NCBI RefSeq assembly: GCF_022814725.1
Contig: NZ_CP093442.1
Span: forward strand, 1,488,001 to 1,552,000
Direction of reading: 5' to 3'
DNA length: 64,000 bases
Origin: Bdellovibrio reynosensis
GTDB lineage: Bacteria > Bdellovibrionota > Bdellovibrionia > Bdellovibrionales > Bdellovibrionaceae
Part shown: one piece after another, positions 1 through 64,000 of the stretch
How the letters are laid out: every line of letters begins with the position of its first letter
How positions within the stretch are numbered: the stretch's first letter is position 1
Notes under the pieces: generated by a model
What the model saw: only the letters and a program-made list of their open reading frames with translations
The model's database searches: none
What the model was told of the DNA's origin: nothing
Program-made: the position numbers and the translations under genes

Positions 1-1095
1 GCTAACGGCATTGCAATCTTAGGCGACGAAGAACATGGCGGCAGTCCTTTTTTTCGACTGTGCCTGCATTCACTTTCTTTAGGCTTTGAATTAAAAGGCG
101 AAAAAGTATTTTTCGAAACCACTATGCCAGTGTGGGCCCAGGAAGATTATGGTTCTGGTGAAGACTTGGTTATTGCGGAAGCAATGCAACGCCGTGAAAG
201 ACTTTTTAAATGCAGTGAGCTTCGCGATGAATCTTTGCGCGTCAGCCACCGTGAATTAGATACTTACAGAATTGATCAATACGGCGAATATCTTTGGGTC
301 TATTGGTACAAAGAATCCGACCCGACGGTTCAAGATCTTCTGCGCTTTGAAAAATTAGCAAAGCGTTGTCATAAAAAAATATTCATTCGTAAGATGCTAA
401 ATCGTGGAGATGATCCGAACGCAGAAATTCTTTGGAATATCGGCAACACCCACCCACGCTGGACAGCTAAAGAAAATGGTGTGAGTTATGATTTGCGCTG
501 TGACACAGGTTTGTCTCCGGGTTTGTTCTTAGATCAACGTGAAAACCGCCTGTGGGTGGCTAACCATGCCCAGGACCGCAGAGTTCTAAATTTATTTTCT
601 TATACCAGCGGCTTTAGCGTCGTTTCAGCTTTAAGCGGCGCGGCTGAAGTATGCACTGTCGATGTTTCACAAAACTTTATTGACTGGAGCAAGAACAATT
701 TTCAAATCAACGGTCTTGATCCTGAAGATGATAAGTATGAATTCTGGGTGAATGACTGTTTGTTGTTCTTAAAAGGCACTATCCGCCGCAAAAGAAAATT
801 TGGCTTGATTGTTTGTGATCCGCCTTCCTTTGGTCGCTCTAAAAGCGGTGTTTTTTCCATCAGCAAAAACTTCGATGAGCTTCTTATCAATTGTTTGTAC
901 TGCCTAGAAAAAAATGGGCTTCTACTTTTCTGTACGAACTATGAAAAATGGAATTCTGGAGATTTGCATTTAAGACTAGCGAAACTTAAAAAAGAATTCT
1001 CGTTTACGATTCTGCCAGCGCCGTCACAAGGCTTGGACTTTGAGCTCCCAGATCAGGAGCCCTTGATGAAATCAATTATCTTAAGAAAAAGCTAA
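1..1095 (+). CDS. Fused RluA-like pseudouridine synthase / RlmI-like rRNA methyltransferase (5' partial)
   Basis: The frame is open from base 1, so the gene starts upstream of the window. The first ~41 codons read like the C-terminal end of an RluA-family pseudouridine synthase (GIAILGDEEHGG, then RLCLHSLSLGF). From base 124 onward the protein matches class-I SAM-dependent rRNA methyltransferases of the RlmI/RlmK type: a central region with DTYRIDQYGEYLW, then SPGLFLDQRENR, the SAM-binding stretch VLNLFSYTSGF and the catalytic-type motif DPPSFGR. The usual N-terminal PUA domain of RlmI appears to be replaced by the pseudouridine synthase part. Expected role: modifying 23S rRNA at two kinds of site with one polypeptide. 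The ATG at 124 could be taken as a start, but the upstream homology in the same frame argues for a fusion. The methyltransferase call is firm; the fusion is inferred from a short tail. It ends convergently with, and overlaps by 4 nt, the next gene. Confidence 0.85.
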   Translation, partial: ANGIAILGDEEHGGSPFFRLCLHSLSLGFELKGEKVFFETTMPVWAQEDYGSGEDLVIAEAMQRRERLFKCSELRDESLRVSHRELDTYRIDQYGEYLWVYWYKESDPTVQDLLRFEKLAKRCHKKIFIRKMLNRGDDPNAEILWNIGNTHPRWTAKENGVSYDLRCDTGLSPGLFLDQRENRLWVANHAQDRRVLNLFSYTSGFSVVSALSGAAEVCTVDVSQNFIDWSKNNFQINGLDPEDDKYEFWVNDCLLFLKGTIRRKRKFGLIVCDPPSFGRSKSGVFSISKNFDELLINCLYCLEKNGLLLFCTNYEKWNSGDLHLRLAKLKKEFSFTILPAPSQGLDFELPDQEPLMKSIILRKS

Positions 1096-1490
1096 GGGTA
1101 AAAGTCATAGCGAACTTGCACGCGTTCTTCACCGTGCAAGCCCATCTTACTGCCGCTAGCAAATGGCGGCACCGAACGCGCAATGGCTTTTTTGTTTTTC
1201 GGGAATGGTTTTTCATTCACAAAGCAATCAAAGCGTTTGTCCTTACAAAGTTTATTAAATTGTTTGATGTCTTTTTTAATCACGTATTTTTCAACAGCTT
1301 TAGTCATCTTATCCAACGCCTTTTGATCATTCGCGTCCACTTCAATTTGCTTTGGCGCGGCTGGCGCAGCAACAGACTGTTCTGACTTCTTAGCTGGCGC
1401 CTTCGTCCCAATGCCAAGAACTTCAGACTTTTCCTTGTGCGCACAAGATGCAAGAACCAACGATAAAACGATAATACTTAACCATTTCAT
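1092..1490 (-). CDS. Small putative lipoprotein
   Basis: This 132-residue protein has a lipoprotein signal (hydrophobic IIVLSLVL, lipobox LASC with Cys16), followed by a Lys/Ala/Pro-rich linker and a small C-terminal domain with two cysteines (KLCKDKRFDCF, possibly a disulfide). I do not recognise the family. Its start codon overlaps the stop of the upstream phytase-like gene (ATGA type), so the two are probably translationally coupled and may act together at the membrane. It should be anchored to the inner or outer membrane after export. Confidence 0.8.
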   Translation of the reverse strand: MKWLSIIVLSLVLASCAHKEKSEVLGIGTKAPAKKSEQSVAAPAAPKQIEVDANDQKALDKMTKAVEKYVIKKDIKQFNKLCKDKRFDCFVNEKPFPKNKKAIARSVPPFASGSKMGLHGEERVQVRYDFYP

Positions 1491-2371
1491 TTAACCACCA
1501 CCCATTGCGACCAAAGCATTCCTTCCCCGCGGGGATGGGCCTTGGCGTATTCATAGAAATTTCTGATAAACTCCGCACGTTCCACAGCGAATGGATACTT
1601 CCATTCTTTAGGATCACCGACAGCAAGCACATCAAAATCATTGCTTAGCTTTTTATTACGTTCGACGATTTCCTCAAAACTTAAGTGTTTTGCATTGATC
1701 AGCATGTCGTACATGATCATGAAGGTTGTGGTGCGACCCTTACCTGCCCTGCAGTGAAAATGAATCCATGCATTATCAGGAAGCGCATTAAGTTCATCAA
1801 TAAAACGATCGACTTCTGCATCCACCGGACGAACGTGGTCAGTGACAATCAGTCTTACATACTGATGACCCGCACTGCGAACCATGCTTTCTTCGGTTTC
1901 AATACTTTTGATTTTTTCACTAGCTATAGTTTCACCAACTCCCAGATCACCCAACAGACGTCTTTCCCTACGCACAGATTCGTCATGGTTTAGATCAGCT
2001 ATGGCCCAATCGCGATCCGCAGCCCAAGTCACTGGCTTATCATTGATCAAACCGTGGGATTCTTGACGAAGATCGAACACGTACAAAGGGGTTTTCATCT
2101 TTTTCGGTGTTTTAGCGATCTCTTTAAACGAACGAGGATTTAAAGTCGCACTGCCTGACATCTTAAGGTCTTTATTCTGACGGAAGTTAACGGGTTTTGG
2201 ACCAGCGTACTTATCATCAAAAACCAGTTCCACAGGCGAAGTCGGTTGGGGCTTCGTCATAAAAAAAGATGAGGAAGGAGAAACCTTCCTTTCTTCCTTA
2301 TAAGGCGAAACAGGTTTTCCGGTACATCCAACGATAACGAATAGAGGTAAAAGCAAGGCTGTCTTTTTCAT
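1487..2371 (-). CDS. PTP-like phytase (cysteine inositol-polyphosphate phosphatase) lipoprotein
   Basis: This 294-residue lipoprotein (lipobox around Cys16, VIVGC) carries the features of protein-tyrosine-phosphatase-like phytases. It has the P-loop HCRAGKGRT with nucleophile Cys207 and Arg213, the upstream signature FDLRQESHGLIN followed by ADRDWA, and a TDHVRP segment whose Asp178 fits the general acid. The family removes phosphates from myo-inositol phosphates, and some members act on phosphotyrosine. A lipid-anchored, exported enzyme in a likely predator could collect phosphate or dephosphorylate prey or environmental substrates; that use is inference. It overlaps the next lipoprotein gene by 4 nt. 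A hairpin at 2375-2396 covers part of its ribosome-binding site. Confidence 0.85.
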   Translation of the reverse strand: MKKTALLLPLFVIVGCTGKPVSPYKEERKVSPSSSFFMTKPQPTSPVELVFDDKYAGPKPVNFRQNKDLKMSGSATLNPRSFKEIAKTPKKMKTPLYVFDLRQESHGLINDKPVTWAADRDWAIADLNHDESVRRERRLLGDLGVGETIASEKIKSIETEESMVRSAGHQYVRLIVTDHVRPVDAEVDRFIDELNALPDNAWIHFHCRAGKGRTTTFMIMYDMLINAKHLSFEEIVERNKKLSNDFDVLAVGDPKEWKYPFAVERAEFIRNFYEYAKAHPRGEGMLWSQWVVVK

Positions 2372-2374
2372 CGT

Positions 2375-2396
2375 AGGCTCCTTAATAAGAGCCTAG
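2375..2396 (-). promoter_or_regulatory. Hairpin overlapping the ribosome-binding site of the phytase-like gene
   Basis: TAGGCTC and GAGCCTA form a perfect 7-bp stem with an 8-nt loop directly before the start at 2371. The likely Shine-Dalgarno (AAGGAG on the minus strand, 2379-2384) lies half in the loop and half in the stem. It could modulate translation. It has no T-run, so it is a poor terminator for the upstream trmH gene. Confidence 0.45.
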
Positions 2397-2424
2397 AGGA
2401 ATTTAAGACTATAAACAACCAGGA

Positions 2425-3141
2425 TTAGGCTTTCAGGGAACCGCGACTAAAGAGCTCTTCTAGGTACTGAACGGCTGAATCTTGGGTTCTCATAAAGTAA
2501 TGAGCCTGCAAGATCCCCTGCTCTTCTTCTGTCAAAGAAGCATTTGTTCCTAGCTTTTTAAGGCGGTCTTGGGAGATGTGGTAAAGGCTTAAGGCACCTG
2601 CCACGGAAATGTTAAAACTTTGCACAAAGCCCGTCATTGGAATGATGATACGTTCATCAGCAGCTTCGATCATTTCTTTTGAAACGCCATCCTTTTCATT
2701 TCCTAAAACCAATGCCACTTTGCCAGTGAAATCGATTTCATGAAGAGGTTTGGACTTTTCATCCAAGTGAGTCACACAAATTTTATAACCTTGGGCTTTT
2801 AAGGCCTTCACGCAGTCGGTGGTGGCTTTCCACTTTTTTACTTCCACCCATTTGTCAGCACCTTGAGTAACTCGGGCTGATTCTTTAAACTTTTCTTGGG
2901 TTTCAATGACATGAAAATTGCCAAAACCTAGGCCCTCGGCACTTCTCATCACCGCAGACACATTGCCACGATCATAAATGCTTTCAAGAACCACGGCCGT
3001 GTCGAAGTTGCGTAACGACACGACTCGTTCGATTTTTTTACGGCGTTCCTCAGTTAACAAAGGCCCGATTTTTTCTAGAACCAATTTATAGTGAACTTTT
3101 AAATTGGCGTTGATGTCTAACTCGGGACCATGGGGGAACAT
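2425..3141 (-). CDS. trmH: tRNA/rRNA 2'-O-ribose methyltransferase, SpoU/TrmH family
   Basis: This 238-residue protein shows the SPOUT-fold signature in order: an N-terminal region ending FDTAVVLESIYDRGNVSAVMRSAEG (motif 1, with the Arg of NVSAVMR), VALVLGNEKDGVS (motif 2) and IIIPMTGFVQSFNISVAGAL (motif 3). The N-terminal RRKKIERVVSLR stretch and overall length resemble TrmH, which methylates the ribose of G18 in tRNA. Other SpoU members act on 23S rRNA, so the exact target is not certain. It lies 8 nt after the acyl-CoA dehydrogenase gene and is probably co-transcribed with it, without an obvious functional link. Confidence 0.85.
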   Translation of the reverse strand: MFPHGPELDINANLKVHYKLVLEKIGPLLTEERRKKIERVVSLRNFDTAVVLESIYDRGNVSAVMRSAEGLGFGNFHVIETQEKFKESARVTQGADKWVEVKKWKATTDCVKALKAQGYKICVTHLDEKSKPLHEIDFTGKVALVLGNEKDGVSKEMIEAADERIIIPMTGFVQSFNISVAGALSLYHISQDRLKKLGTNASLTEEEQGILQAHYFMRTQDSAVQYLEELFSRGSLKA

Positions 3142-3149
3142 AGAACCTC

Positions 3150-4358
3150 TTACTTGTATAAAGCTTCAGGACTGCGAGCTAAGTCGCGAGTGATATTCTT
3201 TTGGTGGGCTTCAATAGTACCGCCACCGATTTCAAGAAGCTTTGCATCTCTCCAAAGTCTTTCAACCGTGTATTCACCAACATAACCGTAACCACCCAAT
3301 ACTTGGATTGCGCGGTCAGCAACGTTTTTACCCATTGTTGTAGCAACAAGTTTAACGCCATCTGAATCCAAACGATTGCCTTCATGATTAAGATCCATGC
3401 GGCGAGCTGTTTCGTAAACGTAAGCACGTGCAGCTTTGTATTCAGCATAGCTATCAGCGATGTAGCGTTGAATTTGACCGAAGTGGTTTAAAGATTTACC
3501 GAAAGCTTCACGGTCTACAGCGTACTTATTCATTATTTCAATTGAACGACGAGCAATACCTAAGCTCATAGCTGCCAAAGTTAGGCGCTCGATTTCAAGG
3601 TTGCGCATCATGTGCAACATAGAATCACCCTCTTGGCCTACTAAAGCAGACGCAGGAACGTGGCAATCTTGGAACACAAGCTCAGCTGTGTTTGAACCGC
3701 GCATTCCTAATTTGTCTTTGATCTTTTGACCAACTTCGAAACCTTTGTGTTCTTTTTCAACTAGGAAAGTAGAAACCTGAGTACGGCCGTTTTTTTCGCC
3801 CGTTTTAGCGTAAACTAGAACCAGGTCACAAGGAGTGTTGTTTTCATCAATAGTGCCGTTTGTGATCCACATTTTGCGACCGTTGATGATGTACTCGTCG
3901 CCTTTTTTTACAGCTTTAGTTTGCATGCCCAGAACGTCTGTTCCGATAGCAGGCTCAGACATCGCCATTGAACCAACCCATTCGCCAGAGCAAAGTTTCG
4001 GCAAGATACGGTGACGTTGTTCATCACTGCCGTTAACTGCGATGTTGTTCACGCAAAGCATAGAGTGCGCAAGGTAAGCCAAAGCAAAACCAGGATCAGA
4101 AGCTGACATCTCTTCATGAACGATGGCTGCTGCTGTCGCATCCATTCCAGCTCCGCCGAATTGTTCTGGAACTGTGATACCTAGAAGCCCCAACTCCCCG
4201 ACTTTTTTGAAAAGCTGAAGATTGAATTTTTCTGAACGGTCATATTCGTGCGCTTGTGGTTCGATTTCAGATTCAGTGAAAGATTTCACCGTTTCACGAA
4301 GCATGGCGTGTTCAGGTGTTGGGTTGTAAAGATCAAATTCTTTCCAGTTGAAAGACAT
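3150..4358 (-). CDS. Acyl-CoA dehydrogenase (isovaleryl-CoA-dehydrogenase-like active site)
   Basis: This 402-residue flavoenzyme has the standard three-domain acyl-CoA dehydrogenase layout: an N-terminal helical domain, the middle beta domain with AMSEPAIGTD and KMWITNGT, and the C-terminal helical domain with FGKSLNHFGQIQRYIAD and GGYGYVGEYTVERLWRDAK. The medium-chain enzymes' catalytic glutamate position near the C terminus is a glycine here (LEIGGGTIE). The helix-G segment EIERLTLAA instead supplies Glu257, where isovaleryl-CoA dehydrogenases carry their base. This points to a branched-chain or short substrate (leucine-type catabolism) in the cytoplasm with electron transfer to ETF. It starts at an ATG with GGAG upstream. 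It is divergent from the cinA-like gene, with a palindrome at 4408-4422 between them. Confidence 0.9.
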   Translation of the reverse strand: MSFNWKEFDLYNPTPEHAMLRETVKSFTESEIEPQAHEYDRSEKFNLQLFKKVGELGLLGITVPEQFGGAGMDATAAAIVHEEMSASDPGFALAYLAHSMLCVNNIAVNGSDEQRHRILPKLCSGEWVGSMAMSEPAIGTDVLGMQTKAVKKGDEYIINGRKMWITNGTIDENNTPCDLVLVYAKTGEKNGRTQVSTFLVEKEHKGFEVGQKIKDKLGMRGSNTAELVFQDCHVPASALVGQEGDSMLHMMRNLEIERLTLAAMSLGIARRSIEIMNKYAVDREAFGKSLNHFGQIQRYIADSYAEYKAARAYVYETARRMDLNHEGNRLDSDGVKLVATTMGKNVADRAIQVLGGYGYVGEYTVERLWRDAKLLEIGGGTIEAHQKNITRDLARSPEALYK

Positions 4359-4407
4359 GGGTAGAGTCTCCTTTAATTACGCAGGTATCAGAATGGGTGA
4401 ATCTATT

Positions 4408-4422
4408 GAGAGTCTGACTCTC
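4408..4422. promoter_or_regulatory. 15-bp palindrome between the divergent acd and cinA-like genes
   Basis: GAGAGTC-T-GACTCTC is a perfect 7-bp inverted repeat with one central base, 50 nt upstream of the acyl-CoA dehydrogenase start. A TATAAT box for the plus-strand gene follows at 4441-4446. The layout suits a dimeric repressor controlling one or both genes. The regulator is unknown. Confidence 0.5.
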
Positions 4423-4513
4423 GGGCAAGGTTTTGAGCCCTATAATGCGACGCGCATAGCGCAATTGGAACGCCCTAGTCTACGGTTCAAGAACTATTGG
4501 AGAAAATTCGGAA

Positions 4514-5617
4514 ATGAAAGCCTCTGTTCTTGGAATTGGTACTGAATTAGTTGATGGTCAAATCGTTAACAAAAACGCTTCTTGGATCTCTAAAAAACTT
4601 AAAAAACTGGGGCTGACCACATCCACCCATCTTGTGGTGCCTGATGAAAAAAAACTGATGCGCGAAGGAATTGATTTTTGCGCTTCCCACAGTGACGTGC
4701 TTTTTTTAACTGGCGGCCTTGGGCCCACCTCTGACGATTTCACTAGAGACATCGTCACTGAATGGTTGGGTGTGCCTTTGGAATTTGATGAAATGTCTTG
4801 GAAACATGTGACTGACCGTCTTACTTCCCGCGGCTACACCGTTAAAGAAATCCAAAAGCAGCAGTGCTATTTTCCAAAAGGATCCAAAGTTCTAGTTAAT
4901 AGCCAGGGGACCGCCAATGCCTTCTTCGCTGATGGTCATGGTAAAAAATTATTCGTGTTGCCCGGCCCGCCGCGAGAGATTGAAGCCGTGTGGGATGCGA
5001 ACATTCACGACTGGCTTATTGAAAACACCAAGCACCTTGATCCATACATCACGCGTACCTGGGATACCCTGGGGGTTGGTGAATCTGACATCGCTATTAT
5101 GGTGGAAGAAATTTTAAAAGATGTTCCTGGCGAAATAGGCTATCGCGTGCACCTGCCGTACGTGGAAGTGAAATTTTCCTACTATAAATCCCAAGAGCAG
5201 GAATTATTGCCTGCGATTCAAAAACTTACTGAAGCCTTAAACTATTGCTGCATCACCCGCGATGGCGCCGATATCGCAGAACTTTTAGCAGTTCACCTAA
5301 AGCCAATTAAAAGTTTAAATTTAGTCGATGAAGTGACGGGTCAGTTTTTAGTAAACCGACTGATGCCGGTCTTACGCGATTTCATGACTAATAAAACGTG
5401 GAGCATTTCTAAAACTAGAAACACTGCCTTAAGTGCAGAGTTAAATCTGGAAATTAGAACTCGCGATGAGCATCATTGCGAAGTGATTTTTCAACACAAA
5501 GGAAAGATCATCAAAGACATCATCACCACACCTTATAAAACGGCGAATATGAAAGATCGCCGCCATCAATATTTTGCAGAGATGGCGTTGATCTTCTGGC
5601 TTAAAAACATTGTTTAG
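4514..5617 (+). CDS. CinA-like protein: MoCF-biosynthesis (competence-damage) domain with a divergent C-terminal half
   Basis: The N-terminal ~170 residues are a clear molybdopterin-binding/CinA domain: IGTELVDGQIVNKNA at the start, LTGGLGPTSDDFT in the middle and LPGPPREIEAVW at the end. In full-length CinA, which acts on NMN and ADP-ribose in pyridine-nucleotide salvage, a C-terminal amidohydrolase domain follows. Here residues ~230-367 do not show the usual PncC motifs that I can recognise, although the total length (367) is close to normal. The domain may be degenerate or replaced. The start is ATG at 4514, with AAATTCGGAA just upstream as a weak ribosome-binding site. It ends 2 nt from a convergent hypothetical gene. 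Confidence 0.8.
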   Translation: MKASVLGIGTELVDGQIVNKNASWISKKLKKLGLTTSTHLVVPDEKKLMREGIDFCASHSDVLFLTGGLGPTSDDFTRDIVTEWLGVPLEFDEMSWKHVTDRLTSRGYTVKEIQKQQCYFPKGSKVLVNSQGTANAFFADGHGKKLFVLPGPPREIEAVWDANIHDWLIENTKHLDPYITRTWDTLGVGESDIAIMVEEILKDVPGEIGYRVHLPYVEVKFSYYKSQEQELLPAIQKLTEALNYCCITRDGADIAELLAVHLKPIKSLNLVDEVTGQFLVNRLMPVLRDFMTNKTWSISKTRNTALSAELNLEIRTRDEHHCEVIFQHKGKIIKDIITTPYKTANMKDRRHQYFAEMALIFWLKNIV

Positions 5618-5619
5618 GA

Positions 5620-6072
5620 TTATTTCGCCAGGCGCTCGAAGACTTTTTTGAAAAAGGATTTTTTCACGTAGTCTTCTGGTGCCATTTGCAGACGTTGATA
5701 GTTGGTATCAACGTAGCGAAGATGGTCGAACACCAAAGCGGCCGCCTCGTGAGCGCTTTGATATTCGCCTTGAAAAATTTGATTCTTATAGAAAGCTCCC
5801 AGAACTGATATCGAGTTGCTCTCTACAAAAACCTGCATCAGGGTAAAATCTAAATACTTGCGTTGATCTGGAGAGATCCTTTCCCCAGCAAACTTTAGGT
5901 TTTGAAAAAGCCATTTTGAAGTGGCTAACTCTAAAATCTTCCCTTCTATATAGTTTTTTTGACTATTCACGGCTGCCCCACTTTCCAAGACGTTCAAGCA
6001 AATACACGTGGACTCTGGTAATTGTTCGGAACCTGGAGGGAAAAATAAAGGATGGGAAGAACCCCTAAACAA
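5620..6072 (-). CDS. Hypothetical protein
   Basis: An open frame of 150 codons with no recognised family. The N-terminal third is poor in conserved features. A GTG at 5970 (protein beginning VNSQKNYIEGK) is an alternative start that would give about 116 residues. The remainder is predicted helical with aromatic-rich segments and a basic C terminus (VKKSFFKKVFERLAK). No signal peptide or membrane segment is visible with the shorter start, so the product is probably cytoplasmic. It converges with the cinA-like gene. Confidence 0.55.
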   Translation of the reverse strand: MFRGSSHPLFFPPGSEQLPESTCICLNVLESGAAVNSQKNYIEGKILELATSKWLFQNLKFAGERISPDQRKYLDFTLMQVFVESNSISVLGAFYKNQIFQGEYQSAHEAAALVFDHLRYVDTNYQRLQMAPEDYVKKSFFKKVFERLAK

Positions 6073-6130
6073 TTTTTATGATTAGGTGACCAGGGCAAAG
6101 CATTGCAGAGGCAAAATCAAAGGACGCCAA

Positions 6131-6162
6131 ATAAAAAAAGAGACAGCGTCCTTGCTGCCTCT
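6131..6162 (-). terminator. Terminator of the S1-domain protein gene
   Basis: On the minus strand a hairpin with arms AGAGGCAGC and GCTGTCTCT (one mismatch) and a 6-nt loop is followed by a run of seven Ts. It lies 62 nt after the stop codon at 6224. Confidence 0.8.
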
Positions 6163-6187
6163 TAATAAATTTAATTCTTAAGTGAGC

Positions 6188-6214
6188 CTTACTCCGACAA
6201 CGTCGGAGTGTAGA
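6188..6214. repeat. Short hairpin repeat, copy 1
   Basis: A perfect 8-bp stem, ACTCCGAC/GTCGGAGT with loop AAC, flanked by CTT before and GTAGA after. The same unit, differing only at the loop, occurs on the other strand at 49958-49984, so it is a dispersed repeat and not just a local hairpin. Confidence 0.7.
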
Positions 6215-6223
6215 GTAGACCAG

Positions 6224-7414
6224 CTACTTTGGTTTGATATTTAGGTTCTTAAACGCATCCCCTAAAGACCCAAAACTACCTGCTTTTGAAGTGTGAGCTT
6301 TCCAGCTTTGATCTTCCACTTCGCCTGGAAGACCCAAGGAAATCTTCTTTTCTTCAAAAAGAATTTGATCCACTTGTACGGTCACTTCGTCGCCACGTTT
6401 TTTATTTTCATACTGGGCAGCATCCACAGAGTCTCTCCATTTTGACTTTGGAAGTAGACCCGTAATACCAGGCGCCAGATTGACGAAAAGACCGTAAACT
6501 TCTTTCTTTTCAACTTTGCCTTTTACGATAGTTCCCACTGGGAATTTTTCAGGAACTGTCATCCAAGGATTGCCAGCTCCATCAGCCTGTTTTAAAGAAA
6601 GTGAAATCTTAAGCTTACCATCAAGTTCTTCAATTTTAAGTAGCTTCACGGTCACAGCGTTACCGATAGAAACCACTTCATGGGCATCATGCACACGCGA
6701 CCAGGAAAGCTCAGACACGTGAACAAGGCCTTCGATACCTGGCTCTAACTCAACAAAGGCACCGAACTTTTCAACACGCACGATTTTACCTTCAAGCAAA
6801 GCACCTGGTTCATGCTTCTGCATGAAAGCACCTTCATTTTCCGCACGTTGCAATTCAAGCAAACGACGACGAGAAACAACGATATTGCGTTTGTCGTACT
6901 GAGTGATCAAGAAATCAAATTTCTTACCCACATATTCGTTAGCATCAGTGGTAAATTTCATATCAATCTGGCTGATAGGACAAAAAGCCGTTTTACCTTG
7001 AACAGAAACACGGAATCCACCGTTGCAAGTCTCTGTCACACGACCTTCAACAGGAAGTTCCATATCAAATGCATCTTCCAAGTTATCAGTGGTAGCACCC
7101 TTAGCACCTTTTTTAGCAAGACGAATCTCGCCACCTTTAAGGGCCGTAACCACGCAATCAATAACATCACCAACTTTGTATTTAACTTCTTTATTCTCAT
7201 CCAAAAGATCACGAGTAAAAAGCATCCCATCCACCGGAGTACCCGTAGAAATGAACGCCTCTTCACGACCAATAGAAAGAATCTCTCCACGAACTTCATC
7301 ACCAACACGAAGTTTACGATCTAAGCCCTTTTCAGATTGAGCAAACATCTGCTCAAAACTCTCAAAGCTCTTTGATTCTTCAATATCATCACCAAAAATA
7401 TCTTTTTTGCTCAT
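6224..7414 (-). CDS. Four-S1-domain RNA-binding protein (ribosomal protein S1-like)
   Basis: This 396-residue protein has a ~36-residue acidic N-terminal tail and four S1 OB-fold domains at about 37-102, 119-187, 204-275 and 293-362. The third is the most canonical (EGKIVRVEKFGAFVELEPGIEGLVHVSELSW). Bacterial S1 (RpsA) usually has six domains in Proteobacteria and four in some other phyla. This could be the ribosomal S1 or a second S1-type RNA-binding protein; which one depends on whether the genome has another copy. It acts in the cytoplasm on mRNA and the 30S subunit. The gene has its own terminator and a large palindromic element upstream. Confidence 0.85.
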   Translation of the reverse strand: MSKKDIFGDDIEESKSFESFEQMFAQSEKGLDRKLRVGDEVRGEILSIGREEAFISTGTPVDGMLFTRDLLDENKEVKYKVGDVIDCVVTALKGGEIRLAKKGAKGATTDNLEDAFDMELPVEGRVTETCNGGFRVSVQGKTAFCPISQIDMKFTTDANEYVGKKFDFLITQYDKRNIVVSRRRLLELQRAENEGAFMQKHEPGALLEGKIVRVEKFGAFVELEPGIEGLVHVSELSWSRVHDAHEVVSIGNAVTVKLLKIEELDGKLKISLSLKQADGAGNPWMTVPEKFPVGTIVKGKVEKKEVYGLFVNLAPGITGLLPKSKWRDSVDAAQYENKKRGDEVTVQVDQILFEEKKISLGLPGEVEDQSWKAHTSKAGSFGSLGDAFKNLNIKPK

Positions 7415-7520
7415 ATCTAAATTCCCTTAAAAGAAAATAAAAATCTAAAAAACCAATTTCCTAGAGCGTCGACGAAGTCGACCCAAAAACCACGCCGTCG
7501 TTCGTCCAAACCCACAGTAG

Positions 7521-7709
7521 TTCGCTAACTAGTCCTCGGAAGGCTTCGTAGCTGGCTTAGAGTGTCTGGCACGAAGAGCGCCTTTGCCGGCGCCTGGATG
7601 GCGCGAACCGCAGCTTTGCTGCGGCGGCAACTGAGCCCGGAAGGCGTGCGCTCGCAGTGGCAGATACTCTAAGCCAGCTACGAAGCCTTCCGACCGGACG
7701 AGTTAAGCA
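7521..7709. repeat. Large nested palindrome (28-bp perfect inverted repeat with inner hairpins)
   Basis: Arms at 7536-7563 and 7666-7693 are perfect 28-bp reverse complements (left arm begins TCGGAAGGCTTCGTAGC). Pairing continues imperfectly outward (GCTAACTAGTCC against GGACGAGTTAAGC). Inside there is a further hairpin, CCGCAGC-TTT-GCTGCGG, at 7609-7625. The outer edge reaches the stop codon of nrdJ (7703-7705). It could act as a terminator or mRNA 3' stabiliser for nrdJ, or be a REP-like or miniature element. No target duplication or coding capacity is visible. Confidence 0.8.
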
Positions 7710-9994
7710 CAACCTACAGTGGTTCCGCAGTTTGGACAACGATAACAGCCGCTTGTTAGCACCGTGTCGCTGCCACATTCTGGGCATTTCATCGTAAAGT
7801 TAGGTACAAAACCCTCTTGGGGCTTAGTCGTCTTGCGCATGTTTAAGGGTTGGCTTTGCTTGCTGCCGTCGCGGTACACCGCAACCGCCTTCACCCCTAG
7901 CTTCCAGGCAAGAAAATAGATGTTACCGATTTCCTCTTCTGTCGCTGTATTAGGCAGATTCACCGTCTTAGAAATTGCTCCGCTAATAAACGGTTGCACT
8001 GCTGCCATCATTTTCACGTGGCTTTCCGCTGATAACACCCTTTGGCCAATGACTCCAGTGGCACAATCAAACACAGGCAGGTCTTCGTTACGGATCTGCT
8101 CACAACCCATCAACGTATTGTGCTCTTCAATATACTTCGTGATCGCAGTGATTTCTTGAGGCGAATAATTCAAGGTCCGTAAAGCCTCAGAAACTGCGTT
8201 ATTAACAATTTGTATTTCCCCACCACCTGAAAGCTTTTTGAATTTCACGAGGGAAAAATCAGGCTCAATGCCCGTGGTATCACAGTCCATCAATAGGCCA
8301 ATGGTCCCTGTTGGAGCGATCACTGTGGCTTGAGCATTTCTAAACCCATGTTGGCCGCCGTTATAAACGACCCCTTTCCACAAGTTCTTCGCCGCTTTTT
8401 CTAAGCCCTCTGGTAAAAGGCTCCAGTCGATTTTTCCGACGGCTTGGGCATGCATTTTCATTACTTTTAACATCGGAGCACGATTTTTTTTAAATCCTGC
8501 AAAGGAACCCTTTGCTCGCGCCATTTCAGCACTGGTTAGGTAGGCAACACCAGATAAAAGTGCTGATAAAGCTCCAGCCCATGCTCTGCCTTCATCGCTA
8601 TCATAGGCAATACCTTTTCGCATTAATAAGCTGCCAAGATTCGCAAACCCCAAACCTAGGGGGCGATAGTCATGGGAGTTCCGTGCAATCTCTTCAGTTG
8701 GATAACTTGCGTAATCAACTAAAACTTCCTGAGCAACAAACAGAGTTCTTGCTGTATGAATGAAAGATTCAAAATCGTAACTGCCATCTTCATTTAAGAA
8801 CTTCACAAGATTGATTGAAGACAGATTGCACGCAGAATCATCTAGAAACATATATTCAGAACACGGGTTGCTTGAATTGATCTGATCGGTGTTCGGGCAA
8901 GTATGCCATTTATTAATCGTCGAATGAAATTGCACTCCCGGATCGGCGCACACCCAAGCCGAGTGAGTGATTTTTTTCCACACTTCTGCTGCGGGAATGG
9001 TTCGAATCGTTTTGCGCGAAGCCCTTGCAATCAGTTTCCAGTCCTTGCGAGCATCCACGGCTTTCATAAAGGCATCAGTCACTCGAACTGAGTTATTTGA
9101 GTTTTGACCAGAAACAGTCCGATAAGCTTCACCTTCAAACTCGGAACTTAAACCCGCTGCAATTAGCATGTGGGCTTTTTGTTCTTCGCGCATTTTCCAA
9201 TCAATGAAATCTAAAACTTCAGGATGATCGATATCAACGACCACCATTTTAGCAGCCCGGCGTGTGGTACCGCCCGATTTAATCGCGCCAGCACCTTTAT
9301 CTAAAACTTCTAAAAAGGAAATCAAACCAGAACTCATTCCGCCCGCACCCGTCATTTCAAAACGACTTCGGATTTTTGAAAAGTTGCTGCCAGTTCCAGA
9401 ACCGTATTTAAAAAGTTTTGCTTCGGTTTTTGCTAACTCGAAAATCCCTTCGATGGAATCATCCGCACTTTGAATAAAGCAGGCTGAACACTGCGGGCGC
9501 TCATAGGCGTTCTGGGTCGCAATGATCGTTTTCTTCTTTTCATCCCACGCGAAATGTTCACTTGGCGATTTGATTTTATAAGACTCCCACAGGCCCGCAT
9601 TAAACCACACCGGTGAATTGAAGGCGCCTCTTTGCGAAAGAAGTATGTACTTCAACTCTTTTGCGAAAATTTCGGCGTCTTTTTTATTTGCGAAGTAGCC
9701 ACCTTGGGATAACGCCGACGCGGTTACTGCCTTCACAACTCTTTCAGTCAACTGACGCACAGATTTTTCATGTCCTGTTTTTGGTACACCTAATTTTCGA
9801 AAATATTTGCTGGCAGCGATATCCACTGCAAGCTGTGACCAATGAGCTGGTGCTTCTACATTTTTCATTGAGAAAAACACTTCCCCTTTACGATTGCGAA
9901 TCTCGCAGTCGTATTTTTTCCACGCAAACATGCGCTCAGGATTTTCACCAGAAGGAACGAAATAAGATGGACTGTGTAAGGCTTTTTTCTTCAT
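7703..9994 (-). CDS. nrdJ: Adenosylcobalamin-dependent ribonucleotide reductase (class II)
   Basis: This 763-residue enzyme reduces ribonucleoside diphosphates to deoxynucleotides for DNA synthesis and needs coenzyme B12 but no oxygen. Visible features are [44 protein letters not shown] (active-site Cys and Glu), VIAPTGTIG and a C-terminal redox/zinc-type tail with [13 protein letters not shown] and a final Cys. Length fits single-chain NrdJ proteins. I chose the ATG at 9994 ([16 protein letters not shown]); an ATG at 10066 is in frame but would place the CGAAC/GTTCG palindrome inside the gene. No strong Shine-Dalgarno precedes 9994. No cobalamin riboswitch is seen in the ~70-nt leader. Confidence 0.93.
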
Positions 9995-10044
9995 TGAACT
10001 ATTGTAGGTGTTTGACGGCTTTCCAACAAGTGAGGTCGACCTTA

Positions 10045-10058
10045 CGAACACATGTTCG
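10045..10058. promoter_or_regulatory. Palindrome CGAAC-N4-GTTCG upstream of nrdJ
   Basis: CGAACACATGTTCG has perfect 5-bp arms around four bases, 51 nt before the nrdJ start. It equals the Gram-positive LexA-box form. The LexA motif reported for Bdellovibrio is different (TTAC-N3-GTAA), and it does not look like an NrdR box either. Most likely it is an operator for an unidentified regulator. Confidence 0.5.
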
Positions 10059-10181
10059 CAAGACACCTAACACAAGGTCTAGGGAGCGCTTACTATTTGG
10101 CAATACTAGGGAATTTCTCAGGTTTATGTTAATTAGCGAACCTAATTAGGCCGTTAAGAAATGTGAGGAATCAAAATTTCT

Positions 10182-11942
10182 TTGCATGGGAATATTATGA
10201 AGCAGGACAACGCGAACAAGACTCTGTTAATCATAAAAGGCTCCGCGAATAGTCTTGCGACTGTCGAAAGTTTTCTTCGCAATCGTGAATGGAAAGTAAA
10301 GTCCACGACCAATCTTAAAGAAGCGCTGATTCATTTAGTTCAACAACAACCTAAGTTCGTCATGGTCAGCGTTGATCATCCGAACAAAAAAGTTCGCAAC
10401 CTTCCAAAAATTTTAACGGCTGCTTTCCCCGTGTGCGTGATCGCGTTTGCTGAAGAGTCTTCAACGGCCTCGTACAATATGCTGAGCAATGCTGCCACTG
10501 AATATCTTTTGTATCCACCAGTGACAGGTCCTGCAGTAGAAAGAACTGTTAACAAATACTATAAAGACTTACAAACCAAAGATCCTGCGCAAATGATGGC
10601 GCGTGCTGGGTTAAAACAAAACGAAGAAGAAGGTGTTATCGCAATTCGCGGTGGCGCTGATCAACAGTTTAATTCTCAGAATGCGCAAAGTTTGTTAGCG
10701 CAAATGCTTGGTGGCGAAGACGGTGCATCTTTTGTGAATAGCACGGGCTCGCAAAATTCTCCTCAAGGCATGGTGCCAGGTTCACCTCAACAAAATGCAA
10801 ACGGACCACAGGGCATGGTCCCCGGCTCATCTAACAACAACGTTAACGGTCCTCAAGGAATGATTCCAGGAGCTCAACAAGGCAATCCACAGTTTGCAGG
10901 CGGAGCTCCTTTAACCGGACCCGGGTTTAATGGCAATCAACCTCAAGGAATGGCTGCTGGAAATGGCTTCAACGGAATGCAACCGGGCACAGGTATGCCT
11001 CCGGGCATGCCGGGACGATTTGGAAATTCTACTAACAGCGATTCAGAGCATATGCCAAGGGGAATGGGTGGCAGTGCTTTGCATTCGCGCAACTTCGATC
11101 CTGATGACGATAAACCCTATACCTCTTCAATCCATAATTTAAATCGCGGTGATGGTCCCGGATGGGCTCCGCTTCCGGTAAAACCTAAAGCTAAAAAACA
11201 TCGCGCAGGACCAGAACAAATTGAAGAAGATCCGCGGGCGACAAAGGGTGGCGATTCCGTGATGTTACGAGGCACCAAAGATGCCTTAGATAAATCCTGC
11301 AATATCACCGGCACCTTTGCGCAATCAGAAGCAATTGAAAGCTCAACAAACGTGGCGTGCATCGTAGTTGAATCGCCAAAATTTTCTGGTTATCTAGTGG
11401 CGGCGTTAGGAAACAATCGCGCTATCGACAGCGCATTTATTCAAAGAATCAATGAAAAGCTGATCAAGTTTTTAAAAGATAATGGTGAAAAAATTGACGA
11501 AGGTGAATCGATGCAGTTGCGAATCAAACAAGTGCCTTTTGAAGATTGGGCCCTTGATTGTGCTGAGTTCCTGCGTAAGTCGGTGCATGATGGTAACGAA
11601 GTGGCCATGGCCTTTTTCCCTCGTCAAGACGTGCGGACTTCCTATGGCGAATCTGCTGCAGAAGAAATGGCATCAATAAAAACCAAAGATTTAGCCGCGG
11701 GCGTACCCGTAGAATTTAACGTTTACATCCATTTACCGAGAAATAATAAGTACGTCCTATACACTCCCCGCGGAGCCATTTTTTACGACGTTCAAAAGCA
11801 GCGTTTGGACAATCAAGGCATTCAGGAATTGCACATTTTAAAGCATGAACTGCAGGATCTTGATAAGTACCGCGCTCAGAACTTTTTAAACGACAAAATC
11901 CAAGAGTTTGAAGCTAAAGAAAACAAGAAAAAATTAGCCTAA
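10182..11942 (+). CDS. Pseudo-receiver protein with Gln/Pro/Gly-rich PQGM repeats
   Basis: I do not recognise a named family. Residues ~10-125 look like a response-regulator receiver fold (KTLLIIKGS at strand 1, KFVMVSVDHP at strand 3). The residue in the phosphoacceptor position, four before the Pro, appears to be Ser and not Asp, so phosphotransfer is doubtful. Residues ~190-310 are low-complexity with repeated PQGMVPG/PQGMIPG units in an Asn/Gln/Gly-rich linker. The C-terminal ~220 residues form a separate mixed alpha/beta region that includes VYIHLPRNNKYVLYTP. No signal peptide or membrane segment. The start is either TTG 10182 (TGAGGAA 11 nt upstream) or ATG 10197. It could be a signalling or scaffold protein. 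Confidence 0.75.
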   Translation: MHGNIMKQDNANKTLLIIKGSANSLATVESFLRNREWKVKSTTNLKEALIHLVQQQPKFVMVSVDHPNKKVRNLPKILTAAFPVCVIAFAEESSTASYNMLSNAATEYLLYPPVTGPAVERTVNKYYKDLQTKDPAQMMARAGLKQNEEEGVIAIRGGADQQFNSQNAQSLLAQMLGGEDGASFVNSTGSQNSPQGMVPGSPQQNANGPQGMVPGSSNNNVNGPQGMIPGAQQGNPQFAGGAPLTGPGFNGNQPQGMAAGNGFNGMQPGTGMPPGMPGRFGNSTNSDSEHMPRGMGGSALHSRNFDPDDDKPYTSSIHNLNRGDGPGWAPLPVKPKAKKHRAGPEQIEEDPRATKGGDSVMLRGTKDALDKSCNITGTFAQSEAIESSTNVACIVVESPKFSGYLVAALGNNRAIDSAFIQRINEKLIKFLKDNGEKIDEGESMQLRIKQVPFEDWALDCAEFLRKSVHDGNEVAMAFFPRQDVRTSYGESAAEEMASIKTKDLAAGVPVEFNVYIHLPRNNKYVLYTPRGAIFYDVQKQRLDNQGIQELHILKHELQDLDKYRAQNFLNDKIQEFEAKENKKKLA

Positions 11943-12058
11943 CCCCTTCCTGGATTCCTCCCAATCAAAATCCTAGCTTTTGCAGTTGACGCAAGGGCCT
12001 TCGCAGGATTAGCTCTTTGCCTATGGAAATTAGCTCTGAAAGACCTCTTGAGAAGCCT

Positions 12059-13216
12059 ATGCATATCGACAAAGGTATCTACCTTGATTACAACGCCACG
12101 ACTCCGGTAGACCCTGTTGTTTTCCATGCTATGGAGCCTTACTTTAAAGAGCATTTTGGAAACCCAGCAAGTGCCGCCCATCACTGGGGTTGGATAGCTG
12201 AAAATGCGACTAACAAAGCTCGCACGCAGGTCGCTTCTTTGATCGGCGCAAAACCAAATGAAATCACGTTCACAGCTGGCGCTACGGAATCAAATAACTG
12301 GGCAATTTTTGGTTTGATTTCAAAATTGCGCGAAGAAAATCCGCAAGAGCCTTTGCACTTTATCACAAGCACGGTTGAACACAGTTCAATTATGAAGGCC
12401 ATGGCCGCTGCGGAAAAATTGGGAGTGGAAGTAGACTTCCTTCCCGTAAATTCCTATGGCCAAGTTGAAATTGAAACTTTAAAAAAAGCCATCAAACCGC
12501 ATACGAAATTGATGAGTTTTATTTGGGTGAATAACGAAATCGGCACGATCAATCCGATTGCTGAGATCGCAAAAATCGCCAAAGAAAATCAAATTTATTT
12601 CCATACCGATGCCACCCAAGCCTTTGGAAAACTTCCAATGAACGTAACAGATCTTGGGATTGATTTGATGTCTTTTTCTGCTCATAAAGTCTACGGCCCA
12701 AAAGGGATCGGTGGTCTTTACATTCGCAGTAAAGATCCAAAAGTTTTGATCAATCCGCTGATCTATGGCGGCGGCCAAGAAAAAGGACTTCGCTCTGGAA
12801 CTTTGAATGTACCAGCGATTGTTGGAATGGGTGTGGCTGCAGAACTTTGCAAAAACACTTTAGAACATGAATACGAGCGCCAACTGCAGCTTAGAAATTT
12901 CTTTTGGGAAAAACTAAAAGCCGCGATTCCAGGAATTATTCTTAACGGTCATCCTACGGAAAGAGCGCCGAATAATTTAAACGTCAGTTTCCCTGGCCAT
13001 AAGAGCGAACAGCTTTTACCACGCTTGCAAAAACTTGGGGTTAGCACGGGTTCTGCCTGTGGGACTGGTTCAATGTCACTAAGCCATGTTCTTTTAGGCA
13101 TTGGTGTAGCGCCAGATGTGGTTCCATGCACTTTAAGATTAAGCATTGGCCGTTGGACCACCCAGGAAGAATTAGAGCGCGCTGTGGAAATCCTAAAGGG
13201 ATCTATTTCCCACTAA
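12059..13216 (+). CDS. Cysteine desulfurase (NifS/IscS family)
   Basis: This 385-residue PLP enzyme takes sulfur from cysteine for Fe-S cluster and thio-cofactor assembly. Visible motifs are the N-terminal YLDYNATTPVDP, TAGATESNNWA, the HTDATQAFGK strand, the PLP lysine in SFSAHKVYGPKGIGG and the active-site cysteine loop STGSACGTGS. Length is slightly shorter than IscS. In-frame TTG 12017 and ATG 12023 exist; ATG 12059 is chosen because the conserved N terminus starts there. It is followed by a terminator-like hairpin and then by an ErpA-type carrier gene, so the two form an Fe-S assembly neighbourhood without the usual iscU/iscR nearby. Confidence 0.92.
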   Translation: MHIDKGIYLDYNATTPVDPVVFHAMEPYFKEHFGNPASAAHHWGWIAENATNKARTQVASLIGAKPNEITFTAGATESNNWAIFGLISKLREENPQEPLHFITSTVEHSSIMKAMAAAEKLGVEVDFLPVNSYGQVEIETLKKAIKPHTKLMSFIWVNNEIGTINPIAEIAKIAKENQIYFHTDATQAFGKLPMNVTDLGIDLMSFSAHKVYGPKGIGGLYIRSKDPKVLINPLIYGGGQEKGLRSGTLNVPAIVGMGVAAELCKNTLEHEYERQLQLRNFFWEKLKAAIPGIILNGHPTERAPNNLNVSFPGHKSEQLLPRLQKLGVSTGSACGTGSMSLSHVLLGIGVAPDVVPCTLRLSIGRWTTQEELERAVEILKGSISH

Positions 13217-13241
13217 TTTTAGCTACTTAGCCCCCACAACC

Positions 13242-13263
13242 AAGGCCTTAAAAGGGGCCTTTT
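13242..13263 (+). terminator. Weak terminator after the cysteine desulfurase gene
   Basis: AAGGCC (13242-13247) pairs with GGCCTT (13256-13261) and is followed by TT then AAAGGC. The T-tract is short, so read-through into the erpA-like gene is likely. Confidence 0.45.
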
Positions 13264-13329
13264 AAAGGCTCCTCATTGCCCGGGCCTTATGCTATACTGC
13301 ACAGGTTAATTTTTGAAACGGAGTCCTTT

Positions 13330-13656
13330 ATGATCCAAATTTCAAGTGAAGCAGCTTTAAAATTAGCTTCTTTAAAAAAAGAAGAAGGTAAAGACGACAG
13401 CGCATTTCTTCGCGTTGAAGTGAAAAAAGGCGGCTGTTCAGGTTTGTCTTACAAAATGAATTTCGATTCTGAATCGCGCACCGGCGATAAAATGTTTGAA
13501 TCCCACGGTCAAAAAATCGCGGTTGATCCTCAAAGCATGCTTTATATTTTAGGTATGACTCTAGAATACTCTGGCGGATTGAATGGCAAGGGCTTCGTAT
13601 TCAACAATCCTAATGCTAATAAGCATTGCGGCTGCGGATCTAGCTTTAACGTCTGA
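13330..13656 (+). CDS. erpA: A-type Fe-S carrier protein (ErpA/IscA/HesB family)
   Basis: This 108-residue protein has the three invariant cysteines of A-type carriers at positions 36 (KKGGCSGLSY), 100 and 102 (CGCGSSF), which bind and pass on [2Fe-2S]/[4Fe-4S] clusters. ATG 13330 is preceded by GGAG; an upstream in-frame start at 13276 is unlikely because the conserved domain begins at MIQISSEAA. Its position just after a cysteine desulfurase fits Fe-S cluster assembly. ErpA and IscA cannot be separated with certainty from sequence alone. Confidence 0.88.
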   Translation: MIQISSEAALKLASLKKEEGKDDSAFLRVEVKKGGCSGLSYKMNFDSESRTGDKMFESHGQKIAVDPQSMLYILGMTLEYSGGLNGKGFVFNNPNANKHCGCGSSFNV

Positions 13657-13663
13657 CCCATGT

Positions 13664-13680
13664 AGCGCCCGTCGGGCGCT
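13664..13680. terminator. GC-rich hairpin after the erpA-like gene
   Basis: AGCGCCC and GGGCGCT form a perfect 7-bp stem with a 3-nt loop, 8 nt after the stop codon. There is only a weak T-tract. It lies between convergent genes and may end transcription from either side. Confidence 0.6.
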
Positions 13681-13689
13681 TCGCCTGAT

Positions 13690-14514
13690 TTAGCCAACTC
13701 GCTCATTCAAATTATCAGTTTCTAAAAACTCAAAAATAAATTTAGAAATTTCATCCGGCTGAGTCTTAATCGCCAAGTGCCCCGCACCTTTAAGCGTGAT
13801 TACATCTTCACAACCAATGTGCGCCGCAAACTTCGAATATGCTTGGTGATTAAATAACAAGTCATCCTGATCAAAGATCAAACGGCAATCACCACGATAT
13901 TTATATAATTTCTGATTCCAGAACTTCCAATTTTCCGAACGTAAAATCCACGAAAAATGCTGAATCATGTGCGCCACAAATTGCAGCTTGCGACCTTTAA
14001 GATTTTCTACCGCGATGGCACTATCCCCGCTTCTTTCATCTCTGAAAATCTGCGCGGATCTTCTTAAGAATGCTTTCCCCATGGGTGTTGACAGCATCAG
14101 ATACACACTTTTTAAATTCAGTGGCACTGATAAAAAGAATTTCAATTCCACCGGAAGGAAGTTTTTCACTGGATCTGTCACCATCGGATTAATCAAAACA
14201 GTTTTATGAACCAAATGAGGGTGCTGACAAGCTAAACCCCAAGACAAAGCTCCACCATAACTTAAACCTGCGACAGAAACCTTTTCACCAGGAAAAGTGT
14301 CACGAATGAATTTAGCCAAGGCTTCGATTTGTACAGTAAAGAATAATTTGTCTGAGCCCATGTAGATGTGGCTTAAATTTGGAACGATCACGCGGTAAGA
14401 AGAAGAAAGAGATTGGGCAATGTTTTCCCAATGCTGAACACTTCCTCCATAACCATGAAGAAGAACTAATAGCGGCCCCTGGCCCCGTTCTCTGAAAGTG
14501 ATCTTATGAGACAT
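13690..14514 (-). CDS. Alpha/beta hydrolase
   Basis: This 274-residue alpha/beta-hydrolase-fold protein has the oxyanion-hole segment LLHGYGGSVQHW, the nucleophile elbow GLSYGG (Ser), an acidic residue in IFDQDDLLF and the catalytic His in GAGHLAI. A lid region sits near the middle (roughly residues 120-190). The substrate cannot be told; esterase, lipase or C-C hydrolase activities are all possible. No signal peptide is visible, so it is probably cytoplasmic. It is the last gene of the minus-strand run that begins with zapA, 51 nt after the ferredoxin gene. Confidence 0.85.
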   Translation of the reverse strand: MSHKITFRERGQGPLLVLLHGYGGSVQHWENIAQSLSSSYRVIVPNLSHIYMGSDKLFFTVQIEALAKFIRDTFPGEKVSVAGLSYGGALSWGLACQHPHLVHKTVLINPMVTDPVKNFLPVELKFFLSVPLNLKSVYLMLSTPMGKAFLRRSAQIFRDERSGDSAIAVENLKGRKLQFVAHMIQHFSWILRSENWKFWNQKLYKYRGDCRLIFDQDDLLFNHQAYSKFAAHIGCEDVITLKGAGHLAIKTQPDEISKFIFEFLETDNLNERVG

Positions 14515-14565
14515 ACAAGATTACTTATCGGATAAGGAGCCTTAGCAGTTCACTAGACCTTGGAC

Positions 14566-14973
14566 TTACTTCTTGTCTTTATCTTCGATTTTTTCATTCA
14601 AAAGCATGGTGTCGTTGACGGCTTTTGATTCGATTTGCTTGTTAGTGCGGAAACCGCGGATCTTCTTGGTTTGATTTTCAGCTTTTTCAACTTGCTCTGT
14701 AAGATCCACAGTGACGTCGCCAAAACAACGAACTTGGCAGCTTAATCTGCGACTGTCGATGAAATGACTTGTCCCAATCAGATTCAATTCCGCTTTATTC
14801 GGTGGCAAGATGTTAGCTTCCCCTGCAGCAATGCGTACGCGGCATTCTGCGCAGGACGGAACACCTTTACAGATCGAGCGAATTTCAAGATGGTTTTCCG
14901 TCGCAATCTGCAAAAGACTCTTATCAGGAGAGCCTTCAACTTCGATATTTTGCGGAAGAAATTTAATTTTCAT
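14566..14973 (-). CDS. [2Fe-2S] ferredoxin with a charged C-terminal tail
   Basis: The N-terminal ~90 residues are a plant-type [2Fe-2S] ferredoxin: Cys35-x5-Cys41-x2-Cys44 (CKGVPSCAEC) and Cys79 in RRLSCQVRC bind the cluster; a further Cys83 follows. The remaining ~45 residues are a Lys/Glu-rich tail with no obvious fold, longer than in typical ferredoxins of ~100 residues. Role: single-electron transfer to an unidentified partner. It lies 5 nt after tyrS and is probably co-transcribed with it. Confidence 0.85.
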   Translation of the reverse strand: MKIKFLPQNIEVEGSPDKSLLQIATENHLEIRSICKGVPSCAECRVRIAAGEANILPPNKAELNLIGTSHFIDSRRLSCQVRCFGDVTVDLTEQVEKAENQTKKIRGFRTNKQIESKAVNDTMLLNEKIEDKDKK

Positions 14974-14978
14974 AACGA

Positions 14979-16190
14979 CTACTTTACCACAATCTTTACG
15001 AATTTTTTCTTACCAGCCTTCACAACAAAACTTTGGCCCGATGTAAGATCCATTTTTAATCTTGGATCAGACACTTTTTCGCCATCGATTTGCACACCAC
15101 CACCTTGAATCAAACGGCTGGCTTCACTGTTAGAAGCCGCCATCCCCGCTTTTACCATCAGTGGGGCTAAACCCACTTGTGCTTCAGAAGAAACTTCAAA
15201 GTCTGGAACTTCATCAGGTAAACCCTTATCAACGAAGATACGATTAAATTCTTCTTCAGCAGCCATCGCAGCTTCTTGGGAATGGAAACGTTTGATTAAG
15301 AATTTAGCCAAATCCACTTTCACAGTGCGCGGATGTTTATTGCCGCTAGCAACGTCAGCTTTTAACGTCGCCAATTCACTGGCTTTGATGTCAGTTAGTA
15401 ATTCATACCAACGGTACATCAAATCATCAGAAATTCTCATGGTCTTACCGAACATATCCTTCGGCGTATCGATCACAGAAATATAGTTATCTAAAGACTT
15501 CGACATTTTATTAACGCCGTCGATACCTTCTAAGATTGGCATCGTTAAAATACACTGTGCTTCCTGACCATAGGAACCTTGCATGTCACGACCGACAAGC
15601 AAGTTGAATTTTTGATCTGTACCACCCAGTTCAACATCCGATTTTAAAGCCACTGAATCGTAGCCTTGAGTTAACGGATATAAGAATTCATGAATACCAA
15701 TCGGAGTTCCAGATTTATAACGTTTGGTGAAGTCCTCACGCTCAAGCATTCTTGCAACTGTGTATTGGGCTGACATTGTGATGAACTCTTGCGGAGTCAT
15801 CTTGCCAATCCAAGATGAGTTGTAAACGATCTCTGTTTTTTCAGGATCTAGAATTTTAAAAATCTGCTTAGCGTAGGTTTTACCGTTTTCTTCAATTTGT
15901 TCGCGGCTTAGCATGGGGCGCGTGGTGTTTTTACCAGACGGGTCCCCGATCATCGCGGTGAAATCCCCAATCAGGAATTGAACCTTGTGGCCCAAATCCT
16001 GGAAGGTTTTTAGTTTATTGATAACAACCGTGTGACCAATATGAATATCCGGGCGAGTTGGATCTGCACCCAACTTAATATTCAAAGGTTTCCCTTTTTT
16101 AAGTTTCTTAAGCATCTCTTCGTCGTTGATAAACTCTGCAACGCCGAATTTGATTCTTTCTAACTGCTCGCGAGGATCTAGAAAACTCAT
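14979..16190 (-). CDS. tyrS: Tyrosyl-tRNA synthetase
   Basis: This 403-residue class-I aminoacyl-tRNA synthetase charges tRNA-Tyr. It has [11 protein letters not shown] (HIGH motif), [21 protein letters not shown] (KMSKS motif) and a C-terminal S4 RNA-binding domain ([17 protein letters not shown]). The gene is preceded by rny with an 17-nt gap and followed closely by the ferredoxin gene. I see no T-box leader. Confidence 0.95.
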
Positions 16191-16207
16191 ACTTACCTTC
16201 TTAACAA

Positions 16208-17773
16208 TTAGCGAGCATGCTCGACAGAACGGGTTTCACGAACCACCGTGATTTTGATCGTACCAGCTTGTGGCATCTCACGCTCAATTTTACGAGCGAT
16301 ATCACGAGACAACATCACAGCTTGGTCATCAGTCACTTTGCTGCTTTCAACTAAAACGCGAACATCTTTACCGGCTTGAAGAGCCAAAGTTTTAAGAACG
16401 CCATCAAAGCTGTTACCGATGCTTTCAAGGTCTTCCAAACGGTGAATGAATGAATCCATTTGTGGACGACGAGCGCCCGGACGAGAGCTAGAAAGAATGT
16501 AAGCGGCATGAACAATCCACGCCAGGATCGAATGAGGTTTTTCCTCTTCATCATGGGAACGGATCGCATGGCATACGTCTTCTGATTCGTTATATTTTTT
16601 CGCGTACTCAGCACCAACAAAAGCGTAGCTGCCTTCTGCAGTGTGATCGATAGCTTTACCGATGTTGTGCAATAGACCTGCTCTGCGGGCTTGTTTTACG
16701 TTCACACCCACTTCACCAGCAAGAAGACCGGCGATGTTTGCCACTTCCAAAGCTTGGTTTAAAGCATTTTGACCTTGGTAGGAACGGTATTTCAAACCAC
16801 CGATGATCTTGATCAATTCCGGGTGCATGTTCGGAATACCAAGTTCCATCACATGGCGTTCGCCTTCTTCTTTGATGGATTTCATCAATTCAGAACGCTG
16901 CTTTTCAACGACTTCTTCAATACGTGCCGGATGCACGCGGCCGTCTTCCATTAGTTTTTCAATCGTCTTACGAGCCAGTTCGCGGCGAACTGGATCGAAA
17001 CCAGAAATAACCACTGCTTCCGGAGTATCATCCACGATTAAATCCACACCGCAAAGCGCTTCAAGGGTACGAATGTTACGACCTTCACGACCGATGATTT
17101 TACCCTTCATCTCGTCATTTGGCAGAGCAAGAACACTGACTGTACGCTCTGAGGTGTATTCAGAAGCAAAACGAGAAAGGGCCGTTGCCAAAATTCTTTT
17201 CGCTTTTTTATCAGATTCTTTGTGGGCTTCTTCTTCGATTTGCGCGATCTTTTTAGCGGCCTCTTGTTTTGCTTCATCTTCAAGAGCGCTCAAAAGTTGG
17301 CGGCGAGCTTCGTCCTGGGTCATTGCGGCTACTGACTCTAACTTTTGTTTTAGCTCCCCGATTTGCGCTTCGCCTTTTTTCTCTAGATCTTTAATACGAT
17401 TTTCAGAAATAGCGATTTTTTCTTCGCGGTCTTTAAGCGTATTTAGGTAACGCTCGTTTTCTTCCATCTTTGCCTTGAACTGGTCGTCAATTTCTTTCAA
17501 ACGGCGTTCTAGCTGAGATTCTTTGTTTTTTACTGTCGATTTTTGCTTATGAATATCAGCTTCGACATTTTTTCTAGCGCGGACTTCGAAGTCCTTGGCT
17601 TTTGTTTCTGAATCCTTTTTGATTTTAGCGGCTTCAGATTTTGCTTTGTTAACGATTCTTTCAGCTTCAACGCGGGCTGATTTCTTTTTGTTTTCGTCTT
17701 GAATACGTTTAACAACAAAAACAATCGCTCCGCCAACAATGATGCTGATAAGTGCGGTGATGACTAATTCCAT
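16208..17773 (-). CDS. rny: RNase Y homologue with a degenerate HD domain
   Basis: Layout and length (521) match RNase Y: one N-terminal membrane segment ([14 protein letters not shown]), a long coiled coil to about residue 200, a KH domain with KIIGREGRN and an HD-type domain ending in the conserved RPGARR and [11 protein letters not shown]. RNase Y starts bulk mRNA decay at the membrane. Compared with B. subtilis RNase Y as I remember it, the HD metal-ligand positions are changed: first His to Gln340, the HD pair to His369-Asn370, Ser-His to Ser-Tyr383, His-His to His407-Asp408 and the last Asp to Tyr425. The protein is otherwise intact and not a broken gene, so it may be catalytically dead or use a changed site. 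Confidence 0.9.
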
Positions 17774-17791
17774 GATCCTTACTCCTGGGTG

Positions 17792-18358
17792 CTATCTATG
17801 CTTGCTGCAATCAATAAGGCCTGTTTCTGTTATGATGTAATCCATCACAATATCGTGGGCCTCGGTGGGCAGTCGGTCTTCGCTGACTTGAAAATCAAAA
17901 CAAATTCCAACTTTAACCCCCTGGTAGGAAGCCAAGGTCTTATCGTAAAAACCCTTGCCCTTTCCCAGGCGATTGCCGTTCTTATTAAAAACTAATCCGG
18001 GGATCAGCAGACCATCGATAGAGGTGATGTCTTTTTGAGGAGAGTCTTGGGACGGTTCCCACACTCCATAAGGTCCAAGCGCAAAGTCGCGCGCCTCAAA
18101 AAAATCCAAATGGCCCTCCCGCATGCGCGGAAAAACCCAACTCAGGTGAGAGATGTTTTTAACATCTTCAACCTTGGCCTCTTCGGGAAGACCTCGATAG
18201 GCTCCCCAGACTCCACTTTGGGATTTTAAAAAATCCCTGATGTGAAGATCGAGCTGCTGTTGATTTTGAACAAGACCTTGCGCGAACTGTGAAGCGCAAA
18301 GAGATTTAAAGAAGGAACGACATTCCTTTTTAGAGCTCCAAGAACCAGACATGGACAC
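17792..18358 (-). CDS. fau: 5-formyltetrahydrofolate cyclo-ligase
   Basis: This 188-residue protein converts 5-formyl-THF to 5,10-methenyl-THF using ATP. The family signature GNRLGKGKGFYDKTL (ATP/folate-binding loop) and the downstream VGICFDFQV and LPTEAHDIVMDYIITE stretch are clear. It lies 19 nt after zapA, the same gene order (zapA-fau) seen in many Proteobacteria, where 6S RNA often sits between or beside them; the gap here is far too short for that RNA. It is followed by rny. Confidence 0.9.
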   Translation of the reverse strand: MSMSGSWSSKKECRSFFKSLCASQFAQGLVQNQQQLDLHIRDFLKSQSGVWGAYRGLPEEAKVEDVKNISHLSWVFPRMREGHLDFFEARDFALGPYGVWEPSQDSPQKDITSIDGLLIPGLVFNKNGNRLGKGKGFYDKTLASYQGVKVGICFDFQVSEDRLPTEAHDIVMDYIITETGLIDCSKHR

Positions 18359-18377
18359 TCCAAGAAATCACACAAAG

Positions 18378-18692
18378 TTAGTTGTTCAAAACCTTGTTGT
18401 TCTTGGAATTTTCTAGATCAACAGAAAGTTGCACCGCTCTTTCTTCAAGCTTTTCAAGCTCGCGGTGGGCCTTTCTTTTTAAAAGGATCAGTTCTTCCGC
18501 TAAATTCATAGCTGTTAGTACAGCGGCGTTTTGGAAAGAACCGTTTTTAGTTAACGACAAAGCGTGATTCATCTTGCTGTTTACAAATTCAACGAGCTCT
18601 TGAACAGTCGCATCGTCATGGGAAGTTTTTAATTTGTAAGGGACACCCGCAATTAGGAAATTGAAGGTTTTTTTATCAGATGTCACTAGCAC
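18378..18692 (-). CDS. zapA: Cell division protein ZapA
   Basis: This 104-residue protein has the ZapA fold: an N-terminal globular part (FNFLIAGVPYKLKTSHDD), a VNSKMNHALS segment, then a helix starting AVLTAMNLAEELILLKRK that forms a coiled coil. ZapA promotes FtsZ filament bundling at the division site. It is the first gene of a minus-strand run with fau, rny and tyrS. Confidence 0.85.
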   Translation of the reverse strand: MLVTSDKKTFNFLIAGVPYKLKTSHDDATVQELVEFVNSKMNHALSLTKNGSFQNAAVLTAMNLAEELILLKRKAHRELEKLEERAVQLSVDLENSKNNKVLNN

Positions 18693-18792
18693 ACCTCAAG
18701 CTGCCTTAAACCTTTTAAAACTCTAGAAAAAACCTAGATTCAACACTGTCAAAAGTATAACTCTAAAAGGCCGATATTCAATAACTAAAATT

Positions 18793-19383
18793 TTATTTCT
18801 TAGAGCAGGTGCAGATAGTCCCAAGCTCCGGTTTCTTTTCGCACAGAATCGAACGGCGATTGGCTTTGTCGGTCAGTTCATACTCTTCAATGTCTTTGAA
18901 GTTCCGGCGATAGGTCGAGTGAATGCCATTTAGCTTCGTGTCATTGTATGAATACTCGTCTGATTTGATGGTCGCACCCAAAAGGAAGTTATTAATCACG
19001 TCTTGCTTAGGATTGATGCGTTGATTCCCAGTCATTCGGATGTCTGTAACGACACCCTTAGCGTCAACTTGCTGCAAGAAAAGCTCGGTATCCATCTTTT
19101 TATGACCCATAAACTTGGTTCTTAAGATCAGATTCATGGCTTGCTTTTCTGCATCCAGATAGTGGACTTTTCTTTGACGCAGCTGTGACTGAGAGGTCAC
19201 GAACTTTTCATCGATCAATTCTTTAAGGCGGTTCAGGTCCACTTTGAAAGAGAGGGATTCATCTTGAAGTTCTGGGAAGCAACGCATGAGGTTTTCATAG
19301 GACACAGAAATAGGCTTAATGCCTTCGGCTGATGAAACCAGCGGAGCCAAAAATATCAATAATGCTGTTGCTAACTTTTGCAT
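18793..19383 (-). CDS. Secreted hypothetical protein
   Basis: This 196-residue protein has a signal peptide (LATALLIFLAPLVSSAEG), so it is exported. The mature part contains a conserved-looking Cys near the N terminus (NLMRCFPELQDE) and a C-terminal cluster of three cysteines (ILCEKKPELGTICTCSKK), which could form disulfides in the periplasm. I do not recognise the family. It stands alone between zapA and a repeat element. Confidence 0.75.
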   Translation of the reverse strand: MQKLATALLIFLAPLVSSAEGIKPISVSYENLMRCFPELQDESLSFKVDLNRLKELIDEKFVTSQSQLRQRKVHYLDAEKQAMNLILRTKFMGHKKMDTELFLQQVDAKGVVTDIRMTGNQRINPKQDVINNFLLGATIKSDEYSYNDTKLNGIHSTYRRNFKDIEEYELTDKANRRSILCEKKPELGTICTCSKK

Positions 19384-19509
19384 CCCACAACCCCAAAAAG
19401 TTCAAGAATAGAGCATGAGATATTAGGCTAAAGAATCTGCCTGAATCATTCAATAAAAATTCCCAGCAAACTCATTGTGAAACAAATCGAAAAAAACACA
19501 CATCTCTAG

Positions 19510-19615
19510 CCTTGATCAAAAGGGGGCATATGCAAGGCGGAGGGGTTTTCCGCAGCGGAGGTGTGGCCGAGGACAACCCCCGACAACGCAGTCAGATGGC
19601 CGCTTTTCATCAAGG
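19510..19615. repeat. Structured repeat family, copy A (GCAAGGCGGAGG ... CAACGCAGTC)
   Basis: Outer arms at 19510-19529 and 19596-19615 are reverse complements at 17 of 20 positions. Between them lie the conserved strings GCAAGGCGGAGG (19532-19543) and CAACGCAGTC (19584-19593), and an inner stem GGGGTT (19542-19547)/AACCCC (19575-19580). The right arm runs over the stop codon of the neighbouring gene (19610-19612). The same architecture with different arm sequences occurs at 60583-60709, and a left half at 40029-40063. Confidence 0.8.
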
Positions 19616-20374
19616 CGTGTCGCCTTTGAATTTATAGGAGCCGCTAAAAACTGCTACGTGATCCTGTTGTCTCATCGGAACAGAAACCAAATAGCGTGGG
19701 TGACTCATATCCATAGAGTAGCCAGGAAAGGTAACCCATTTTTGTTTGAATGTTCCGTCAGAATTAAAAGTAAACAGCTCACTCAAATCCTGTGGCGAAT
19801 TTGCTTCTTCCCAGATTCTGCAGTTATCAACAGAAACTTCAGGAACCAAAGCGCCATCGTTGATCATCTTTTTCAAACGTGGACATACTTCGTAAGTAAA
19901 TCTTTGCACGAAATCGCGATCCCAAGTACTGGTTAAGTAAAGATCGCCGAAGTTTTCTTTTGTCAGACGGAAGAAGTGGCGGCCCATGTGGTAAACGGTA
20001 TTTAAGATTTTTTCTTGTTCAATTGGTGAACTAAAATCGCGGTACACGCGGATCTTTTTTCCTGCTAGCGACGTAGGCGCATACTTGATTTCCAATTTAA
20101 TCGCGGTTGTTTGCCCGTCACGCACGCGCACGAACCCTGGGTGAATGGAGTTTTCATAACCTAAAAGATAACTTCCCGCCGGAACTTGCATAGGTTTATT
20201 TAAATCAAAAAACACTGCCGGACCGCAAGAGTTGCGCTGACCTTCGATACAACGAACCGCTTTTACTTTTCTGAATGCCTGGTATTGACCAGCATTGCCG
20301 TTGACTTGCAAAAAGCCGTCAGCAAAAGCAAGACTTGAAATAAAGAGTGATGAGATTAGTAAAAATAGTTTCAT
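19610..20374 (-). CDS. Secreted hypothetical protein
   Basis: This 254-residue protein has a signal peptide (LFLLISSLFISSLAFADG) and a beta-rich mature part with repeated short strands (FLQVNGNAGQYQAF, MQVPAGSYLLGYEN), suggesting a carbohydrate- or peptide-binding beta domain in the periplasm or outside. Four or more cysteines could make disulfides (RCIEGQRNSCG, EVCPRL, DNCRIW). ATG 20374 is chosen over GTG 20380 because AGGAAG sits at proper distance. It follows the L,D-transpeptidase gene by 9 nt, so the two are probably co-transcribed and may act together on the envelope. The stop codon lies inside a repeat arm. Confidence 0.75.
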   Translation of the reverse strand: MKLFLLISSLFISSLAFADGFLQVNGNAGQYQAFRKVKAVRCIEGQRNSCGPAVFFDLNKPMQVPAGSYLLGYENSIHPGFVRVRDGQTTAIKLEIKYAPTSLAGKKIRVYRDFSSPIEQEKILNTVYHMGRHFFRLTKENFGDLYLTSTWDRDFVQRFTYEVCPRLKKMINDGALVPEVSVDNCRIWEEANSPQDLSELFTFNSDGTFKQKWVTFPGYSMDMSHPRYLVSVPMRQQDHVAVFSGSYKFKGDTP

Positions 20375-20383
20375 AGTCACTTC

Positions 20384-22072
20384 CTAAAACATCTCGTTAT
20401 CGACTTTTTTATTTTGCACAGCTTTACCCGTTTGCACGTCTTGACCGTAAGTATCGTCAAAGAAGCGGATAAATCCGTCTTCGCTTCTTTCTACAGTTAA
20501 ATACATTAAGTAAGTTGGAATCGCCGCCTGCTTGCTTAATTTAATATAGCGTGTAGGTCTGCTCGAAGTTTCCTTTTCATGGGGTACTTCGACATGGATT
20601 CTTTCTTTTGTCCATTCGGTACCAGCAAGTAAGTATTCAGCTAGTTCTAAAGGTTTTTCTAAACGCACGCAGCCCGAGCTTTGGTGACGTTGATCACCAA
20701 GAACTAACTGTCGGTCGTTAGTATCATGCAAATAGATCGCTTGATCGTTATCCAACGAAAACTTAACAACACCCAAAGCATTGTTATAGCCAGGCCGTTG
20801 CGCCAAACGATACGGGAAATAATCGCGAGAAAGACTGTGCCATGGAACTGACTCAGGGTTCACTTGTTGGTTGTCGTTGTTGTAAACCACTAGGTTGTTC
20901 TTATAGATATAGTTAATGTCGCGCTTAATTTCTGGAAGCTTATCTTTCCATGCGATGCTGTCTGGAACATTCCATGGTGGATTTAATACAACTTCATACA
21001 ATGAGTTTCTCATTGTCGGAGTACGGCGCCATGTTTGACCCGCAATGGCTTTGAAATCAAAAACCTTCGTACCATTGTCAAAAAGTCTGAATTCTGCCGC
21101 TGCTAGATTAATAAAGATGTGGCGAGCTTCCATGTTACGTGGAAGCCAACGGATTTTTTCCATTGTCACTAGAACTTGGCCAATTCTTTGTGAAAGCGTG
21201 AAGTTTAAGTTTTTTAAAACCTCAGAACGAGTGCCGATGATACCATCCACTTTTAAACCATTTAATTTCTGGAAGTTGCGTAAGACTTGATCTAGTTCAT
21301 CGTCCACTTGATTTCTATTTGGACCGTCGGCAGTTACTTTATAACCGATTAAGTTAAAGCGATCCCGAAGCTGACCTACGAAATCACCTTTATATCCTTT
21401 TTTTACTGCCACACCTGGAGATACCAATTGATCCCACTCACCGTGGGTTCTTCTAAGTTCTGTGAGGAAGCCTAAAATGCTTACAAGATCTTTATAGCGT
21501 TGCACTTGCGGCGCAAAGAAGTCTAGTGTCGTCGAAAGCGGCTTATCATCAGAGACACGGGTATTTAAATCAGCCCACAAATCAAAGGCTTTTTGCTTAA
21601 AGAAAATTCTATTTTCTTCTTCGATATCCTTTGGATTAAAGCGGCCATGGGCCAGATGACTTACGTAACGAATTAACGATTCACTTAAAACCAACTCAAA
21701 AGTCAGCCAGTGGTTTGGATCTTGAGTTACTTTTTGTAATTGTGCTTCTACGGTTGCATCCCAGTAGTCCGCTGCTAACAAACCATTGCGTGGCGCCTGC
21801 ATAAGTGCAAGCTTAAGATCCACCACCTTGTTAGTCGGGCGGCCAGTGCTATCAACCCAAATTGGTTGGTAGCCACGTAAAGAATATAAAGAATTTAAAC
21901 GGTCTGAATGCAAAATGAAATCGTTAGACCCTTTTATCAAAGGTACGAAAGTTTGCGCTGTGAGTTTTTCGCGGATCGTTTCAGGTTCGCCAAAAGAAAA
22001 GGCCATGTTTGGAATTAACAAACACACACCTAAGCACAAACCGAAAGTTTTTCTAATCCAGCTAGAATTCAT
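20384..22072 (-). CDS. L,D-transpeptidase (LdtD/YcbB type)
   Basis: This 562-residue exported enzyme has a signal peptide, a YcbB-like N-terminal region, a peptidoglycan-binding segment (LDQVLRNFQKLNGLKVDGIIG) and a C-terminal YkuD domain with YLHDTNDRQLV and the catalytic motif SSGCVRLEKP (Cys468). The family makes 3-3 cross-links in peptidoglycan or attaches other molecules to it. In Bdellovibrio, L,D-transpeptidases are known to remodel both predator and prey walls; whether this one does is inference. ATG 22072 is preceded by GAGGT; the in-frame ATG at 22123 lacks a signal. It is followed by a secreted protein 9 nt downstream. Confidence 0.9.
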   Translation of the reverse strand: MNSSWIRKTFGLCLGVCLLIPNMAFSFGEPETIREKLTAQTFVPLIKGSNDFILHSDRLNSLYSLRGYQPIWVDSTGRPTNKVVDLKLALMQAPRNGLLAADYWDATVEAQLQKVTQDPNHWLTFELVLSESLIRYVSHLAHGRFNPKDIEEENRIFFKQKAFDLWADLNTRVSDDKPLSTTLDFFAPQVQRYKDLVSILGFLTELRRTHGEWDQLVSPGVAVKKGYKGDFVGQLRDRFNLIGYKVTADGPNRNQVDDELDQVLRNFQKLNGLKVDGIIGTRSEVLKNLNFTLSQRIGQVLVTMEKIRWLPRNMEARHIFINLAAAEFRLFDNGTKVFDFKAIAGQTWRRTPTMRNSLYEVVLNPPWNVPDSIAWKDKLPEIKRDINYIYKNNLVVYNNDNQQVNPESVPWHSLSRDYFPYRLAQRPGYNNALGVVKFSLDNDQAIYLHDTNDRQLVLGDQRHQSSGCVRLEKPLELAEYLLAGTEWTKERIHVEVPHEKETSSRPTRYIKLSKQAAIPTYLMYLTVERSEDGFIRFFDDTYGQDVQTGKAVQNKKVDNEMF

Positions 22073-22185
22073 AAGATAGACCTCATCCAACACTCTTACT
22101 TTCAAGTAAGATGCCACCATCAAAGGTCTTTGCAGAGCTTTATTGCGGTGAATTCTTTAGACACGGGCCTAATAATGTCACCATG

Positions 22186-22220
22186 AAAAAGGGCCGTCTC
22201 ATTTTGAGACAGCCCTTTTT
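22186..22220 (-). terminator. Terminator of the secreted peptidase-like gene
   Basis: AAAAAGGGC-C-GTCTC and GAGAC-A-GCCCTTTTT form a long hairpin with a 5-nt loop, flanked by A-run and T-run, 11 nt after the stop at 22232. Confidence 0.88.
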
Positions 22221-22231
22221 GGTGGTACAAA

Positions 22232-23875
22232 CTAATTTTTTACCCTTTGGGACATCAGCATTCTGATGATATCAACATCAGGCGGGCGAGACAATCCTGC
22301 CCCTGGTTTTGGGCCATCAAGCTCTTCTAATGTGAAATCCATGCGAGCGTCATAGCGCCGCTCCCATTGGTAACGAAGCCACTTTTCTTTGGCGTACCAG
22401 TCGCGTTTGTTCTGATCATCAAGGCAGCTGCTGAGCTCTTGCGCGCTGTTGGCTCCCCAGCGAAGTTCCACGCAATGATAAGGGTCAAAGCTAAGATCAA
22501 ACAATCTGATGCGGGCCATTTCTAAGTCCAACATCACAGGGGCCCCCGCTGAATTTGTGTAAGCAAACTGGCAGGCTCTTGCTTCCGCTTGATAAATTCT
22601 TAAAAGATCCTGGGCTAAGTTTGGCCCTGAATAAATGATCTGGGGGTCCTTCGCGCGATAACGCAAAATCGATTGTTGGGCTTGGAACAATAAATCCATA
22701 TAGGCTACTTTTAATCGAGCATCGCGGGCTGGTGTTGCGTAGGCTTCCCATTCTCCATCCGTGCCATAAATATTTTTTGGCAGTCGAATCGGATGGGGAA
22801 CTTGGTCGATTCCTTTTTGACGTCCGAAATCTACTGCGACCACACGGTCTTTTAGACTTGTGCAGATATCACCTAGAATCGTGCGCATGTCTTGCAGCGG
22901 ATCGATTTGCAAATCCCCTGAAGCCATCATCAAACGCAAGTATTCATAGTAACCTAAAGTGGAACCTTGAAACACGAACTTGCCGTTCTTCCAGTCACCG
23001 GCAGGATCGGGCTGGTTTCCATAAAATTGTTCTAAACTAAAATGGGGAAGTTGCGCGTTTGTGGCAGCTACGATCTTTCCGCCAAAGTATTCCCCTGAAA
23101 AATTCTTCGAAGCTCCTACTAAAGCTAAGGGTCTAAAATTTTTAAAGCCAGCTCCTTGAAACGGAAAGCTTCTGACAAACTTCGGAGTGTAAAGTCCTGA
23201 AGTGATCGTGTTATCTGGATGGGAATCGATGTAGTAGATATGTCCATCATCGGTAATTCTATGAATGATGGCGACGTGGCCGTTGGGATCATAGATGACG
23301 GTTCCCGGTCTGATAGCATCACGGTGCAGTTTCACTGGATAGAAATCCGTGTAAGTGACCCCTGCAATTTCATTTCCCATCATGCGAAAAGAAGCAGAGT
23401 ACGTTTTATCAACGATGTCGTTATTCAATAGGCGCACGGCATTCGGGGCCTTAAATCTTGTCGGAATAATATCAAAGCGGCCTTTAGGAATATTCCCATA
23501 CATCGTATAACGAGGGTCTTTGTTGTCGTTAGGTTCGCGGGCTTTGACTCCCTCTTGAATGGACATTGGCAGTCCGTTTTTCCAAGCAAAATAGGCTCTT
23601 AAATAATAAGGAAGGTCCGCGCAATCAGCGAAAAGTTCTAGGTCCTCAGGATCTGTTCCAGCATAGGGATTTGCGGGGCTTTTTAGACAGGCATCAACAG
23701 TAAGACATTCCCTGCGCTCTACGGCTTGGCCAATTTGGGTGATAAAGGCGCCGAAATTAATTTCATCTTGTTCCGTCCATTCAGTCTTAGTGATCACCCA
23801 GCGATCACTTTGCGCATTTGAAAGACCGGGCAGCAATGCTAATAGCAATAGCAACCCCATTCCGACGATTTTCAT
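22232..23875 (-). CDS. Secreted protein, possible NlpC/P60- or CHAP-like cysteine hydrolase
   Basis: This 547-residue exported protein starts at ATG 23875 (GAGGGG upstream, signal MKIVGMGLLLLLALLPGLSNA). A segment with a Cys in FADCADLPYYLRAYFAWK and, ~140 residues later, a His in GHVAIIHRITDDGHIYYIDSH resembles the Cys...His order of papain-like amidases acting on peptidoglycan. The C-terminal ~250 residues look helical and are unrecognised. The hydrolase assignment is by eye and uncertain. It lies between two L,D-transpeptidase genes, which supports a cell-wall role. It is divergent from the second of these. Confidence 0.7.
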   Translation of the reverse strand: MKIVGMGLLLLLALLPGLSNAQSDRWVITKTEWTEQDEINFGAFITQIGQAVERRECLTVDACLKSPANPYAGTDPEDLELFADCADLPYYLRAYFAWKNGLPMSIQEGVKAREPNDNKDPRYTMYGNIPKGRFDIIPTRFKAPNAVRLLNNDIVDKTYSASFRMMGNEIAGVTYTDFYPVKLHRDAIRPGTVIYDPNGHVAIIHRITDDGHIYYIDSHPDNTITSGLYTPKFVRSFPFQGAGFKNFRPLALVGASKNFSGEYFGGKIVAATNAQLPHFSLEQFYGNQPDPAGDWKNGKFVFQGSTLGYYEYLRLMMASGDLQIDPLQDMRTILGDICTSLKDRVVAVDFGRQKGIDQVPHPIRLPKNIYGTDGEWEAYATPARDARLKVAYMDLLFQAQQSILRYRAKDPQIIYSGPNLAQDLLRIYQAEARACQFAYTNSAGAPVMLDLEMARIRLFDLSFDPYHCVELRWGANSAQELSSCLDDQNKRDWYAKEKWLRYQWERRYDARMDFTLEELDGPKPGAGLSRPPDVDIIRMLMSQRVKN

Positions 23876-24037
23876 TTCCCCTCCTTGGTGCCGCATTTGG
23901 GCAGCGTTGAAAAACATTTTGACGGTTAAAAATGCATCAATAAAAAATACCGCAGGAATAAAGCCTGTCACGCTTCTTGCTTTAGCTTGGTTCCTGATGA
24001 CAAAGGTTTAATAGATTCCATTTATGGAGGACGTTTC

Positions 24038-25543
24038 ATGTCTATTTCTAGATCTGCAAAAATTTGCTCAAGTCTATTGAGTGTGTTGATTGCCACAACT
24101 CCTGTAGCTTCAACGGCGCAACTTGCGACAAATACTTCCAGTGTCGCAGCGACGGCTACAAAGGGCGTGGATAAATCCCAACTTATCGTGGGGCAACGCT
24201 ACTTTATTTCCACTGACTCTTTAAATGTCAGAAGCAGTAACTCTACTGCCGCAGGAAATGTGGTTGGTAAGCTTGCTTTAAATGATGAAGTTGAAATTCT
24301 TAATCTATTAAATGAGGCAACTCCGCTAGTTCAAATCCGCATTCTTAAGTCGTCGACTGTGCGTAATGATGCGGCTTTAGAGTTGTTTGTATCTAAAGAC
24401 TATTTAAGCACTAAGGAAGTCGTTCTTCCAGGTTCTAAATACTTCGTTATTCAAAACGTAGCGACTGAAAAAACCAGAGTCTACGAGCGTTGCACGACAA
24501 GCCCTGATTGCGCTCACAGACTTGTGATGGAATCAGACATGGTTGTAGGTCGCCCAGAAGAAGGCAGCGAAAAAGATCCACATGCTTTCAAAACATGGTT
24601 GGGTCATGCAAGAATTTCTGAATGGGTGAAGTTCTATCAAGACGGGTTAGGACACTATCCTCATTGGTATAAAGCGGGACAGGACATCAAAACTATTCCA
24701 GCTCCAATCACGGACAGTGTCACAAAAACTTTGGGTGGCAGAAAGTGGATCACTGAAGTTGAAAAAGGCAGTGGCTCGACTATTTATGGCGCCTTCGGTT
24801 GGTACGCGGGCAAGTTGACTCCAGGTGATGAAATCAATGGTATGAATTATCAATGGATGCACGGAACAATGGGCTGGGGTAAAGACGGCCCCGCTGCGAT
24901 CGAATTGACTCGTGGATTCTTTGTTAACTTGGTTTCAAATCCGGGCTCTTCAGGTTGCACACGTTTAGAAAACAGAGCGATTGCTTACCTTCGTCACTTG
25001 TTGCCACCGGGAACAGATATCTATCGCGTGTATGCGAAAGAGTCGACTCGTGAGCAAGAAATTACGACGGGTGTTTTCAAAAAGAAAACTTCGCCACTTC
25101 CACGTTATGCTGACACGTATGAACGTCCACTTCACTGGCAATACATGTTATTAACTGACGGTGCCCAACAATCTGGTGGTTTGACTGCGGATCTAAACAC
25201 TATTTTGGCTAAAGGAATTCGCTATAGCACTAACAACTACATCGAACAGGGTGTTTACGAAGTGGACCAATATCCAAATGCAGTAGCTCTTAAGACTACA
25301 AGACGTGCTGCTGGTGGTAAATCAGGTGATCGTTACAACATCGACGAAGAAAACTTCAGTGGTTATTTCCTTGTCGACGAAGGACGTTTCATTAACTATG
25401 CTCATCCAAACCCGGCTCTTACAAAAGGCGTGATCAAAGTAAGTGGTATGGCTGACTTCAGAAACTCGGTTCCTGCTTTCTTGAACACTTACGGTGTGCA
25501 CTATCCACCGAAAGTTGAAAAGAACGAACAACAGCCAAACTAA
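24038..25543 (+). CDS. L,D-transpeptidase with SH3-like domain
   Basis: This 501-residue exported protein has a signal peptide, an SH3b-like domain (~YFISTDSLNVRSSNSTAAGN) that may bind wall peptides, and a YkuD-type catalytic region with QWMHGTMGWG and SSGCTRLEN (Cys307). The ~130-residue C-terminal extension after the catalytic domain is unusual and unrecognised. ATG 24038 has GGAGG 7 nt upstream. Likely roles are peptidoglycan cross-linking or editing. It is a single-gene unit or linked to the following Rossmann protein, 14 nt downstream. Confidence 0.87.
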   Translation: MSISRSAKICSSLLSVLIATTPVASTAQLATNTSSVAATATKGVDKSQLIVGQRYFISTDSLNVRSSNSTAAGNVVGKLALNDEVEILNLLNEATPLVQIRILKSSTVRNDAALELFVSKDYLSTKEVVLPGSKYFVIQNVATEKTRVYERCTTSPDCAHRLVMESDMVVGRPEEGSEKDPHAFKTWLGHARISEWVKFYQDGLGHYPHWYKAGQDIKTIPAPITDSVTKTLGGRKWITEVEKGSGSTIYGAFGWYAGKLTPGDEINGMNYQWMHGTMGWGKDGPAAIELTRGFFVNLVSNPGSSGCTRLENRAIAYLRHLLPPGTDIYRVYAKESTREQEITTGVFKKKTSPLPRYADTYERPLHWQYMLLTDGAQQSGGLTADLNTILAKGIRYSTNNYIEQGVYEVDQYPNAVALKTTRRAAGGKSGDRYNIDEENFSGYFLVDEGRFINYAHPNPALTKGVIKVSGMADFRNSVPAFLNTYGVHYPPKVEKNEQQPN

Positions 25544-25557
25544 TAGTACGCCAGAAA

Positions 25558-26238
25558 GTGAATGAGATGATTTATCCAACTGATGTTTGTCTGGTTGGTG
25601 CGACGGGGCTCGTGGGACACGAGCTCCTTCTTATTTTAAGCCACCTTGCTGAAATCGATACGGTCAAAGCGGTCACTCGCCGCCCCTTAGGAAAAGTTCC
25701 ATCGTTAGTCGACAATATCATTTTAAATTTTGATAAACTTGAAGACTATGCAGAAGCTTTAAAGGCTCCTGTCTTTGTTTGTTGCTTGGGTAGCACCATT
25801 AAACAAGCCGGCAGCAAAGAGGCTTTTCGAAAAGTCGACTATGACTATGTGATGGCCTTTGCTCGAATTGCTGAAAAAGTGAAGGCGCAAAAGTTTTTAG
25901 TTATTTCTGCTATGGGTGCAGATGCGGAATCTAGTTTTTTCTATAACCGCGTGAAAGGTGAAATGGAAAGGGATCTGAAAGATCTTTCGATTCCGCAGAT
26001 CGAAATATTCAGGCCGTCTTTGATATTAGGTAAGCGAAAAGAAGAACGTAAGGGCGAGGAGTTTGCGCAAAAGATTTCACCTTACTTAAACCCTCTTTTA
26101 GTGGGGCCTTTTAAAAAGTATCGTCCGATTAAGGCGACAGATATCGCAAAAGCCATGGCGATTGCGATCTTGAATTTTCAGGCAGGAATTCACACCTACA
26201 AATCAGATCAGATTCAAAACATCGCTGATCAAAAGTAA
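25558..26238 (+). CDS. NAD(P)-binding Rossmann-fold oxidoreductase (NmrA/SDR-like)
   Basis: The N terminus has a dinucleotide-binding motif (VCLVGATGLVGHELL). The mid-part CLGSTIKQAGSKEAFRKVD and FLVISAMGADAESSFFYNRVKGEME resembles 'atypical' SDR proteins of the YbjT/oxidoreductase-HTATIP2 type, with a YxxxK-like NRVKGE site. The start is GTG 25558 or ATG 25567. The substrate is unknown. It ends at a strong bidirectional terminator. Confidence 0.8.
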   Translation: MNEMIYPTDVCLVGATGLVGHELLLILSHLAEIDTVKAVTRRPLGKVPSLVDNIILNFDKLEDYAEALKAPVFVCCLGSTIKQAGSKEAFRKVDYDYVMAFARIAEKVKAQKFLVISAMGADAESSFFYNRVKGEMERDLKDLSIPQIEIFRPSLILGKRKEERKGEEFAQKISPYLNPLLVGPFKKYRPIKATDIAKAMAIAILNFQAGIHTYKSDQIQNIADQK

Positions 26239-26264
26239 AAAAGCCCGCGGAATGCGGGCTTTTT
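26238..26264. terminator. Bidirectional terminator
   Basis: AAAAAGCCCGC and GCGGGCTTTTT form a perfect stem with a 5-nt loop between the convergent Rossmann-protein and ftsY genes. Confidence 0.9.
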
Positions 26265-26290
26265 CGTTAATGCAAAATTAAAAATCTTAA

Positions 26291-27463
26291 TTATTGAAAC
26301 AATGAATTCACGAACTCTTGGGAAGAGAACGTTCTTAAATCCTGAATACGCTCACCGACACCAATAAGTTTTATTGGAATTTGCAGTTCTTGTGCTAAGC
26401 CTACTGCGACTCCCCCTTTAGCAGTCCCATCCATCTTAGTTAGAATAGCACCGGTCAACGTCAAAGCGTTGTGGAATTCTTTTGCCTGCATCAAGGCGTT
26501 TTGACCTGAATTTGCATCAAGTACGATCAATGTTTCATGTGGGGCATCAGGAATAACCTTCGTCATCACACGCTTCATTTTTTTAATTTCTTCCATCAGG
26601 TTTGCTTGGGTGTGCAAGCGTCCTGCGGTGTCGACGATTACGACATCATAATTCTGTGCTTTTGCTTTCGAAACCGCGTCGAAGGCAACAGCACTTGGAT
26701 CTGTCACTCCCTCAGGGGAAAAGATTTCTACCTGCGCGCGATCAGTCCAAACTTTCAACTGCCCGCCTGCGGCCGCTCTGAAAGTATCTCCTGCTGCAAC
26801 TAAAACTTTTTTGCCTTGGCCAGCTAGTTGTGAAGCGATTTTGCCAATCGAAGTTGTTTTGCCTGCACCATTCACTCCCACGATCATCAATACTGTGGGT
26901 GCTTCAGATGCAAATTGGATTTTTGATAAAATACCAGTGTCAGGGCCTGTGTTATGGGACCCAGAGAAGATGTGTTTAATTTCTTCTTTCAAAGCTTCAC
27001 GAACAGTGTCGTAATCGCCGCGTTCTTTTTTAGAAAGTTTGTCTTCTAAAGCGCCCATCAATCTTTGCACGGTCGTTGGACCAAGATCGCTGGTGTAAAG
27101 AATCTCTTCGATTTCTTCTAAGTGTTTTGCGCCGGTATCGTCTTTAAAAAGATTGCGAATGCGACCGAAAAGATTTTCTTCGGTTTTTTTCAATACTTGT
27201 TTTAGATCCACTTCCTTTTCAGGAACTGGTTCAGCGATGTAATCAGCCGCTTCCTTTTTAAGCTCTACGGCTTGTGGCGGCGGCGTGACTTTAATCTCTT
27301 CAACAACTTCACGTTGTGTTTCAGGATAGACTTCGCGCGGGCTTAATTTTCTGTGACGTTTTTTATAAACACCAATAAAGATAACTGCCAGGATAACGGC
27401 TAAAAGAACGCCGATGGCAATCAACAGGTAATCCATTTGCTGGGCATGACTCGGGGACATCAT
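26291..27463 (-). CDS. ftsY: Signal recognition particle receptor FtsY
   Basis: This 390-residue GTPase docks SRP-ribosome complexes at the membrane. It has an N-terminal membrane segment (YLLIAIGVLLAVILAVIFIG), an acidic/basic linker, the NG domain with GVNGAGKTTSIGK (G1), DTFRAAA, VIVDTAGR (G3), TKMDGTAKGG (G4) and GVGERIQDL near the end. The membrane anchor is a true transmembrane helix, unlike E. coli FtsY but as in several other phyla. GGAGG lies before ATG 27463. Confidence 0.95.
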   Translation of the reverse strand: MMSPSHAQQMDYLLIAIGVLLAVILAVIFIGVYKKRHRKLSPREVYPETQREVVEEIKVTPPPQAVELKKEAADYIAEPVPEKEVDLKQVLKKTEENLFGRIRNLFKDDTGAKHLEEIEEILYTSDLGPTTVQRLMGALEDKLSKKERGDYDTVREALKEEIKHIFSGSHNTGPDTGILSKIQFASEAPTVLMIVGVNGAGKTTSIGKIASQLAGQGKKVLVAAGDTFRAAAGGQLKVWTDRAQVEIFSPEGVTDPSAVAFDAVSKAKAQNYDVVIVDTAGRLHTQANLMEEIKKMKRVMTKVIPDAPHETLIVLDANSGQNALMQAKEFHNALTLTGAILTKMDGTAKGGVAVGLAQELQIPIKLIGVGERIQDLRTFSSQEFVNSLFQ

Positions 27464-27543
27464 AAATCCTCCAACGGTTTGCGTTAGTCGGTTTTTTAAG
27501 TGTCCCCTGTCTATCGTACTTTACTGGGATAAACCAGTATTCT

Positions 27544-28989
27544 TTATGCTGCCTTGGATTCGCCCTCTACCAGAGAGCGTAAATCCACAACTAAACCTGC
27601 CAAAACTGTCGCTTGAGACGACATCTGTTGGGATGATGCGGCTACTTCTTCTGAAGACGCAGCATTTCCTTGGGTCGCTTGGTCTAATTGGTTCATGGCC
27701 TTAGAAATTTGCTCTAAGCCATTTGATTGTTCCTTGCTGGCTACAGAGATTTCGCTATTTAGGTCTGCCACTTTTTTGACAGAATCCACGATCTCTTTCA
27801 GCACCACACCACTTTGACTTGCAACTCTGGCACCTGAAGTAGATTTCTCTACGTTGTTTTGAATCAGAGTTGTGATTTCTTTGGCAGCAGCGGCACTTCT
27901 TTGCGCCAGATTTCTGACAGCTTCAGCAACTACGGCGAAACCCTTGCCTTGTTCACCTGCACGAGCTGCTTCAACAGCTGCATTTAGCGCCAACAAGTTT
28001 GTTTGGAAAGCGATATCATCGATCACAGAGATGATCTCTTCGATTTTCTTAGAGCCACTTGCGATTTCTTCCATGGCTTTAATCAATTTATTGATCTCGC
28101 CTTCACCGCGTTGGGCAGAATCACGGGAAGTTTGCGACAAGTTATTTGCCTCATGCGCGTGTTCGGCATTTAGTTTTACCATGCTTGAAAGTTCTTCTAA
28201 GGATGCAACAGTCTCTTCTAAAGAAGCAGCAGCTTGGGACGAACCAGCAGAAAGCGTTTGGCTGGCGGCAGAGAGTTGAGTACCGCTTGATGAAGTCTGT
28301 TCAGCAGCACCCGAGATTTCCTCACTGATATGACCCAACGATTTAGATAAAGAAGTCGCGAAGAAGAAACCTAGCGCTAAGGCTGAAATGAATCCAAAAA
28401 TAATAATGGAAACCATGATCACTTCACCACGCTGAGAAAGTTCATCTGCTTCGTTGCTGGCTTTGCTTGCAGCATCCAGATGGAATTGCATTAACCCAGA
28501 CACGCTATCAGCATGGGCACGACGAAGAGGCGTTAAGTTTTCCGTTAACATCTGGTGGGCTTTTTCCTTGCCTTCAGGTTTACCGGCAAGTTCAATAATT
28601 ACTGCCGTCATCTTGACGAAGCTTTTCCAGTGCTCTTCAGAAGACTTATACAAAGCTTCTTCACCCGGGAAAAATTCAACTTCAAGATATTTTTTTACAG
28701 CACTTTCGTATTCGCCTAAAGCTGAAGTGTATTGATCTTTGTAGTTGTCATACTCTTTTTCGTCTGTTGCAAACACAGCACGAAGAAGCACGCGATTTAC
28801 TTCCTGGGCTCTAAAACGCAAGCCCCCCACTGAAGCGATATTTGGCAAATTTGTTTCTGCAATCGCATCGTATTTTGCAGTTGATTGCTTATTGAAGTAC
28901 CAACTTACTCCGCCAACAGCTATCATTAACATTGAAATCGCGACGAATGCTGCGATTGTTTTTACTTTTAAACTTAACTTAGAAAACAT
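27544..28989 (-). CDS. Methyl-accepting chemotaxis protein
   Basis: This 481-residue chemoreceptor has a first membrane helix (~10-32), a four-helix-bundle periplasmic sensor (~33-190), a second membrane helix ([22 protein letters not shown]) and a long cytoplasmic signalling coiled coil. The hairpin tip is [40 protein letters not shown]. There is little room for a full HAMP domain after the second helix. The sensed ligand is unknown. A CCCGATAC sequence (29019-29026, minus strand) 30 nt upstream resembles the -10 of sigma-28 flagellar promoters, without a clear -35. Confidence 0.93.
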
Positions 28990-29286
28990 ATACGCCCCTT
29001 ATTAAAATTGACGAATATGTATCGGGAAGATGTATTGGCTTCTAAAGATCGCAGGAATTTTTTTTATAAAAACACGTGATCTAAGATCACTTCGTTGGCC
29101 AAACCACTAGGTTTGTTTATTAAACTTAAAAAAGATTGCTCGCGTTTTTTGCGAATGAAAAATGCGTTTTTCTCCTCGCAATTTGTTTGCGTTGGGAAAT
29201 TTGAAAATATGATCCTCACAAAAACTGCTTTGGCCAATCCACCGGGGTTAGAAAATGATTATTTTCAGATTCACAGTTATTTTTGT
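28990..29286. other. Intergenic region upstream of the chemoreceptor
   Basis: 297 nt holding the putative sigma-28-like -10 element, the palindrome at 29076-29090, and otherwise AT-rich sequence. A 66-codon plus-strand frame here has no ribosome-binding site and no recognisable content, so I do not call it. Confidence 0.5.
29076..29090. promoter_or_regulatory. CRP-like palindrome GTGATCT-A-AGATCAC
   Basis: A perfect 7-bp inverted repeat with one central base, 87 nt upstream of the chemoreceptor start. It resembles the CRP consensus (GTGATCT/AGATCAC halves) but is one base wider at the centre, so binding by a CRP/FNR-type regulator is only a suggestion. Confidence 0.45.
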
Positions 29287-29478
29287 TTATTTTGAGGACT
29301 TATTTACACTATTTTTATAGGGACAGTGACGACAACCAGAGTTGCAGCAATATCCACGATTCTTATGAAAAACTTCGGTGAATACCTGATAACCCGTCAG
29401 GGGATCAATGTAAGTATCAGATCCATTCTTGATCGCTTCTTCATGAAGCTTCTTAATTATTTCATCGCGAGAGTTCAT
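29287..29478 (-). CDS. Small DUF5522-type protein with CC-x3-C-x2-C motif
   Basis: This 63-residue protein carries IDPLTGYQVFTEVFHKNRGYCCNSGCRHCPY in two parts that match the DUF5522 family as I remember it: a Gly-rich segment and a tight cysteine cluster (CCNSGCRHCPY) able to bind zinc or an Fe-S cluster. Function is unknown. It lies 11 nt after the Rrf2 regulator gene in the same direction, so it may be part of the same response. Confidence 0.75.
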   Translation of the reverse strand: MNSRDEIIKKLHEEAIKNGSDTYIDPLTGYQVFTEVFHKNRGYCCNSGCRHCPYKNSVNKSSK

Positions 29479-29489
29479 GGTGAAAAGTT

Positions 29490-29900
29490 CTACTTAATCT
29501 TCGATGTCAGTTCATGAAGACGGATTTTTGAAAGATAATCCATGGACTGGCGTTCAATACCATCTACTACGTCTTCCATAATCTTTTTCATGCTGCAGCT
29601 GACAGCGCATTGTTTGACGGGTTCTTTATCCGACGTAGCTACGAGTTTTTTCTCACATACGGCAGAGTAAATTTCTTTAAGAGTGATTTCCTTAGCAGAC
29701 TTTGAAAGTCGTACTCCACCCGCCTTACCTTTAAAAGATTCAAGCAAACCAGCCTCGACCAATTTTGCGAGCAATCGACGAACAACCGTGGGATTTGTGC
29801 GAATGCTTGATGCCAAATATTCCGACGTCACTAGCTCATTTTTACTATAAGCTAATGCGGTCATAATATGGACTGAGACAGAGAACTTCTGATCAAGCAT
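29490..29900 (-). CDS. Rrf2-family transcriptional regulator
   Basis: This 136-residue protein has the Rrf2 winged helix-turn-helix (VSVHIMTALAYSKNELVTSEYLASSIRT in two helices, then VVRRLLAKLVEAGLLES and GKAGGVRLSK). Two or three cysteines (VCEKK, QCAVSC) are present, but their spacing is not the classic three-Cys cluster motif of NsrR/IscR, so a redox thiol switch or no cofactor is possible. It is divergent from a nitroreductase gene with an inverted repeat over that gene's promoter, which suggests it represses the nitroreductase, as related Rrf2/YwnA-like proteins do for oxidoreductases. Confidence 0.88.
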   Translation of the reverse strand: MLDQKFSVSVHIMTALAYSKNELVTSEYLASSIRTNPTVVRRLLAKLVEAGLLESFKGKAGGVRLSKSAKEITLKEIYSAVCEKKLVATSDKEPVKQCAVSCSMKKIMEDVVDGIERQSMDYLSKIRLHELTSKIK

Positions 29901-29986
29901 GGCTCATCCTAACCTAAATTAAAGAAATACACAATCATTAGGACCCCAAGGTTCGCGTAAAACCCCTTAAACTTGAGAAAGAGTTT

Positions 29987-30053
29987 AAATGTAACTTTAA
30001 TTGTTGCATTTAAAACTGGGTTTACTTATAATGTATCTATGTTTGTTACATTT
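29987..30053 (+). promoter_or_regulatory. Nitroreductase promoter with likely Rrf2 operator
   Basis: AAATGTAAC (29987-29995) and GTTGCATTT (30003-30011) form an inverted repeat with one mismatch and a 7-nt spacer. A third half-site GTTACATTT lies at 30045-30053. The -35 TTGCAT (30004-30009) is inside the operator and is spaced 17 nt from a consensus TATAAT (30027-30032). A repressor bound here would block sigma-70 polymerase. Confidence 0.75.
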
Positions 30054-30075
30054 AGCTTTACGCTAGGAGATATTA

Positions 30076-30720
30076 ATGAGTTCAACTAAGCAGATTATGG
30101 AAGCCTTAGAATGGCGTTACGCTACGAAAAGATACGATGCGACCAAGAAAATTTCAGAGTCCGATTGGAAAACTCTGACAAATTCCCTTCTTATGGCTCC
30201 GTCTTCTTACGGTGTGCAACCTTGGAAGTTCCTGATTGTTGAAAACCCCCAAGTTCGTGAACAACTCAAAGCAGTTTCTTGGAACCAAACGCAAGTGACC
30301 GATGCTAGCCACTATGTGGTATTTGCGTATAAAGAAGAAATGGATGAAGCGTTCATTCAAAAATACGTCGATCGTATTTCTGAAGTTCGCAAAGTAAATC
30401 CAGAATCACTGAATGGTTACAAAGCCATGATGATTGAAAACTTGGCTAAAGCTCCAGGCGAAAAAATCAAAGTTTGGTCTCAGCGACAAGCTTACATTGC
30501 CATGGGATTCTTACTTGAAACCGCAGCATTATTAAAAATCGACGCTACTCCGATGGAAGGTTTAGATCCCGCATCTTACGACAAAATTCTGGGTCTTGAA
30601 GGTTCCGGCTATAAAACAGTTGCGACAGTAGCTCTAGGTTACCGTCACGCCGAAGACACTTTCCAAAACATGCAGAAAGTGCGCTTCGCCGAAGATTCGG
30701 TCATTGAATACGTAAAATAA
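30076..30720 (+). CDS. NAD(P)H-dependent nitroreductase (NfsB-like)
   Basis: This 214-residue FMN oxidoreductase has the family's N-terminal YATKRYDATKKIS (FMN phosphate contact), APSSYGVQPWKF and the C-terminal TVATVALGYRH segment. It reduces nitroaromatics, quinones or similar electrophiles with NAD(P)H in the cytoplasm. A sigma-70 promoter overlapped by an inverted repeat lies upstream and a divergent Rrf2 gene faces it, so induction by electrophile or redox stress is likely. Confidence 0.92.
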   Translation: MSSTKQIMEALEWRYATKRYDATKKISESDWKTLTNSLLMAPSSYGVQPWKFLIVENPQVREQLKAVSWNQTQVTDASHYVVFAYKEEMDEAFIQKYVDRISEVRKVNPESLNGYKAMMIENLAKAPGEKIKVWSQRQAYIAMGFLLETAALLKIDATPMEGLDPASYDKILGLEGSGYKTVATVALGYRHAEDTFQNMQKVRFAEDSVIEYVK

Positions 30721-30842
30721 AAGGTAGTGAGTTTTATACCGGTTGCGGCTCCCCCCCGCTTTTTCTACTCGATTCAAAGTTGTCCTGCCTTACTCTCGTT
30801 TTTCTTTGTGCAGTGACCGGACTAAAACTCATTTCTTTAAAT

Positions 30843-30875
30843 AAAAATCCCCGTAGTTTTGCTACGGGGATTTTT
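30843..30875. terminator. Bidirectional terminator
   Basis: AAAAATCCCCGTAG and CTACGGGGATTTTT form a perfect 14-bp stem with a 5-nt loop and a T-run. It lies between the convergent nitroreductase and smc genes. Confidence 0.92.
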
Positions 30876-30901
30876 GTTTTTTAAACGTAGATTCCGCCTT
30901 C

Positions 30902-30929
30902 GCGCTTTGCGCTTTGCGCTTTGCGCTTC
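30902..30929. repeat. Heptamer tandem repeat (GCGCTTT)
   Basis: Three perfect GCGCTTT units and a fourth GCGCTTC, directly downstream of the smc stop. It is a short slippage-prone tract with no coding role seen. Confidence 0.85.
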
Positions 30930-30952
30930 GGCGTGACAAGTAGGCCAGCGGC

Positions 30953-33900
30953 CTACTTGATATCTTGAAGAGACACAGAAACCATCGTCGATACACCACG
31001 CTCTTGCATAGTTACGCCGTATAGTTTTCCAGCCACTTCCATCGTGTGTTTGTTATGGGTAACAACGATGATTTGCGAACGTTTCGCCATTTCACGAACT
31101 AGGTCGTTGAAACGGAATACGTTGGCGTCATCAAGTGGAGCGTCAACCTCATCCAGTAAGCAGTACGGAGACGGCTTCACTAGGAAGATCGAGAATACCA
31201 GCGCAACCGCAGTCAACGCTTTCTCACCACCCGACATCAAAGACACGTTTTGAGTCTTTTTGCCCGGAGGACGCGCGATGATTTCGATACCCGCTTCGCT
31301 TTTCTCTGTTTCTTCAACCAAAGTTAACCAAGCTTCACCACCACCGAATAGAACTGGGAATACGCGAGTGAAACGGTCGTTAACAAGGTCAAACGTCTCT
31401 TTGAAACGTTTAGAACAGATTCTGTTAATACGATCGATCACTTTACGTAACTGCTCTTTAGCTTCAGTTAAGTCAGAATGTTGCTTCGTCAGGAACTCGT
31501 AACGTTGAGCCGTTTCTTCGTACTCTTCAATCGCTGAAAGATTTACTTCACCGATCTTCGCAAGCTTTTCACGAAGTTCTTTAAGTTCTTCGTTGGCACC
31601 CATGAAGTCACCATCGCGGCTCGCGTATTTTTCAACTACGTCCGGAAGGTTTAACATGTAACGTTCGCGAACTTGATCGATTAAGTACTGCTCTTTCATC
31701 TTAGCTTGTTCAAGCTTCAATTGAGAGTCGTTCATTCTGTGTTGTCTTTCGTTACGTGCACGTTGCGAAGCACTTGCTTCGTCTTCGATGGCACGAATGG
31801 ATTCAGACATCACTTCGTATTCGTCTTTAGTGCGAGCTGCTTGAAGTTTCAATTGCTCAACTTCATCCAAAAGACGTTCAAATTCGATTTTCTTTTCTTC
31901 AAGAAGCATTTGGCTCTCAGTCATCTGAGAGTTATAGCCTTCTGCTTCTTCGCTCATACGAGCTAGTTGCGACTCAAGATCTGTTAATGACTTCGTCACC
32001 ATCTCAAGCTGTCTTAAAACACCTTGGTATTCTTGAGTTTTAGAAGCCGATCTTACTTGAAGATCTGTCACTTCCGCTTGCAAACCGTCAAAACCAAGAC
32101 GAACCGAGTTCATTTCGTTAGTCAGGCTTGCAACTTCAGTTTCAAGAAGAACTTTCTTTTCACGAGCTTCAATCAAAGCTTCGTTCAGTTCTTCCATTTT
32201 TTGTTCTTGAGTTTCAAGTTGCTCAGTCAATTTTTTGACTTCGCGTTCTTGGCGTTCAACCGCTTGTTGTGCGTTGTGAACTTCGTTTTCAGCGCGCTCT
32301 AAGTCTTTTCTTAGTTCAGTAACTTTGATCTCTTGATCAATTTTACGTTTTTGTGCGCCTTCGAAATCATTTAGAACGTTCGCTAGTTGTTCTTCAGTTT
32401 TCTTAAGAACCATTTGCGCTAATTGCAACTTACCAGCGAATTCGTCTTTTTTCTCAGACAATTCTTTAATTTCACGACGACGTTTTAACATTCCAGAATC
32501 CGCAGATTCTGAAGATCCACCCGTCAAAACTCCGTCAGCAGTCAACGTGTCACCGTCAAGAGTTACGAAAGTCCAACCTTCGTATTTTGCACGAAGATTA
32601 AGAGCTGTGCGGATGGAATCAACAATCGCGACACCATCAAGCATGTAAGCCACAGCGTTTTGGAATTTATCAGCCGCTTTTACAACGTCTTTTAAGATAG
32701 CTTGAACGCCATCTTGAGCAGTCGGAGCTTCAGAACGGTTGAAAGAATAACCACTGTCGTTTGCTGGCATAAAGCTAGAACGACCGGTTTTGTTTTCTTT
32801 AAGATGAGTAACGGCGTCTACGGCGATATTAGCATCGGAAGAAAGAAGCATTTGCAGGCGTGAACCCAATGCCGCTTCCATCGCTACTTCGTATTCAGCG
32901 GGAACTTCAACAACCTCAGAAACCGGTTGGAAGTGAGAAACAACGGAACCATCCGCCATCATCTCTGTTGTGCGAGTTTTTTGCCACAACATCACTTGTT
33001 TCACACCTTCTTGGAAACCCTCGAAGTTGTTTTGCAAGTTTTCTAAACCGTACAAACGAGAAGCCACTTCGTTCAAAGAATCTTTGAACAGTTCTACTTC
33101 CGCTTTTTTCTCTGCTACGGAATCAGACAAGATCTTTTTATTAGCTTCGTATGAATCCACGTCGCTCGCCAAATCCAGTTGCATTTGGCGTTCTTTATCT
33201 AATTCGTTAGTAACTTTTTTACGACGAGCTTCGAACTCTACTTGTTTTTCACGAAGTTCGTTCAAAACCTGTTGTTCGTTGTCTTGACGGTCTGTCAAAT
33301 CAGCGATTTGGCCAGACAACGAATTCACGCGGGCATCTAGTGAAGATTCAGACTGACCGACGGCGAATAGTTCGCGGCGTTTTGTCGTTAGATCTTCATC
33401 TACAGTGCCAATGCGGGAATTGAAGTTTTGGAAAATTTCATTTTTCTCAGTGAACGTTGCAGACAATGTTTCTGCTTCTTCTTTTAATTCATTCACTTGA
33501 GATTCAAGGTTCATCTTATCGCGAGTCAAAAGCTCTTGGCGGGCTTGTTGCTCTTGCAAGATGGTGCCAGTCATTTGTTCATTACGACGGGCCTGTTCGA
33601 TTTCGAAACGAAGCTCTTGGATCTCCATTTCTTTTTTCTGAACAGTGGATTGCTTCGCAAAGTACTCAGTTTGTTGTTCTTCAACTGCTTTTTCTTTTTC
33701 TAAGATTTGCAGTTTTAAAACTTCAAGCTGGCCTTGAAGAGTTGAAAGGTTTGTTTCGCCTTCCACTTCCATGCTTTGGGCTTCATTGAAGATCGCTTGT
33801 GCTTCGTCAGCCGCGCGTTTTAGCTCGATGTATTGAGCTGATGACAACCAAAGATCCAAATCTTCGATTTGGTTTTTGATGTTGCGGTAACGTTCTGCAC

Positions 33901-34540
33901 GCTGAGCTTGTCTTTGCAAAGAATCGATTTGGCGTTTTAACTCGCCGATGATGTCTTGCAAACGCACCAAGTTTTGATCGGTAGAGATCAACTTACGTTG
34001 AGATTCTTTTTTACGAGCTTTGAACTTCGTGATACCGGCAGCTTCTTCGATAAGCATACGACGGTCTTCAGGTTTCGCAGTGATGATCTTACCAATCATA
34101 CCTTGGGCGATGATAGAAAAACCTTTAGAACCCGCACCCGTATCCATAAAGATCTCTTGCACGTCTTTTAGACGAGCAGGTTCTTTATTTACGAAGTACT
34201 CACCCTCACCGCTTCTGTGCAGGCGACGAGTGACCATGATTTCAGAATGTTTAATGTATTTAGCTGGGAAGGCGCCGCCGTCGTTTTCTAAAGTCAGCGA
34301 CACTTCACACATACCAAGAGGTGCATAACCTTCAGCTCCGCCGAAGATAACGTCTGTCATTTGCGAACCACGCAGGTCCTTTGCAGACATTTCACCCATA
34401 ACCCACATAAGGGCATCCACGATATTGGATTTACCGCAACCATTCGGTCCAACGATACCTGTGATACCGGCATCAAAGTGAATGACTGTACGATCCTTAA
34501 ATGACTTAAAACCAACTAGTTCAATCTTTTTAATTCTCAA
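30953..34540 (-). CDS. smc: Chromosome partition protein SMC
   Basis: This 1195-residue condensin subunit organises and segregates the chromosome. It has Walker A GPNGCGKSN at the N terminus, two long coiled coils, the hinge domain in the middle (VPAEYEVAMEAALGSRLQ to DGVLTGGSSE), and at the C terminus the signature LMSGGEKAL and Walker B CLLDEVDAPLDD. The start is TTG at 34540 (protein begins LRIKKIELVGFKSF) with AGAGGGG upstream; an in-frame extension to 34591 is unlikely. scpA/scpB are not in the window. A 26-bp palindrome lies 60 nt upstream. Confidence 0.95.
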   Translation of the reverse strand: MRIKKIELVGFKSFKDRTVIHFDAGITGIVGPNGCGKSNIVDALMWVMGEMSAKDLRGSQMTDVIFGGAEGYAPLGMCEVSLTLENDGGAFPAKYIKHSEIMVTRRLHRSGEGEYFVNKEPARLKDVQEIFMDTGAGSKGFSIIAQGMIGKIITAKPEDRRMLIEEAAGITKFKARKKESQRKLISTDQNLVRLQDIIGELKRQIDSLQRQAQRAERYRNIKNQIEDLDLWLSSAQYIELKRAADEAQAIFNEAQSMEVEGETNLSTLQGQLEVLKLQILEKEKAVEEQQTEYFAKQSTVQKKEMEIQELRFEIEQARRNEQMTGTILQEQQARQELLTRDKMNLESQVNELKEEAETLSATFTEKNEIFQNFNSRIGTVDEDLTTKRRELFAVGQSESSLDARVNSLSGQIADLTDRQDNEQQVLNELREKQVEFEARRKKVTNELDKERQMQLDLASDVDSYEANKKILSDSVAEKKAEVELFKDSLNEVASRLYGLENLQNNFEGFQEGVKQVMLWQKTRTTEMMADGSVVSHFQPVSEVVEVPAEYEVAMEAALGSRLQMLLSSDANIAVDAVTHLKENKTGRSSFMPANDSGYSFNRSEAPTAQDGVQAILKDVVKAADKFQNAVAYMLDGVAIVDSIRTALNLRAKYEGWTFVTLDGDTLTADGVLTGGSSESADSGMLKRRREIKELSEKKDEFAGKLQLAQMVLKKTEEQLANVLNDFEGAQKRKIDQEIKVTELRKDLERAENEVHNAQQAVERQEREVKKLTEQLETQEQKMEELNEALIEAREKKVLLETEVASLTNEMNSVRLGFDGLQAEVTDLQVRSASKTQEYQGVLRQLEMVTKSLTDLESQLARMSEEAEGYNSQMTESQMLLEEKKIEFERLLDEVEQLKLQAARTKDEYEVMSESIRAIEDEASASQRARNERQHRMNDSQLKLEQAKMKEQYLIDQVRERYMLNLPDVVEKYASRDGDFMGANEELKELREKLAKIGEVNLSAIEEYEETAQRYEFLTKQHSDLTEAKEQLRKVIDRINRICSKRFKETFDLVNDRFTRVFPVLFGGGEAWLTLVEETEKSEAGIEIIARPPGKKTQNVSLMSGGEKALTAVALVFSIFLVKPSPYCLLDEVDAPLDDANVFRFNDLVREMAKRSQIIVVTHNKHTMEVAGKLYGVTMQERGVSTMVSVSLQDIK

Positions 34541-34599
34541 GGTTCTATCCCCTCTTGAGTGTTGGCACTTCTGTGCAACATTTCCCCTCAAAATACCAA

Positions 34600-34625
34600 G
34601 TCTTAGGTCTAGCTAGACCTTAGAC
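34600..34625. promoter_or_regulatory. 26-bp near-perfect palindrome upstream of smc
   Basis: Halves GTCTTAGGTCTAG and CTAGACCTTAGAC differ from perfect symmetry at one position. The inner 16 bp, AGGTCTAGCTAGACCT, are perfectly symmetrical with no loop, which suits a protein-binding site more than an RNA hairpin. It sits 60 nt before the smc start, so control of smc is possible. Confidence 0.55.
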
Positions 34626-34765
34626 CATTGCTATTTCATCACTCCGCAGAAGTATGTCAACAAGTGGCTCTGAAAAGAACGACAGAAGCTTACAATTTAA
34701 GCAGATATTGAGAACGAAATTTCGCATCGCGTTTTCAAGATGCTTAGGGATTATGCACAATAAAA

Positions 34766-34791
34766 AACGGCGCCCATGCTTGAGCGCCGTT
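34766..34791 (-). terminator. Terminator of the small lipoprotein gene
   Basis: On the minus strand AACGGCGC pairs with GCGCCGTT across a 10-nt loop and is followed by TTTTTT. It lies 30 nt past the stop at 34821. Confidence 0.85.
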
Positions 34792-34820
34792 CTATTTTGT
34801 TCTTTAAGGGAAGACTGTTC

Positions 34821-35264
34821 TTATTGGCAGCGAACTGGAAGACCTTGTGAGTTGTACAAAGTGTAACCTTTGCAGCTCATTTGAGATCCGCAGTTTGCAG
34901 TTGTGCCGTAGCTGTCGAAATATTGACCTGTACAAACTTGTGTTGGAATCGCACAAGCAGTTTGGCTTGAAGCTACTGTTGTGCTGCCGTTTTGAACTTG
35001 CTGGCACATGTGATTATAAATGATGTAAGAACCATTCGGAATGTTATTACAAGCTACCGCAACATATTGAGAAGTTTGCCATTGATAACATTGGTTATCA
35101 CGGACAGACACCGCGTATCCAGCCGTAGAGCTGATTGCAGTTGTTGCAACAGTAGTTGCTGTTGTGCCGCCGCTATTACTTTTACCACAATTCGCAAGGA
35201 ACACAGTCATTGTTAATAGAGCCGCTACTTTTAAAACTTTTCCGAACAAAATGTTTGTTTTCAT
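34821..35264 (-). CDS. Cys-rich putative lipoprotein
   Basis: This 147-residue protein has a lipoprotein signal (KVAALLTMTVFLANC, lipid Cys26), a Ser/Thr/Gly-rich linker and a mature domain with about ten cysteines in short repeats (DNQCYQWQTSQ, VACNNIPNGSY, HMCQQVQNGST, QVCTGQYFDS). The spacing suggests a disulfide-knit small domain at the cell surface. I do not recognise the family. It is followed by its own terminator. Confidence 0.8.
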   Translation of the reverse strand: MKTNILFGKVLKVAALLTMTVFLANCGKSNSGGTTATTVATTAISSTAGYAVSVRDNQCYQWQTSQYVAVACNNIPNGSYIIYNHMCQQVQNGSTTVASSQTACAIPTQVCTGQYFDSYGTTANCGSQMSCKGYTLYNSQGLPVRCQ

Positions 35265-35457
35265 AAAATTCTTCCTTAATGACTAATCAATAAAGCAAAG
35301 GCATTGCCACAGCGGCAGGCGCTTAAATTGGCGTAGGGAAAGAAATAACTGACTGATGCCTAGACAGTGACATTCAACGGCAGCCACTAAGGAGCTTTTA
35401 CATAACCAAATTCTCATTATGAGACAGAACGGACCCTGCTCGCCCCAGCCTCCTGCC

Positions 35458-35497
35458 TTAAAGGTACCTGCTTCTTTTTACGGTTTCGGCGTGTCAA
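35458..35497. repeat. Shortened inverted relic of the 210-bp repeat
   Basis: AAAGGTACCTGCTT joined to CTTTTTACGGTTTC matches, in reverse complement, two parts of the repeat unit that are normally about 80 nt apart. It looks like a copy with an internal deletion in opposite orientation. Confidence 0.5.
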
Positions 35498-35540
35498 TTT
35501 ACTGCTCTATTCAGGAGTGAGTATTGAATTCACGCAATGG

Positions 35541-35751
35541 TTACCACCGGAGCGGCGGTGGAAATTGATTTTGCGTAATGGTTACCACCGAATCGGAAGT
35601 GAAAGTTGCTACGATGTACGCAAGAAAGTTTGTTCAGGTGGGAGCCTGACGCGGTGAAACCGTAAAAAGCAAAAAATGCCACGAAGGCATTTTTTCGCGT
35701 AAGCGAGAAGGGCAAGGGGGCAGGAGCCCGCAGCAAGCAGGCACCTTTTGG
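35541..35751. repeat. 210-bp direct repeat, copy 1
   Basis: A unit that begins TTACCACCGGAGCGG, contains a terminator-like hairpin (AAAAAATGCC/GGCATTTTTT at 35671-35695) and ends GCAGGCACC. It is repeated at 35806-36015 with about 95% identity by eye. Confidence 0.88.
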
Positions 35752-35805
35752 ACAAACGCAATGGTTACCGCCGATACGGTGGTAGAAATTTACTTTCAGC
35801 AATTT

Positions 35806-36015
35806 TTACCACCGGAGCGGTGGTGGAAATTGATTTTGCGTAATGGTTACCACCGATTCGGAAGTAGAATTTGCTACGATGTACGCAATGAAGTTTACTT
35901 CAGGTGGGAGCCTGACGCGGTGAAACCGTAAAAAGCAAAAAATGCCACGAAGGCATTTTTTCGCGTAAGCCCGAAGGGCAAGGGCAGGAGCCCGCAGCAA
36001 GCAGGCACCCTTTGG
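35806..36015. repeat. 210-bp direct repeat, copy 2
   Basis: Same order as copy 1 and the same hairpin at 35937-35961. The period between copies is 265 bp. Substitutions and one or two small indels separate the copies, so the duplication is not fresh. Confidence 0.88.
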
Positions 36016-36040
36016 TTGCTGCCGATATCGGGGCGAAAAT

Positions 36041-36070
36041 AAAAAAGCCGATCTTGCGATCGGCTTTTTT
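36041..36070 (-). terminator. Terminator of ppdK
   Basis: AAAAAAGCCGATC and GATCGGCTTTTTT form a perfect 13-bp stem with loop TTGC, 25 nt after the stop at 36095. Confidence 0.93.
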
Positions 36071-36094
36071 GTTATTTAGAAAAGTACTTAGAAA

Positions 36095-38809
36095 CTAGTG
36101 CACAGCTTTCTTCATCAAAGCTGCACGAGCTGCCGCAAGTCTTGCGATAGGCACTCGGAACGGAGAACAAGACACGTAATCTAGTCCCGCCTTATGGAAG
36201 AACTCGATAGAATCTGGATCACCCCCGTGCTCGCCGCACACGCCGACTTTTAGGTCAGGACGTTGACGACGACCCAGTTCTGTTCCCATTTTCACTAGTG
36301 AACCTACGCCCACCTGGTCGATGGAAACAAACGGATCTTTTGGCAAGATGCCGCTAGAAACGTATGAGCCCAAGAAACGGCCAGAGTCATCACGAGATAG
36401 ACCCAAAGTCGTTTGAGTTAAGTCATTGGTACCAAAGCTAAAGAAGTCAGCATGCTCAGCAATCGCATCCGCAGTCAAAGCGGCGCGAGGAAGTTCGATC
36501 ATAGTTCCAACCAAGTAATCAAACTTCACGTTTTTCTCGGCTTGAACTTTTTTAACTTCATTGATCGCTGAATGACGAAGGATATCTAATTCCTTATCCG
36601 TCGCCACAAGTGGGATCATGATTTCAGGAATTAGTTTTTTACCTTCACCGATCATCAAGCAAGCTGCTTCCGCAATCGCGCGCACTTGCATTTGATAAAT
36701 CTCTGGGTAAGTGATCGCCAAACGGCAACCACGGTGACCCAACATTGGATTGAACTCGTGCAAAGCTTTTACTTTGTTACGAAGACGTTCATAATCCATG
36801 TTAATGCGAGCTGCTAGCTCCTTAGTTTCTTCATCGGTGTGAGGCACGAACTCATGAAGAGGTGGATCCAATAAACGGATTGTTACTGGCAAGCCGTCCA
36901 TGATTTTAAATAATTGATAGAAGTCATCTCTTTGCATTGGCAATAGTTTTGCCAACGCTTTTTCACGGTCTGATTTGTTGTCAGCGATGATCATCTCACG
37001 AACCGCATCGATGCGATCAGCACCAAAGAACATATGCTCTGTACGGCAAAGACCGATACCTTCAGCACCGAAGTTACGAGCTGTTTGTGCATCTTTCGGA
37101 GTATCCGCGTTCGTACGAACTTTCAACTTACGAACTTGGTCCGCGATTTTCATGATGCGCTCAAAGTTGCCATCAAGTTTAGGCTCGATGGTTTTAACTT
37201 CGCCCAAGTAAACTTCACCCGTAGAACCATCCAAAGTGATCACATCGCCCTTTTTAAGGACGTAGCCCTTTACTTTCATAGTTTCATTACGGTAGTCGAC
37301 TTCAACATCACCACAACCAGCCACACAGCATTTACCCATACCGCGCGCTACTACCGCCGCATGCGACGTCATACCACCACGAGTAGTGAAGATACCTTGC
37401 GCCGCCACCATACCTGCGATGTCTTCAGGGGATGTTTCGATACGAACAAGAATAACTTTCTTACCTTGTTCTTTCCACTCAACCGCTTCTTCCGAAGTGA
37501 ATACGATTTGACCGTTCACCCCGCCTGGAGAAGCTGGAAGACCTTTAGCCAATAAAGTTTTTTGAGCTTTAGGATCTAAGGTAGGATGAAGTAATTGATC
37601 CAATGAAGAAGGATCAAGTCTTAATAACGCTTCATCTTGATTGATCAACTTTTCATCGATCATGTCACAAGCGATTTTTAAAGCCGCAGCAGCTGTTCTT
37701 TTGCCGTTACGAGTTTGCAGCATCCACAAAGTTTTACGTTCAATCGTAAACTCGATGTCTTGCATGTCGCGATAGTGACCTTCAAGTTTTTTATAAATAT
37801 CAACAAGCTGTTGGTAGGCTTCAGGCAATGCTTCTTCTAAAGAAGGCACACCTGCAGCCGCCGCAGCAACTTTAGTGATTGGCTGCGGAGTTCTGATACC
37901 CGCTACCACGTCTTCACCTTGCGCGTTCAATAAGAACTCGCCATAGAAAGCTTTTTCACCAGTAGAAGGATTGCGTGTGAACGCAACGCCTGTAGCTGAG
38001 TCATCGCCCATATTTCCGAAAACCATGGATTGCACGTTCACCGCCGTACCCCAAGCAGCAGGAATGCTGTGAAGTTCACGGTAAGTGATCGCGCGCGGAG
38101 TATTCCAAGAACGGAATACTGCAGAAACAGAACCCCATAGTTGTTCCCATGGATCGTTCGGGAAAGATTGACCCGTCATTTGATGAACTAGGTCCTTAAA
38201 CTTTTTCACCAAAAGTTTTAGGTCATCAACAGTCATTTCAGTATCAAGTTTATAGTGCTTTTCTTCTTTAAGGTCTTCTAACGTCACTTCAAGAAGTGAA
38301 GAGTTCATACCCATCACCACGTCAGAGTACATCTGAATAAATCTGCGGTAAGAATCCCAAGCAAAACGAGGATTGTTAGAAGACTTAGCTAAGCCCTCTA
38401 CAGTTTGATCATTCAAACCAAGATTTAAGATTGTATCCATCATACCCGGCATAGAAGCGCGAGCTCCAGAACGAACAGAAACTAAAAGCGGATTGTTCAC
38501 GTCACCGAACTTCTTGCCGATTTTCGCTTCAACTTTTTCCATTGCAGTGATTACCGCAGGACGAACCCACTCAGGTAATTTGCCGCCAGCTTCATAGAAG
38601 TGGGCGCAGATTTCAGTAGAGATTGTGAAGCCCGGAGGAACTGGAATGCCTAAAGAAGTCATCTCAGCAAGGTTTGCACCTTTACCGCCTAGGATATTCT
38701 TCATGCCGGCATTTCCTTCAGCTTCACCTGCTGCGAAGAAATACACGAACTTCTGAGGAATGGTTGTTGTGGAAGTTGGTTTTGTTTCGGTGTTTACATT
38801 CTGGTGCAT
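36095..38809 (-). CDS. ppdK: Pyruvate phosphate dikinase
   Basis: This 904-residue enzyme interconverts pyruvate + ATP + Pi and PEP + AMP + PPi. It has an N-terminal ATP-grasp domain (GGKGANLAEMTSLGIPVPPGF, RSGARASMPGMMDT), the phosphohistidine domain (GGMTSHAAVVARGMGK) and a C-terminal PEP/pyruvate barrel ending VGVCGEHGGDP with the catalytic Cys. Length is normal. The gene allows reversible glycolysis/gluconeogenesis, useful when growing on prey amino acids. ATG 38809 has AGGAGA upstream, with a hairpin directly before that site. Confidence 0.96.
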   Translation of the reverse strand: MHQNVNTETKPTSTTTIPQKFVYFFAAGEAEGNAGMKNILGGKGANLAEMTSLGIPVPPGFTISTEICAHFYEAGGKLPEWVRPAVITAMEKVEAKIGKKFGDVNNPLLVSVRSGARASMPGMMDTILNLGLNDQTVEGLAKSSNNPRFAWDSYRRFIQMYSDVVMGMNSSLLEVTLEDLKEEKHYKLDTEMTVDDLKLLVKKFKDLVHQMTGQSFPNDPWEQLWGSVSAVFRSWNTPRAITYRELHSIPAAWGTAVNVQSMVFGNMGDDSATGVAFTRNPSTGEKAFYGEFLLNAQGEDVVAGIRTPQPITKVAAAAAGVPSLEEALPEAYQQLVDIYKKLEGHYRDMQDIEFTIERKTLWMLQTRNGKRTAAAALKIACDMIDEKLINQDEALLRLDPSSLDQLLHPTLDPKAQKTLLAKGLPASPGGVNGQIVFTSEEAVEWKEQGKKVILVRIETSPEDIAGMVAAQGIFTTRGGMTSHAAVVARGMGKCCVAGCGDVEVDYRNETMKVKGYVLKKGDVITLDGSTGEVYLGEVKTIEPKLDGNFERIMKIADQVRKLKVRTNADTPKDAQTARNFGAEGIGLCRTEHMFFGADRIDAVREMIIADNKSDREKALAKLLPMQRDDFYQLFKIMDGLPVTIRLLDPPLHEFVPHTDEETKELAARINMDYERLRNKVKALHEFNPMLGHRGCRLAITYPEIYQMQVRAIAEAACLMIGEGKKLIPEIMIPLVATDKELDILRHSAINEVKKVQAEKNVKFDYLVGTMIELPRAALTADAIAEHADFFSFGTNDLTQTTLGLSRDDSGRFLGSYVSSGILPKDPFVSIDQVGVGSLVKMGTELGRRQRPDLKVGVCGEHGGDPDSIEFFHKAGLDYVSCSPFRVPIARLAAARAALMKKAVH

Positions 38810-38824
38810 AAGTCTCCTGATACA

Positions 38825-38841
38825 CTCTGACCTGGTCAGAG
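38825..38841 (-). promoter_or_regulatory. Inverted repeat directly before the ppdK ribosome-binding site
   Basis: CTCTGACC-T-GGTCAGAG, a perfect 8-bp inverted repeat with one central base, begins 16 nt before the ppdK start. The one-base centre suits a protein operator better than an RNA hairpin. Confidence 0.5.
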
Positions 38842-39100
38842 CAGCCCCGAAAAGTAAGTTATTTATCTGGTATAGAACACTGCTAAGTGCCTAATATCAA
38901 TGACTATATTTCGCAGACCTATGCGATGAGTTATAGAGTCCGCACTCCAATGGAATTACCATTTTTCGACTTCGAATTCGCGTTGTTTTTTAACCACTTA
39001 GGCACTTTTTACAGGAAAAACTGACCTAACCGGAACTTAACGGAAATTCCCATACCCCTATGATAGAAGTGCGCCATTCAAAACAAACAGGAGAATTTCG

Positions 39101-39415
39101 ATGAAAAAAGTGGCAATCGCCCTAGGTCTATTACTTTCAAATTCAGCTTTAGCTTTTAACGACTGCACTCAACTTGACGCTCAAATTTTAGGCAAAGTGA
39201 AATCAGTAACTGAAGTGAGCGCAACACAAGTTCGCGTAACAATCGATTGGTCGCAAAAATATCTTTACGCTCCAAGCTTCAACTGCCCACTTGCTATCGG
39301 CGAAGTAAGTTCATTTGGCTTCATCACAACTCGCAAAGTAACTGTTGGCCAACAAATCGACGGAATTGCTTACCGTTCAACACAAGAAGACGCTACAGCT
39401 ATTTATTTGTGGTAA
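39101..39415 (+). CDS. Small secreted protein
   Basis: This 104-residue protein has a signal peptide (VAIALGLLLSNSALAFN) and a short beta-rich mature domain with two cysteines (NDCTQLDAQ and NCPLAIGE), probably a disulfide. AGGAG precedes the ATG. It lies 40 nt before another small secreted protein and shares the downstream terminator, so they form a two-gene operon. Family unknown. Confidence 0.75.
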   Translation: MKKVAIALGLLLSNSALAFNDCTQLDAQILGKVKSVTEVSATQVRVTIDWSQKYLYAPSFNCPLAIGEVSSFGFITTRKVTVGQQIDGIAYRSTQEDATAIYLW

Positions 39416-39454
39416 TCGCTTAGAATTTTACCCATTAACTTTAAGGAGATATCC

Positions 39455-39946
39455 ATGCACAAAGCTGTTTTAGTATTTATGTCTTTGCTTATGTCCTCGA
39501 GTGTTTTTGCGAAAACAATTCCTTCTTCTAAAATCGAAATCGCACCTTCAAGCATCGATCAAGTGGTTCGTCTGGTAGATAAACGCGAATCTGGTCATAC
39601 AAAAGTAAACATCATCGTAGAAGAGCTTGGTATGAGCACTGATGTTTCCCCGCGCTATACAGTTTATCTTGGTTTCGCAAGTTTGGGTGAAATGGGCAAC
39701 ATCTATGCGGATTTCAAAATTGACGACGCCGTCTGGGAGTTTAAGTCAGCTACAAGAATAGCCGCAGGAATTTACGAAGTTCAAGTTGTAGGTTTTGATG
39801 AGAACTACGAAATGAGAGAGTTCACTTACACAATCGATACAACTCAAATGTTTATCGACGAACGCAAAGCTCGTAAGAAATGCGGCGGTGATTTCTGCGA
39901 TCAGGAACTTAACACAACAATCGAAGTCAAAACCTCAGTAAAATAA
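39455..39946 (+). CDS. Secreted hypothetical protein
   Basis: This 163-residue protein has a signal peptide (VLVFMSLLMSSSVFAKT) and a beta-strand-rich mature region; two C-terminal cysteines (KKCGGDFCDQE) could bridge. AAGGAG precedes the ATG. I do not recognise the family. It is the second gene after another small secreted protein and ends at a strong terminator. Confidence 0.75.
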   Translation: MHKAVLVFMSLLMSSSVFAKTIPSSKIEIAPSSIDQVVRLVDKRESGHTKVNIIVEELGMSTDVSPRYTVYLGFASLGEMGNIYADFKIDDAVWEFKSATRIAAGIYEVQVVGFDENYEMREFTYTIDTTQMFIDERKARKKCGGDFCDQELNTTIEVKTSVK

Positions 39947-39969
39947 TGGGTTCTGATTTTAAAAAAACA

Positions 39970-40007
39970 AAAGGCTTTAAGTGATAAACTTAAAGCCTTT
40001 TTATTTT
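39970..40007 (+). terminator. Terminator of the two small secreted-protein genes
   Basis: AAAGGCTTTAAG and CTTAAAGCCTTT form a perfect 12-bp stem with a 7-nt loop, followed by TTATTTT. Confidence 0.92.
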
Positions 40008-40028
40008 CACCGAGCCAAGGTTGGCGAG

Positions 40029-40063
40029 AAGTGGCCATATGCAAGGCGGAGGATCGGCGACCG
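40029..40063. repeat. Structured repeat family, copy C (left half only)
   Basis: AAGTGGCCATATGC followed by the conserved GCAAGGCGGAGG (40041-40052) and ATCGG matches the left part of copies A and B. The right half with CAACGCAGTC is absent, and the sequence runs straight into the end of the gliding operon's last gene. Confidence 0.7.
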
Positions 40064-41083
40064 CTATTTATTACTTACGTCGATCGTTTCGAAGTCGATG
40101 GTCAAACCAACGTTCGGACCTTGATAGTTCCACTCAATTCCTTCTGCTAGAAGGATTGAATTCGTCGAAGGCTGATACACCCAACCGTTTGTTGCACTGT
40201 TAGGGATCACTTGCGTACCATAAGACACCTTGATGGTCTTAACATTCGGGATACGGCTTAGTTTCACCGAACCAGATGTTCTCCTTACGATATCGCGAGC
40301 AAACTCCGCTAATTTCACACCGTAGTCTGGAGCGCAAAGACTTAAGATGTTTTGTTGCATCTTATCGCCGTTCACAACAGTTCCTAAGAAGCCCTCAAGC
40401 TTATCATCGACATCTTCCATTGAAGTGCAGATATCTTGCTGAGCCACTGTGCGAATAACCCCGTAACCCAAGACTTTATTAGGGTCACCCTTTTTGGCCA
40501 CCAGCTGTGTCAACAAATCCTGTGGAGTATAATTAGATTGGTCTTTCGCATCGGTGATAAAGATCACCGCCAAGAAAGCGTCCTGACGATAAAAGTTACG
40601 GTTCACACCCATCTCTAAAGCTGGGGATAAAGCCGCTAATACCGGGCCGAACATTTCTTCTGAAGCTGAACCGTTGGTACCCACGATGAATTTGCGTGAC
40701 AGGATATTCACTAGATCTGGGGTGCTGTTTTCAACATAGGCAGGATATCCTTGCAGCTTCCCACAATCAGTACTGCAGTCATCCATATCTGTCGTCACGA
40801 TACCGATGTGGTAATCAAGAATCGAAACTTTAGAAATAGCATCAGCGAACTCCAAAGCATTGCGGCTTAAGTTGTTCTGCGCTTCCGCCATACTTCCTGA
40901 GTTATCGATTACAAAAAGAATGTCTACTTTAGGATTAAAGACCGCAAAGTCTTTTGGTTTTTCCTGGAAGTCTTCCTTTGGAATAACCGCTTTAGCGACA
41001 AGCTTTGTTGATTCGCTCGGGCTGCACCCTACTAAAGCTACACCCGCTGCCAATGCAAGGATGCATTTATTAGCTAATTTCAT
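40064..41083 (-). CDS. VWA-domain lipoprotein of the gliding operon
   Basis: This 339-residue lipoprotein (lipobox ALVGC, Cys20) has a von Willebrand A domain with the metal-ion adhesion site DNSGSM at ~residue 60, TDMDDCSTDCG later in the domain, and further cysteines near the end (DICTSMEDVDD, SLCAPDYG). VWA domains bind proteins in a metal-dependent way, so it could be an adhesion or regulatory part of the motility complex. ATG 41083 follows AAGGAG and touches the upstream TPR gene's stop. It is the last gene of the operon. Confidence 0.82.
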   Translation of the reverse strand: MKLANKCILALAAGVALVGCSPSESTKLVAKAVIPKEDFQEKPKDFAVFNPKVDILFVIDNSGSMAEAQNNLSRNALEFADAISKVSILDYHIGIVTTDMDDCSTDCGKLQGYPAYVENSTPDLVNILSRKFIVGTNGSASEEMFGPVLAALSPALEMGVNRNFYRQDAFLAVIFITDAKDQSNYTPQDLLTQLVAKKGDPNKVLGYGVIRTVAQQDICTSMEDVDDKLEGFLGTVVNGDKMQQNILSLCAPDYGVKLAEFARDIVRRTSGSVKLSRIPNVKTIKVSYGTQVIPNSATNGWVYQPSTNSILLAEGIEWNYQGPNVGLTIDFETIDVSNK

Positions 41084-41085
41084 TA

Positions 41086-42681
41086 CTACTCCTTCGCAAC
41101 GGCTTTCGCGCAACCTTTTTTAACATCGACTTTGAAATTTGAAAGTTCGTCGAACCAAATTTCTTTGTCGTGCACAAAGTTCATCGCATGTTTGCTGCTT
41201 GAACCGGTGCTACCGATTTTCGCTTCAGACGTGCCTAGGTTTTTAAGGAATTTTTGCGCCGAATCCACTTGTTGGATCATTTCAACTTCAACGATTCTTA
41301 GGCGTTGCATAACTTGTTTTGAGTCTTCAAGTTCTTGTTTCGCCAGATCTTGAACACGTTGGTAACCAGCACCTTCCGTCATTTGCGCGCGAGTCTGAAC
41401 TTGGTTTTTCAAAGTTTCAAACTGACCTTGCAAGTTTCCGAAAGTCAAAGAACGAGCGTAAAGCTGTTCAGCTACACCCGCTTCTTTAGATAGGAATTGA
41501 TGTCTTTTTACTAACAAAGACAACATCTCATCTTTAGAGGCATAAGTCGGCAATTGATGAGCATCTTTACCTAGCTTTTCATTGCTAACAGGTCCATCAG
41601 CCAAAGACTTCATCAAGTTCGCAACTGCTGGTTGACGAGCGTCTGCTGCCAATTTTTCTAAAGCAATAAGGTGTTCACCAAACTGTGGTTTTATCGCTTT
41701 CATTGTCGCGATCACGCCTGGGTAATCACACACTTTTAGGCTTGTGAAAGAACCTAAAAGATACGACTCAATTCCTACCCAACCTTTAAAGTGTGGGTAA
41801 GTCAGAGTTTTAGTGATTGCCATTGCGTTTTGTGGTTCACCTTTTCTCATGTAAGCCCAAGCCATTTCTTCTTGAGCTTGAAACCAGTAATCAGACTTCT
41901 TAGAGATCTTTTCGTAATATTTCAACGAAGCATCCAAGAAACCGTTTTGATATAACAAACGGCCCGCAGTGATCGTCATAAGATCTTTATCAATCGGATT
42001 GTTCTTAACCTTCATTAAGTGAGCAAGAACTTGAGCCGCTTTTGAAGCGTCCCCTTTGATACCAAGATTTAAAACCAACTGCCATTGTAGGATCGCACGT
42101 TGTGCTGAATCCACCGGGGTCTTTTTGATTAGTTCAGTCAGGCTTGCGATGTCTTCTTCAACGTAGGTTTTTTGCAAAACCACCGCCATTTCAGCACCCA
42201 CACCGAACACACCTGTCCAATAAGGATTCCAGGTGATCTGAACCATGCCCCACACTGGATCTTTATCGTTCAAGTTTTCTTTCCAAAGGCTGATAACTGA
42301 GTTGTCAATTTTTTGGGGCTCTTTAATTGCCATCAAACTTTCGACGCCATTCAGTTTTAAGCCGTTTTTATAATATAAAAACGCCTCAAGGGCTTTGCCA
42401 GTTTCTAAAGCTTGGAAAGTAGATCCGTTAAAAGCCGAGCTCCACTGGAACAAAGCTTTTTCATAGTTCTTTTCAACTAAGAACTGAAAGAAGATATTTT
42501 GTTCAGCCGATGAAGGGTTCACGGCTTTTTTAAGCTTAGCCACTTCTTCAGACTCAACGAATTGAGCTGCCGAAGTGCCAGTCTTTCCTTCAAGGATGCT
42601 CATCAAGTCGTCTTCAGCTAAAGCCGCGTTGTGAACACCTAAAAGTAAAGATGCAACAGTTAAGGATTTTACGATCATCAT
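41086..42681 (-). CDS. Periplasmic TPR protein, GltE-like
   Basis: This 531-residue protein has a signal peptide (KSLTVASLLLGVHNAALA) and TPR-like helical repeats through most of its length (for example QNGFLDASLKYYEKIS and QAQEEMAWAYMRKGEPQNAMAI). TPR proteins of this kind scaffold the Glt gliding complex in Myxococcus. The match to GltE is by operon position and architecture, not by sequence search. Its ATG overlaps the stop of the outer-membrane barrel gene (TTATGATG). Confidence 0.8.
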   Translation of the reverse strand: MMIVKSLTVASLLLGVHNAALAEDDLMSILEGKTGTSAAQFVESEEVAKLKKAVNPSSAEQNIFFQFLVEKNYEKALFQWSSAFNGSTFQALETGKALEAFLYYKNGLKLNGVESLMAIKEPQKIDNSVISLWKENLNDKDPVWGMVQITWNPYWTGVFGVGAEMAVVLQKTYVEEDIASLTELIKKTPVDSAQRAILQWQLVLNLGIKGDASKAAQVLAHLMKVKNNPIDKDLMTITAGRLLYQNGFLDASLKYYEKISKKSDYWFQAQEEMAWAYMRKGEPQNAMAITKTLTYPHFKGWVGIESYLLGSFTSLKVCDYPGVIATMKAIKPQFGEHLIALEKLAADARQPAVANLMKSLADGPVSNEKLGKDAHQLPTYASKDEMLSLLVKRHQFLSKEAGVAEQLYARSLTFGNLQGQFETLKNQVQTRAQMTEGAGYQRVQDLAKQELEDSKQVMQRLRIVEVEMIQQVDSAQKFLKNLGTSEAKIGSTGSSSKHAMNFVHDKEIWFDELSNFKVDVKKGCAKAVAKE

Positions 42682-43385
42682 AACATCCATCCCATTTGTA
42701 CTGAAGCGACGTTAGTCACCATGTTTTCAGTCTTATTATAGTATTCAGCTTTGTACTGTTGAGCACGGTATTCAAAACGAGTTGTCAGGTTTTGATTAAC
42801 CCAGAAACCCAAGCCAAGCCCCAAAGTCGCAGCCGGAGTCGAGCTATTTGAAAGCTCCATAGAACCGTAACCTGCAGTCAGGTACGTATCGAAGTGAGCA
42901 ACACCCAATTTACCAAAGCTTAGTTTACCCACGATAGGGTACCAGTTAACCAAAGCTGTCGTTTCAGTTTTAGGATAGATCACTTGCGGGAAAAGGTAGT
43001 TTGGATCTTTTTTGTTTGCAGCGGCGTCTTTATTCGCCTTATCCACCATCGCTTTACCTTCAGGAGTTAAAGTGTTGAATGAATAACTGTATTTTAAACC
43101 CACACTCCAAGATGGGTTGATATGATAGTGAACGTTCATACCCATGTTGTTTGTTTGGTTGTATGAATCACCCCCGAACACGCCAGAAAATTCTGGAGCT
43201 AGCTCAACGCGCTTCGTGCGAGAGATAAAACGATTTTGGATAACTTCGTTTTCCACTTCAGGGTTTAAAGCTTTTGCTTTCATGTAAAGCGCTTCGTTAC
43301 CACCGAAAGAATCTACTTCTTCCTGAACTTGAGCGTAGGAAGTTGATGATAGAAGTAATGCAACAACTAGGCTTAATGATTTCAT
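42678..43385 (-). CDS. Outer-membrane beta-barrel protein of the gliding operon
   Basis: This 235-residue protein has a signal peptide (SLVVALLLSSTSYAQ) and alternating aromatic strands ending in a C-terminal strand (NVASVQMGWML), as in outer-membrane barrels. The N-terminal part (FGGNEALYMKAKALNPEVENEV) and the barrel type recall the 'OMP_myx_plus' barrels that occur with gliding genes. Probably an outer-membrane anchor point for the complex (GltA/B/H-like). It overlaps the lipoprotein gene upstream by 4 nt. Confidence 0.8.
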   Translation of the reverse strand: MKSLSLVVALLLSSTSYAQVQEEVDSFGGNEALYMKAKALNPEVENEVIQNRFISRTKRVELAPEFSGVFGGDSYNQTNNMGMNVHYHINPSWSVGLKYSYSFNTLTPEGKAMVDKANKDAAANKKDPNYLFPQVIYPKTETTALVNWYPIVGKLSFGKLGVAHFDTYLTAGYGSMELSNSSTPAATLGLGLGFWVNQNLTTRFEYRAQQYKAEYYNKTENMVTNVASVQMGWML

Positions 43386-44536
43386 GGAGTAGCCGCCTTT
43401 ACTGGAACACGAAGAGTGTGGATAGTAGTGACTTTTTGAGTTGTACGACCTGAAGCATTTTCAGATGTGATTAGGAAAGTATAAGTGCGAGGTGATGCGC
43501 CCGCGGTTTGGATAACCGCTGTGCAGTCCACTTGGCTCTTATTTGAAGTGTGCTTTCTGCATTCTAAAGAACTTCCTGGCAAAGATGTCGCAATATCGTC
43601 TTGAGAAACGATGCTTACTAGACCATTTCCAGATGGGTCAAAGATCGAGAACCAAACCGTCATGGACTCGCCCACTTTTAAGTTAGGGAAAGTATCATAT
43701 GTGATTTTTGTGTTTTTCATCTTCGCTTCGACCATGATGTCTTTTTTATAAAGCTCAGAAATCACACCGTGCTTAGAAACCGCACCTAAAGCAAAGCAGT
43801 AGTTACCAGAAAGCAAATTATCTGCATTGCTAAGTTCTACAGAAACTTCACCTTTGTATTTATTTGGTACTGCTGGATCCGCTTCAACTTTTTTCACATC
43901 AACGAAATGAGCGATGGATTCAGTGTAGTAGCTTGATGGGCAATCACGTACCACAACCGCAACGTCAGCTGCTGTGTTTGCATCTACGTCTTCTAAAGTG
44001 AATTCCAAAGCGTAGCGTTTACCAACCAACAATGAAGTTGGACCTGTCACTGTGTTCATGATTGGTTTTGAGTAAGTGTTCACAACGATCAAAGAAATAG
44101 TTTTCTTTTCAATTGAGATCGTCGGATTCACCGCATTTGGTTCAGTCACTAAAGAGACCTTTAGTTGCAATTCAATACTTGGGAAACCAGCAACTTGCGC
44201 TTTACCTGGAGTCCATTTGAACTCGCCTGTTGCCTGATCATAAGTAGCGCCTGGGAAATCAGCCAAGTTATCAACTGTGATTTTGTAACCCACATCCGGA
44301 GTCATCACGCGACCTTGGATTTTAAATTCCATAGAGCTTCCAACACGGCCATTAACCAATGTCGGAGCATCAATTTGCAAAGCTTCCTTAGGAAGTGGTT
44401 TTTCAGCTACTGGTTTTTCAGCATCTGGAAGACGGCCTTCACGAACTTGAGCTGAAGCATCAGCCAAAGGATCTTGTTGGAAATTACAGCCAGCCAAAAA
44501 TACTAATGCTGCGAAAATAGAAAGAAATACTTTCAT
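43382..44536 (-). CDS. Ig-like-domain lipoprotein of the gliding operon
   Basis: This 384-residue lipoprotein (lipobox VFLAGC, Cys17) has a Pro/Glu/Lys linker and then about three beta-sandwich, Ig- or cadherin-like units; YDQATGEFKWTPGKAQ is the typical strand pattern of such repeats. It is likely in the outer membrane or periplasm as a structural part of the motility complex (GltC/GltK-like by context). It sits 5 nt after the GltG-like gene and overlaps the barrel gene. Confidence 0.78.
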   Translation of the reverse strand: MKVFLSIFAALVFLAGCNFQQDPLADASAQVREGRLPDAEKPVAEKPLPKEALQIDAPTLVNGRVGSSMEFKIQGRVMTPDVGYKITVDNLADFPGATYDQATGEFKWTPGKAQVAGFPSIELQLKVSLVTEPNAVNPTISIEKKTISLIVVNTYSKPIMNTVTGPTSLLVGKRYALEFTLEDVDANTAADVAVVVRDCPSSYYTESIAHFVDVKKVEADPAVPNKYKGEVSVELSNADNLLSGNYCFALGAVSKHGVISELYKKDIMVEAKMKNTKITYDTFPNLKVGESMTVWFSIFDPSGNGLVSIVSQDDIATSLPGSSLECRKHTSNKSQVDCTAVIQTAGASPRTYTFLITSENASGRTTQKVTTIHTLRVPVKAATP

Positions 44537-44541
44537 CTGAA

Positions 44542-45672
44542 TTACCCCTGTCCTTGTCTACGTAATACGAAAGGATAAGTTACTTTTACGTCCACGCCAC
44601 CTTGAGGAAGCGGGAATTTCCATGTTTTCAAACGCATTGTGATGCAGTCTTCAACGCCTTTGTTCGCCATTGAAGAATTCTCTACAGATGCGGACTTAAC
44701 TAAGCCATTGCCACCGATAGTGAATCCCATCGCAACACGGCCGCTTAAGTTTGGTGTACCTTGCAAAGCTTGCTCGTAACAGAAACGCACTTGCCCCAAG
44801 TTACGACGAATAACTTCATCGATCGCAGAACGGTCTAAACCTTGCGCGATCTCGGCTTCAGCACCCAATGGAACTGGAGCGCCGCCTGCAGAACCTACAA
44901 GTGAAAGACTGCCGTAGCCCGCTTGGCCGCCGCCTTTACCTTTCGTTCCGTAACCACCGCCACCGGCGATATTTTGTCCATGGCCTAAAGGAGCTGAAGT
45001 GATACCTTTTCCGTAAAGAGAAGTTTGCACACCACCGCTACCGCCAGTGCCACCTAAACCAACACCGGCAGTCGTGTTAACTGCACCTAGGTTTAAGCCA
45101 CCACGTTGTTTCCCTGAACGAAGACTTCCTAGAGCTGCCAATGCTCCAGAACGTTTCACAAGTTCCGCACGTTTTGTTGGCATCTTAGTCGCCGTTTGAT
45201 CTGCCAACATATTGCTTGTTGGAGTCACACGTTGTTGCTTCATTTCTTTAGTTTTTACGATTTTAACAACTTGTTGCTTAAGCTCTTCAGTCACTTTCGC
45301 GTTTTCTTTTGGCGCGAACTTAACAACTGAAATGATCATAAAAAACAAAGCGATCGCAAGTAAGATTGAATACTTTAGATCATTCTTGTTTTCTTCTTTA
45401 ACGTTGCCATCAACTGGAACTGCAGAAACTTCCTTAACTAAACGAACAGAGCCAAAGTTACCAATAGCAACTTTGCCACCCTTCATTTCGTCAAAATCAA
45501 GATCCGCAATTGTAGAGAACTTAATTTTGTTAAGTTCTAGCGCTGAAGTGTCCGTCACAACTTCCAAACGTTTTGTGTCGGCTCTTTGGATCAATTGCGC
45601 TTTTTTCTCAGTCACTGGGAACTGGCGAGTGATGTTTCCTAAATTGTCTTCTAATACTAATCTTAAACTCAT
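44542..45672 (-). CDS. GltG-like trans-envelope protein with AgmX/TonB-type C-terminal domain
   Basis: This 376-residue inner-membrane protein has a ~100-residue N-terminal cytoplasmic domain, one transmembrane helix (YSILLAIALFFMIISVV), a Gly-rich flexible periplasmic linker (residues ~180-255, many GGxG units) and a C-terminal TonB/AgmX domain (AIDEVIRRNLGQVRFCYEQAL, MRLKTWKFPLP, VTYPFVL). In Myxococcus, GltG/GltJ proteins of this type connect the AglRQS motor to outer-membrane parts. It overlaps the small-protein gene before it by 4 nt. Confidence 0.85.
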   Translation of the reverse strand: MSLRLVLEDNLGNITRQFPVTEKKAQLIQRADTKRLEVVTDTSALELNKIKFSTIADLDFDEMKGGKVAIGNFGSVRLVKEVSAVPVDGNVKEENKNDLKYSILLAIALFFMIISVVKFAPKENAKVTEELKQQVVKIVKTKEMKQQRVTPTSNMLADQTATKMPTKRAELVKRSGALAALGSLRSGKQRGGLNLGAVNTTAGVGLGGTGGSGGVQTSLYGKGITSAPLGHGQNIAGGGGYGTKGKGGGQAGYGSLSLVGSAGGAPVPLGAEAEIAQGLDRSAIDEVIRRNLGQVRFCYEQALQGTPNLSGRVAMGFTIGGNGLVKSASVENSSMANKGVEDCITMRLKTWKFPLPQGGVDVKVTYPFVLRRQGQG

Positions 45673-45917
45673 TTGCCTTTAACCTCTCCCAAAGTCGCTG
45701 AATGCTTCATGCGATCTTTGAAATCCGCGCGGACCCCAATTAAGCTGTTTAAAACTTTATCTTCTTCTACTGTGGTTACCGCTTCATCCGAGAAATGGTA
45801 TTGACCGCTAACCAAAAGGTCTTCGAAGTTCATATCAGTTTTCTTTGCCGGCTTGTCTGTTGCTGCTTGGGCCATTGAGCCCACCAGAACTAAAACCATC
45901 ACTAATGCTGATTTCAT
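45669..45917 (-). CDS. Small exported protein within the gliding operon
   Basis: This 82-residue protein has a signal peptide (ALVMVLVLVGSMAQA) and a ~60-residue charged mature part with no cysteines. Its start codon overlaps the stop of the large TPR gene (TAATG) and its stop overlaps the start of the GltG-like gene, so it is tightly coupled to both. It may be a small periplasmic subunit or assembly factor. I know of no family for it. Confidence 0.75.
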   Translation of the reverse strand: MKSALVMVLVLVGSMAQAATDKPAKKTDMNFEDLLVSGQYHFSDEAVTTVEEDKVLNSLIGVRADFKDRMKHSATLGEVKGK

Positions 45918-48895
45918 TATTGGTTTCCTTTCGCATCATCACGTTTTGCCAAGGACGCTAGGCGACCTTCAAGGTATTCCACCATGCTCTTACGTTGTGC
46001 TTTTCTTTCTAAAACTAGAACCTGTTCGATAGCGGTTGCCATGAATGGGTTTTGTTTCAAGTTTGTGCGGGCTTTTTCAAGCTCTGCCAAACTTGGTTTT
46101 TGGGTCGCAAGATCCGCATTCCTAATGTCAGCTGCTAAAGCTGCCCAAGAAGCTTTTTGATCTTCAGGTGCCACGGCGGCCAAAGCTTCCACTTCAGCAT
46201 TTGTGAACTTCGCCCATTGGAAATTTTGATGTGCAAAAGTTTTATAAGAATCTAAAGCCGTCTTTTGACCCCAGAATTCTTTTACTTTGCTTTCAGCCAT
46301 TGTCGCTGTGTTTTGGTTTGGAGCAACTTGCTGAGAAAGGATCGTTAAGTATTCACCTTCTTGTTCAGGAGTCAGGCCCGCTGGCATTGGTAAAGAAAGT
46401 ACTTCGTTGTAAAAACGAAGATTTTCTTTAGCCACTACATCTAAAGCTAACAATTGAGAGGACCAGTCACCAGACGCAATAGCACGATTTGCCAGAACGT
46501 CTAATTTATCTAACATTTTCACGCGAGCTTTAAGGCCTGCCGCAATTGTGTTTTGGTTCTTAGTATCAACTGTGTGGGCCGCTACTTGAGCAGACATAGA
46601 TTTTAGTTCATTCAATACCAAGATTTTTTCGATCATCACGAATGCATCTTGTTTTGAATCACCTTTTTCTTTAGCTACGCGCTCAAGGAATTTAATATCG
46701 TTCGTTGTTGCATAAACATCCAACGCCGCACGAGCATAAAGACCCATGTTGTTTTTATAGTAAGACTTAGAAGCTTCCAGGTCTTTGACCGGAGCTTTCG
46801 AAAGACGCACTAATTGAGTCGCAATCAGCGCTTTCTTTTCATCGTCTTTGGAATTTTTCAAATATTGAGAATAATAGTTTTTAGGATCTTTATCAGCTAG
46901 CTCTGAATAAAGAGCCAACTTCAACATTCTTTCTTCTTGAGAAAGAGTGCTGAATTTCATTTGCTCTGCTGCTTTTAAAGCTGTGGCAAAATCAAGTTCA
47001 AGTTCCGCAAACCAAACTTTACGACCTAAAGCAAACTCACGCTCATCAGAAGTCAAAGACGGCTCGCGAAGAAGGTCTTCAACTGCCACTCTTGCTTCTG
47101 TGATCTTATTTACTTTTTCGTTCAGAAGGATTTTGTTTTTAAGATAGATGATACGGTCTTCAGCACTTGCCGCCGCCGGGACAAAACCAGCTAACACAGT
47201 CAAAGCTTGATCCGGCTGAGCTTCAGCCAATTTCGCAGATTGAGTTAGGATTGATTTTTGTTGCACGTTTTGGAAGTCCGCCTTCTTTTCAGCAAATTTA
47301 CCTGCGAATTCCGCAGCCCATTGCTGAATGCGAGCATCGTCTTTAAGGATCGCCAAAGCATCCAAAGACAACTCTGCAGCTTGAATTTGAATCGCGCGCG
47401 TCCCTTTAGGATCTAAAGCCAACATTTTAAGTTGTTCAGCCGAAGTCGCGTAATCACCTTTTTGGTAGATCGCATAAGTTCTTTGGTACTGAACATCAAA
47501 GGCTTTGGCTTTAGAAACCGATTTAGCCAAGTAGTCATCTTGTGCTGCCACCAAAAGAGCTTCGTCTTTTGATTTTTCAGCATTTTCGATACCCAACAAC
47601 AAATTCTTTTCTAATTTTTCAGCTTGAGCTTTTTTCTGAGCCGCATCTGTTTCCGCAGTGCATTTAGCAAGGATCACTTTATTAGCTAAAGCCGTCCATT
47701 GCGCTGCTTGCGCGTATTGGTTTGCCACAGCCGCAGCTTGTGCACCCCATACGTACATGTCTTCATCTTCAGAGAACACTTTAAAGTATTCATCGTAAGC
47801 CGTTAGCAATTCAGCACTTGGCTTGCCGTTTTCTAAACGGTTCCAACCAACCACAAATTGACGAAGACCTTTTGCTGACTCTTCACAACTAGCCAACGTG
47901 CAATCAGTCCCACCCCAAAGGTTTAAAGCTATTTGGAATGATTTTGCTGCCGCTGAAGTATTTTTAAGATCAAAGTTAAGTTGCGCCATACGCACTTGCG
48001 CTTCTAGGCGCGCCTTAGGATCACTTTGTTTTTGATAAACAAAATCCCAAGCTTTAAGAGCTGGCTCTTTTTGCCCCAAACGCACAGCCTCGCGAGCAAG
48101 GATGGTGATTTGTTGCATTTTGAATTGTTCAGGAGTCAGTGCAAATAAAGTTTCCGCGTCGCCGTCTTTAAGACCGCGTGCCGCCATGAAAGTCGCCATA
48201 TCGCGGGAAACTTCCTCTAGGAATTGAGCATCAGCCACACCACGAGCCGAAGCCATACGTGACTGAAGTTTTGGATTTTTTAGAATGCCTTGCAACTGAG
48301 TGATGGAAGCTTCCATGTCACCCATTCTGAAAGAACACCAAGCATTGCGATAAGCCGCTAGTCCTTGAGAGCTTGCGCCTTCAGTTGCTAAGACTTTGCC
48401 ATAAAGGCCTTGAGCTTTTGAGAAATCATTTTTTCTAAAGGCCATTTCAGCCAAAGAAAGGTTCGCCTCAGCCATCTCTAACGGAGAAGATGAAGAACTC
48501 AACATCGCTTGGTAACTTTTTTCAGCTAGCTCATTACGACCTTGAAGTTCATAAAGATGACCCATTTGCAGGTGAATTTTCGCCATAGTTGCAGGCGCCA
48601 CCTTAGTTAAAGCTTCAGTATAATAACCTAATGCTTTTTCGCGATCTTTGTCGCCGGCCTTACAAACTGTGCAGCCGTCGTTAAGTTCTTTCATTGAAAG
48701 TTGACGAGCACGTTCTGCATGCAAGTCAGCCAAACGCAAAAGTACTGCGCCACGAGCAGGATCTGCCGGAGCCAAGCCTAATTGCACTTGAGTCAATTTT
48801 TGAATCAGAAGATCTTGGGTTGAATTAGTAGATGTTTGCGCATGTGCCGCCACACCCAAAGATAATGAGAATGCTAAAAGTCCTTTTTTCATCAT
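45917..48895 (-). CDS. Large exported TPR protein, GltD/GltI-like
   Basis: This 992-residue protein has a signal peptide (LLAFSLSLGVAAHA) and TPR repeats throughout (ALGYYTEALTKVAPATMAKIHLQMGHLYE, LSLAEMAFRKNDFSKAQGLYGKVL and others), giving a long periplasmic scaffold. Such proteins are part of the Glt gliding complex; which Myxococcus protein it corresponds to is inference. ATG 48895 (followed by a second ATG) has AGAGGGGG upstream. A hairpin in the 83-nt gap before it separates the motor genes from the envelope genes. Confidence 0.82.
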   Translation of the reverse strand: MMKKGLLAFSLSLGVAAHAQTSTNSTQDLLIQKLTQVQLGLAPADPARGAVLLRLADLHAERARQLSMKELNDGCTVCKAGDKDREKALGYYTEALTKVAPATMAKIHLQMGHLYELQGRNELAEKSYQAMLSSSSSPLEMAEANLSLAEMAFRKNDFSKAQGLYGKVLATEGASSQGLAAYRNAWCSFRMGDMEASITQLQGILKNPKLQSRMASARGVADAQFLEEVSRDMATFMAARGLKDGDAETLFALTPEQFKMQQITILAREAVRLGQKEPALKAWDFVYQKQSDPKARLEAQVRMAQLNFDLKNTSAAAKSFQIALNLWGGTDCTLASCEESAKGLRQFVVGWNRLENGKPSAELLTAYDEYFKVFSEDEDMYVWGAQAAAVANQYAQAAQWTALANKVILAKCTAETDAAQKKAQAEKLEKNLLLGIENAEKSKDEALLVAAQDDYLAKSVSKAKAFDVQYQRTYAIYQKGDYATSAEQLKMLALDPKGTRAIQIQAAELSLDALAILKDDARIQQWAAEFAGKFAEKKADFQNVQQKSILTQSAKLAEAQPDQALTVLAGFVPAAASAEDRIIYLKNKILLNEKVNKITEARVAVEDLLREPSLTSDEREFALGRKVWFAELELDFATALKAAEQMKFSTLSQEERMLKLALYSELADKDPKNYYSQYLKNSKDDEKKALIATQLVRLSKAPVKDLEASKSYYKNNMGLYARAALDVYATTNDIKFLERVAKEKGDSKQDAFVMIEKILVLNELKSMSAQVAAHTVDTKNQNTIAAGLKARVKMLDKLDVLANRAIASGDWSSQLLALDVVAKENLRFYNEVLSLPMPAGLTPEQEGEYLTILSQQVAPNQNTATMAESKVKEFWGQKTALDSYKTFAHQNFQWAKFTNAEVEALAAVAPEDQKASWAALAADIRNADLATQKPSLAELEKARTNLKQNPFMATAIEQVLVLERKAQRKSMVEYLEGRLASLAKRDDAKGNQ

Positions 48896-48948
48896 CGAGA
48901 CCCCCTCTGTCCCAAAGACGACTCCGGCTTTCACCGGAAGGTCCGAAT

Positions 48949-48970
48949 GGTCCCGAATCGCTTCGGGACC
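48949..48970 (-). promoter_or_regulatory. Intra-operon hairpin between motor and envelope genes
   Basis: GGTCCCGAA and TTCGGGACC form a perfect 9-bp stem with loop TCGC, just after the AglS-like stop. There is no T-run, so it may serve in mRNA processing or partial termination. Confidence 0.65.
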
Positions 48971-48977
48971 TCGATTG

Positions 48978-49475
48978 CTATTTCACTACTACTGCAAACT
49001 TAATGTCGCTGTAACCAGCCTGGTTCATCGCCAAGATAACTTGGTTTAAGAACTCATACTTCACGCGGCGGTCCGCTTGAATAGTTGCAATACCAGGGAA
49101 CACTTCGTTTGGATGAATTTCTTGGTACTTCTTACGAAGCTCCAAAAGTTCAGCCGTGATTGTATTCGCTGTTACTTCCGTGTCTTCAACATACAATTTA
49201 TTGTCGTCGATTTTGATCACCGGATTTCTTTCTAGAACATCGGTTTGAGCCGCTTTAGGAAGCTCCATGTTTTTACCGATCATTAAAATTTCCCCAGTGC
49301 TGGAGAAATTCATCAAAAGAAAGATTACCAGGATCGAGAAGGCATCAATAAGAGCAGTCAAAAGCAGGTCAGCTGCGATCGTTCTTTTTAATTTAGCGCC
49401 GCGAGGACTGATAATAGAGTGACCCTCTAAAGTCCCCGTCAACACTGATGTCTTTAAGATTCCATCAGAAATCAT
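48978..49475 (-). CDS. aglS: TolR/ExbD-family motor subunit, AglS-like
   Basis: This 165-residue protein has one transmembrane helix after an N-terminal cytoplasmic tail and the conserved channel Asp in LIDAFSILVIFLLM. The C-terminal periplasmic domain (IATIQADRRVKYEFLNQVI) is typical for ExbD/TolR. With the AglR- and AglQ-like subunits it forms a proton channel that powers gliding. It follows the other ExbD-like gene by 9 nt. Assigning AglS versus AglQ rests only on gene order. Confidence 0.87.
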   Translation of the reverse strand: MISDGILKTSVLTGTLEGHSIISPRGAKLKRTIAADLLLTALIDAFSILVIFLLMNFSSTGEILMIGKNMELPKAAQTDVLERNPVIKIDDNKLYVEDTEVTANTITAELLELRKKYQEIHPNEVFPGIATIQADRRVKYEFLNQVILAMNQAGYSDIKFAVVVK

Positions 49476-49484
49476 TAAATCCCC

Positions 49485-49943
49485 CTACAAAGGCGAAACG
49501 CCTAAGTCCGTCATGCCGTTCTTTTTAAGTTTGTCCATGACATCAATGATTTCTTCGTAAGCTGTGGAAGCTGTCGGCTGAATCAATCCGGTATTTAAAG
49601 AAGGATCCACTTGCTTTAAATTCGCAAGAGCCTTCTCTAGACCGTCGAAGTTCACTTTATTATCTTGTTGGCCCACGCGGAATTTACGTAAATTCGCTGG
49701 CACCAAAGAGCTTTGTTGAACTTCAAGATCCAAATCACCTTTAGCAGTCATACGGATCCACACTAGAGGACTTTTTTTAGTATCCTCTTGCGCTTGCCCA
49801 CCAACGGCTTGCTTCACATTCATAGAGCCCACGTTCAACCACACTGCTGTGATCAAAAGAAAACAGATGGACACTGACAACAAGTCAATGAACGGAATAA
49901 GGTTCACTTCAAAATCTAAATGCTTTTTAGAGTGTTTCATCAA
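49485..49943 (-). CDS. aglQ: TolR/ExbD-family motor subunit, AglQ-like
   Basis: This 152-residue protein has a short N-terminal tail, one transmembrane helix containing the conserved Asp (LIPFIDLLSVSICFLLITAVW) and a periplasmic domain. Two ExbD-type proteins next to one ExbB-type protein is the AglR-AglQ-AglS arrangement. The Asp should carry protons during motor rotation or stepping. Confidence 0.87.
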   Translation of the reverse strand: MMKHSKKHLDFEVNLIPFIDLLSVSICFLLITAVWLNVGSMNVKQAVGGQAQEDTKKSPLVWIRMTAKGDLDLEVQQSSLVPANLRKFRVGQQDNKVNFDGLEKALANLKQVDPSLNTGLIQPTASTAYEEIIDVMDKLKKNGMTDLGVSPL

Positions 49944-49957
49944 ACCACCTTCTTCTG

Positions 49958-49984
49958 TCTACACTCCGAACTTGTCGGAGTAAG
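49958..49984. repeat. Short hairpin repeat, copy 2
   Basis: Minus-strand copy of the unit at 6188-6214: CTT, then stem ACTCCGA/TCGGAGT, then GTAGA. Here it fills the gap between the AglR- and AglQ-like genes, so it lies inside an operon transcript. Confidence 0.7.
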
Positions 49985-50002
49985 CAGACTGAAAAGCACT
50001 AA

Positions 50003-50710
50003 TTACGCATTCACTTCAGTGTTGCGCTCAGATTTGTTCTTAGTCTTAATTTGGTAAGAAGTGATTGGGTCGTAAGCATAGCTCAACCAGTTGTAAACTT
50101 TAAGTCCACCTTGGTTCAAGTCTTCAGCTAAACGATTCGCACGGTTTTGCAAGATCGCATAAGCAACTAGTGCTGGGATCGCTGCGATAAGACCGTATGC
50201 TGTCGCATTCATCGCTTCAGAGATACCTGCAGAAAGCAAAGATGCTTTTTCAGCAGGATTCGCAAACGCAACCGCCGCGAAAGATTTGATCATACCTGTG
50301 ATAGTTCCAAGTAGACCTGTCAAAGTCGCTACGTTTCCTAGCATTTGCAAGAAACCTGTGCGGTGATCAAGGTGAGCGTTTTCTTCTAAAAGAACTTCGT
50401 CCATTTTACCTTGAACTTCTTCTTTACCACCCAAGTTCTTAGCTGCCATTGCACCTGCTGCAATTGCGCGTGCTACAGGGTTTGTTGCCTGCATGCTAGT
50501 AGCTTTAGTGATAACTGCATCCATCTCCCCACGACGGATTGATTCTTCAAAACCAAGAGCAAATTGTGTTTGATTTGTCTTGCGGCGAACGAAAAGAGCG
50601 TAGGCTCTTTCTGCCATGATTGCGAAAGATACCAATTGGATCGCCAAAATAGGCCACATCCAAAAACCACCGTGTGCGAACGCTTGTGCTGTTGTAGTTA
50701 AAAATTCCAT
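50003..50710 (-). CDS. aglR: TolQ/ExbB/MotA-family motor subunit, AglR-like
   Basis: This 235-residue protein has an N-terminal membrane helix (GGFWMWPILAIQLVSFAIMAE), a cytoplasmic loop and two more helices containing LQMLGNVATLTGLLGTITGMI and GISEAMNATAYGLIAAIPALVAY, the standard ExbB/TolQ signature. It forms the ring of the proton channel with the two ExbD-like subunits. ATG 50710 has AGGAGGGG directly upstream. It is the first gene of the gliding operon. Confidence 0.9.
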   Translation of the reverse strand: MEFLTTTAQAFAHGGFWMWPILAIQLVSFAIMAERAYALFVRRKTNQTQFALGFEESIRRGEMDAVITKATSMQATNPVARAIAAGAMAAKNLGGKEEVQGKMDEVLLEENAHLDHRTGFLQMLGNVATLTGLLGTITGMIKSFAAVAFANPAEKASLLSAGISEAMNATAYGLIAAIPALVAYAILQNRANRLAEDLNQGGLKVYNWLSYAYDPITSYQIKTKNKSERNTEVNA

Positions 50711-50736
50711 ATTCCCCTCCTGTCGCCAAAGATTAC

Positions 50737-50748
50737 AGACCATGGTCT
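50737..50748. promoter_or_regulatory. Perfect 12-bp palindrome upstream of the gliding operon
   Basis: AGACCATGGTCT, 27 nt before the AglR-like start. A second inverted repeat CAAAGT-N7-ACTTTG lies at 50758-50776. Either could be an operator for the operon. Confidence 0.45.
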
Positions 50749-50847
50749 AGAGGTTGGCAAAGTGAAATGTACTTTGACACGGCTGGATATAAGGGAATTC
50801 TTAAATTTTGTGTGCGAAAAATGCAGATAAACAATCGATATTGCTTA

Positions 50848-50872
50848 ACAAGAGAGCACGAAGCTCTCTTGT
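50848..50872 (-). terminator. Hairpin after glyS
   Basis: ACAAGAGAGC and GCTCTCTTGT form a perfect 10-bp stem with a 5-nt loop, 34 nt after the stop at 50906. The T-run is weak, so termination may be partial. Confidence 0.65.
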
Positions 50873-50905
50873 ATGAATTCGAATTATGTCATCTATAAGG
50901 AAATC

Positions 50906-52246
50906 TTAAGCGTTGAAATTTTTCAACTTGCCCGCGATGTAGCCATTCAATTGGGACATTGGAATGCGCTCTTGAACCATCGTATCGCGATGACGAACTG
51001 TCACAGCTTGATCGTTGATAGTTTCAAAATCCACAGTCACGCAGAATGGAGTTCCGATTTCATCCTGACGACGGTACCGCTTACCGATGGATGCAGTTTC
51101 ATCGTAAGTCACATCCATGTCTTCAGCCAATTGATCACGCAATTTATCAGCAATTGATGTCAGCTCTTCTTTTTTAGATAAAGGCAACACCGCTACTTTA
51201 TAAGGAGCGATTTCTGGGTGAAGACCCATCACCACGCGCACGTCTTCTTTACCCGCCTCGTCGGTCGTTACTTCCTCACGGTAAGCATCGCACATGAAAG
51301 CTAGGAACAAACGATCACAACCAACGGCTGTTTCGATAACATACGGGATGTATTTTTCTTTGTTTGCTTCATCAAAGTACTCAAGGTTTTTACCAGAGAA
51401 TTTTGAATGTTGAGTCAAGTCAAAGTCTGAACGATTGTGGATACCTTCAAGTTCAGAAAAGCCCATTGGGAATTTGAACTCTACGTCCACCGCAGCTCTT
51501 GCATAGTGAGCTAGCTTATCGTGGTCTTTGTAACGGATGTTTTCTTTTTTAAGACCATATTTAAGATAGAACTTCATGCGAGTTTCTTTCCACTCGTTGA
51601 AGTATTGCTCATCCGTGCCTGGTTTTACGAAATATTGCATTTCCATTTGTTCAAATTCGCGCGTACGGAAAATGAAATTACCTGGAGTGATTTCGTTACG
51701 GAACGACTTACCAATCGCTGCAATACCGAATGGAATTTTATAGCGAGAAGCTTGTTGGCAGTTTTGGAAGTTCACAAAGTGACCTTGTGCAGTTTCAGGG
51801 CGCAAGTAAACCACGCTCGCTGAATCTTCCAAAGGACCCATGTGAGTTTTAAACATCAAGTTGAAGTTACGCTCTTCAGATAAGTTTTTGCTACCGCAGT
51901 TAGGGCATTTTTTTTCGTTGATGTATGAATCAGTGTTGTCAGCTCTGAAACGAGTTTTACAGTCTTTACAGTCAACTAAAGGATCACTGAAACCATCCAC
52001 GTGACCAGATGCTTTCCACACTGTTGGATGCATCAAGATCGCAGCATCAAGACCTACGATGTCTGGTCTGCGGGTCATGGCGTTCCACCATGCGCGCTTC
52101 ACATTAAGCTTCATCAACGAACCTAAAGGTCCATAATCCCAACAGCTACCAAGACCACCGTAAATTTCGCTGGATTGAAAAACGAAACCGCGGCGTTTGC
52201 TAAGGGAAACAAGGGTGTTTAGATCTGCTAGTTGCCTAATTTTCAT
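50906..52246 (-). CDS. glyS: Glycyl-tRNA synthetase (homodimeric class II)
   Basis: This 446-residue enzyme charges tRNA-Gly. It begins with the family's [18 protein letters not shown], has a zinc site (CKDCKTRF ... KKCPNCGSK), class-II motif 2 in [22 protein letters not shown], motif 3 in [13 protein letters not shown] and an anticodon-binding C-terminal domain. It is the single-chain eukaryote/archaeon-like alpha2 type and not the alpha2beta2 GlyQ/GlyS type of E. coli. Confidence 0.95.
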
Positions 52247-52391
52247 ACATGGAACTCCATCTTCTACATGTCACCCTGCTGGATTGCAGACCGCTGTAGA
52301 CAGACAGTATGGTTACACTTCGGTCCAGAAGCAGTCAAGAAAACCACTTCCCAGCTTGCCTCAAGACCGGGGCTCAAGCGATCCTCTTTTT

Positions 52392-52745
52392 ATGCGTCGC
52401 ATTTCTACAGTTTTAGTCTTAGTTTTGGCGGTTTTATTCACGGGCTCCGTGGTCCAATCTCAATCAGTTGCTAAATTTGTAACTAAAGAAGAAAAAATCC
52501 GCGAAGAGATGATCACGATTTCTCGCGAGCTGGGTGTGACTTGCGCTGAATGCCACAACGTTCAAAATTTCCGCGACGATTCTAAGAAAAATTTTAAAGT
52601 CAGCAAAGAGCACATGAGGCTTACCCAAATGCTGAAAGACAATGGCTTTGACGGAAAAAAGGGCCCCATGGCCACATGTTACATGTGTCACCGTGGTAAG
52701 CTCGTTCCTGATTACAAGGAACCCGTAAAAGCCAAAGCTCACTAA
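52392..52745 (+). CDS. Small exported c-type cytochrome with two haem motifs
   Basis: This 117-residue protein has a signal peptide (ISTVLVLVLAVLFTGSVVQSQS) and two CxxCH haem-binding motifs (CAECH, CYMCH) set about 40 residues apart, similar to the cytochrome subunit fold of photosynthetic reaction centres. Those subunits have four haems; this one is half-size. It is predicted to transfer electrons in the periplasm. An ATG at 52392 gives a good signal; longer frames do not. It is divergent from glyS. Confidence 0.85.
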   Translation: MRRISTVLVLVLAVLFTGSVVQSQSVAKFVTKEEKIREEMITISRELGVTCAECHNVQNFRDDSKKNFKVSKEHMRLTQMLKDNGFDGKKGPMATCYMCHRGKLVPDYKEPVKAKAH

Positions 52746-52883
52746 CATTTCTTAGGCACATCCTTCGCACTTTCTTCACTCCGAAAGCTTACAAACATTT
52801 TAAATGGCTTATAGCCGTTTTCAGGTACAACCATGTGCCATGAAAAGGCTTAGAGTCTAAAACTTTAACAGGGAGATTCGGAA

Positions 52884-53270
52884 ATGAAGAAATTTATCGT
52901 AGCAGCTTTGGTTAGCTTTATGTCAGTAAGCGCGTTTGCACAGGATACTCACTTGGTGTGCATGACTGGCCATGAATTCGATATGGACATCTATTTAGAT
53001 AACTCCGGCTCAACTGAATCAATCACGGTAAAGCTTTCAGACATGGGCGAAAACGTCATTGCTAAGCTTACGAATTCAAGTGTTGCTAAGGGAACTCTTG
53101 CAAAAAAAGAAATCACTGCTGTTATTTCTTCTTCGGACTTAGCGGAATCTAGCGGCGGTACCTACACTAATGCTTCGATCATTAATATTGCTAAAAGAAA
53201 TGATGGTGGCTTTGACGTGCGTTTTTCAAGAAATAATTCGGTCTTAGTTACTACCTGCTCTCAACAGTAG
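52884..53270 (+). CDS. Small secreted protein
   Basis: This 128-residue protein has a signal peptide (FIVAALVSFMSVSAFAQ) and a beta-rich mature part with one Cys near each end (HLVCMTGHE and VTTCSQQ), probably a disulfide-closed beta sandwich. GGGAG is upstream. I do not recognise the family; its layout resembles the other small secreted proteins in the window. It ends in its own terminator. Confidence 0.75.
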   Translation: MKKFIVAALVSFMSVSAFAQDTHLVCMTGHEFDMDIYLDNSGSTESITVKLSDMGENVIAKLTNSSVAKGTLAKKEITAVISSSDLAESSGGTYTNASIINIAKRNDGGFDVRFSRNNSVLVTTCSQQ

Positions 53271-53299
53271 TTGTTAAACTGCTTATATTATTCTTTAGG

Positions 53300-53329
53300 A
53301 GGCCTTGGTTTTTAACCAGGGCCTTTTTT
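53300..53329 (+). terminator. Terminator after the small secreted-protein gene
   Basis: AGGCC-T-TGGTT and AACCA-G-GGCCT form a hairpin with a 3-nt loop, followed by TTTTT. Confidence 0.88.
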
Positions 53330-53408
53330 CTTCTGTTTTCATTTACTCCGCTGCCTTGACAGACTTTCAGTTGCGTAATTCTATAGGAGTTTAGAAGGAC
53401 TTACTCCT

Positions 53409-56400
53409 ATGAATTTAATTGATCTTTCGATTCGTCGTCCGGTGTTTGCCTGGGTTCTAATGTTTGCCTTGATCGTCTTTGGTGCGATCTGCATGAATCG
53501 CATGGGCATCAGTCAACTTCCTGACGTCGACTTCCCTATCGTTAGCGTTTCGGTTTCTTATGAAGGTGCTGCGCCTGAAGTTGTTGAAGCTGAGTTGATC
53601 GACCCGATTGAGGAACGCTTGCTTGCGATCGAGGGCATTAAAGAAATGCGCTCCTCTGCCCGTCAAGGTTCTGGCAGCGTGACTTTGGAATTTGATATTG
53701 ATCGCAACGTTGATGTTGTTTTGCAAGAGGTTCAAACCGCGTTGGGGCAATTGCGAATGCCACCGGGGGTGGACCCAGCGATTATCCGCAAACAAAATCC
53801 CGAAGAAGATCCGATCATCATTTTTTCTATTTATGGAGAATCTTCTTTAAAAGAAATGCTGAATTGGACTGAAAACTATCTGCTTGATCAAATTCGCTTC
53901 CTACCTGGCGTTGGTGAAGTAAGTATTGGCGGTTTCAGTCAGCGTAACTTGCGCGTGTGGCTTGATACTAAAAAGCTTTCTGAGATGTATTTGACCGTGA
54001 ATGACGTCGTTGAAGCGTTAAGCATGCAGCATTTAGAAAGTGCTGCGGGTCAATTCACCGAAGGCCAGCGTGAATTGCGAGTTCGTTGGTTGGGTGAAGC
54101 TGTTACGGTGGATCAAATTGCCAATATTCAGATTCTACGTCGGGGTGGACAAAGAATCCATGACCGTCAGATTTTTATTCGCGATGTGGCGACAGTGGAA
54201 GATGGTTTGTCTGACATTCGTCGTCTAGCGCGCGTTGATGGTAAGCAGGCTGTAGGCATTCAAATCCGTAAGCAACGCGGAACCAATGAAGTGACGGTTG
54301 CAGATACAGTTCGAGAGAAAATTGCTTCTATCAAAGACCGCTTTCCTCCTGGGTTTGAGTATCGTATCAACGTAGACTATACCCGCTCGACCGATGCCAC
54401 GGTTCATTTAACGATGGAAAAGCTATGGGTGGCCGCTTTAATCACGATTCTAGTGTGTTTCCTTTTCTTGGGAAGTATTCCAGCGGCGATTAATATTCTG
54501 TTTTCGATTCCAACTTCCATTGTTGGAACATTTTTGATCCTTTATTTTTCGGGCTTTACTTTAAATCTATTTACTTTGTTGGCTTTGACCCTTTCCATTT
54601 CCATCGTTGTCGACGATGCGATTATGTTACTTGAAAATATCGTGCGCCATTACCGCATGGGTAAGGGTTCGGCTAAGGCTGCTTCAGATGGATCAAAGGA
54701 AGTATTGCCTGCGGCGATCGCCGCAACATTAGCAGTTGTTGCCGTGTTCTTGCCGGTGATATTCATGGAAGGCATTATTGGAAAGTTCTTCTTCCAATTT
54801 GGTGTCACCATGAGTGCCGCGGTTTTGATTTCCTTACTTGAAGCTGTGACGATCACACCCATGCGTGCAGCAGCGTTCTTAGGCAGTGAGCCTAAGGTTT
54901 CTAAGCTTGAACATTGGTTGGATCAGCTTTTTGAAAAGTTCGCTCATTCTTATAGAGGGGTCTTGCACCACACTTTAAATTGGAAGTGGGTCATCGTTGG
55001 AAGTTCGATGGTGTTCTTCGTGGTTTCGTTATTCTTGATCACGAAAGTTCGCCAAGAGTTCGTGCCGCCACAAGATCAAGATATTATTATCGTGCAGGCA
55101 CAGACTCCTCCGGGAACTTCGTTGCAGGCTACCAGCGCTAAAGCTGGCGAAGTTGAAGAGATTTTGCGCGGAAATAAAAACATCAAAGGCTTCTTTGTAT
55201 CCGTCGGCGGTGGCGGTGGTGGTTCAAGTGTGAATCAGGTGTTCATGCCAGTGACATTGCTTCCCCGTGAAGAACGATCGCAGAATCACACTGAGATCAT
55301 GAATGACCTGCGGGGGCAGTTTAAGAAAATTAAAGGTGCTCGCATTACTATGCGTGACGTTTCTGCTCGTAACTTGGCTTCCGGCAGACAAAATCCTTTG
55401 GCGATCAATTTGCGCGGACCGGATTTAAATGTTTTACAGGCGAAATCCCAGGAACTGATAGATCGCTTGTCGAAGGAAAACCTGGCTGTAGATTTGGATA
55501 CGGATTTCCGCATGGGTATCCCAGAGCTTGTCCTAGTTCCAAATCGTAAAGCGATGTCAGAACGTGGCGTTTCCGTTCAAGACGTGGGCGAAGTTCTTTC
55601 TGCCGGTGTTGGTGGCCTTCGCCAAGGTCGCTACACAGCTGATGGTCGTCGTTACGATATTCGCTTTAAAATTAAAGAAGAATACATTCAAGCTCCGGAA
55701 GATTTTAAGAAGCTGTATGTTCGTAATAACTTCGGGAATTTAATTCCGCTTTCACAGTTGGTCTTTATTAAGGAAGAAAAATCCATTCAAGGAATCAGCC
55801 GCGTGAATCGTCAGCGTGCGATTTCTGTGTTTGGTAACTTGGCTCCGGGTGAATCGCAGGCGCGGGTATTGGATCGCACTGCTGAAATCGCGAAAGAGAT
55901 TTTGCCAGTGGGATATTCGTTTGCTTTTGAAGGAGCCTCTGCCGGATTCGCTGAATCTTTTAAAAGTCTTTATACTGCGTTGTTGATCGGTATCTTAGTG
56001 GCCTTCTTGATCCTGGCGATTCAGTTCAACTCATTCGTGCATCCAATTTCGGTTCTTGTTGCCTTACCATTCTCGGTGACCGGGGCCTTGATCGCATTGT
56101 GGATGTTCGACGTGTCTTTGAATCTATTTAGCTTTATCGGTTTGATTGTATTGATGGGTATTGCGAAAAAGAACTCGATCTTGTTGGTGGAATTCACCAA
56201 TCAGGTTCGTAAGCACGGCGAAAAGGATATCGAAAAGGCATTGCTTGAAGCCTGCCCGATTCGTCTGCGTCCGATCTTAATGACTTCGGTTGCGACCATC
56301 GCTGCCGCTGCACCTTTGGTATTTGGCAGTGGGATTGGTGCAGAAACTCGTTTGCCGATGGGTTTATCGATTATCGGTGGTACAGTTGTTTCGACCTTGC

Positions 56401-56477
56401 TAACTTTGTTTGTGGTACCGGCGCTTTATCTTTTGCTTTCAAGATTTGAGAGCAAGAAGAAGCCTGCGGAGCTTTAG
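53409..56477 (+). CDS. RND-family efflux transporter (AcrB/HAE1 type)
   Basis: This 1022-residue inner-membrane pump has the RND layout of twelve helices and two large periplasmic loops. It starts MNLIDLSIRRPVFAWVLM. The proton-relay Asp pair is in SIVVDDAIMLLENI and the partner Lys in GIAKKNSILLVEF. HAE1 members export hydrophobic toxic compounds or lipids with a membrane-fusion protein and an outer-membrane channel. Neither partner lies beside it, so they must be encoded elsewhere or be shared. It is a single-gene unit. Confidence 0.93.
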   Translation: MNLIDLSIRRPVFAWVLMFALIVFGAICMNRMGISQLPDVDFPIVSVSVSYEGAAPEVVEAELIDPIEERLLAIEGIKEMRSSARQGSGSVTLEFDIDRNVDVVLQEVQTALGQLRMPPGVDPAIIRKQNPEEDPIIIFSIYGESSLKEMLNWTENYLLDQIRFLPGVGEVSIGGFSQRNLRVWLDTKKLSEMYLTVNDVVEALSMQHLESAAGQFTEGQRELRVRWLGEAVTVDQIANIQILRRGGQRIHDRQIFIRDVATVEDGLSDIRRLARVDGKQAVGIQIRKQRGTNEVTVADTVREKIASIKDRFPPGFEYRINVDYTRSTDATVHLTMEKLWVAALITILVCFLFLGSIPAAINILFSIPTSIVGTFLILYFSGFTLNLFTLLALTLSISIVVDDAIMLLENIVRHYRMGKGSAKAASDGSKEVLPAAIAATLAVVAVFLPVIFMEGIIGKFFFQFGVTMSAAVLISLLEAVTITPMRAAAFLGSEPKVSKLEHWLDQLFEKFAHSYRGVLHHTLNWKWVIVGSSMVFFVVSLFLITKVRQEFVPPQDQDIIIVQAQTPPGTSLQATSAKAGEVEEILRGNKNIKGFFVSVGGGGGGSSVNQVFMPVTLLPREERSQNHTEIMNDLRGQFKKIKGARITMRDVSARNLASGRQNPLAINLRGPDLNVLQAKSQELIDRLSKENLAVDLDTDFRMGIPELVLVPNRKAMSERGVSVQDVGEVLSAGVGGLRQGRYTADGRRYDIRFKIKEEYIQAPEDFKKLYVRNNFGNLIPLSQLVFIKEEKSIQGISRVNRQRAISVFGNLAPGESQARVLDRTAEIAKEILPVGYSFAFEGASAGFAESFKSLYTALLIGILVAFLILAIQFNSFVHPISVLVALPFSVTGALIALWMFDVSLNLFSFIGLIVLMGIAKKNSILLVEFTNQVRKHGEKDIEKALLEACPIRLRPILMTSVATIAAAAPLVFGSGIGAETRLPMGLSIIGGTVVSTLLTLFVVPALYLLLSRFESKKKPAEL

Positions 56478-56563
56478 GAACTTGGGGAATAACGAAACAT
56501 TTTTTGCTTATCAGCCTCAAGAATCCACACAATTAATTGCTTAAAGCATAAGGATCTTGAAAG

Positions 56564-56998
56564 TTGGAATTAAACGAAAGATCGATACCTAAAAAAGAAA
56601 GTTTTTTAAACATGCAGATTTTAAATTCAACCAAAAAATTTATCTTTTTTGTTTTTGGTTGGATCTTTCTAGCCCTTGGAGTGATCGGCATTTTCCTACC
56701 ACTTCTACCGACCACGCCGTTTTTGCTTTTGACAGCATTTTGCTTTTCACGCAGTTCAGATCGTTGGCACCAATGGTTGTTACGCCAGCCTCATCTAGGA
56801 CAGCTTATTGTGGATTGGGAACGTCATGGGGTTATTCGTACTAAAGCGAAGCTACTTTCAACCGGAATCATGGTGCCGTTGGTAGCGTATTCTCTTTCAA
56901 AGCCGCACATCCCAATATATGGAAAAATTTCTGCTGCGGTAATTTGTCTGGGGGTTTTGATTTTCATTTGGTCGCGACCGAGTTCGATTAAGCCATGA
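56564..56998 (+). CDS. DUF454 (YbaN-like) inner-membrane protein
   Basis: The protein matches the YbaN/DUF454 pattern: first membrane helix with FGWIFLALGVIGIFLPLLPTTPFLLL, the motif CFSRSSDRWHQWLLRQPHLG, then HGVIRTKAKLL and two further helices. Function is unknown; some members sit by haem or tRNA genes. The start could be TTG 56564 (AAGGA upstream) or ATG 56612 (128 residues); the conserved part begins after the ATG. Confidence 0.82.
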   Translation: MELNERSIPKKESFLNMQILNSTKKFIFFVFGWIFLALGVIGIFLPLLPTTPFLLLTAFCFSRSSDRWHQWLLRQPHLGQLIVDWERHGVIRTKAKLLSTGIMVPLVAYSLSKPHIPIYGKISAAVICLGVLIFIWSRPSSIKP

Positions 56999-57366
56999 TT
57001 TCTTGTTACTCAGTCAATTGCCGAGTGAATAGCTCAAAAAATTTTTTCTGAATTCATGTCGTTTCAACTTTCTCTTGCTCAAATCAGTTTGTCTCCGATC
57101 CAATAGTAATTTACCACCGCTTCGGTTACTCAGTTTGTCATATCCAAATTGTCATGTGAGATTTCGTTGACGTGATTTCGTTGTTTTTATTTTTAAGTCT
57201 ATTCAAGCAATGGCAGAGCGAATATTTCAAAAGATGTTTTTTCTAAAATCACTTCGAATAGAGGTTAATAAAGCGTTTAGGACTGTCTATATACTTGGTC
57301 CGAGGGGTCGTAAAAATATCATTTTAAAAACTATGATATACCTTCCTCAATCTTGAGGAGAACTTT
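56999..57366. other. Intergenic region upstream of the HNH gene
   Basis: 368 nt of AT-rich sequence. It has one TTACCACCGCTTCGG at 57112-57126, matching the short palindrome of the 35.5-36.0 kb repeats, and the HNH gene's ribosome-binding site. I see no RNA gene or ORF. Confidence 0.6.
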
Positions 57367-58389
57367 ATGAATCCACTTTCGCGTTTATCAAATCTTGAAC
57401 TTGAAACTCGTTTGAAAGATTTAGTGCAAAAAGAAAGAAAGCTTTTACATGTGATTTTAGAACACATTCGCGAAATCGATGCGCGTAAACTTTATTTGGA
57501 AAAAGCTTATTCATCTATCTATGAATATTTGACGAAAGAACTTGGCTATTCGGGATCAGCGGCTATGCGCAGATTGGAGGCTGCTCGTTTGATGCGAGAT
57601 GTGCCTGAAATCGCTGAACGCATTCAAGAGGGCTCATTGAACCTTTCGCAAATCGGCGAGCTTTCGCGCGCCGTGAAAGAAAAAGAGAAAATGAGCGGCG
57701 ATAAAGTATCACCGTTGCAGAAACAAGAATTGATCGCAATGGTAAGTGGAAGGACGACTCAAGAAGCTCAGCATGAACTCGCACGAATCCTCGACTTACC
57801 TATTAAAGAGTTTGATGAGCAAAGAGTCCAAAAAGATGAATCCGTGCGTTTAGAAATCACTTTATCTAAAAATCAGTACGAAAAATTGATGCAATGTAAA
57901 GATCTGGCTGCTCATATTCTTTTGGAGGGTAATGGTTCAGTCTCCATGACTGATGTTATCGAATTCCTAGCAAATCATTATTTGGATAAGAAAATCAAAA
58001 AAACTAAAAACAAATCGGTAAAGCAAACTGCAAAAGTCGACAGACCATTAGAAAATCAAGTTGTACCAAGAAATCCGCATAGTCCTTGTTCTTCGCAAGA
58101 ACCCAAATCTTCCAAGCCTGCAATAATCACCACCGAAACGGTGGTAGAAAGAAAATCGGTAACTCCAAAATTGCGTAGGTTGATTTTTCAGCGAGATAAG
58201 TGCTGTCAGTATGTTGATTTGAAATCTGGTAAGCAGTGTAAAAGTACCTTTGCTCTTCAGGTAGATCATAGAATGTCTAAGTGGGCTGGAGGCGGTAATC
58301 ATTTAAATAATCTTCAGCTTCTGTGCGCCCAACATAATCGAAACAAATATATATCTGAAGCAGGTCTTCGAAAAAGATATTCTGAATAG
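57367..58389 (+). CDS. HNH endonuclease-family protein
   Basis: This 340-residue protein has a helical N-terminal half with ESL-type repeats (LSNLELETRLKDLVQKERKLLH, YLTKELGYSGSAAMRRLEAARLM) and a C-terminal HNH zinc-finger nuclease domain (CQYVDLKSGKQC, LQVDHRMSKWAGGGNHLNNLQLLCAQHN). Such DUF222-like HNH proteins are often present in many copies in a genome and may be mobile or defence related. The linker at 58129-58151 is encoded by the same palindromic motif found in the 35.5-36.0 kb repeats (protein TTETVVE). GGAGAA precedes the ATG. Confidence 0.85.
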   Translation: MNPLSRLSNLELETRLKDLVQKERKLLHVILEHIREIDARKLYLEKAYSSIYEYLTKELGYSGSAAMRRLEAARLMRDVPEIAERIQEGSLNLSQIGELSRAVKEKEKMSGDKVSPLQKQELIAMVSGRTTQEAQHELARILDLPIKEFDEQRVQKDESVRLEITLSKNQYEKLMQCKDLAAHILLEGNGSVSMTDVIEFLANHYLDKKIKKTKNKSVKQTAKVDRPLENQVVPRNPHSPCSSQEPKSSKPAIITTETVVERKSVTPKLRRLIFQRDKCCQYVDLKSGKQCKSTFALQVDHRMSKWAGGGNHLNNLQLLCAQHNRNKYISEAGLRKRYSE

Positions 58390-58718
58390 TTAAAGGTGAA
58401 TGGTGAGTAGGTTTAATTAAACGATTCTGTATGCAGTTGAGCGCACTGAGTGGGTGAACTGCAAATACAGAAATCTAGAAGTATTATGTTACCTCACCAA
58501 GTGCAGTTATCGAAGCTCTCTCGAGCGCGCTCCCCATCACTCAAGACCTTAAAGGTACAGCTTTGTTTGCCACTCTTAAGGCGATCATCTCCCCAAAAAA
58601 CGTCACCATCTCTCCTCCTCGACATTTCATTCTGAGAATCCCCTCCTCAAAACCTAATTAAACTCCTCCCTATAAAGCACAGTCCTTGCTCTTCAATCCG
58701 CTATCGAGGAGTTCACAC
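58390..58718. other. Intergenic region after the HNH gene
   Basis: 329 nt. A 12-bp palindrome GTTTAATTAAAC occurs at 58409-58420. The last ~130 nt are pyrimidine-rich on the plus strand. A 61-codon frame at 58450 has no support. No RNA gene seen. Confidence 0.5.
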
Positions 58719-59216
58719 ATGCTTTACAGGTTCACGATGCTTTTTCTCATTTTGGGACTGCACTTCACAGCACAGGTATTGATCGATGCTCCGAAAGCAA
58801 ATCCTCAAAGAACTCCGCAAAGCATTCCTGAAGCTCAGGAAGGAACTTATAACTTTGTAAACGGCACCGACGGGTGTCCTCTGCAAGTGGACCTGGCAAT
58901 TCAGTGCAATGGCTTTGTGATTACGCCACTGAACAACAGCGGCTCTATTCCTGAGGAACAAGAGTTCTGTGCGATTAACAAGAAAATGAAATTGAAAACT
59001 GAACGCGTTGACAAGGGCTTTCGCAAAACTAGGACCCTGGTTGAACAAAAAGACAATTGGATCAAAAAAAATGTAGTGACTGAGTTTTCTTACAAAGGCA
59101 GTACGATCAGTTTGCAATCTGAAGATGCGATCATTCTGGGCGACGACAAAACTTTTAACTGGGATATCAGCCGAAATGGCAAAGGCATGACGTGCCTATA
59201 TTCAAAAAGTCTTTAA
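58719..59216 (+). CDS. Secreted hypothetical protein
   Basis: This 165-residue protein has a signal peptide-like N terminus (MLFLILGLHFTAQVLI) and a mature domain with four cysteines (DGCPLQVDLAIQCNG, FCAINKK, MTCLYSKS), probably disulfide-bonded in the periplasm. GAGGAG lies before ATG 58719. Family not recognised. It overlaps the end of the convergent J-like gene by 4 nt. Confidence 0.72.
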   Translation: MLYRFTMLFLILGLHFTAQVLIDAPKANPQRTPQSIPEAQEGTYNFVNGTDGCPLQVDLAIQCNGFVITPLNNSGSIPEEQEFCAINKKMKLKTERVDKGFRKTRTLVEQKDNWIKKNVVTEFSYKGSTISLQSEDAIILGDDKTFNWDISRNGKGMTCLYSKSL

Positions 59217-59641
59217 CCAACTTTATTTAAGATAGCGCGATAAGCAGTTTCTAAAAAATCCACCGATTCTTTGTCGGCACGGCGAAGTGCTGCTTGATAA
59301 GCTTCCGTCACAAGCTTGATCGAAGCCCCCGCTGGGACCCCAAGGACTTCATAGGCATCCCAACTATGTCCGTTATAAATGAACATGACATTCAAGTTTT
59401 TTGCCGGAGCTGCTGCCCCCGCAGATCTTTGGCGCGCAGGATAGGGCGCTGGAGTTTGTGTTGGTTGAGAAGGCGTAAGTTCGTTTTCAGGGGGTAATGG
59501 AGTCAAAATAGGCGGTGCGCTATCCTTCGCTTTCATATTCAACTGCGTCGGACGACGCGGGCCTCCCCGCGAAACTAAGTACCAAAAGATGAAAGCTCCC
59601 GCTCCCACTAAATTCAATGTCAAAAAGTCTTGGCTATTCAT
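59213..59641 (-). CDS. Membrane-anchored J-like domain protein without HPD
   Basis: This 142-residue protein has an N-terminal membrane helix (LVGAGAFIFWYLVSRGG), a Pro/Ala-rich linker and a C-terminal J-type fold (DAYEVLGVPAGASIKLVTEAYQAAL, then FLETAYRAIL). The HPD tripeptide that activates Hsp70 is missing; that loop reads ALRRADKES. So it is a J-like protein that should not stimulate DnaK in the usual way. ATG 59641 is chosen over 59728. It is divergent from the mrp-like gene with 50 nt between starts. Confidence 0.75.
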   Translation of the reverse strand: MNSQDFLTLNLVGAGAFIFWYLVSRGGPRRPTQLNMKAKDSAPPILTPLPPENELTPSQPTQTPAPYPARQRSAGAAAPAKNLNVMFIYNGHSWDAYEVLGVPAGASIKLVTEAYQAALRRADKESVDFLETAYRAILNKVG

Positions 59642-59691
59642 CCAGATTCTATTATTCGTTGGGATCACAAAATTATCAAGGAGTCCTATCC

Positions 59692-60486
59692 ATGGCAGCC
59701 CCAAATCCCTTCGAAAAACAGACAGCAATTCCCGGAGTGAAACATATTATTGCCGTGAGTTCCGGAAAAGGCGGCGTGGGTAAAAGTACAGTCGCTACTA
59801 ATTTGGCTATGGCCCTTGGGAAAAAATCCCGCGTGGGTCTGCTTGATGCTGACATCTACGGTCCGAGTGTTCCTCGTATGTTAGGCACAATTGGACAAAA
59901 ACCTCATATTAACCCAGAAACAAATCAACTTGAGCCAATCACTCGCTACGGCATCAAACTAATGAGCATCGGTTACTTGATCGAAGAAAACGCCGCAGTA
60001 GTTTGGCGTGGACCGATGTTGTTCAAAGCCATGGATCAATTCCTCAGAGACGTAAACTGGGGCGAGCTTGATTACTTAGTTGTGGATCTTCCACCAGGCA
60101 CTGGCGATATCCAGCTAACTCTTGCGCAAAAAGTTCCAGTAGCGGGAGCGGTGGTAGTATCAACTCCACAAAACGTAGCGTTGCTTGACGTAAAAAAAGC
60201 CGTCGACATGTTCGAACGCGTAGCAGTTCCATTGTTAGGCATGGTTGAAAACATGGCCTACATGATCAACCCGGCAAACGGCGAAAAAATGCAACTCTTC
60301 CCTAAAGGAGAAATGGATTCCTACGCTGATGCAAAAGGCATCCGCAAACTTGGCGAAGTTCCATTCAACCCATCAGTAGGAATGGCCTGCGAAGCAGGAA
60401 TCCCCATCGTAGAAGCCAACGCCAACGGAGCAGAAGCAAAAGAATTCATGAAGATCGCCGACAAAATCCGCGAAATCCTTCCGTAA
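59692..60486 (+). CDS. Mrp/ApbC-type P-loop ATPase lacking the CxxC
   Basis: This 264-residue ATPase has the deviant Walker A GKGGVGKST, LLDADIYGPSVPRML and DLPPGTGDIQLTLAQK, all typical of Mrp/ApbC/Nbp35 Fe-S carrier proteins. Two features are absent: the N-terminal DUF59 domain, and the CxxC that bridges an Fe-S cluster in the dimer (usually after VENM). Here the site reads MINPANGEK, with Asn193 and Asn196 in place of the cysteines. ATG 59692 has AAGGAG upstream. It may be a non-cluster-binding Mrp or a ParA-like ATPase. Confidence 0.88.
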   Translation: MAAPNPFEKQTAIPGVKHIIAVSSGKGGVGKSTVATNLAMALGKKSRVGLLDADIYGPSVPRMLGTIGQKPHINPETNQLEPITRYGIKLMSIGYLIEENAAVVWRGPMLFKAMDQFLRDVNWGELDYLVVDLPPGTGDIQLTLAQKVPVAGAVVVSTPQNVALLDVKKAVDMFERVAVPLLGMVENMAYMINPANGEKMQLFPKGEMDSYADAKGIRKLGEVPFNPSVGMACEAGIPIVEANANGAEAKEFMKIADKIREILP

Positions 60487-60509
60487 AAAATCACAGTAAT
60501 TAAAATCTA

Positions 60510-60545
60510 AAAACGGCGAAGCAAAAAACTTCGCCGTTTTCATTT
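60510..60545 (+). terminator. Terminator of the mrp-like gene
   Basis: AAAACGGCGAAG and CTTCGCCGTTTT form a perfect 12-bp stem with a 7-nt loop, followed by a T-rich tract. Confidence 0.9.
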
Positions 60546-60582
60546 TTCCCCTCCCCAAAATTCTCTGCGAAAAAAACCGAGA

Positions 60583-60709
60583 GGGCGAATCAAAAGGGTC
60601 CAAGCGCAAGGCGGAGGATCCTTCGCGAAACGCAGGCGTACCTGTAAGGTACGTCGGAGAGAAGCGAAGGACCGCACAACGCAGTCGATTGGGCCCTTTT
60701 CATTCGCCC
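60583..60709. repeat. Structured repeat family, copy B
   Basis: Outer arms at 60583-60603 and 60689-60709 pair at 19 of 21 positions (GGGCGAATCAAAAGGG ... CCCTTTTCATTCGCCC). Conserved strings GCAAGGCGGAGG (60606-60617) and CAACGCAGTC (60677-60686) lie inside. The inner stem is CCTTCGC (60620-60626)/GCGAAGG (60664-60670), capped by CGTACC-TGTAA-GGTACG. The strings match copy A, but both stems have different sequences that still pair. Confidence 0.82.
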
Positions 60710-60764
60710 GGTGTCTCGTTTCGCGCCGGAAACTGACGTATTTTGAGAATCGACGTTCGCCCTA

Positions 60765-60794
60765 TTGAAAACACAACTTTGGTCGAAGTATTCT
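60765..60794 (+). promoter_or_regulatory. Putative sigma-70 promoter upstream of the c-di-GMP RNA
   Basis: TTGAAA (60765-60770) and TATTCT (60789-60794) with an 18-nt spacer. It would start transcription near 60801 and give a ~455-nt transcript to the terminator at 61256. A closer start near TATACT (61025-61030) is also possible. Confidence 0.4.
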
Positions 60795-60871
60795 AGTCTT
60801 GTTGAAACCACGGCTCGTAAGACTTGCCTAGAGCAAGTGAACGCTTTTGGGCCAGCGATGGAGGACACAAG

Positions 60872-60916
60872 ATGAAGCATCGTATACACGACCATCATGA
60901 TGAACCACCGAAGTGA
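60872..60916 (+). CDS. Possible 14-codon ORF upstream of the riboswitch RNA
   Basis: ATG at 60872 opens a 14-codon frame (MKHRIHDHHDEPPK, four His) with a good Shine-Dalgarno, GGAGG, 6-7 nt before it. It lies downstream of the TTGAAA/TATTCT promoter and upstream of the c-di-GMP aptamer. Too short to prove coding by sequence alone; it may be a leader peptide or chance. Confidence 0.3.
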   Translation: MKHRIHDHHDEPPK

Positions 60917-61040
60917 AGACGCGTCACTAGGATTATTAAAAAGAGGTTTTGAGTTCAGGCCTCTCTAAAGAATGATGAACAGGATGGATCTGATGATCTG
61001 TAACTCAAAGGAGGTTCCTAGGGTTATACTCGTTAGGATT

Positions 61041-61256
61041 TAGATCCTTCCTTTGCCTCAAGGCAAACCGTGGGAAACTGCGGGACGCAAAGCTAGAGGG
61101 GTGTCGGCGCAAGCCATGCCAGCCAGCTGCCAAAGGTGAGTCACCTGAGGAATCAGAGGTGTGCATATGGAAGGTTCAATTACATACAAGGATTGGTTTC
61201 ATTCCCCTTAGCTTACGAGTTATCACTGACGATTCCTCGTAAGCATTTTTGTTTTT
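61041..61256 (+). ncRNA. c-di-GMP-I (GEMM) riboswitch aptamer on a short self-terminated RNA
   Basis: The aptamer shows CAAGGCAAACC, a GAAA-capped stem (CCGTGG-GAAA-CTGCGG), GGGACGCAAAGC (61082-61093) and the second helix arm ending CCAGCCAGCTGCC; P1 closes with CCTTTG/CAAAGG. The base that contacts the ligand (G20 of Vc2) is G at 61062, which favours c-di-GMP over cGAMP variants. Hairpins follow at 61142-61161 and 61211-61244, the latter an intrinsic terminator. The next gene starts 115 nt later. Such an RNA, 'merRNA', is very abundant in attack-phase Bdellovibrio; this is probably its homologue. Confidence 0.88.
61211..61256 (+). terminator. Terminator of the c-di-GMP RNA
   Basis: GCTTACGAG (61211-61219) and CTCGTAAGC (61236-61244) form a perfect 9-bp stem across a 16-nt loop, followed by ATTTTTGTTTTT. 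Confidence 0.88.
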
Positions 61257-61370
61257 GGGGATAGTTCATTCTAAATTTACCAAAAAATTCCAGAGTTCTT
61301 TACCGAAGATGCAATCTGCCGACCGCTAATTGCAACGTGACCGCGTTCCTATTTTGCGAGAAAACAGATC

Positions 61371-63122
61371 ATGCCTATTAAATTATTTTTCGCAGTAGTT
61401 TTTTTAATCCTTTCTTATTCTTTCGCCACAGCTACTCCGCTTCTAATAGATGATCCCTTAAAGCTCGAGCAATTTGAAAAAGAAGGACTAAGCCTTAGCG
61501 AGCTAGTCTTCACTAAAAGAACTTCAAACAACCAAGAACTAGCGCAAGTCCCAAGATACACAAACCTCGCTGAAGACCTTACAGCTGACTTAAACGACCT
61601 TCGCAAAACAGATCCACAACTGGGCCCGGGAATGTCTTTCACTCACCGTCTTTTTCATTCTAAATGGCTGACCTCACAAGCAGCCCGTTTTGAATTAGTG
61701 GGAATCGTAAACCGGTTAGACCGCGCCGTCTTTAATCCAGACCGTTGCGGAGAGATTAGATTTATCTATCGCTTGGCTTATACGAAAAAACAAAACACCA
61801 CCTCCGTTGAATCCCGTTTGCCGATGACAGCCAATGCGGTTTTCTTTTTTCCAGAGGGAACATCCTGCAAAGACTTAGCAAAACTTTGGCTCACCTTAGA
61901 TTCCACTCAATTAAAACAATGGGCCAAACCTGAAAACTTAAAATCCCTAGAGCTAAATCTTCAAGCCACGCGCTGGCCATCAACTACTCGCGGAGATATG
62001 GGTGGTCACGCGGAGTATTTCTTAAGAGTGTACAAATTAAACTCAGCGGGACATCTCAACTTAGCCCCGTTAGAAAATACCCCAGATGTGGAGTTGATAA
62101 ATAAAAATCCCGCTTTAAAAGCAGAACTTCTGCAGTGGTTATCACAACCCCAACAAATTCAGGATTTAGATAAAGGCATCTTAAACATTCCCGAAAAATT
62201 CCTAGCACGCAAAACTTCGTCCTTTGCCCTACACGGAATGAATCGCCTAGCAAACAGACCCTTTGATCAAATCTTCAAGAAAGATGATTTCAAAACCATC
62301 GATTATAAAAACCTAGAATACGTCTATGGCCCGTCATCAATGCGCCGTCGCCTGAATGACTTAACCTGCGCCGGTTGCCATCAAGGTCGCACCATCGCGG
62401 GCTTTCACTTCCTCGGAAAAGATTCAGAAAAAACGATCTTCGCAAATTCCATCTTTTCATCCCGCTCGCCACATCTAATCAGCGATATTGAACGCCGTAT
62501 CACTTATTTCAACGATCTTCTGAACGACAAAAAACCAGATGCTGCTCGTCCCTTTTCAGAGCGAGATCCAAAAATCCTTGGCAAAGCCAACGAGCATTGC
62601 GGATTCCCGAATTCCGAGTTTCAGTCCTGGAAGTGCGCACCGGGTTTAACCTGCACCAGCGTGATTTCACCAGCGACGTCTTCAGAGTTAGGCCTGTGCT
62701 TACCAAATGAATCCTTAGCAGGTCTTCCTTGTGAAACAGGAACGATAAGCCAAACTGCCAATGACAAAAAAGACTCTTTAACAAAAGGGACTCCCCGTTC
62801 TTGCGGCGCGGGTTACATCTGCCAAAACACCAGGGTCGGCTTCCCCGGCGGCATGTGTTCGAAGGGCTGCGCAAATTTAAAACCCGGCGAAACTTGCGGT
62901 TCCATCGCAGTTCTTGCTGGTTTCAATGATTGCTTAGCTAGAAAAAAGCCGTTCGCAGAATGTCTTGCTAACAACACCCAACCGGGTGCTTTGCAAGCCT
63001 GCGATGAAACAACACCATGCCGTGAAGACTACATCTGCACCAAAACCAAAGAAGGCAAAGGCGCCTGCATTCCGCCGTACTTCTTATTTCAGCTTAGAGT
63101 CGACGGTCATCCAGAACCATAA
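61371..63122 (+). CDS. Secreted Cys-rich protein with one CxxCH haem motif
   Basis: This 583-residue protein has a signal peptide (FFAVVFLILSYSFATA). A single c-type haem motif, CAGCHQGRT, sits near residue 335. The C-terminal ~170 residues are rich in cysteines with repeats like CAPGLTCTSV, CGAGYICQN and CREDYICTK, resembling Cys-rich, EGF- or notch-like extracellular modules. I do not recognise the family. It may be a periplasmic or surface electron-transfer or binding protein. It is the first gene after the c-di-GMP RNA and could be controlled by read-through. Confidence 0.78.
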   Translation: MPIKLFFAVVFLILSYSFATATPLLIDDPLKLEQFEKEGLSLSELVFTKRTSNNQELAQVPRYTNLAEDLTADLNDLRKTDPQLGPGMSFTHRLFHSKWLTSQAARFELVGIVNRLDRAVFNPDRCGEIRFIYRLAYTKKQNTTSVESRLPMTANAVFFFPEGTSCKDLAKLWLTLDSTQLKQWAKPENLKSLELNLQATRWPSTTRGDMGGHAEYFLRVYKLNSAGHLNLAPLENTPDVELINKNPALKAELLQWLSQPQQIQDLDKGILNIPEKFLARKTSSFALHGMNRLANRPFDQIFKKDDFKTIDYKNLEYVYGPSSMRRRLNDLTCAGCHQGRTIAGFHFLGKDSEKTIFANSIFSSRSPHLISDIERRITYFNDLLNDKKPDAARPFSERDPKILGKANEHCGFPNSEFQSWKCAPGLTCTSVISPATSSELGLCLPNESLAGLPCETGTISQTANDKKDSLTKGTPRSCGAGYICQNTRVGFPGGMCSKGCANLKPGETCGSIAVLAGFNDCLARKKPFAECLANNTQPGALQACDETTPCREDYICTKTKEGKGACIPPYFLFQLRVDGHPEP

Positions 63123-63149
63123 AAAAAGGGACCTTGAAGGTCCCTTTTT
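63121..63149. terminator. Bidirectional terminator
   Basis: AAAAAGGGACC and GGTCCCTTTTT form a perfect stem with a 5-nt loop between the convergent Cys-rich-protein and MltD-like genes. Confidence 0.92.
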
Positions 63150-63171
63150 AATTCCAAATTTTCAGATTTAA

Positions 63172-64000
63172 TTACTGATTCATTTCAGTCGGAATCGTGA
63201 TTCGTGATCCAACCACTAACGATGCTGGATTGCGGATTTTGTTCTTCTGCTTGATATCGCTTAATGAAACCTTGTATTTCGCAGCGATCTCAGACAGATT
63301 TTCGCCTCTTCTAACGACGTGAACTTTGCTTTTAGAAACCTCACGAGCAGAAGAGTTGTTATCCGGAGACGGAATCTTAATTTTCATTCCCACTTTCAAA
63401 GTACGACCGCGTTTGATGGCGTTCAAACGTTGAAGCTCAGATACACTTGTTGAATACTTACGAGCAATCGTGAACAAAGAGTCACCAGATTGAACGATGT
63501 AGTAACGACCATCAGAACTCACAGTCACAGCCGGAGCCGATTTCTTCGCTACCGTTGAAGTACGTAAAGAAGAACGCTCTTTAAGCGGCGTACGATCTGG
63601 AACGTAGATTCTCATACCCACGCGCAAAGCTTTACGACGAGAAATATCATTCAAATCACGAAGGTAAGCTACCGTCGTGCGGTAACGACGAGCTACCGTA
63701 CTTAAAGTGTCACCACGACGGATGCGATAAACTTGGGTGTCGCCAGAGTCAGCTACGAATTGAACATTATCAACGAAGCTTTCATTAGCAGCTACTAAAG
63801 CTGTCTCTGAAGTTCCCGGAGGAATACGCAGAACTAGTTCAGAGCCTTTCAAAGTAGCGATCTCACCCTTAAACTTAGGATTTAAGGCTTTAAAGTCTTC
63901 ATAGTTCAAATTCAATTTTTCAGACATCTGACGAAGGTTCACAGATTTAGCCACAGTGATGTGATCGAATTCGATCGGTGGTAAATAATCGATATCATCA
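63172..64000 (-). CDS. MltD-like lytic transglycosylase, C-terminal part with three LysM repeats (5' partial)
   Basis: The frame stays open to the window edge (residues DYLPPIEFDHITVAKSVNL upstream of the first in-frame GTG at 63954). This matches the region just after the lytic-transglycosylase domain of MltD, so the catalytic domain should lie beyond the window. Three LysM peptidoglycan-binding repeats follow: VYRIRRGDTLSTVARRY, YYIVQSGDSLFTIARKY and VHVVRRGENLSEIAAKY, each ending with a VGMRIYVP-type strand. The full protein would be exported and cut glycan strands. Confidence 0.85.
   Translation of the reverse strand, partial: DDIDYLPPIEFDHITVAKSVNLRQMSEKLNLNYEDFKALNPKFKGEIATLKGSELVLRIPPGTSETALVAANESFVDNVQFVADSGDTQVYRIRRGDTLSTVARRYRTTVAYLRDLNDISRRKALRVGMRIYVPDRTPLKERSSLRTSTVAKKSAPAVTVSSDGRYYIVQSGDSLFTIARKYSTSVSELQRLNAIKRGRTLKVGMKIKIPSPDNNSSAREVSKSKVHVVRRGENLSEIAAKYKVSLSDIKQKNKIRNPASLVVGSRITIPTEMNQ

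Follow-up and report, generated by a model that had tools for sequence, protein, structure and literature searches.

The described sequences that come closest to the repeat discussed here are the 24 "predicted short RNA elements" of G. metallireducens (e.g. Gmet_R1005), which the relevant passages of a 2009 paper (PMC2700814) present as intergenic and multicopy, as having the central palindrome GRCGTAGCGCTGCTACGCC, and as occurring also in other Geobacter species and in Desulfotalea. Those passages describe short RNAs of a few Desulfobacterota, and are silent as to fold, covariation and strand, and equally as to replication polarity, mobility or any wider distribution. A second point of comparison is the MRSC-65-2 motif (PMC11109978), which is likewise a long single hairpin showing covariation, with dozens of copies per genome and representatives in many phyla, and which is also suspected of being mobile, its mover being unproven; it is, however, defined by a conserved UYCCGG repeat, and UYCCGG is not conserved in alignments of the present element.

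The repeat in question, here called the hairpin element, is represented in a 64-kb stretch of the Bdellovibrio reynosensis chromosome (the window, within which positions are given unless otherwise stated). Its strands are denoted E, which is the strand as presented and is the plus strand in the window, and T, its complement. A literature search using sequence strings gave PMC2700814 as its sole match: GRCGTAGCGCTGCTACGCC is the exact apex of many copies in this genome (reading GACGTAGCGCTGCTACGCC on the T strand), while its reverse complement, GGCGTAGCAGCGCTACGTC, is the apex in many of the genome's own copies and in a Geobacter relative (L136). Judged by this palindrome, the elements that those passages describe in G. 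metallireducens probably belong to the same family and, since the apex is identical, part of the family was probably already seen in 2009. The interpretation that on balance we think probable is that the hairpin element is a non-coding, non-autonomous mobile hairpin, with the fold of its E strand kept by selection, its orientation set by replication, and, putatively, an enzyme that moves it in trans.

Copies in the window, in the genome and beyond

Two copies of the element, A and B, are present in the window at the positions given in the first-pass annotation, and share the cores that were recognised there; a pattern requiring both cores found no match in 100 shuffles. The features, with the evidence for each in brackets, are as follows.

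19506–19619, plus: copy A, full model match with the apex shortened (R1, 97.0 bits, E 1.3e-24 in the window)
19509–19516, plus: copy A, 5' side of outer arm, GCCTTGAT (sequence, fold, column covariation)
19517 and 19608, plus: copy A, C-C mismatch, the C after the 5' arm facing the C at 19608 (sequence, fold)
19532–19543, plus: copy A, left conserved core, GCAAGGCGGAGG (near-invariant alignment columns)
19542–19580, plus: copy A, inner stem, GGGGTT (19542–19547) with AACCCC (19575–19580) (fold)
19584–19593, plus: copy A, right conserved core, CAACGCAGTC (near-invariant alignment columns)
19609–19616, plus: copy A, 3' side of outer arm, ATCAAGGC (sequence, fold)
40015–40066, plus: third copy, internally deleted (14.7 bits, E 0.13; right end read by eye)
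60580–60712, plus: copy B, full length (R1, 92.3 bits, E 2.6e-23)
60583–60590, plus: copy B, 5' outer arm, GGGCGAAT, with its partner ATTCGCCC at 60702–60709 (sequence, fold)
60591 and 60701, plus: copy B, C-C mismatch (sequence, fold)
60606–60617, plus: copy B, left conserved core, GCAAGGCGGAGG (motif match)
60620–60670, plus: copy B, inner stem, CCTTCGC (60620–60626) with GCGAAGG (60664–60670), enclosing the apical hairpin GGCGTACCTGTAAGGTACGTC (sequence, fold)
60677–60686, plus: copy B, right conserved core, CAACGCAGTC (motif match)

As had been claimed, both the outer arms and the inner stems of A and B are unlike one another and yet pair, and the DNA fold of the plus strand has a z-score relative to shuffles of −4.6 for copy A and −7.6 for copy B. 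The C-C mismatch is also real, being retained in 36 of 37 copies with the same outer-arm subtype; a second subtype (GGTTGGCGAGAAG..CTTATCGNCGACC) pairs at this position but retains other mismatches. In the third copy the left arm and left core (40015–40052) are fused to the right end ATCGGCGACCGC. The statement that all copies lie just after stop codons holds for copy A, the 3' outer arm of which contains the stop codon TGA (19612–19610) of the minus-strand gene 19610–20380, and for the third copy, the boundary of which coincides with the stop codon TAG (40066–40064) of the minus-strand gene 40064–41113, but not for copy B, which begins 93 nt beyond a plus-strand gene. Between that gene and copy B is an inverted repeat ending in T's, which from its sequence looks like a terminator. 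Two other features of the window may be recorded here, namely a c-di-GMP-I riboswitch (RF01051, 59.2 bits) at 61052–61134, roughly 340 nt past copy B and preceding the plus-strand gene 61371–63122, and a separate large hairpin at 7536–7693, with 46-nt arms that are 89% complementary and lie 66 nt apart, which is outside the hairpin-element family.

A search of the 3.58-Mb chromosome with covariance models (R1, made from five sequences, then R2, made from 63) gave 76 copies. The element is about 131 nt long with 43 pairs. Its outer arms, which fall into two subtypes, enclose the core (GCAAGGCGGAGG / CAACGCAGTC), within which lie an inner stem that varies between copies and, at the apex, a hairpin (e.g. 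GGCGTAGCAGCGCTACGTC); the same inner module is found with different outer arms. In 53 of the 76 copies the gene on the T-left side is in the sense orientation, with most stops falling about −16 to +11 nt from the boundary, and in the remaining 23 it is antisense. TA[AG] occurs near the T-left boundary in 43 of 75 copies against a background of 26%, an excess that largely reflects these stop codons. In four copies (L080 981–1176, L081 1001–1198, L074 1001–1158 and L075 1001–1160) a second family of palindromic repeat (e.g. CAAAAATGCC..GGCATTTTTGCGCG) nests inside the hairpin element, inserted near the right core.

The family extends to Bdellovibrionota, Desulfobacterota, Methylomirabilota, Rokubacteria, Nitrospirota, Omnitrophota, Gemmatimonadota, Bacteroidota and Selenomonadales. 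When one genome from each of 84,980 species was searched using a two-part DNA pattern, at least 120 stretches matched, and among the 80 matches listed the record names were those of Deltaproteobacteria/Desulfobacterota, Methylomirabilota/NC10, Rokubacteria, Nitrospiria, Omnitrophota, Selenomonadales, Gemmatimonadetes and Bacteroidales. Closer to home, 34 of the 60 genomes searched around this one have the family, other members of the genus having between 0 and 45 copies each, and in the order around a Geobacter-type genome it is present in 30 of 38. Viral contigs, phages, plasmids and E. coli gave no match; the last three were searched with single sequences, by which diverged copies would be missed. 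In a subset of the cross-phylum copies (e.g. L131, L137, L139 and L167) the outer arm is repeated some 15–20 nt past the end (CAGCCTGTATAAAAAGACTTTTTCAACAGCCTGCTAG), so that one arm has two alternative partners.

Covariation and the strand that folds

The first-pass annotation had argued that compensatory change is the mark of a selected structure, and that this could be checked on further copies. Taking 62 distinct full-length copies and 43 pairs, standard pairs are formed in 91.1% of pair cells (74.0 ± 0.5 when shuffled), two-sided change is seen at 32 of the 43 pairs, and the covariation score is 0.495 (0.183 ± 0.007 when shuffled); these figures are from a plain MAFFT alignment, and all measures exceed those of all 500 shuffles and all slid controls. 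The 43-pair structure was itself derived from the same 62 sequences, and the cross-phylum set provides a more independent check: in 114 copies that R2 matches end to end, 88.2% of cells are paired, 41 of 43 pairs have changed on both sides, and the covariation score is 0.472 against 0.139 ± 0.005, albeit in an alignment fitted to the R2 model and so biased towards the R2 structure. In addition, at one orthologous site in five species the inner stems are almost wholly different while their pairing is retained. Together these results strongly support the argument from compensatory change, although at old orthologous sites the compensatory pairs may also be the product of host selection, or of gene conversion among copies together with the correction of palindromes.

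The second of these processes lies at the heart of an alternative that we regard as decidedly doubtful, namely that the element is a neutral MITE moved by a double-strand (DDE) transposase, its pairing being kept by arm-to-arm correction together with gene conversion and its fold being unselected. The arms do form long inverted repeats, many cross-phylum copies read TA[AG]-CAGGCTG..CAGCCTG, and the association of one inner module with varied outer arms is what gene conversion would yield. Such an element would, however, be expected to show neither constant mismatches nor replication polarity, both of which are observed, nor any asymmetry between its strands in the tolerance of G-T over A-C, contrary to the data that follow; nor was any target duplication seen, the junctions being diverged.

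Were the fold of one strand under selection, G·T would be expected in that strand at places where its complement has A·C. On the E strand there are 214 G·T as against 37 A·C cells in the 62 own copies (22 of the 37 fall at a single pair and belong to copies whose inner fold is different), and 313 as against 59 across phyla. E is also more stable than T in 60 of 62 own and 108 of 114 cross-phylum copies using RNA parameters, and in 61 of 62 and 110 of 114 respectively using DNA parameters, while two adjacent G/A non-pairs within the stem (CAGATG facing CAGATG) are retained in the cross-phylum copies. Because of this asymmetry, this advantage in stability and these retained non-pairs, the fold of the E strand is, as judged by comparison of sequences, the object of selection. 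The G-T/A-C test led us to abandon the idea of T, on the lagging-strand template, as the active strand.

A selected fold need not be that of an RNA. The first-pass annotation suggested that RNA was probable, and the wobble asymmetry does indicate a single strand that folds, but it fits RNA and single-stranded DNA equally, while the fork-linked orientation and the presence or absence of copies at orthologous sites (see below) favour a DNA or mobile explanation. It is in our view unlikely that the element is a host-functional structured RNA, either regulatory or at the 3' ends of mRNAs, the copies of which are kept to stabilise, terminate or regulate transcripts, even though the strong covariation, the G-T tolerance of one strand, the conserved internal loops, the compensatory changes among the copies that five species have at one orthologous site, and the position of many copies between the stop codon of one gene and the next gene are all as such an RNA would have them, and even though the Geobacter authors named their family short RNA elements in the passages already cited (PMC2700814). 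Against it are the facts that orientation tracks replication rather than genes, that E is antisense to the gene running into the element, that terminator-like sequence lies between the element and the other gene at copy B and at L008, and that species differ in the copies they have at the same sites. Comparison with Rfam, including permissive scans, produced only chance-level matches, with no family's gathering threshold passed by the hairpin element, which again is contrary to this explanation.

Orientation, mobility and the search for a mover

In this genome dnaA is located at 2.535 Mb, a position at which GC skew changes sign, as it does again near 0.7 Mb. Relative to these landmarks E points opposite to fork movement in 68 of the 76 copies (p = 6e-13), so that E belongs to the leading-strand template and T to that of the lagging strand. 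Among predicted genes 64% are leading; of the 23 copies with an antisense left gene, however, 17 still follow the polarity where about 36% would be expected, and gene orientation therefore does not explain it. The same polarity is seen among the best listed matches in G002 (15/15), G023 (13/13) and G006 (9/9, taking the contig start as the origin). It is weaker in three Geobacter-type chromosomes (G074, 46/58; G104, 41/63; G081, 20/29), for which a terminus at the midpoint was assumed; using a fitted terminus the count for G081 becomes 26/29. Copies that point the wrong way are more often shortened (3 of 8 as against 5 of 68, p = 0.03) and fold less stably (p = 0.04), in a comparison that is post hoc and concerns eight copies. 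One identical pair of copies (L060 and L061, at G000:C1 949651 and 1756003) is found immediately beyond the 5S end of each of two rRNA operons, with the break in the duplicated block 9 nt beyond the element; recent composite transposition was considered for this pair and rejected, as the copies flank two rRNA operons.

Mobility was assessed by searching for the joined flanks of nine sites in twelve relatives. The site between slyD and yajQ is filled in this genome and in G002, G006, G008 and G023 but holds no copy in G001, G003, G004, G007, G018 and G019; another is filled here and empty in all 11 relatives compared; and a third (L042) is filled both in this genome and in G019, by copies whose arms differ greatly. 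Filled and empty orthologous sites of this kind show, at the level of sequence, that the element is mobile, although some of the differences could represent loss, the flanks being about 75–85% identical between the species compared. No target duplication was seen at the filled/empty junctions, which have diverged too far for a short one to be shown or ruled out, no strict target motif was found at the element boundaries, and in these comparisons between species no insertion was caught in progress.

The mobile relation to a transposase that had been envisaged thus stands as regards mobility, but no linked transposase was found. Neither within the genus nor across the Geobacter-type order does Y1_Tnp track copy number (rank correlations not significant); it was not detected in the copy-rich genomes G013 (45 copies), G017 (19), G074 (62), G090 (40) and G099 (40), whereas it is present in genomes that have no copies. 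A copy of the element is near only one of 30 Y1 loci, and the only RAYT in this genome is flanked by its own repeats. RAYT was accordingly rejected as mover, on adjacency and on co-occurrence in two clades, and the known Y1 (RAYT/IS200) transposases in general are unlikely in that role. The genes that recur beside the element at 140 cross-phylum loci belong only to generic, widespread families, none of which suggests a mover, and a search for split (autonomous) copies with their halves 0.2–4 kb apart found none. As observations on the other repeats, a RAYT-like gene of 224 aa (L096, G000:C1 about 1958078–1959111) lies between copies of GGTGCCTGCTTCTTTTTTGG, a separate family from the hairpin element with about 41 near-matches in the genome, and a cluster of direct repeats with 41-nt and 95-nt units at 35454–35984 of the window has at its edge GGTACCTGCTTCTTTTTACG, a relative of the repeat flanking the only RAYT gene.

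These results bear on the proposal that we are dealing with a large REP-type element, moved through the action of a Y1 (RAYT/IS200-like) transposase on the lagging-strand template. A hairpin with constant mismatches, a high intergenic copy number, a polarity tied to replication and stop codons at the end of the element do all resemble REPs or IS608 (PMC3733652, PMC6006769), but it is the leading-strand template that carries the folding strand of the hairpin element, which is the reverse of the IS608 rule, and this, with the distribution of Y1 genes just described, makes the proposal very improbable.

The E strand is kept foldable as a long imperfect hairpin, the internal loops of which are conserved. 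If, as we think probable, the element is a non-autonomous mobile hairpin, an enzyme provided in trans would recognise the folded single strand and seed new copies, often directly after stop codons so that the gene is left intact, and DNA replication would then fix the orientation by one of two routes, either through incorporation of the E strand with the polarity of an Okazaki strand, or through loss of those copies in which the E hairpin is on the exposed lagging-strand template. We lean slightly towards loss, because the wrong-way copies are shorter and less well folded. A bolder form, which can be entertained only tentatively, is that of a pan-phylum mobile class spreading as a folded single strand (ssDNA or RNA/cDNA) by means of a putative mobilising enzyme, with the polarity of the Okazaki strand, opposite to that of IS200/IS605. 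Together, the single family, the identified folding strand and the polarity amount to a case, open to testing, for an orphan mobile system of the single-strand kind or for hairpin loss that depends on orientation as a force shaping genomes, and the copies at stop codons constitute natural tests of 3'-end effects.

Place among known hairpin repeats

The present analysis identifies the folding strand, demonstrates a strong replication polarity, and unites scattered "multicopy sequences" from several phyla into one family by means of a covariance model. Integron attC sites, which were also considered for comparison, are marked by R and L boxes (RYYYAAC/GTTRRRY) and by a linked integrase. Of the better-known repeats, the REPs of the GTAG and CGTC families (PMC3733652) are similarly multicopy intergenic palindromes with imperfect stems and alternative complementary residues, their ends can supply a stop codon as those of the hairpin element do, and the CGTC REPs likewise have no dedicated transposase. 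REPs, however, are 20–40 bp long with stems of 5–13 bp (PMC3733652), as compared with a three-part hairpin of about 131 nt and 43 pairs; they carry a GTAG or CGTC tag (PMC3733652), whereas the end profiles of the hairpin element show no such conserved tetranucleotide; and in the RAYT-mobilised form (the REPtron) the RAYT is flanked by or co-occurs with the repeats, which is not so here. For IS200/IS605 and RAYT (Y1; PMC6006769), recognition of a hairpin on one strand combined with fork coupling would explain both the fold and the polarity, but the hairpin element is without a linked or co-occurring Y1 gene, and the active folded strand of IS200/IS605 is on the lagging-strand template (PMC6006769), whereas E is on the leading-strand template in the great majority of copies. 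The hairpin element is accordingly filed here among the non-autonomous hairpin repeats, within which its reach and its polarity are unusual.
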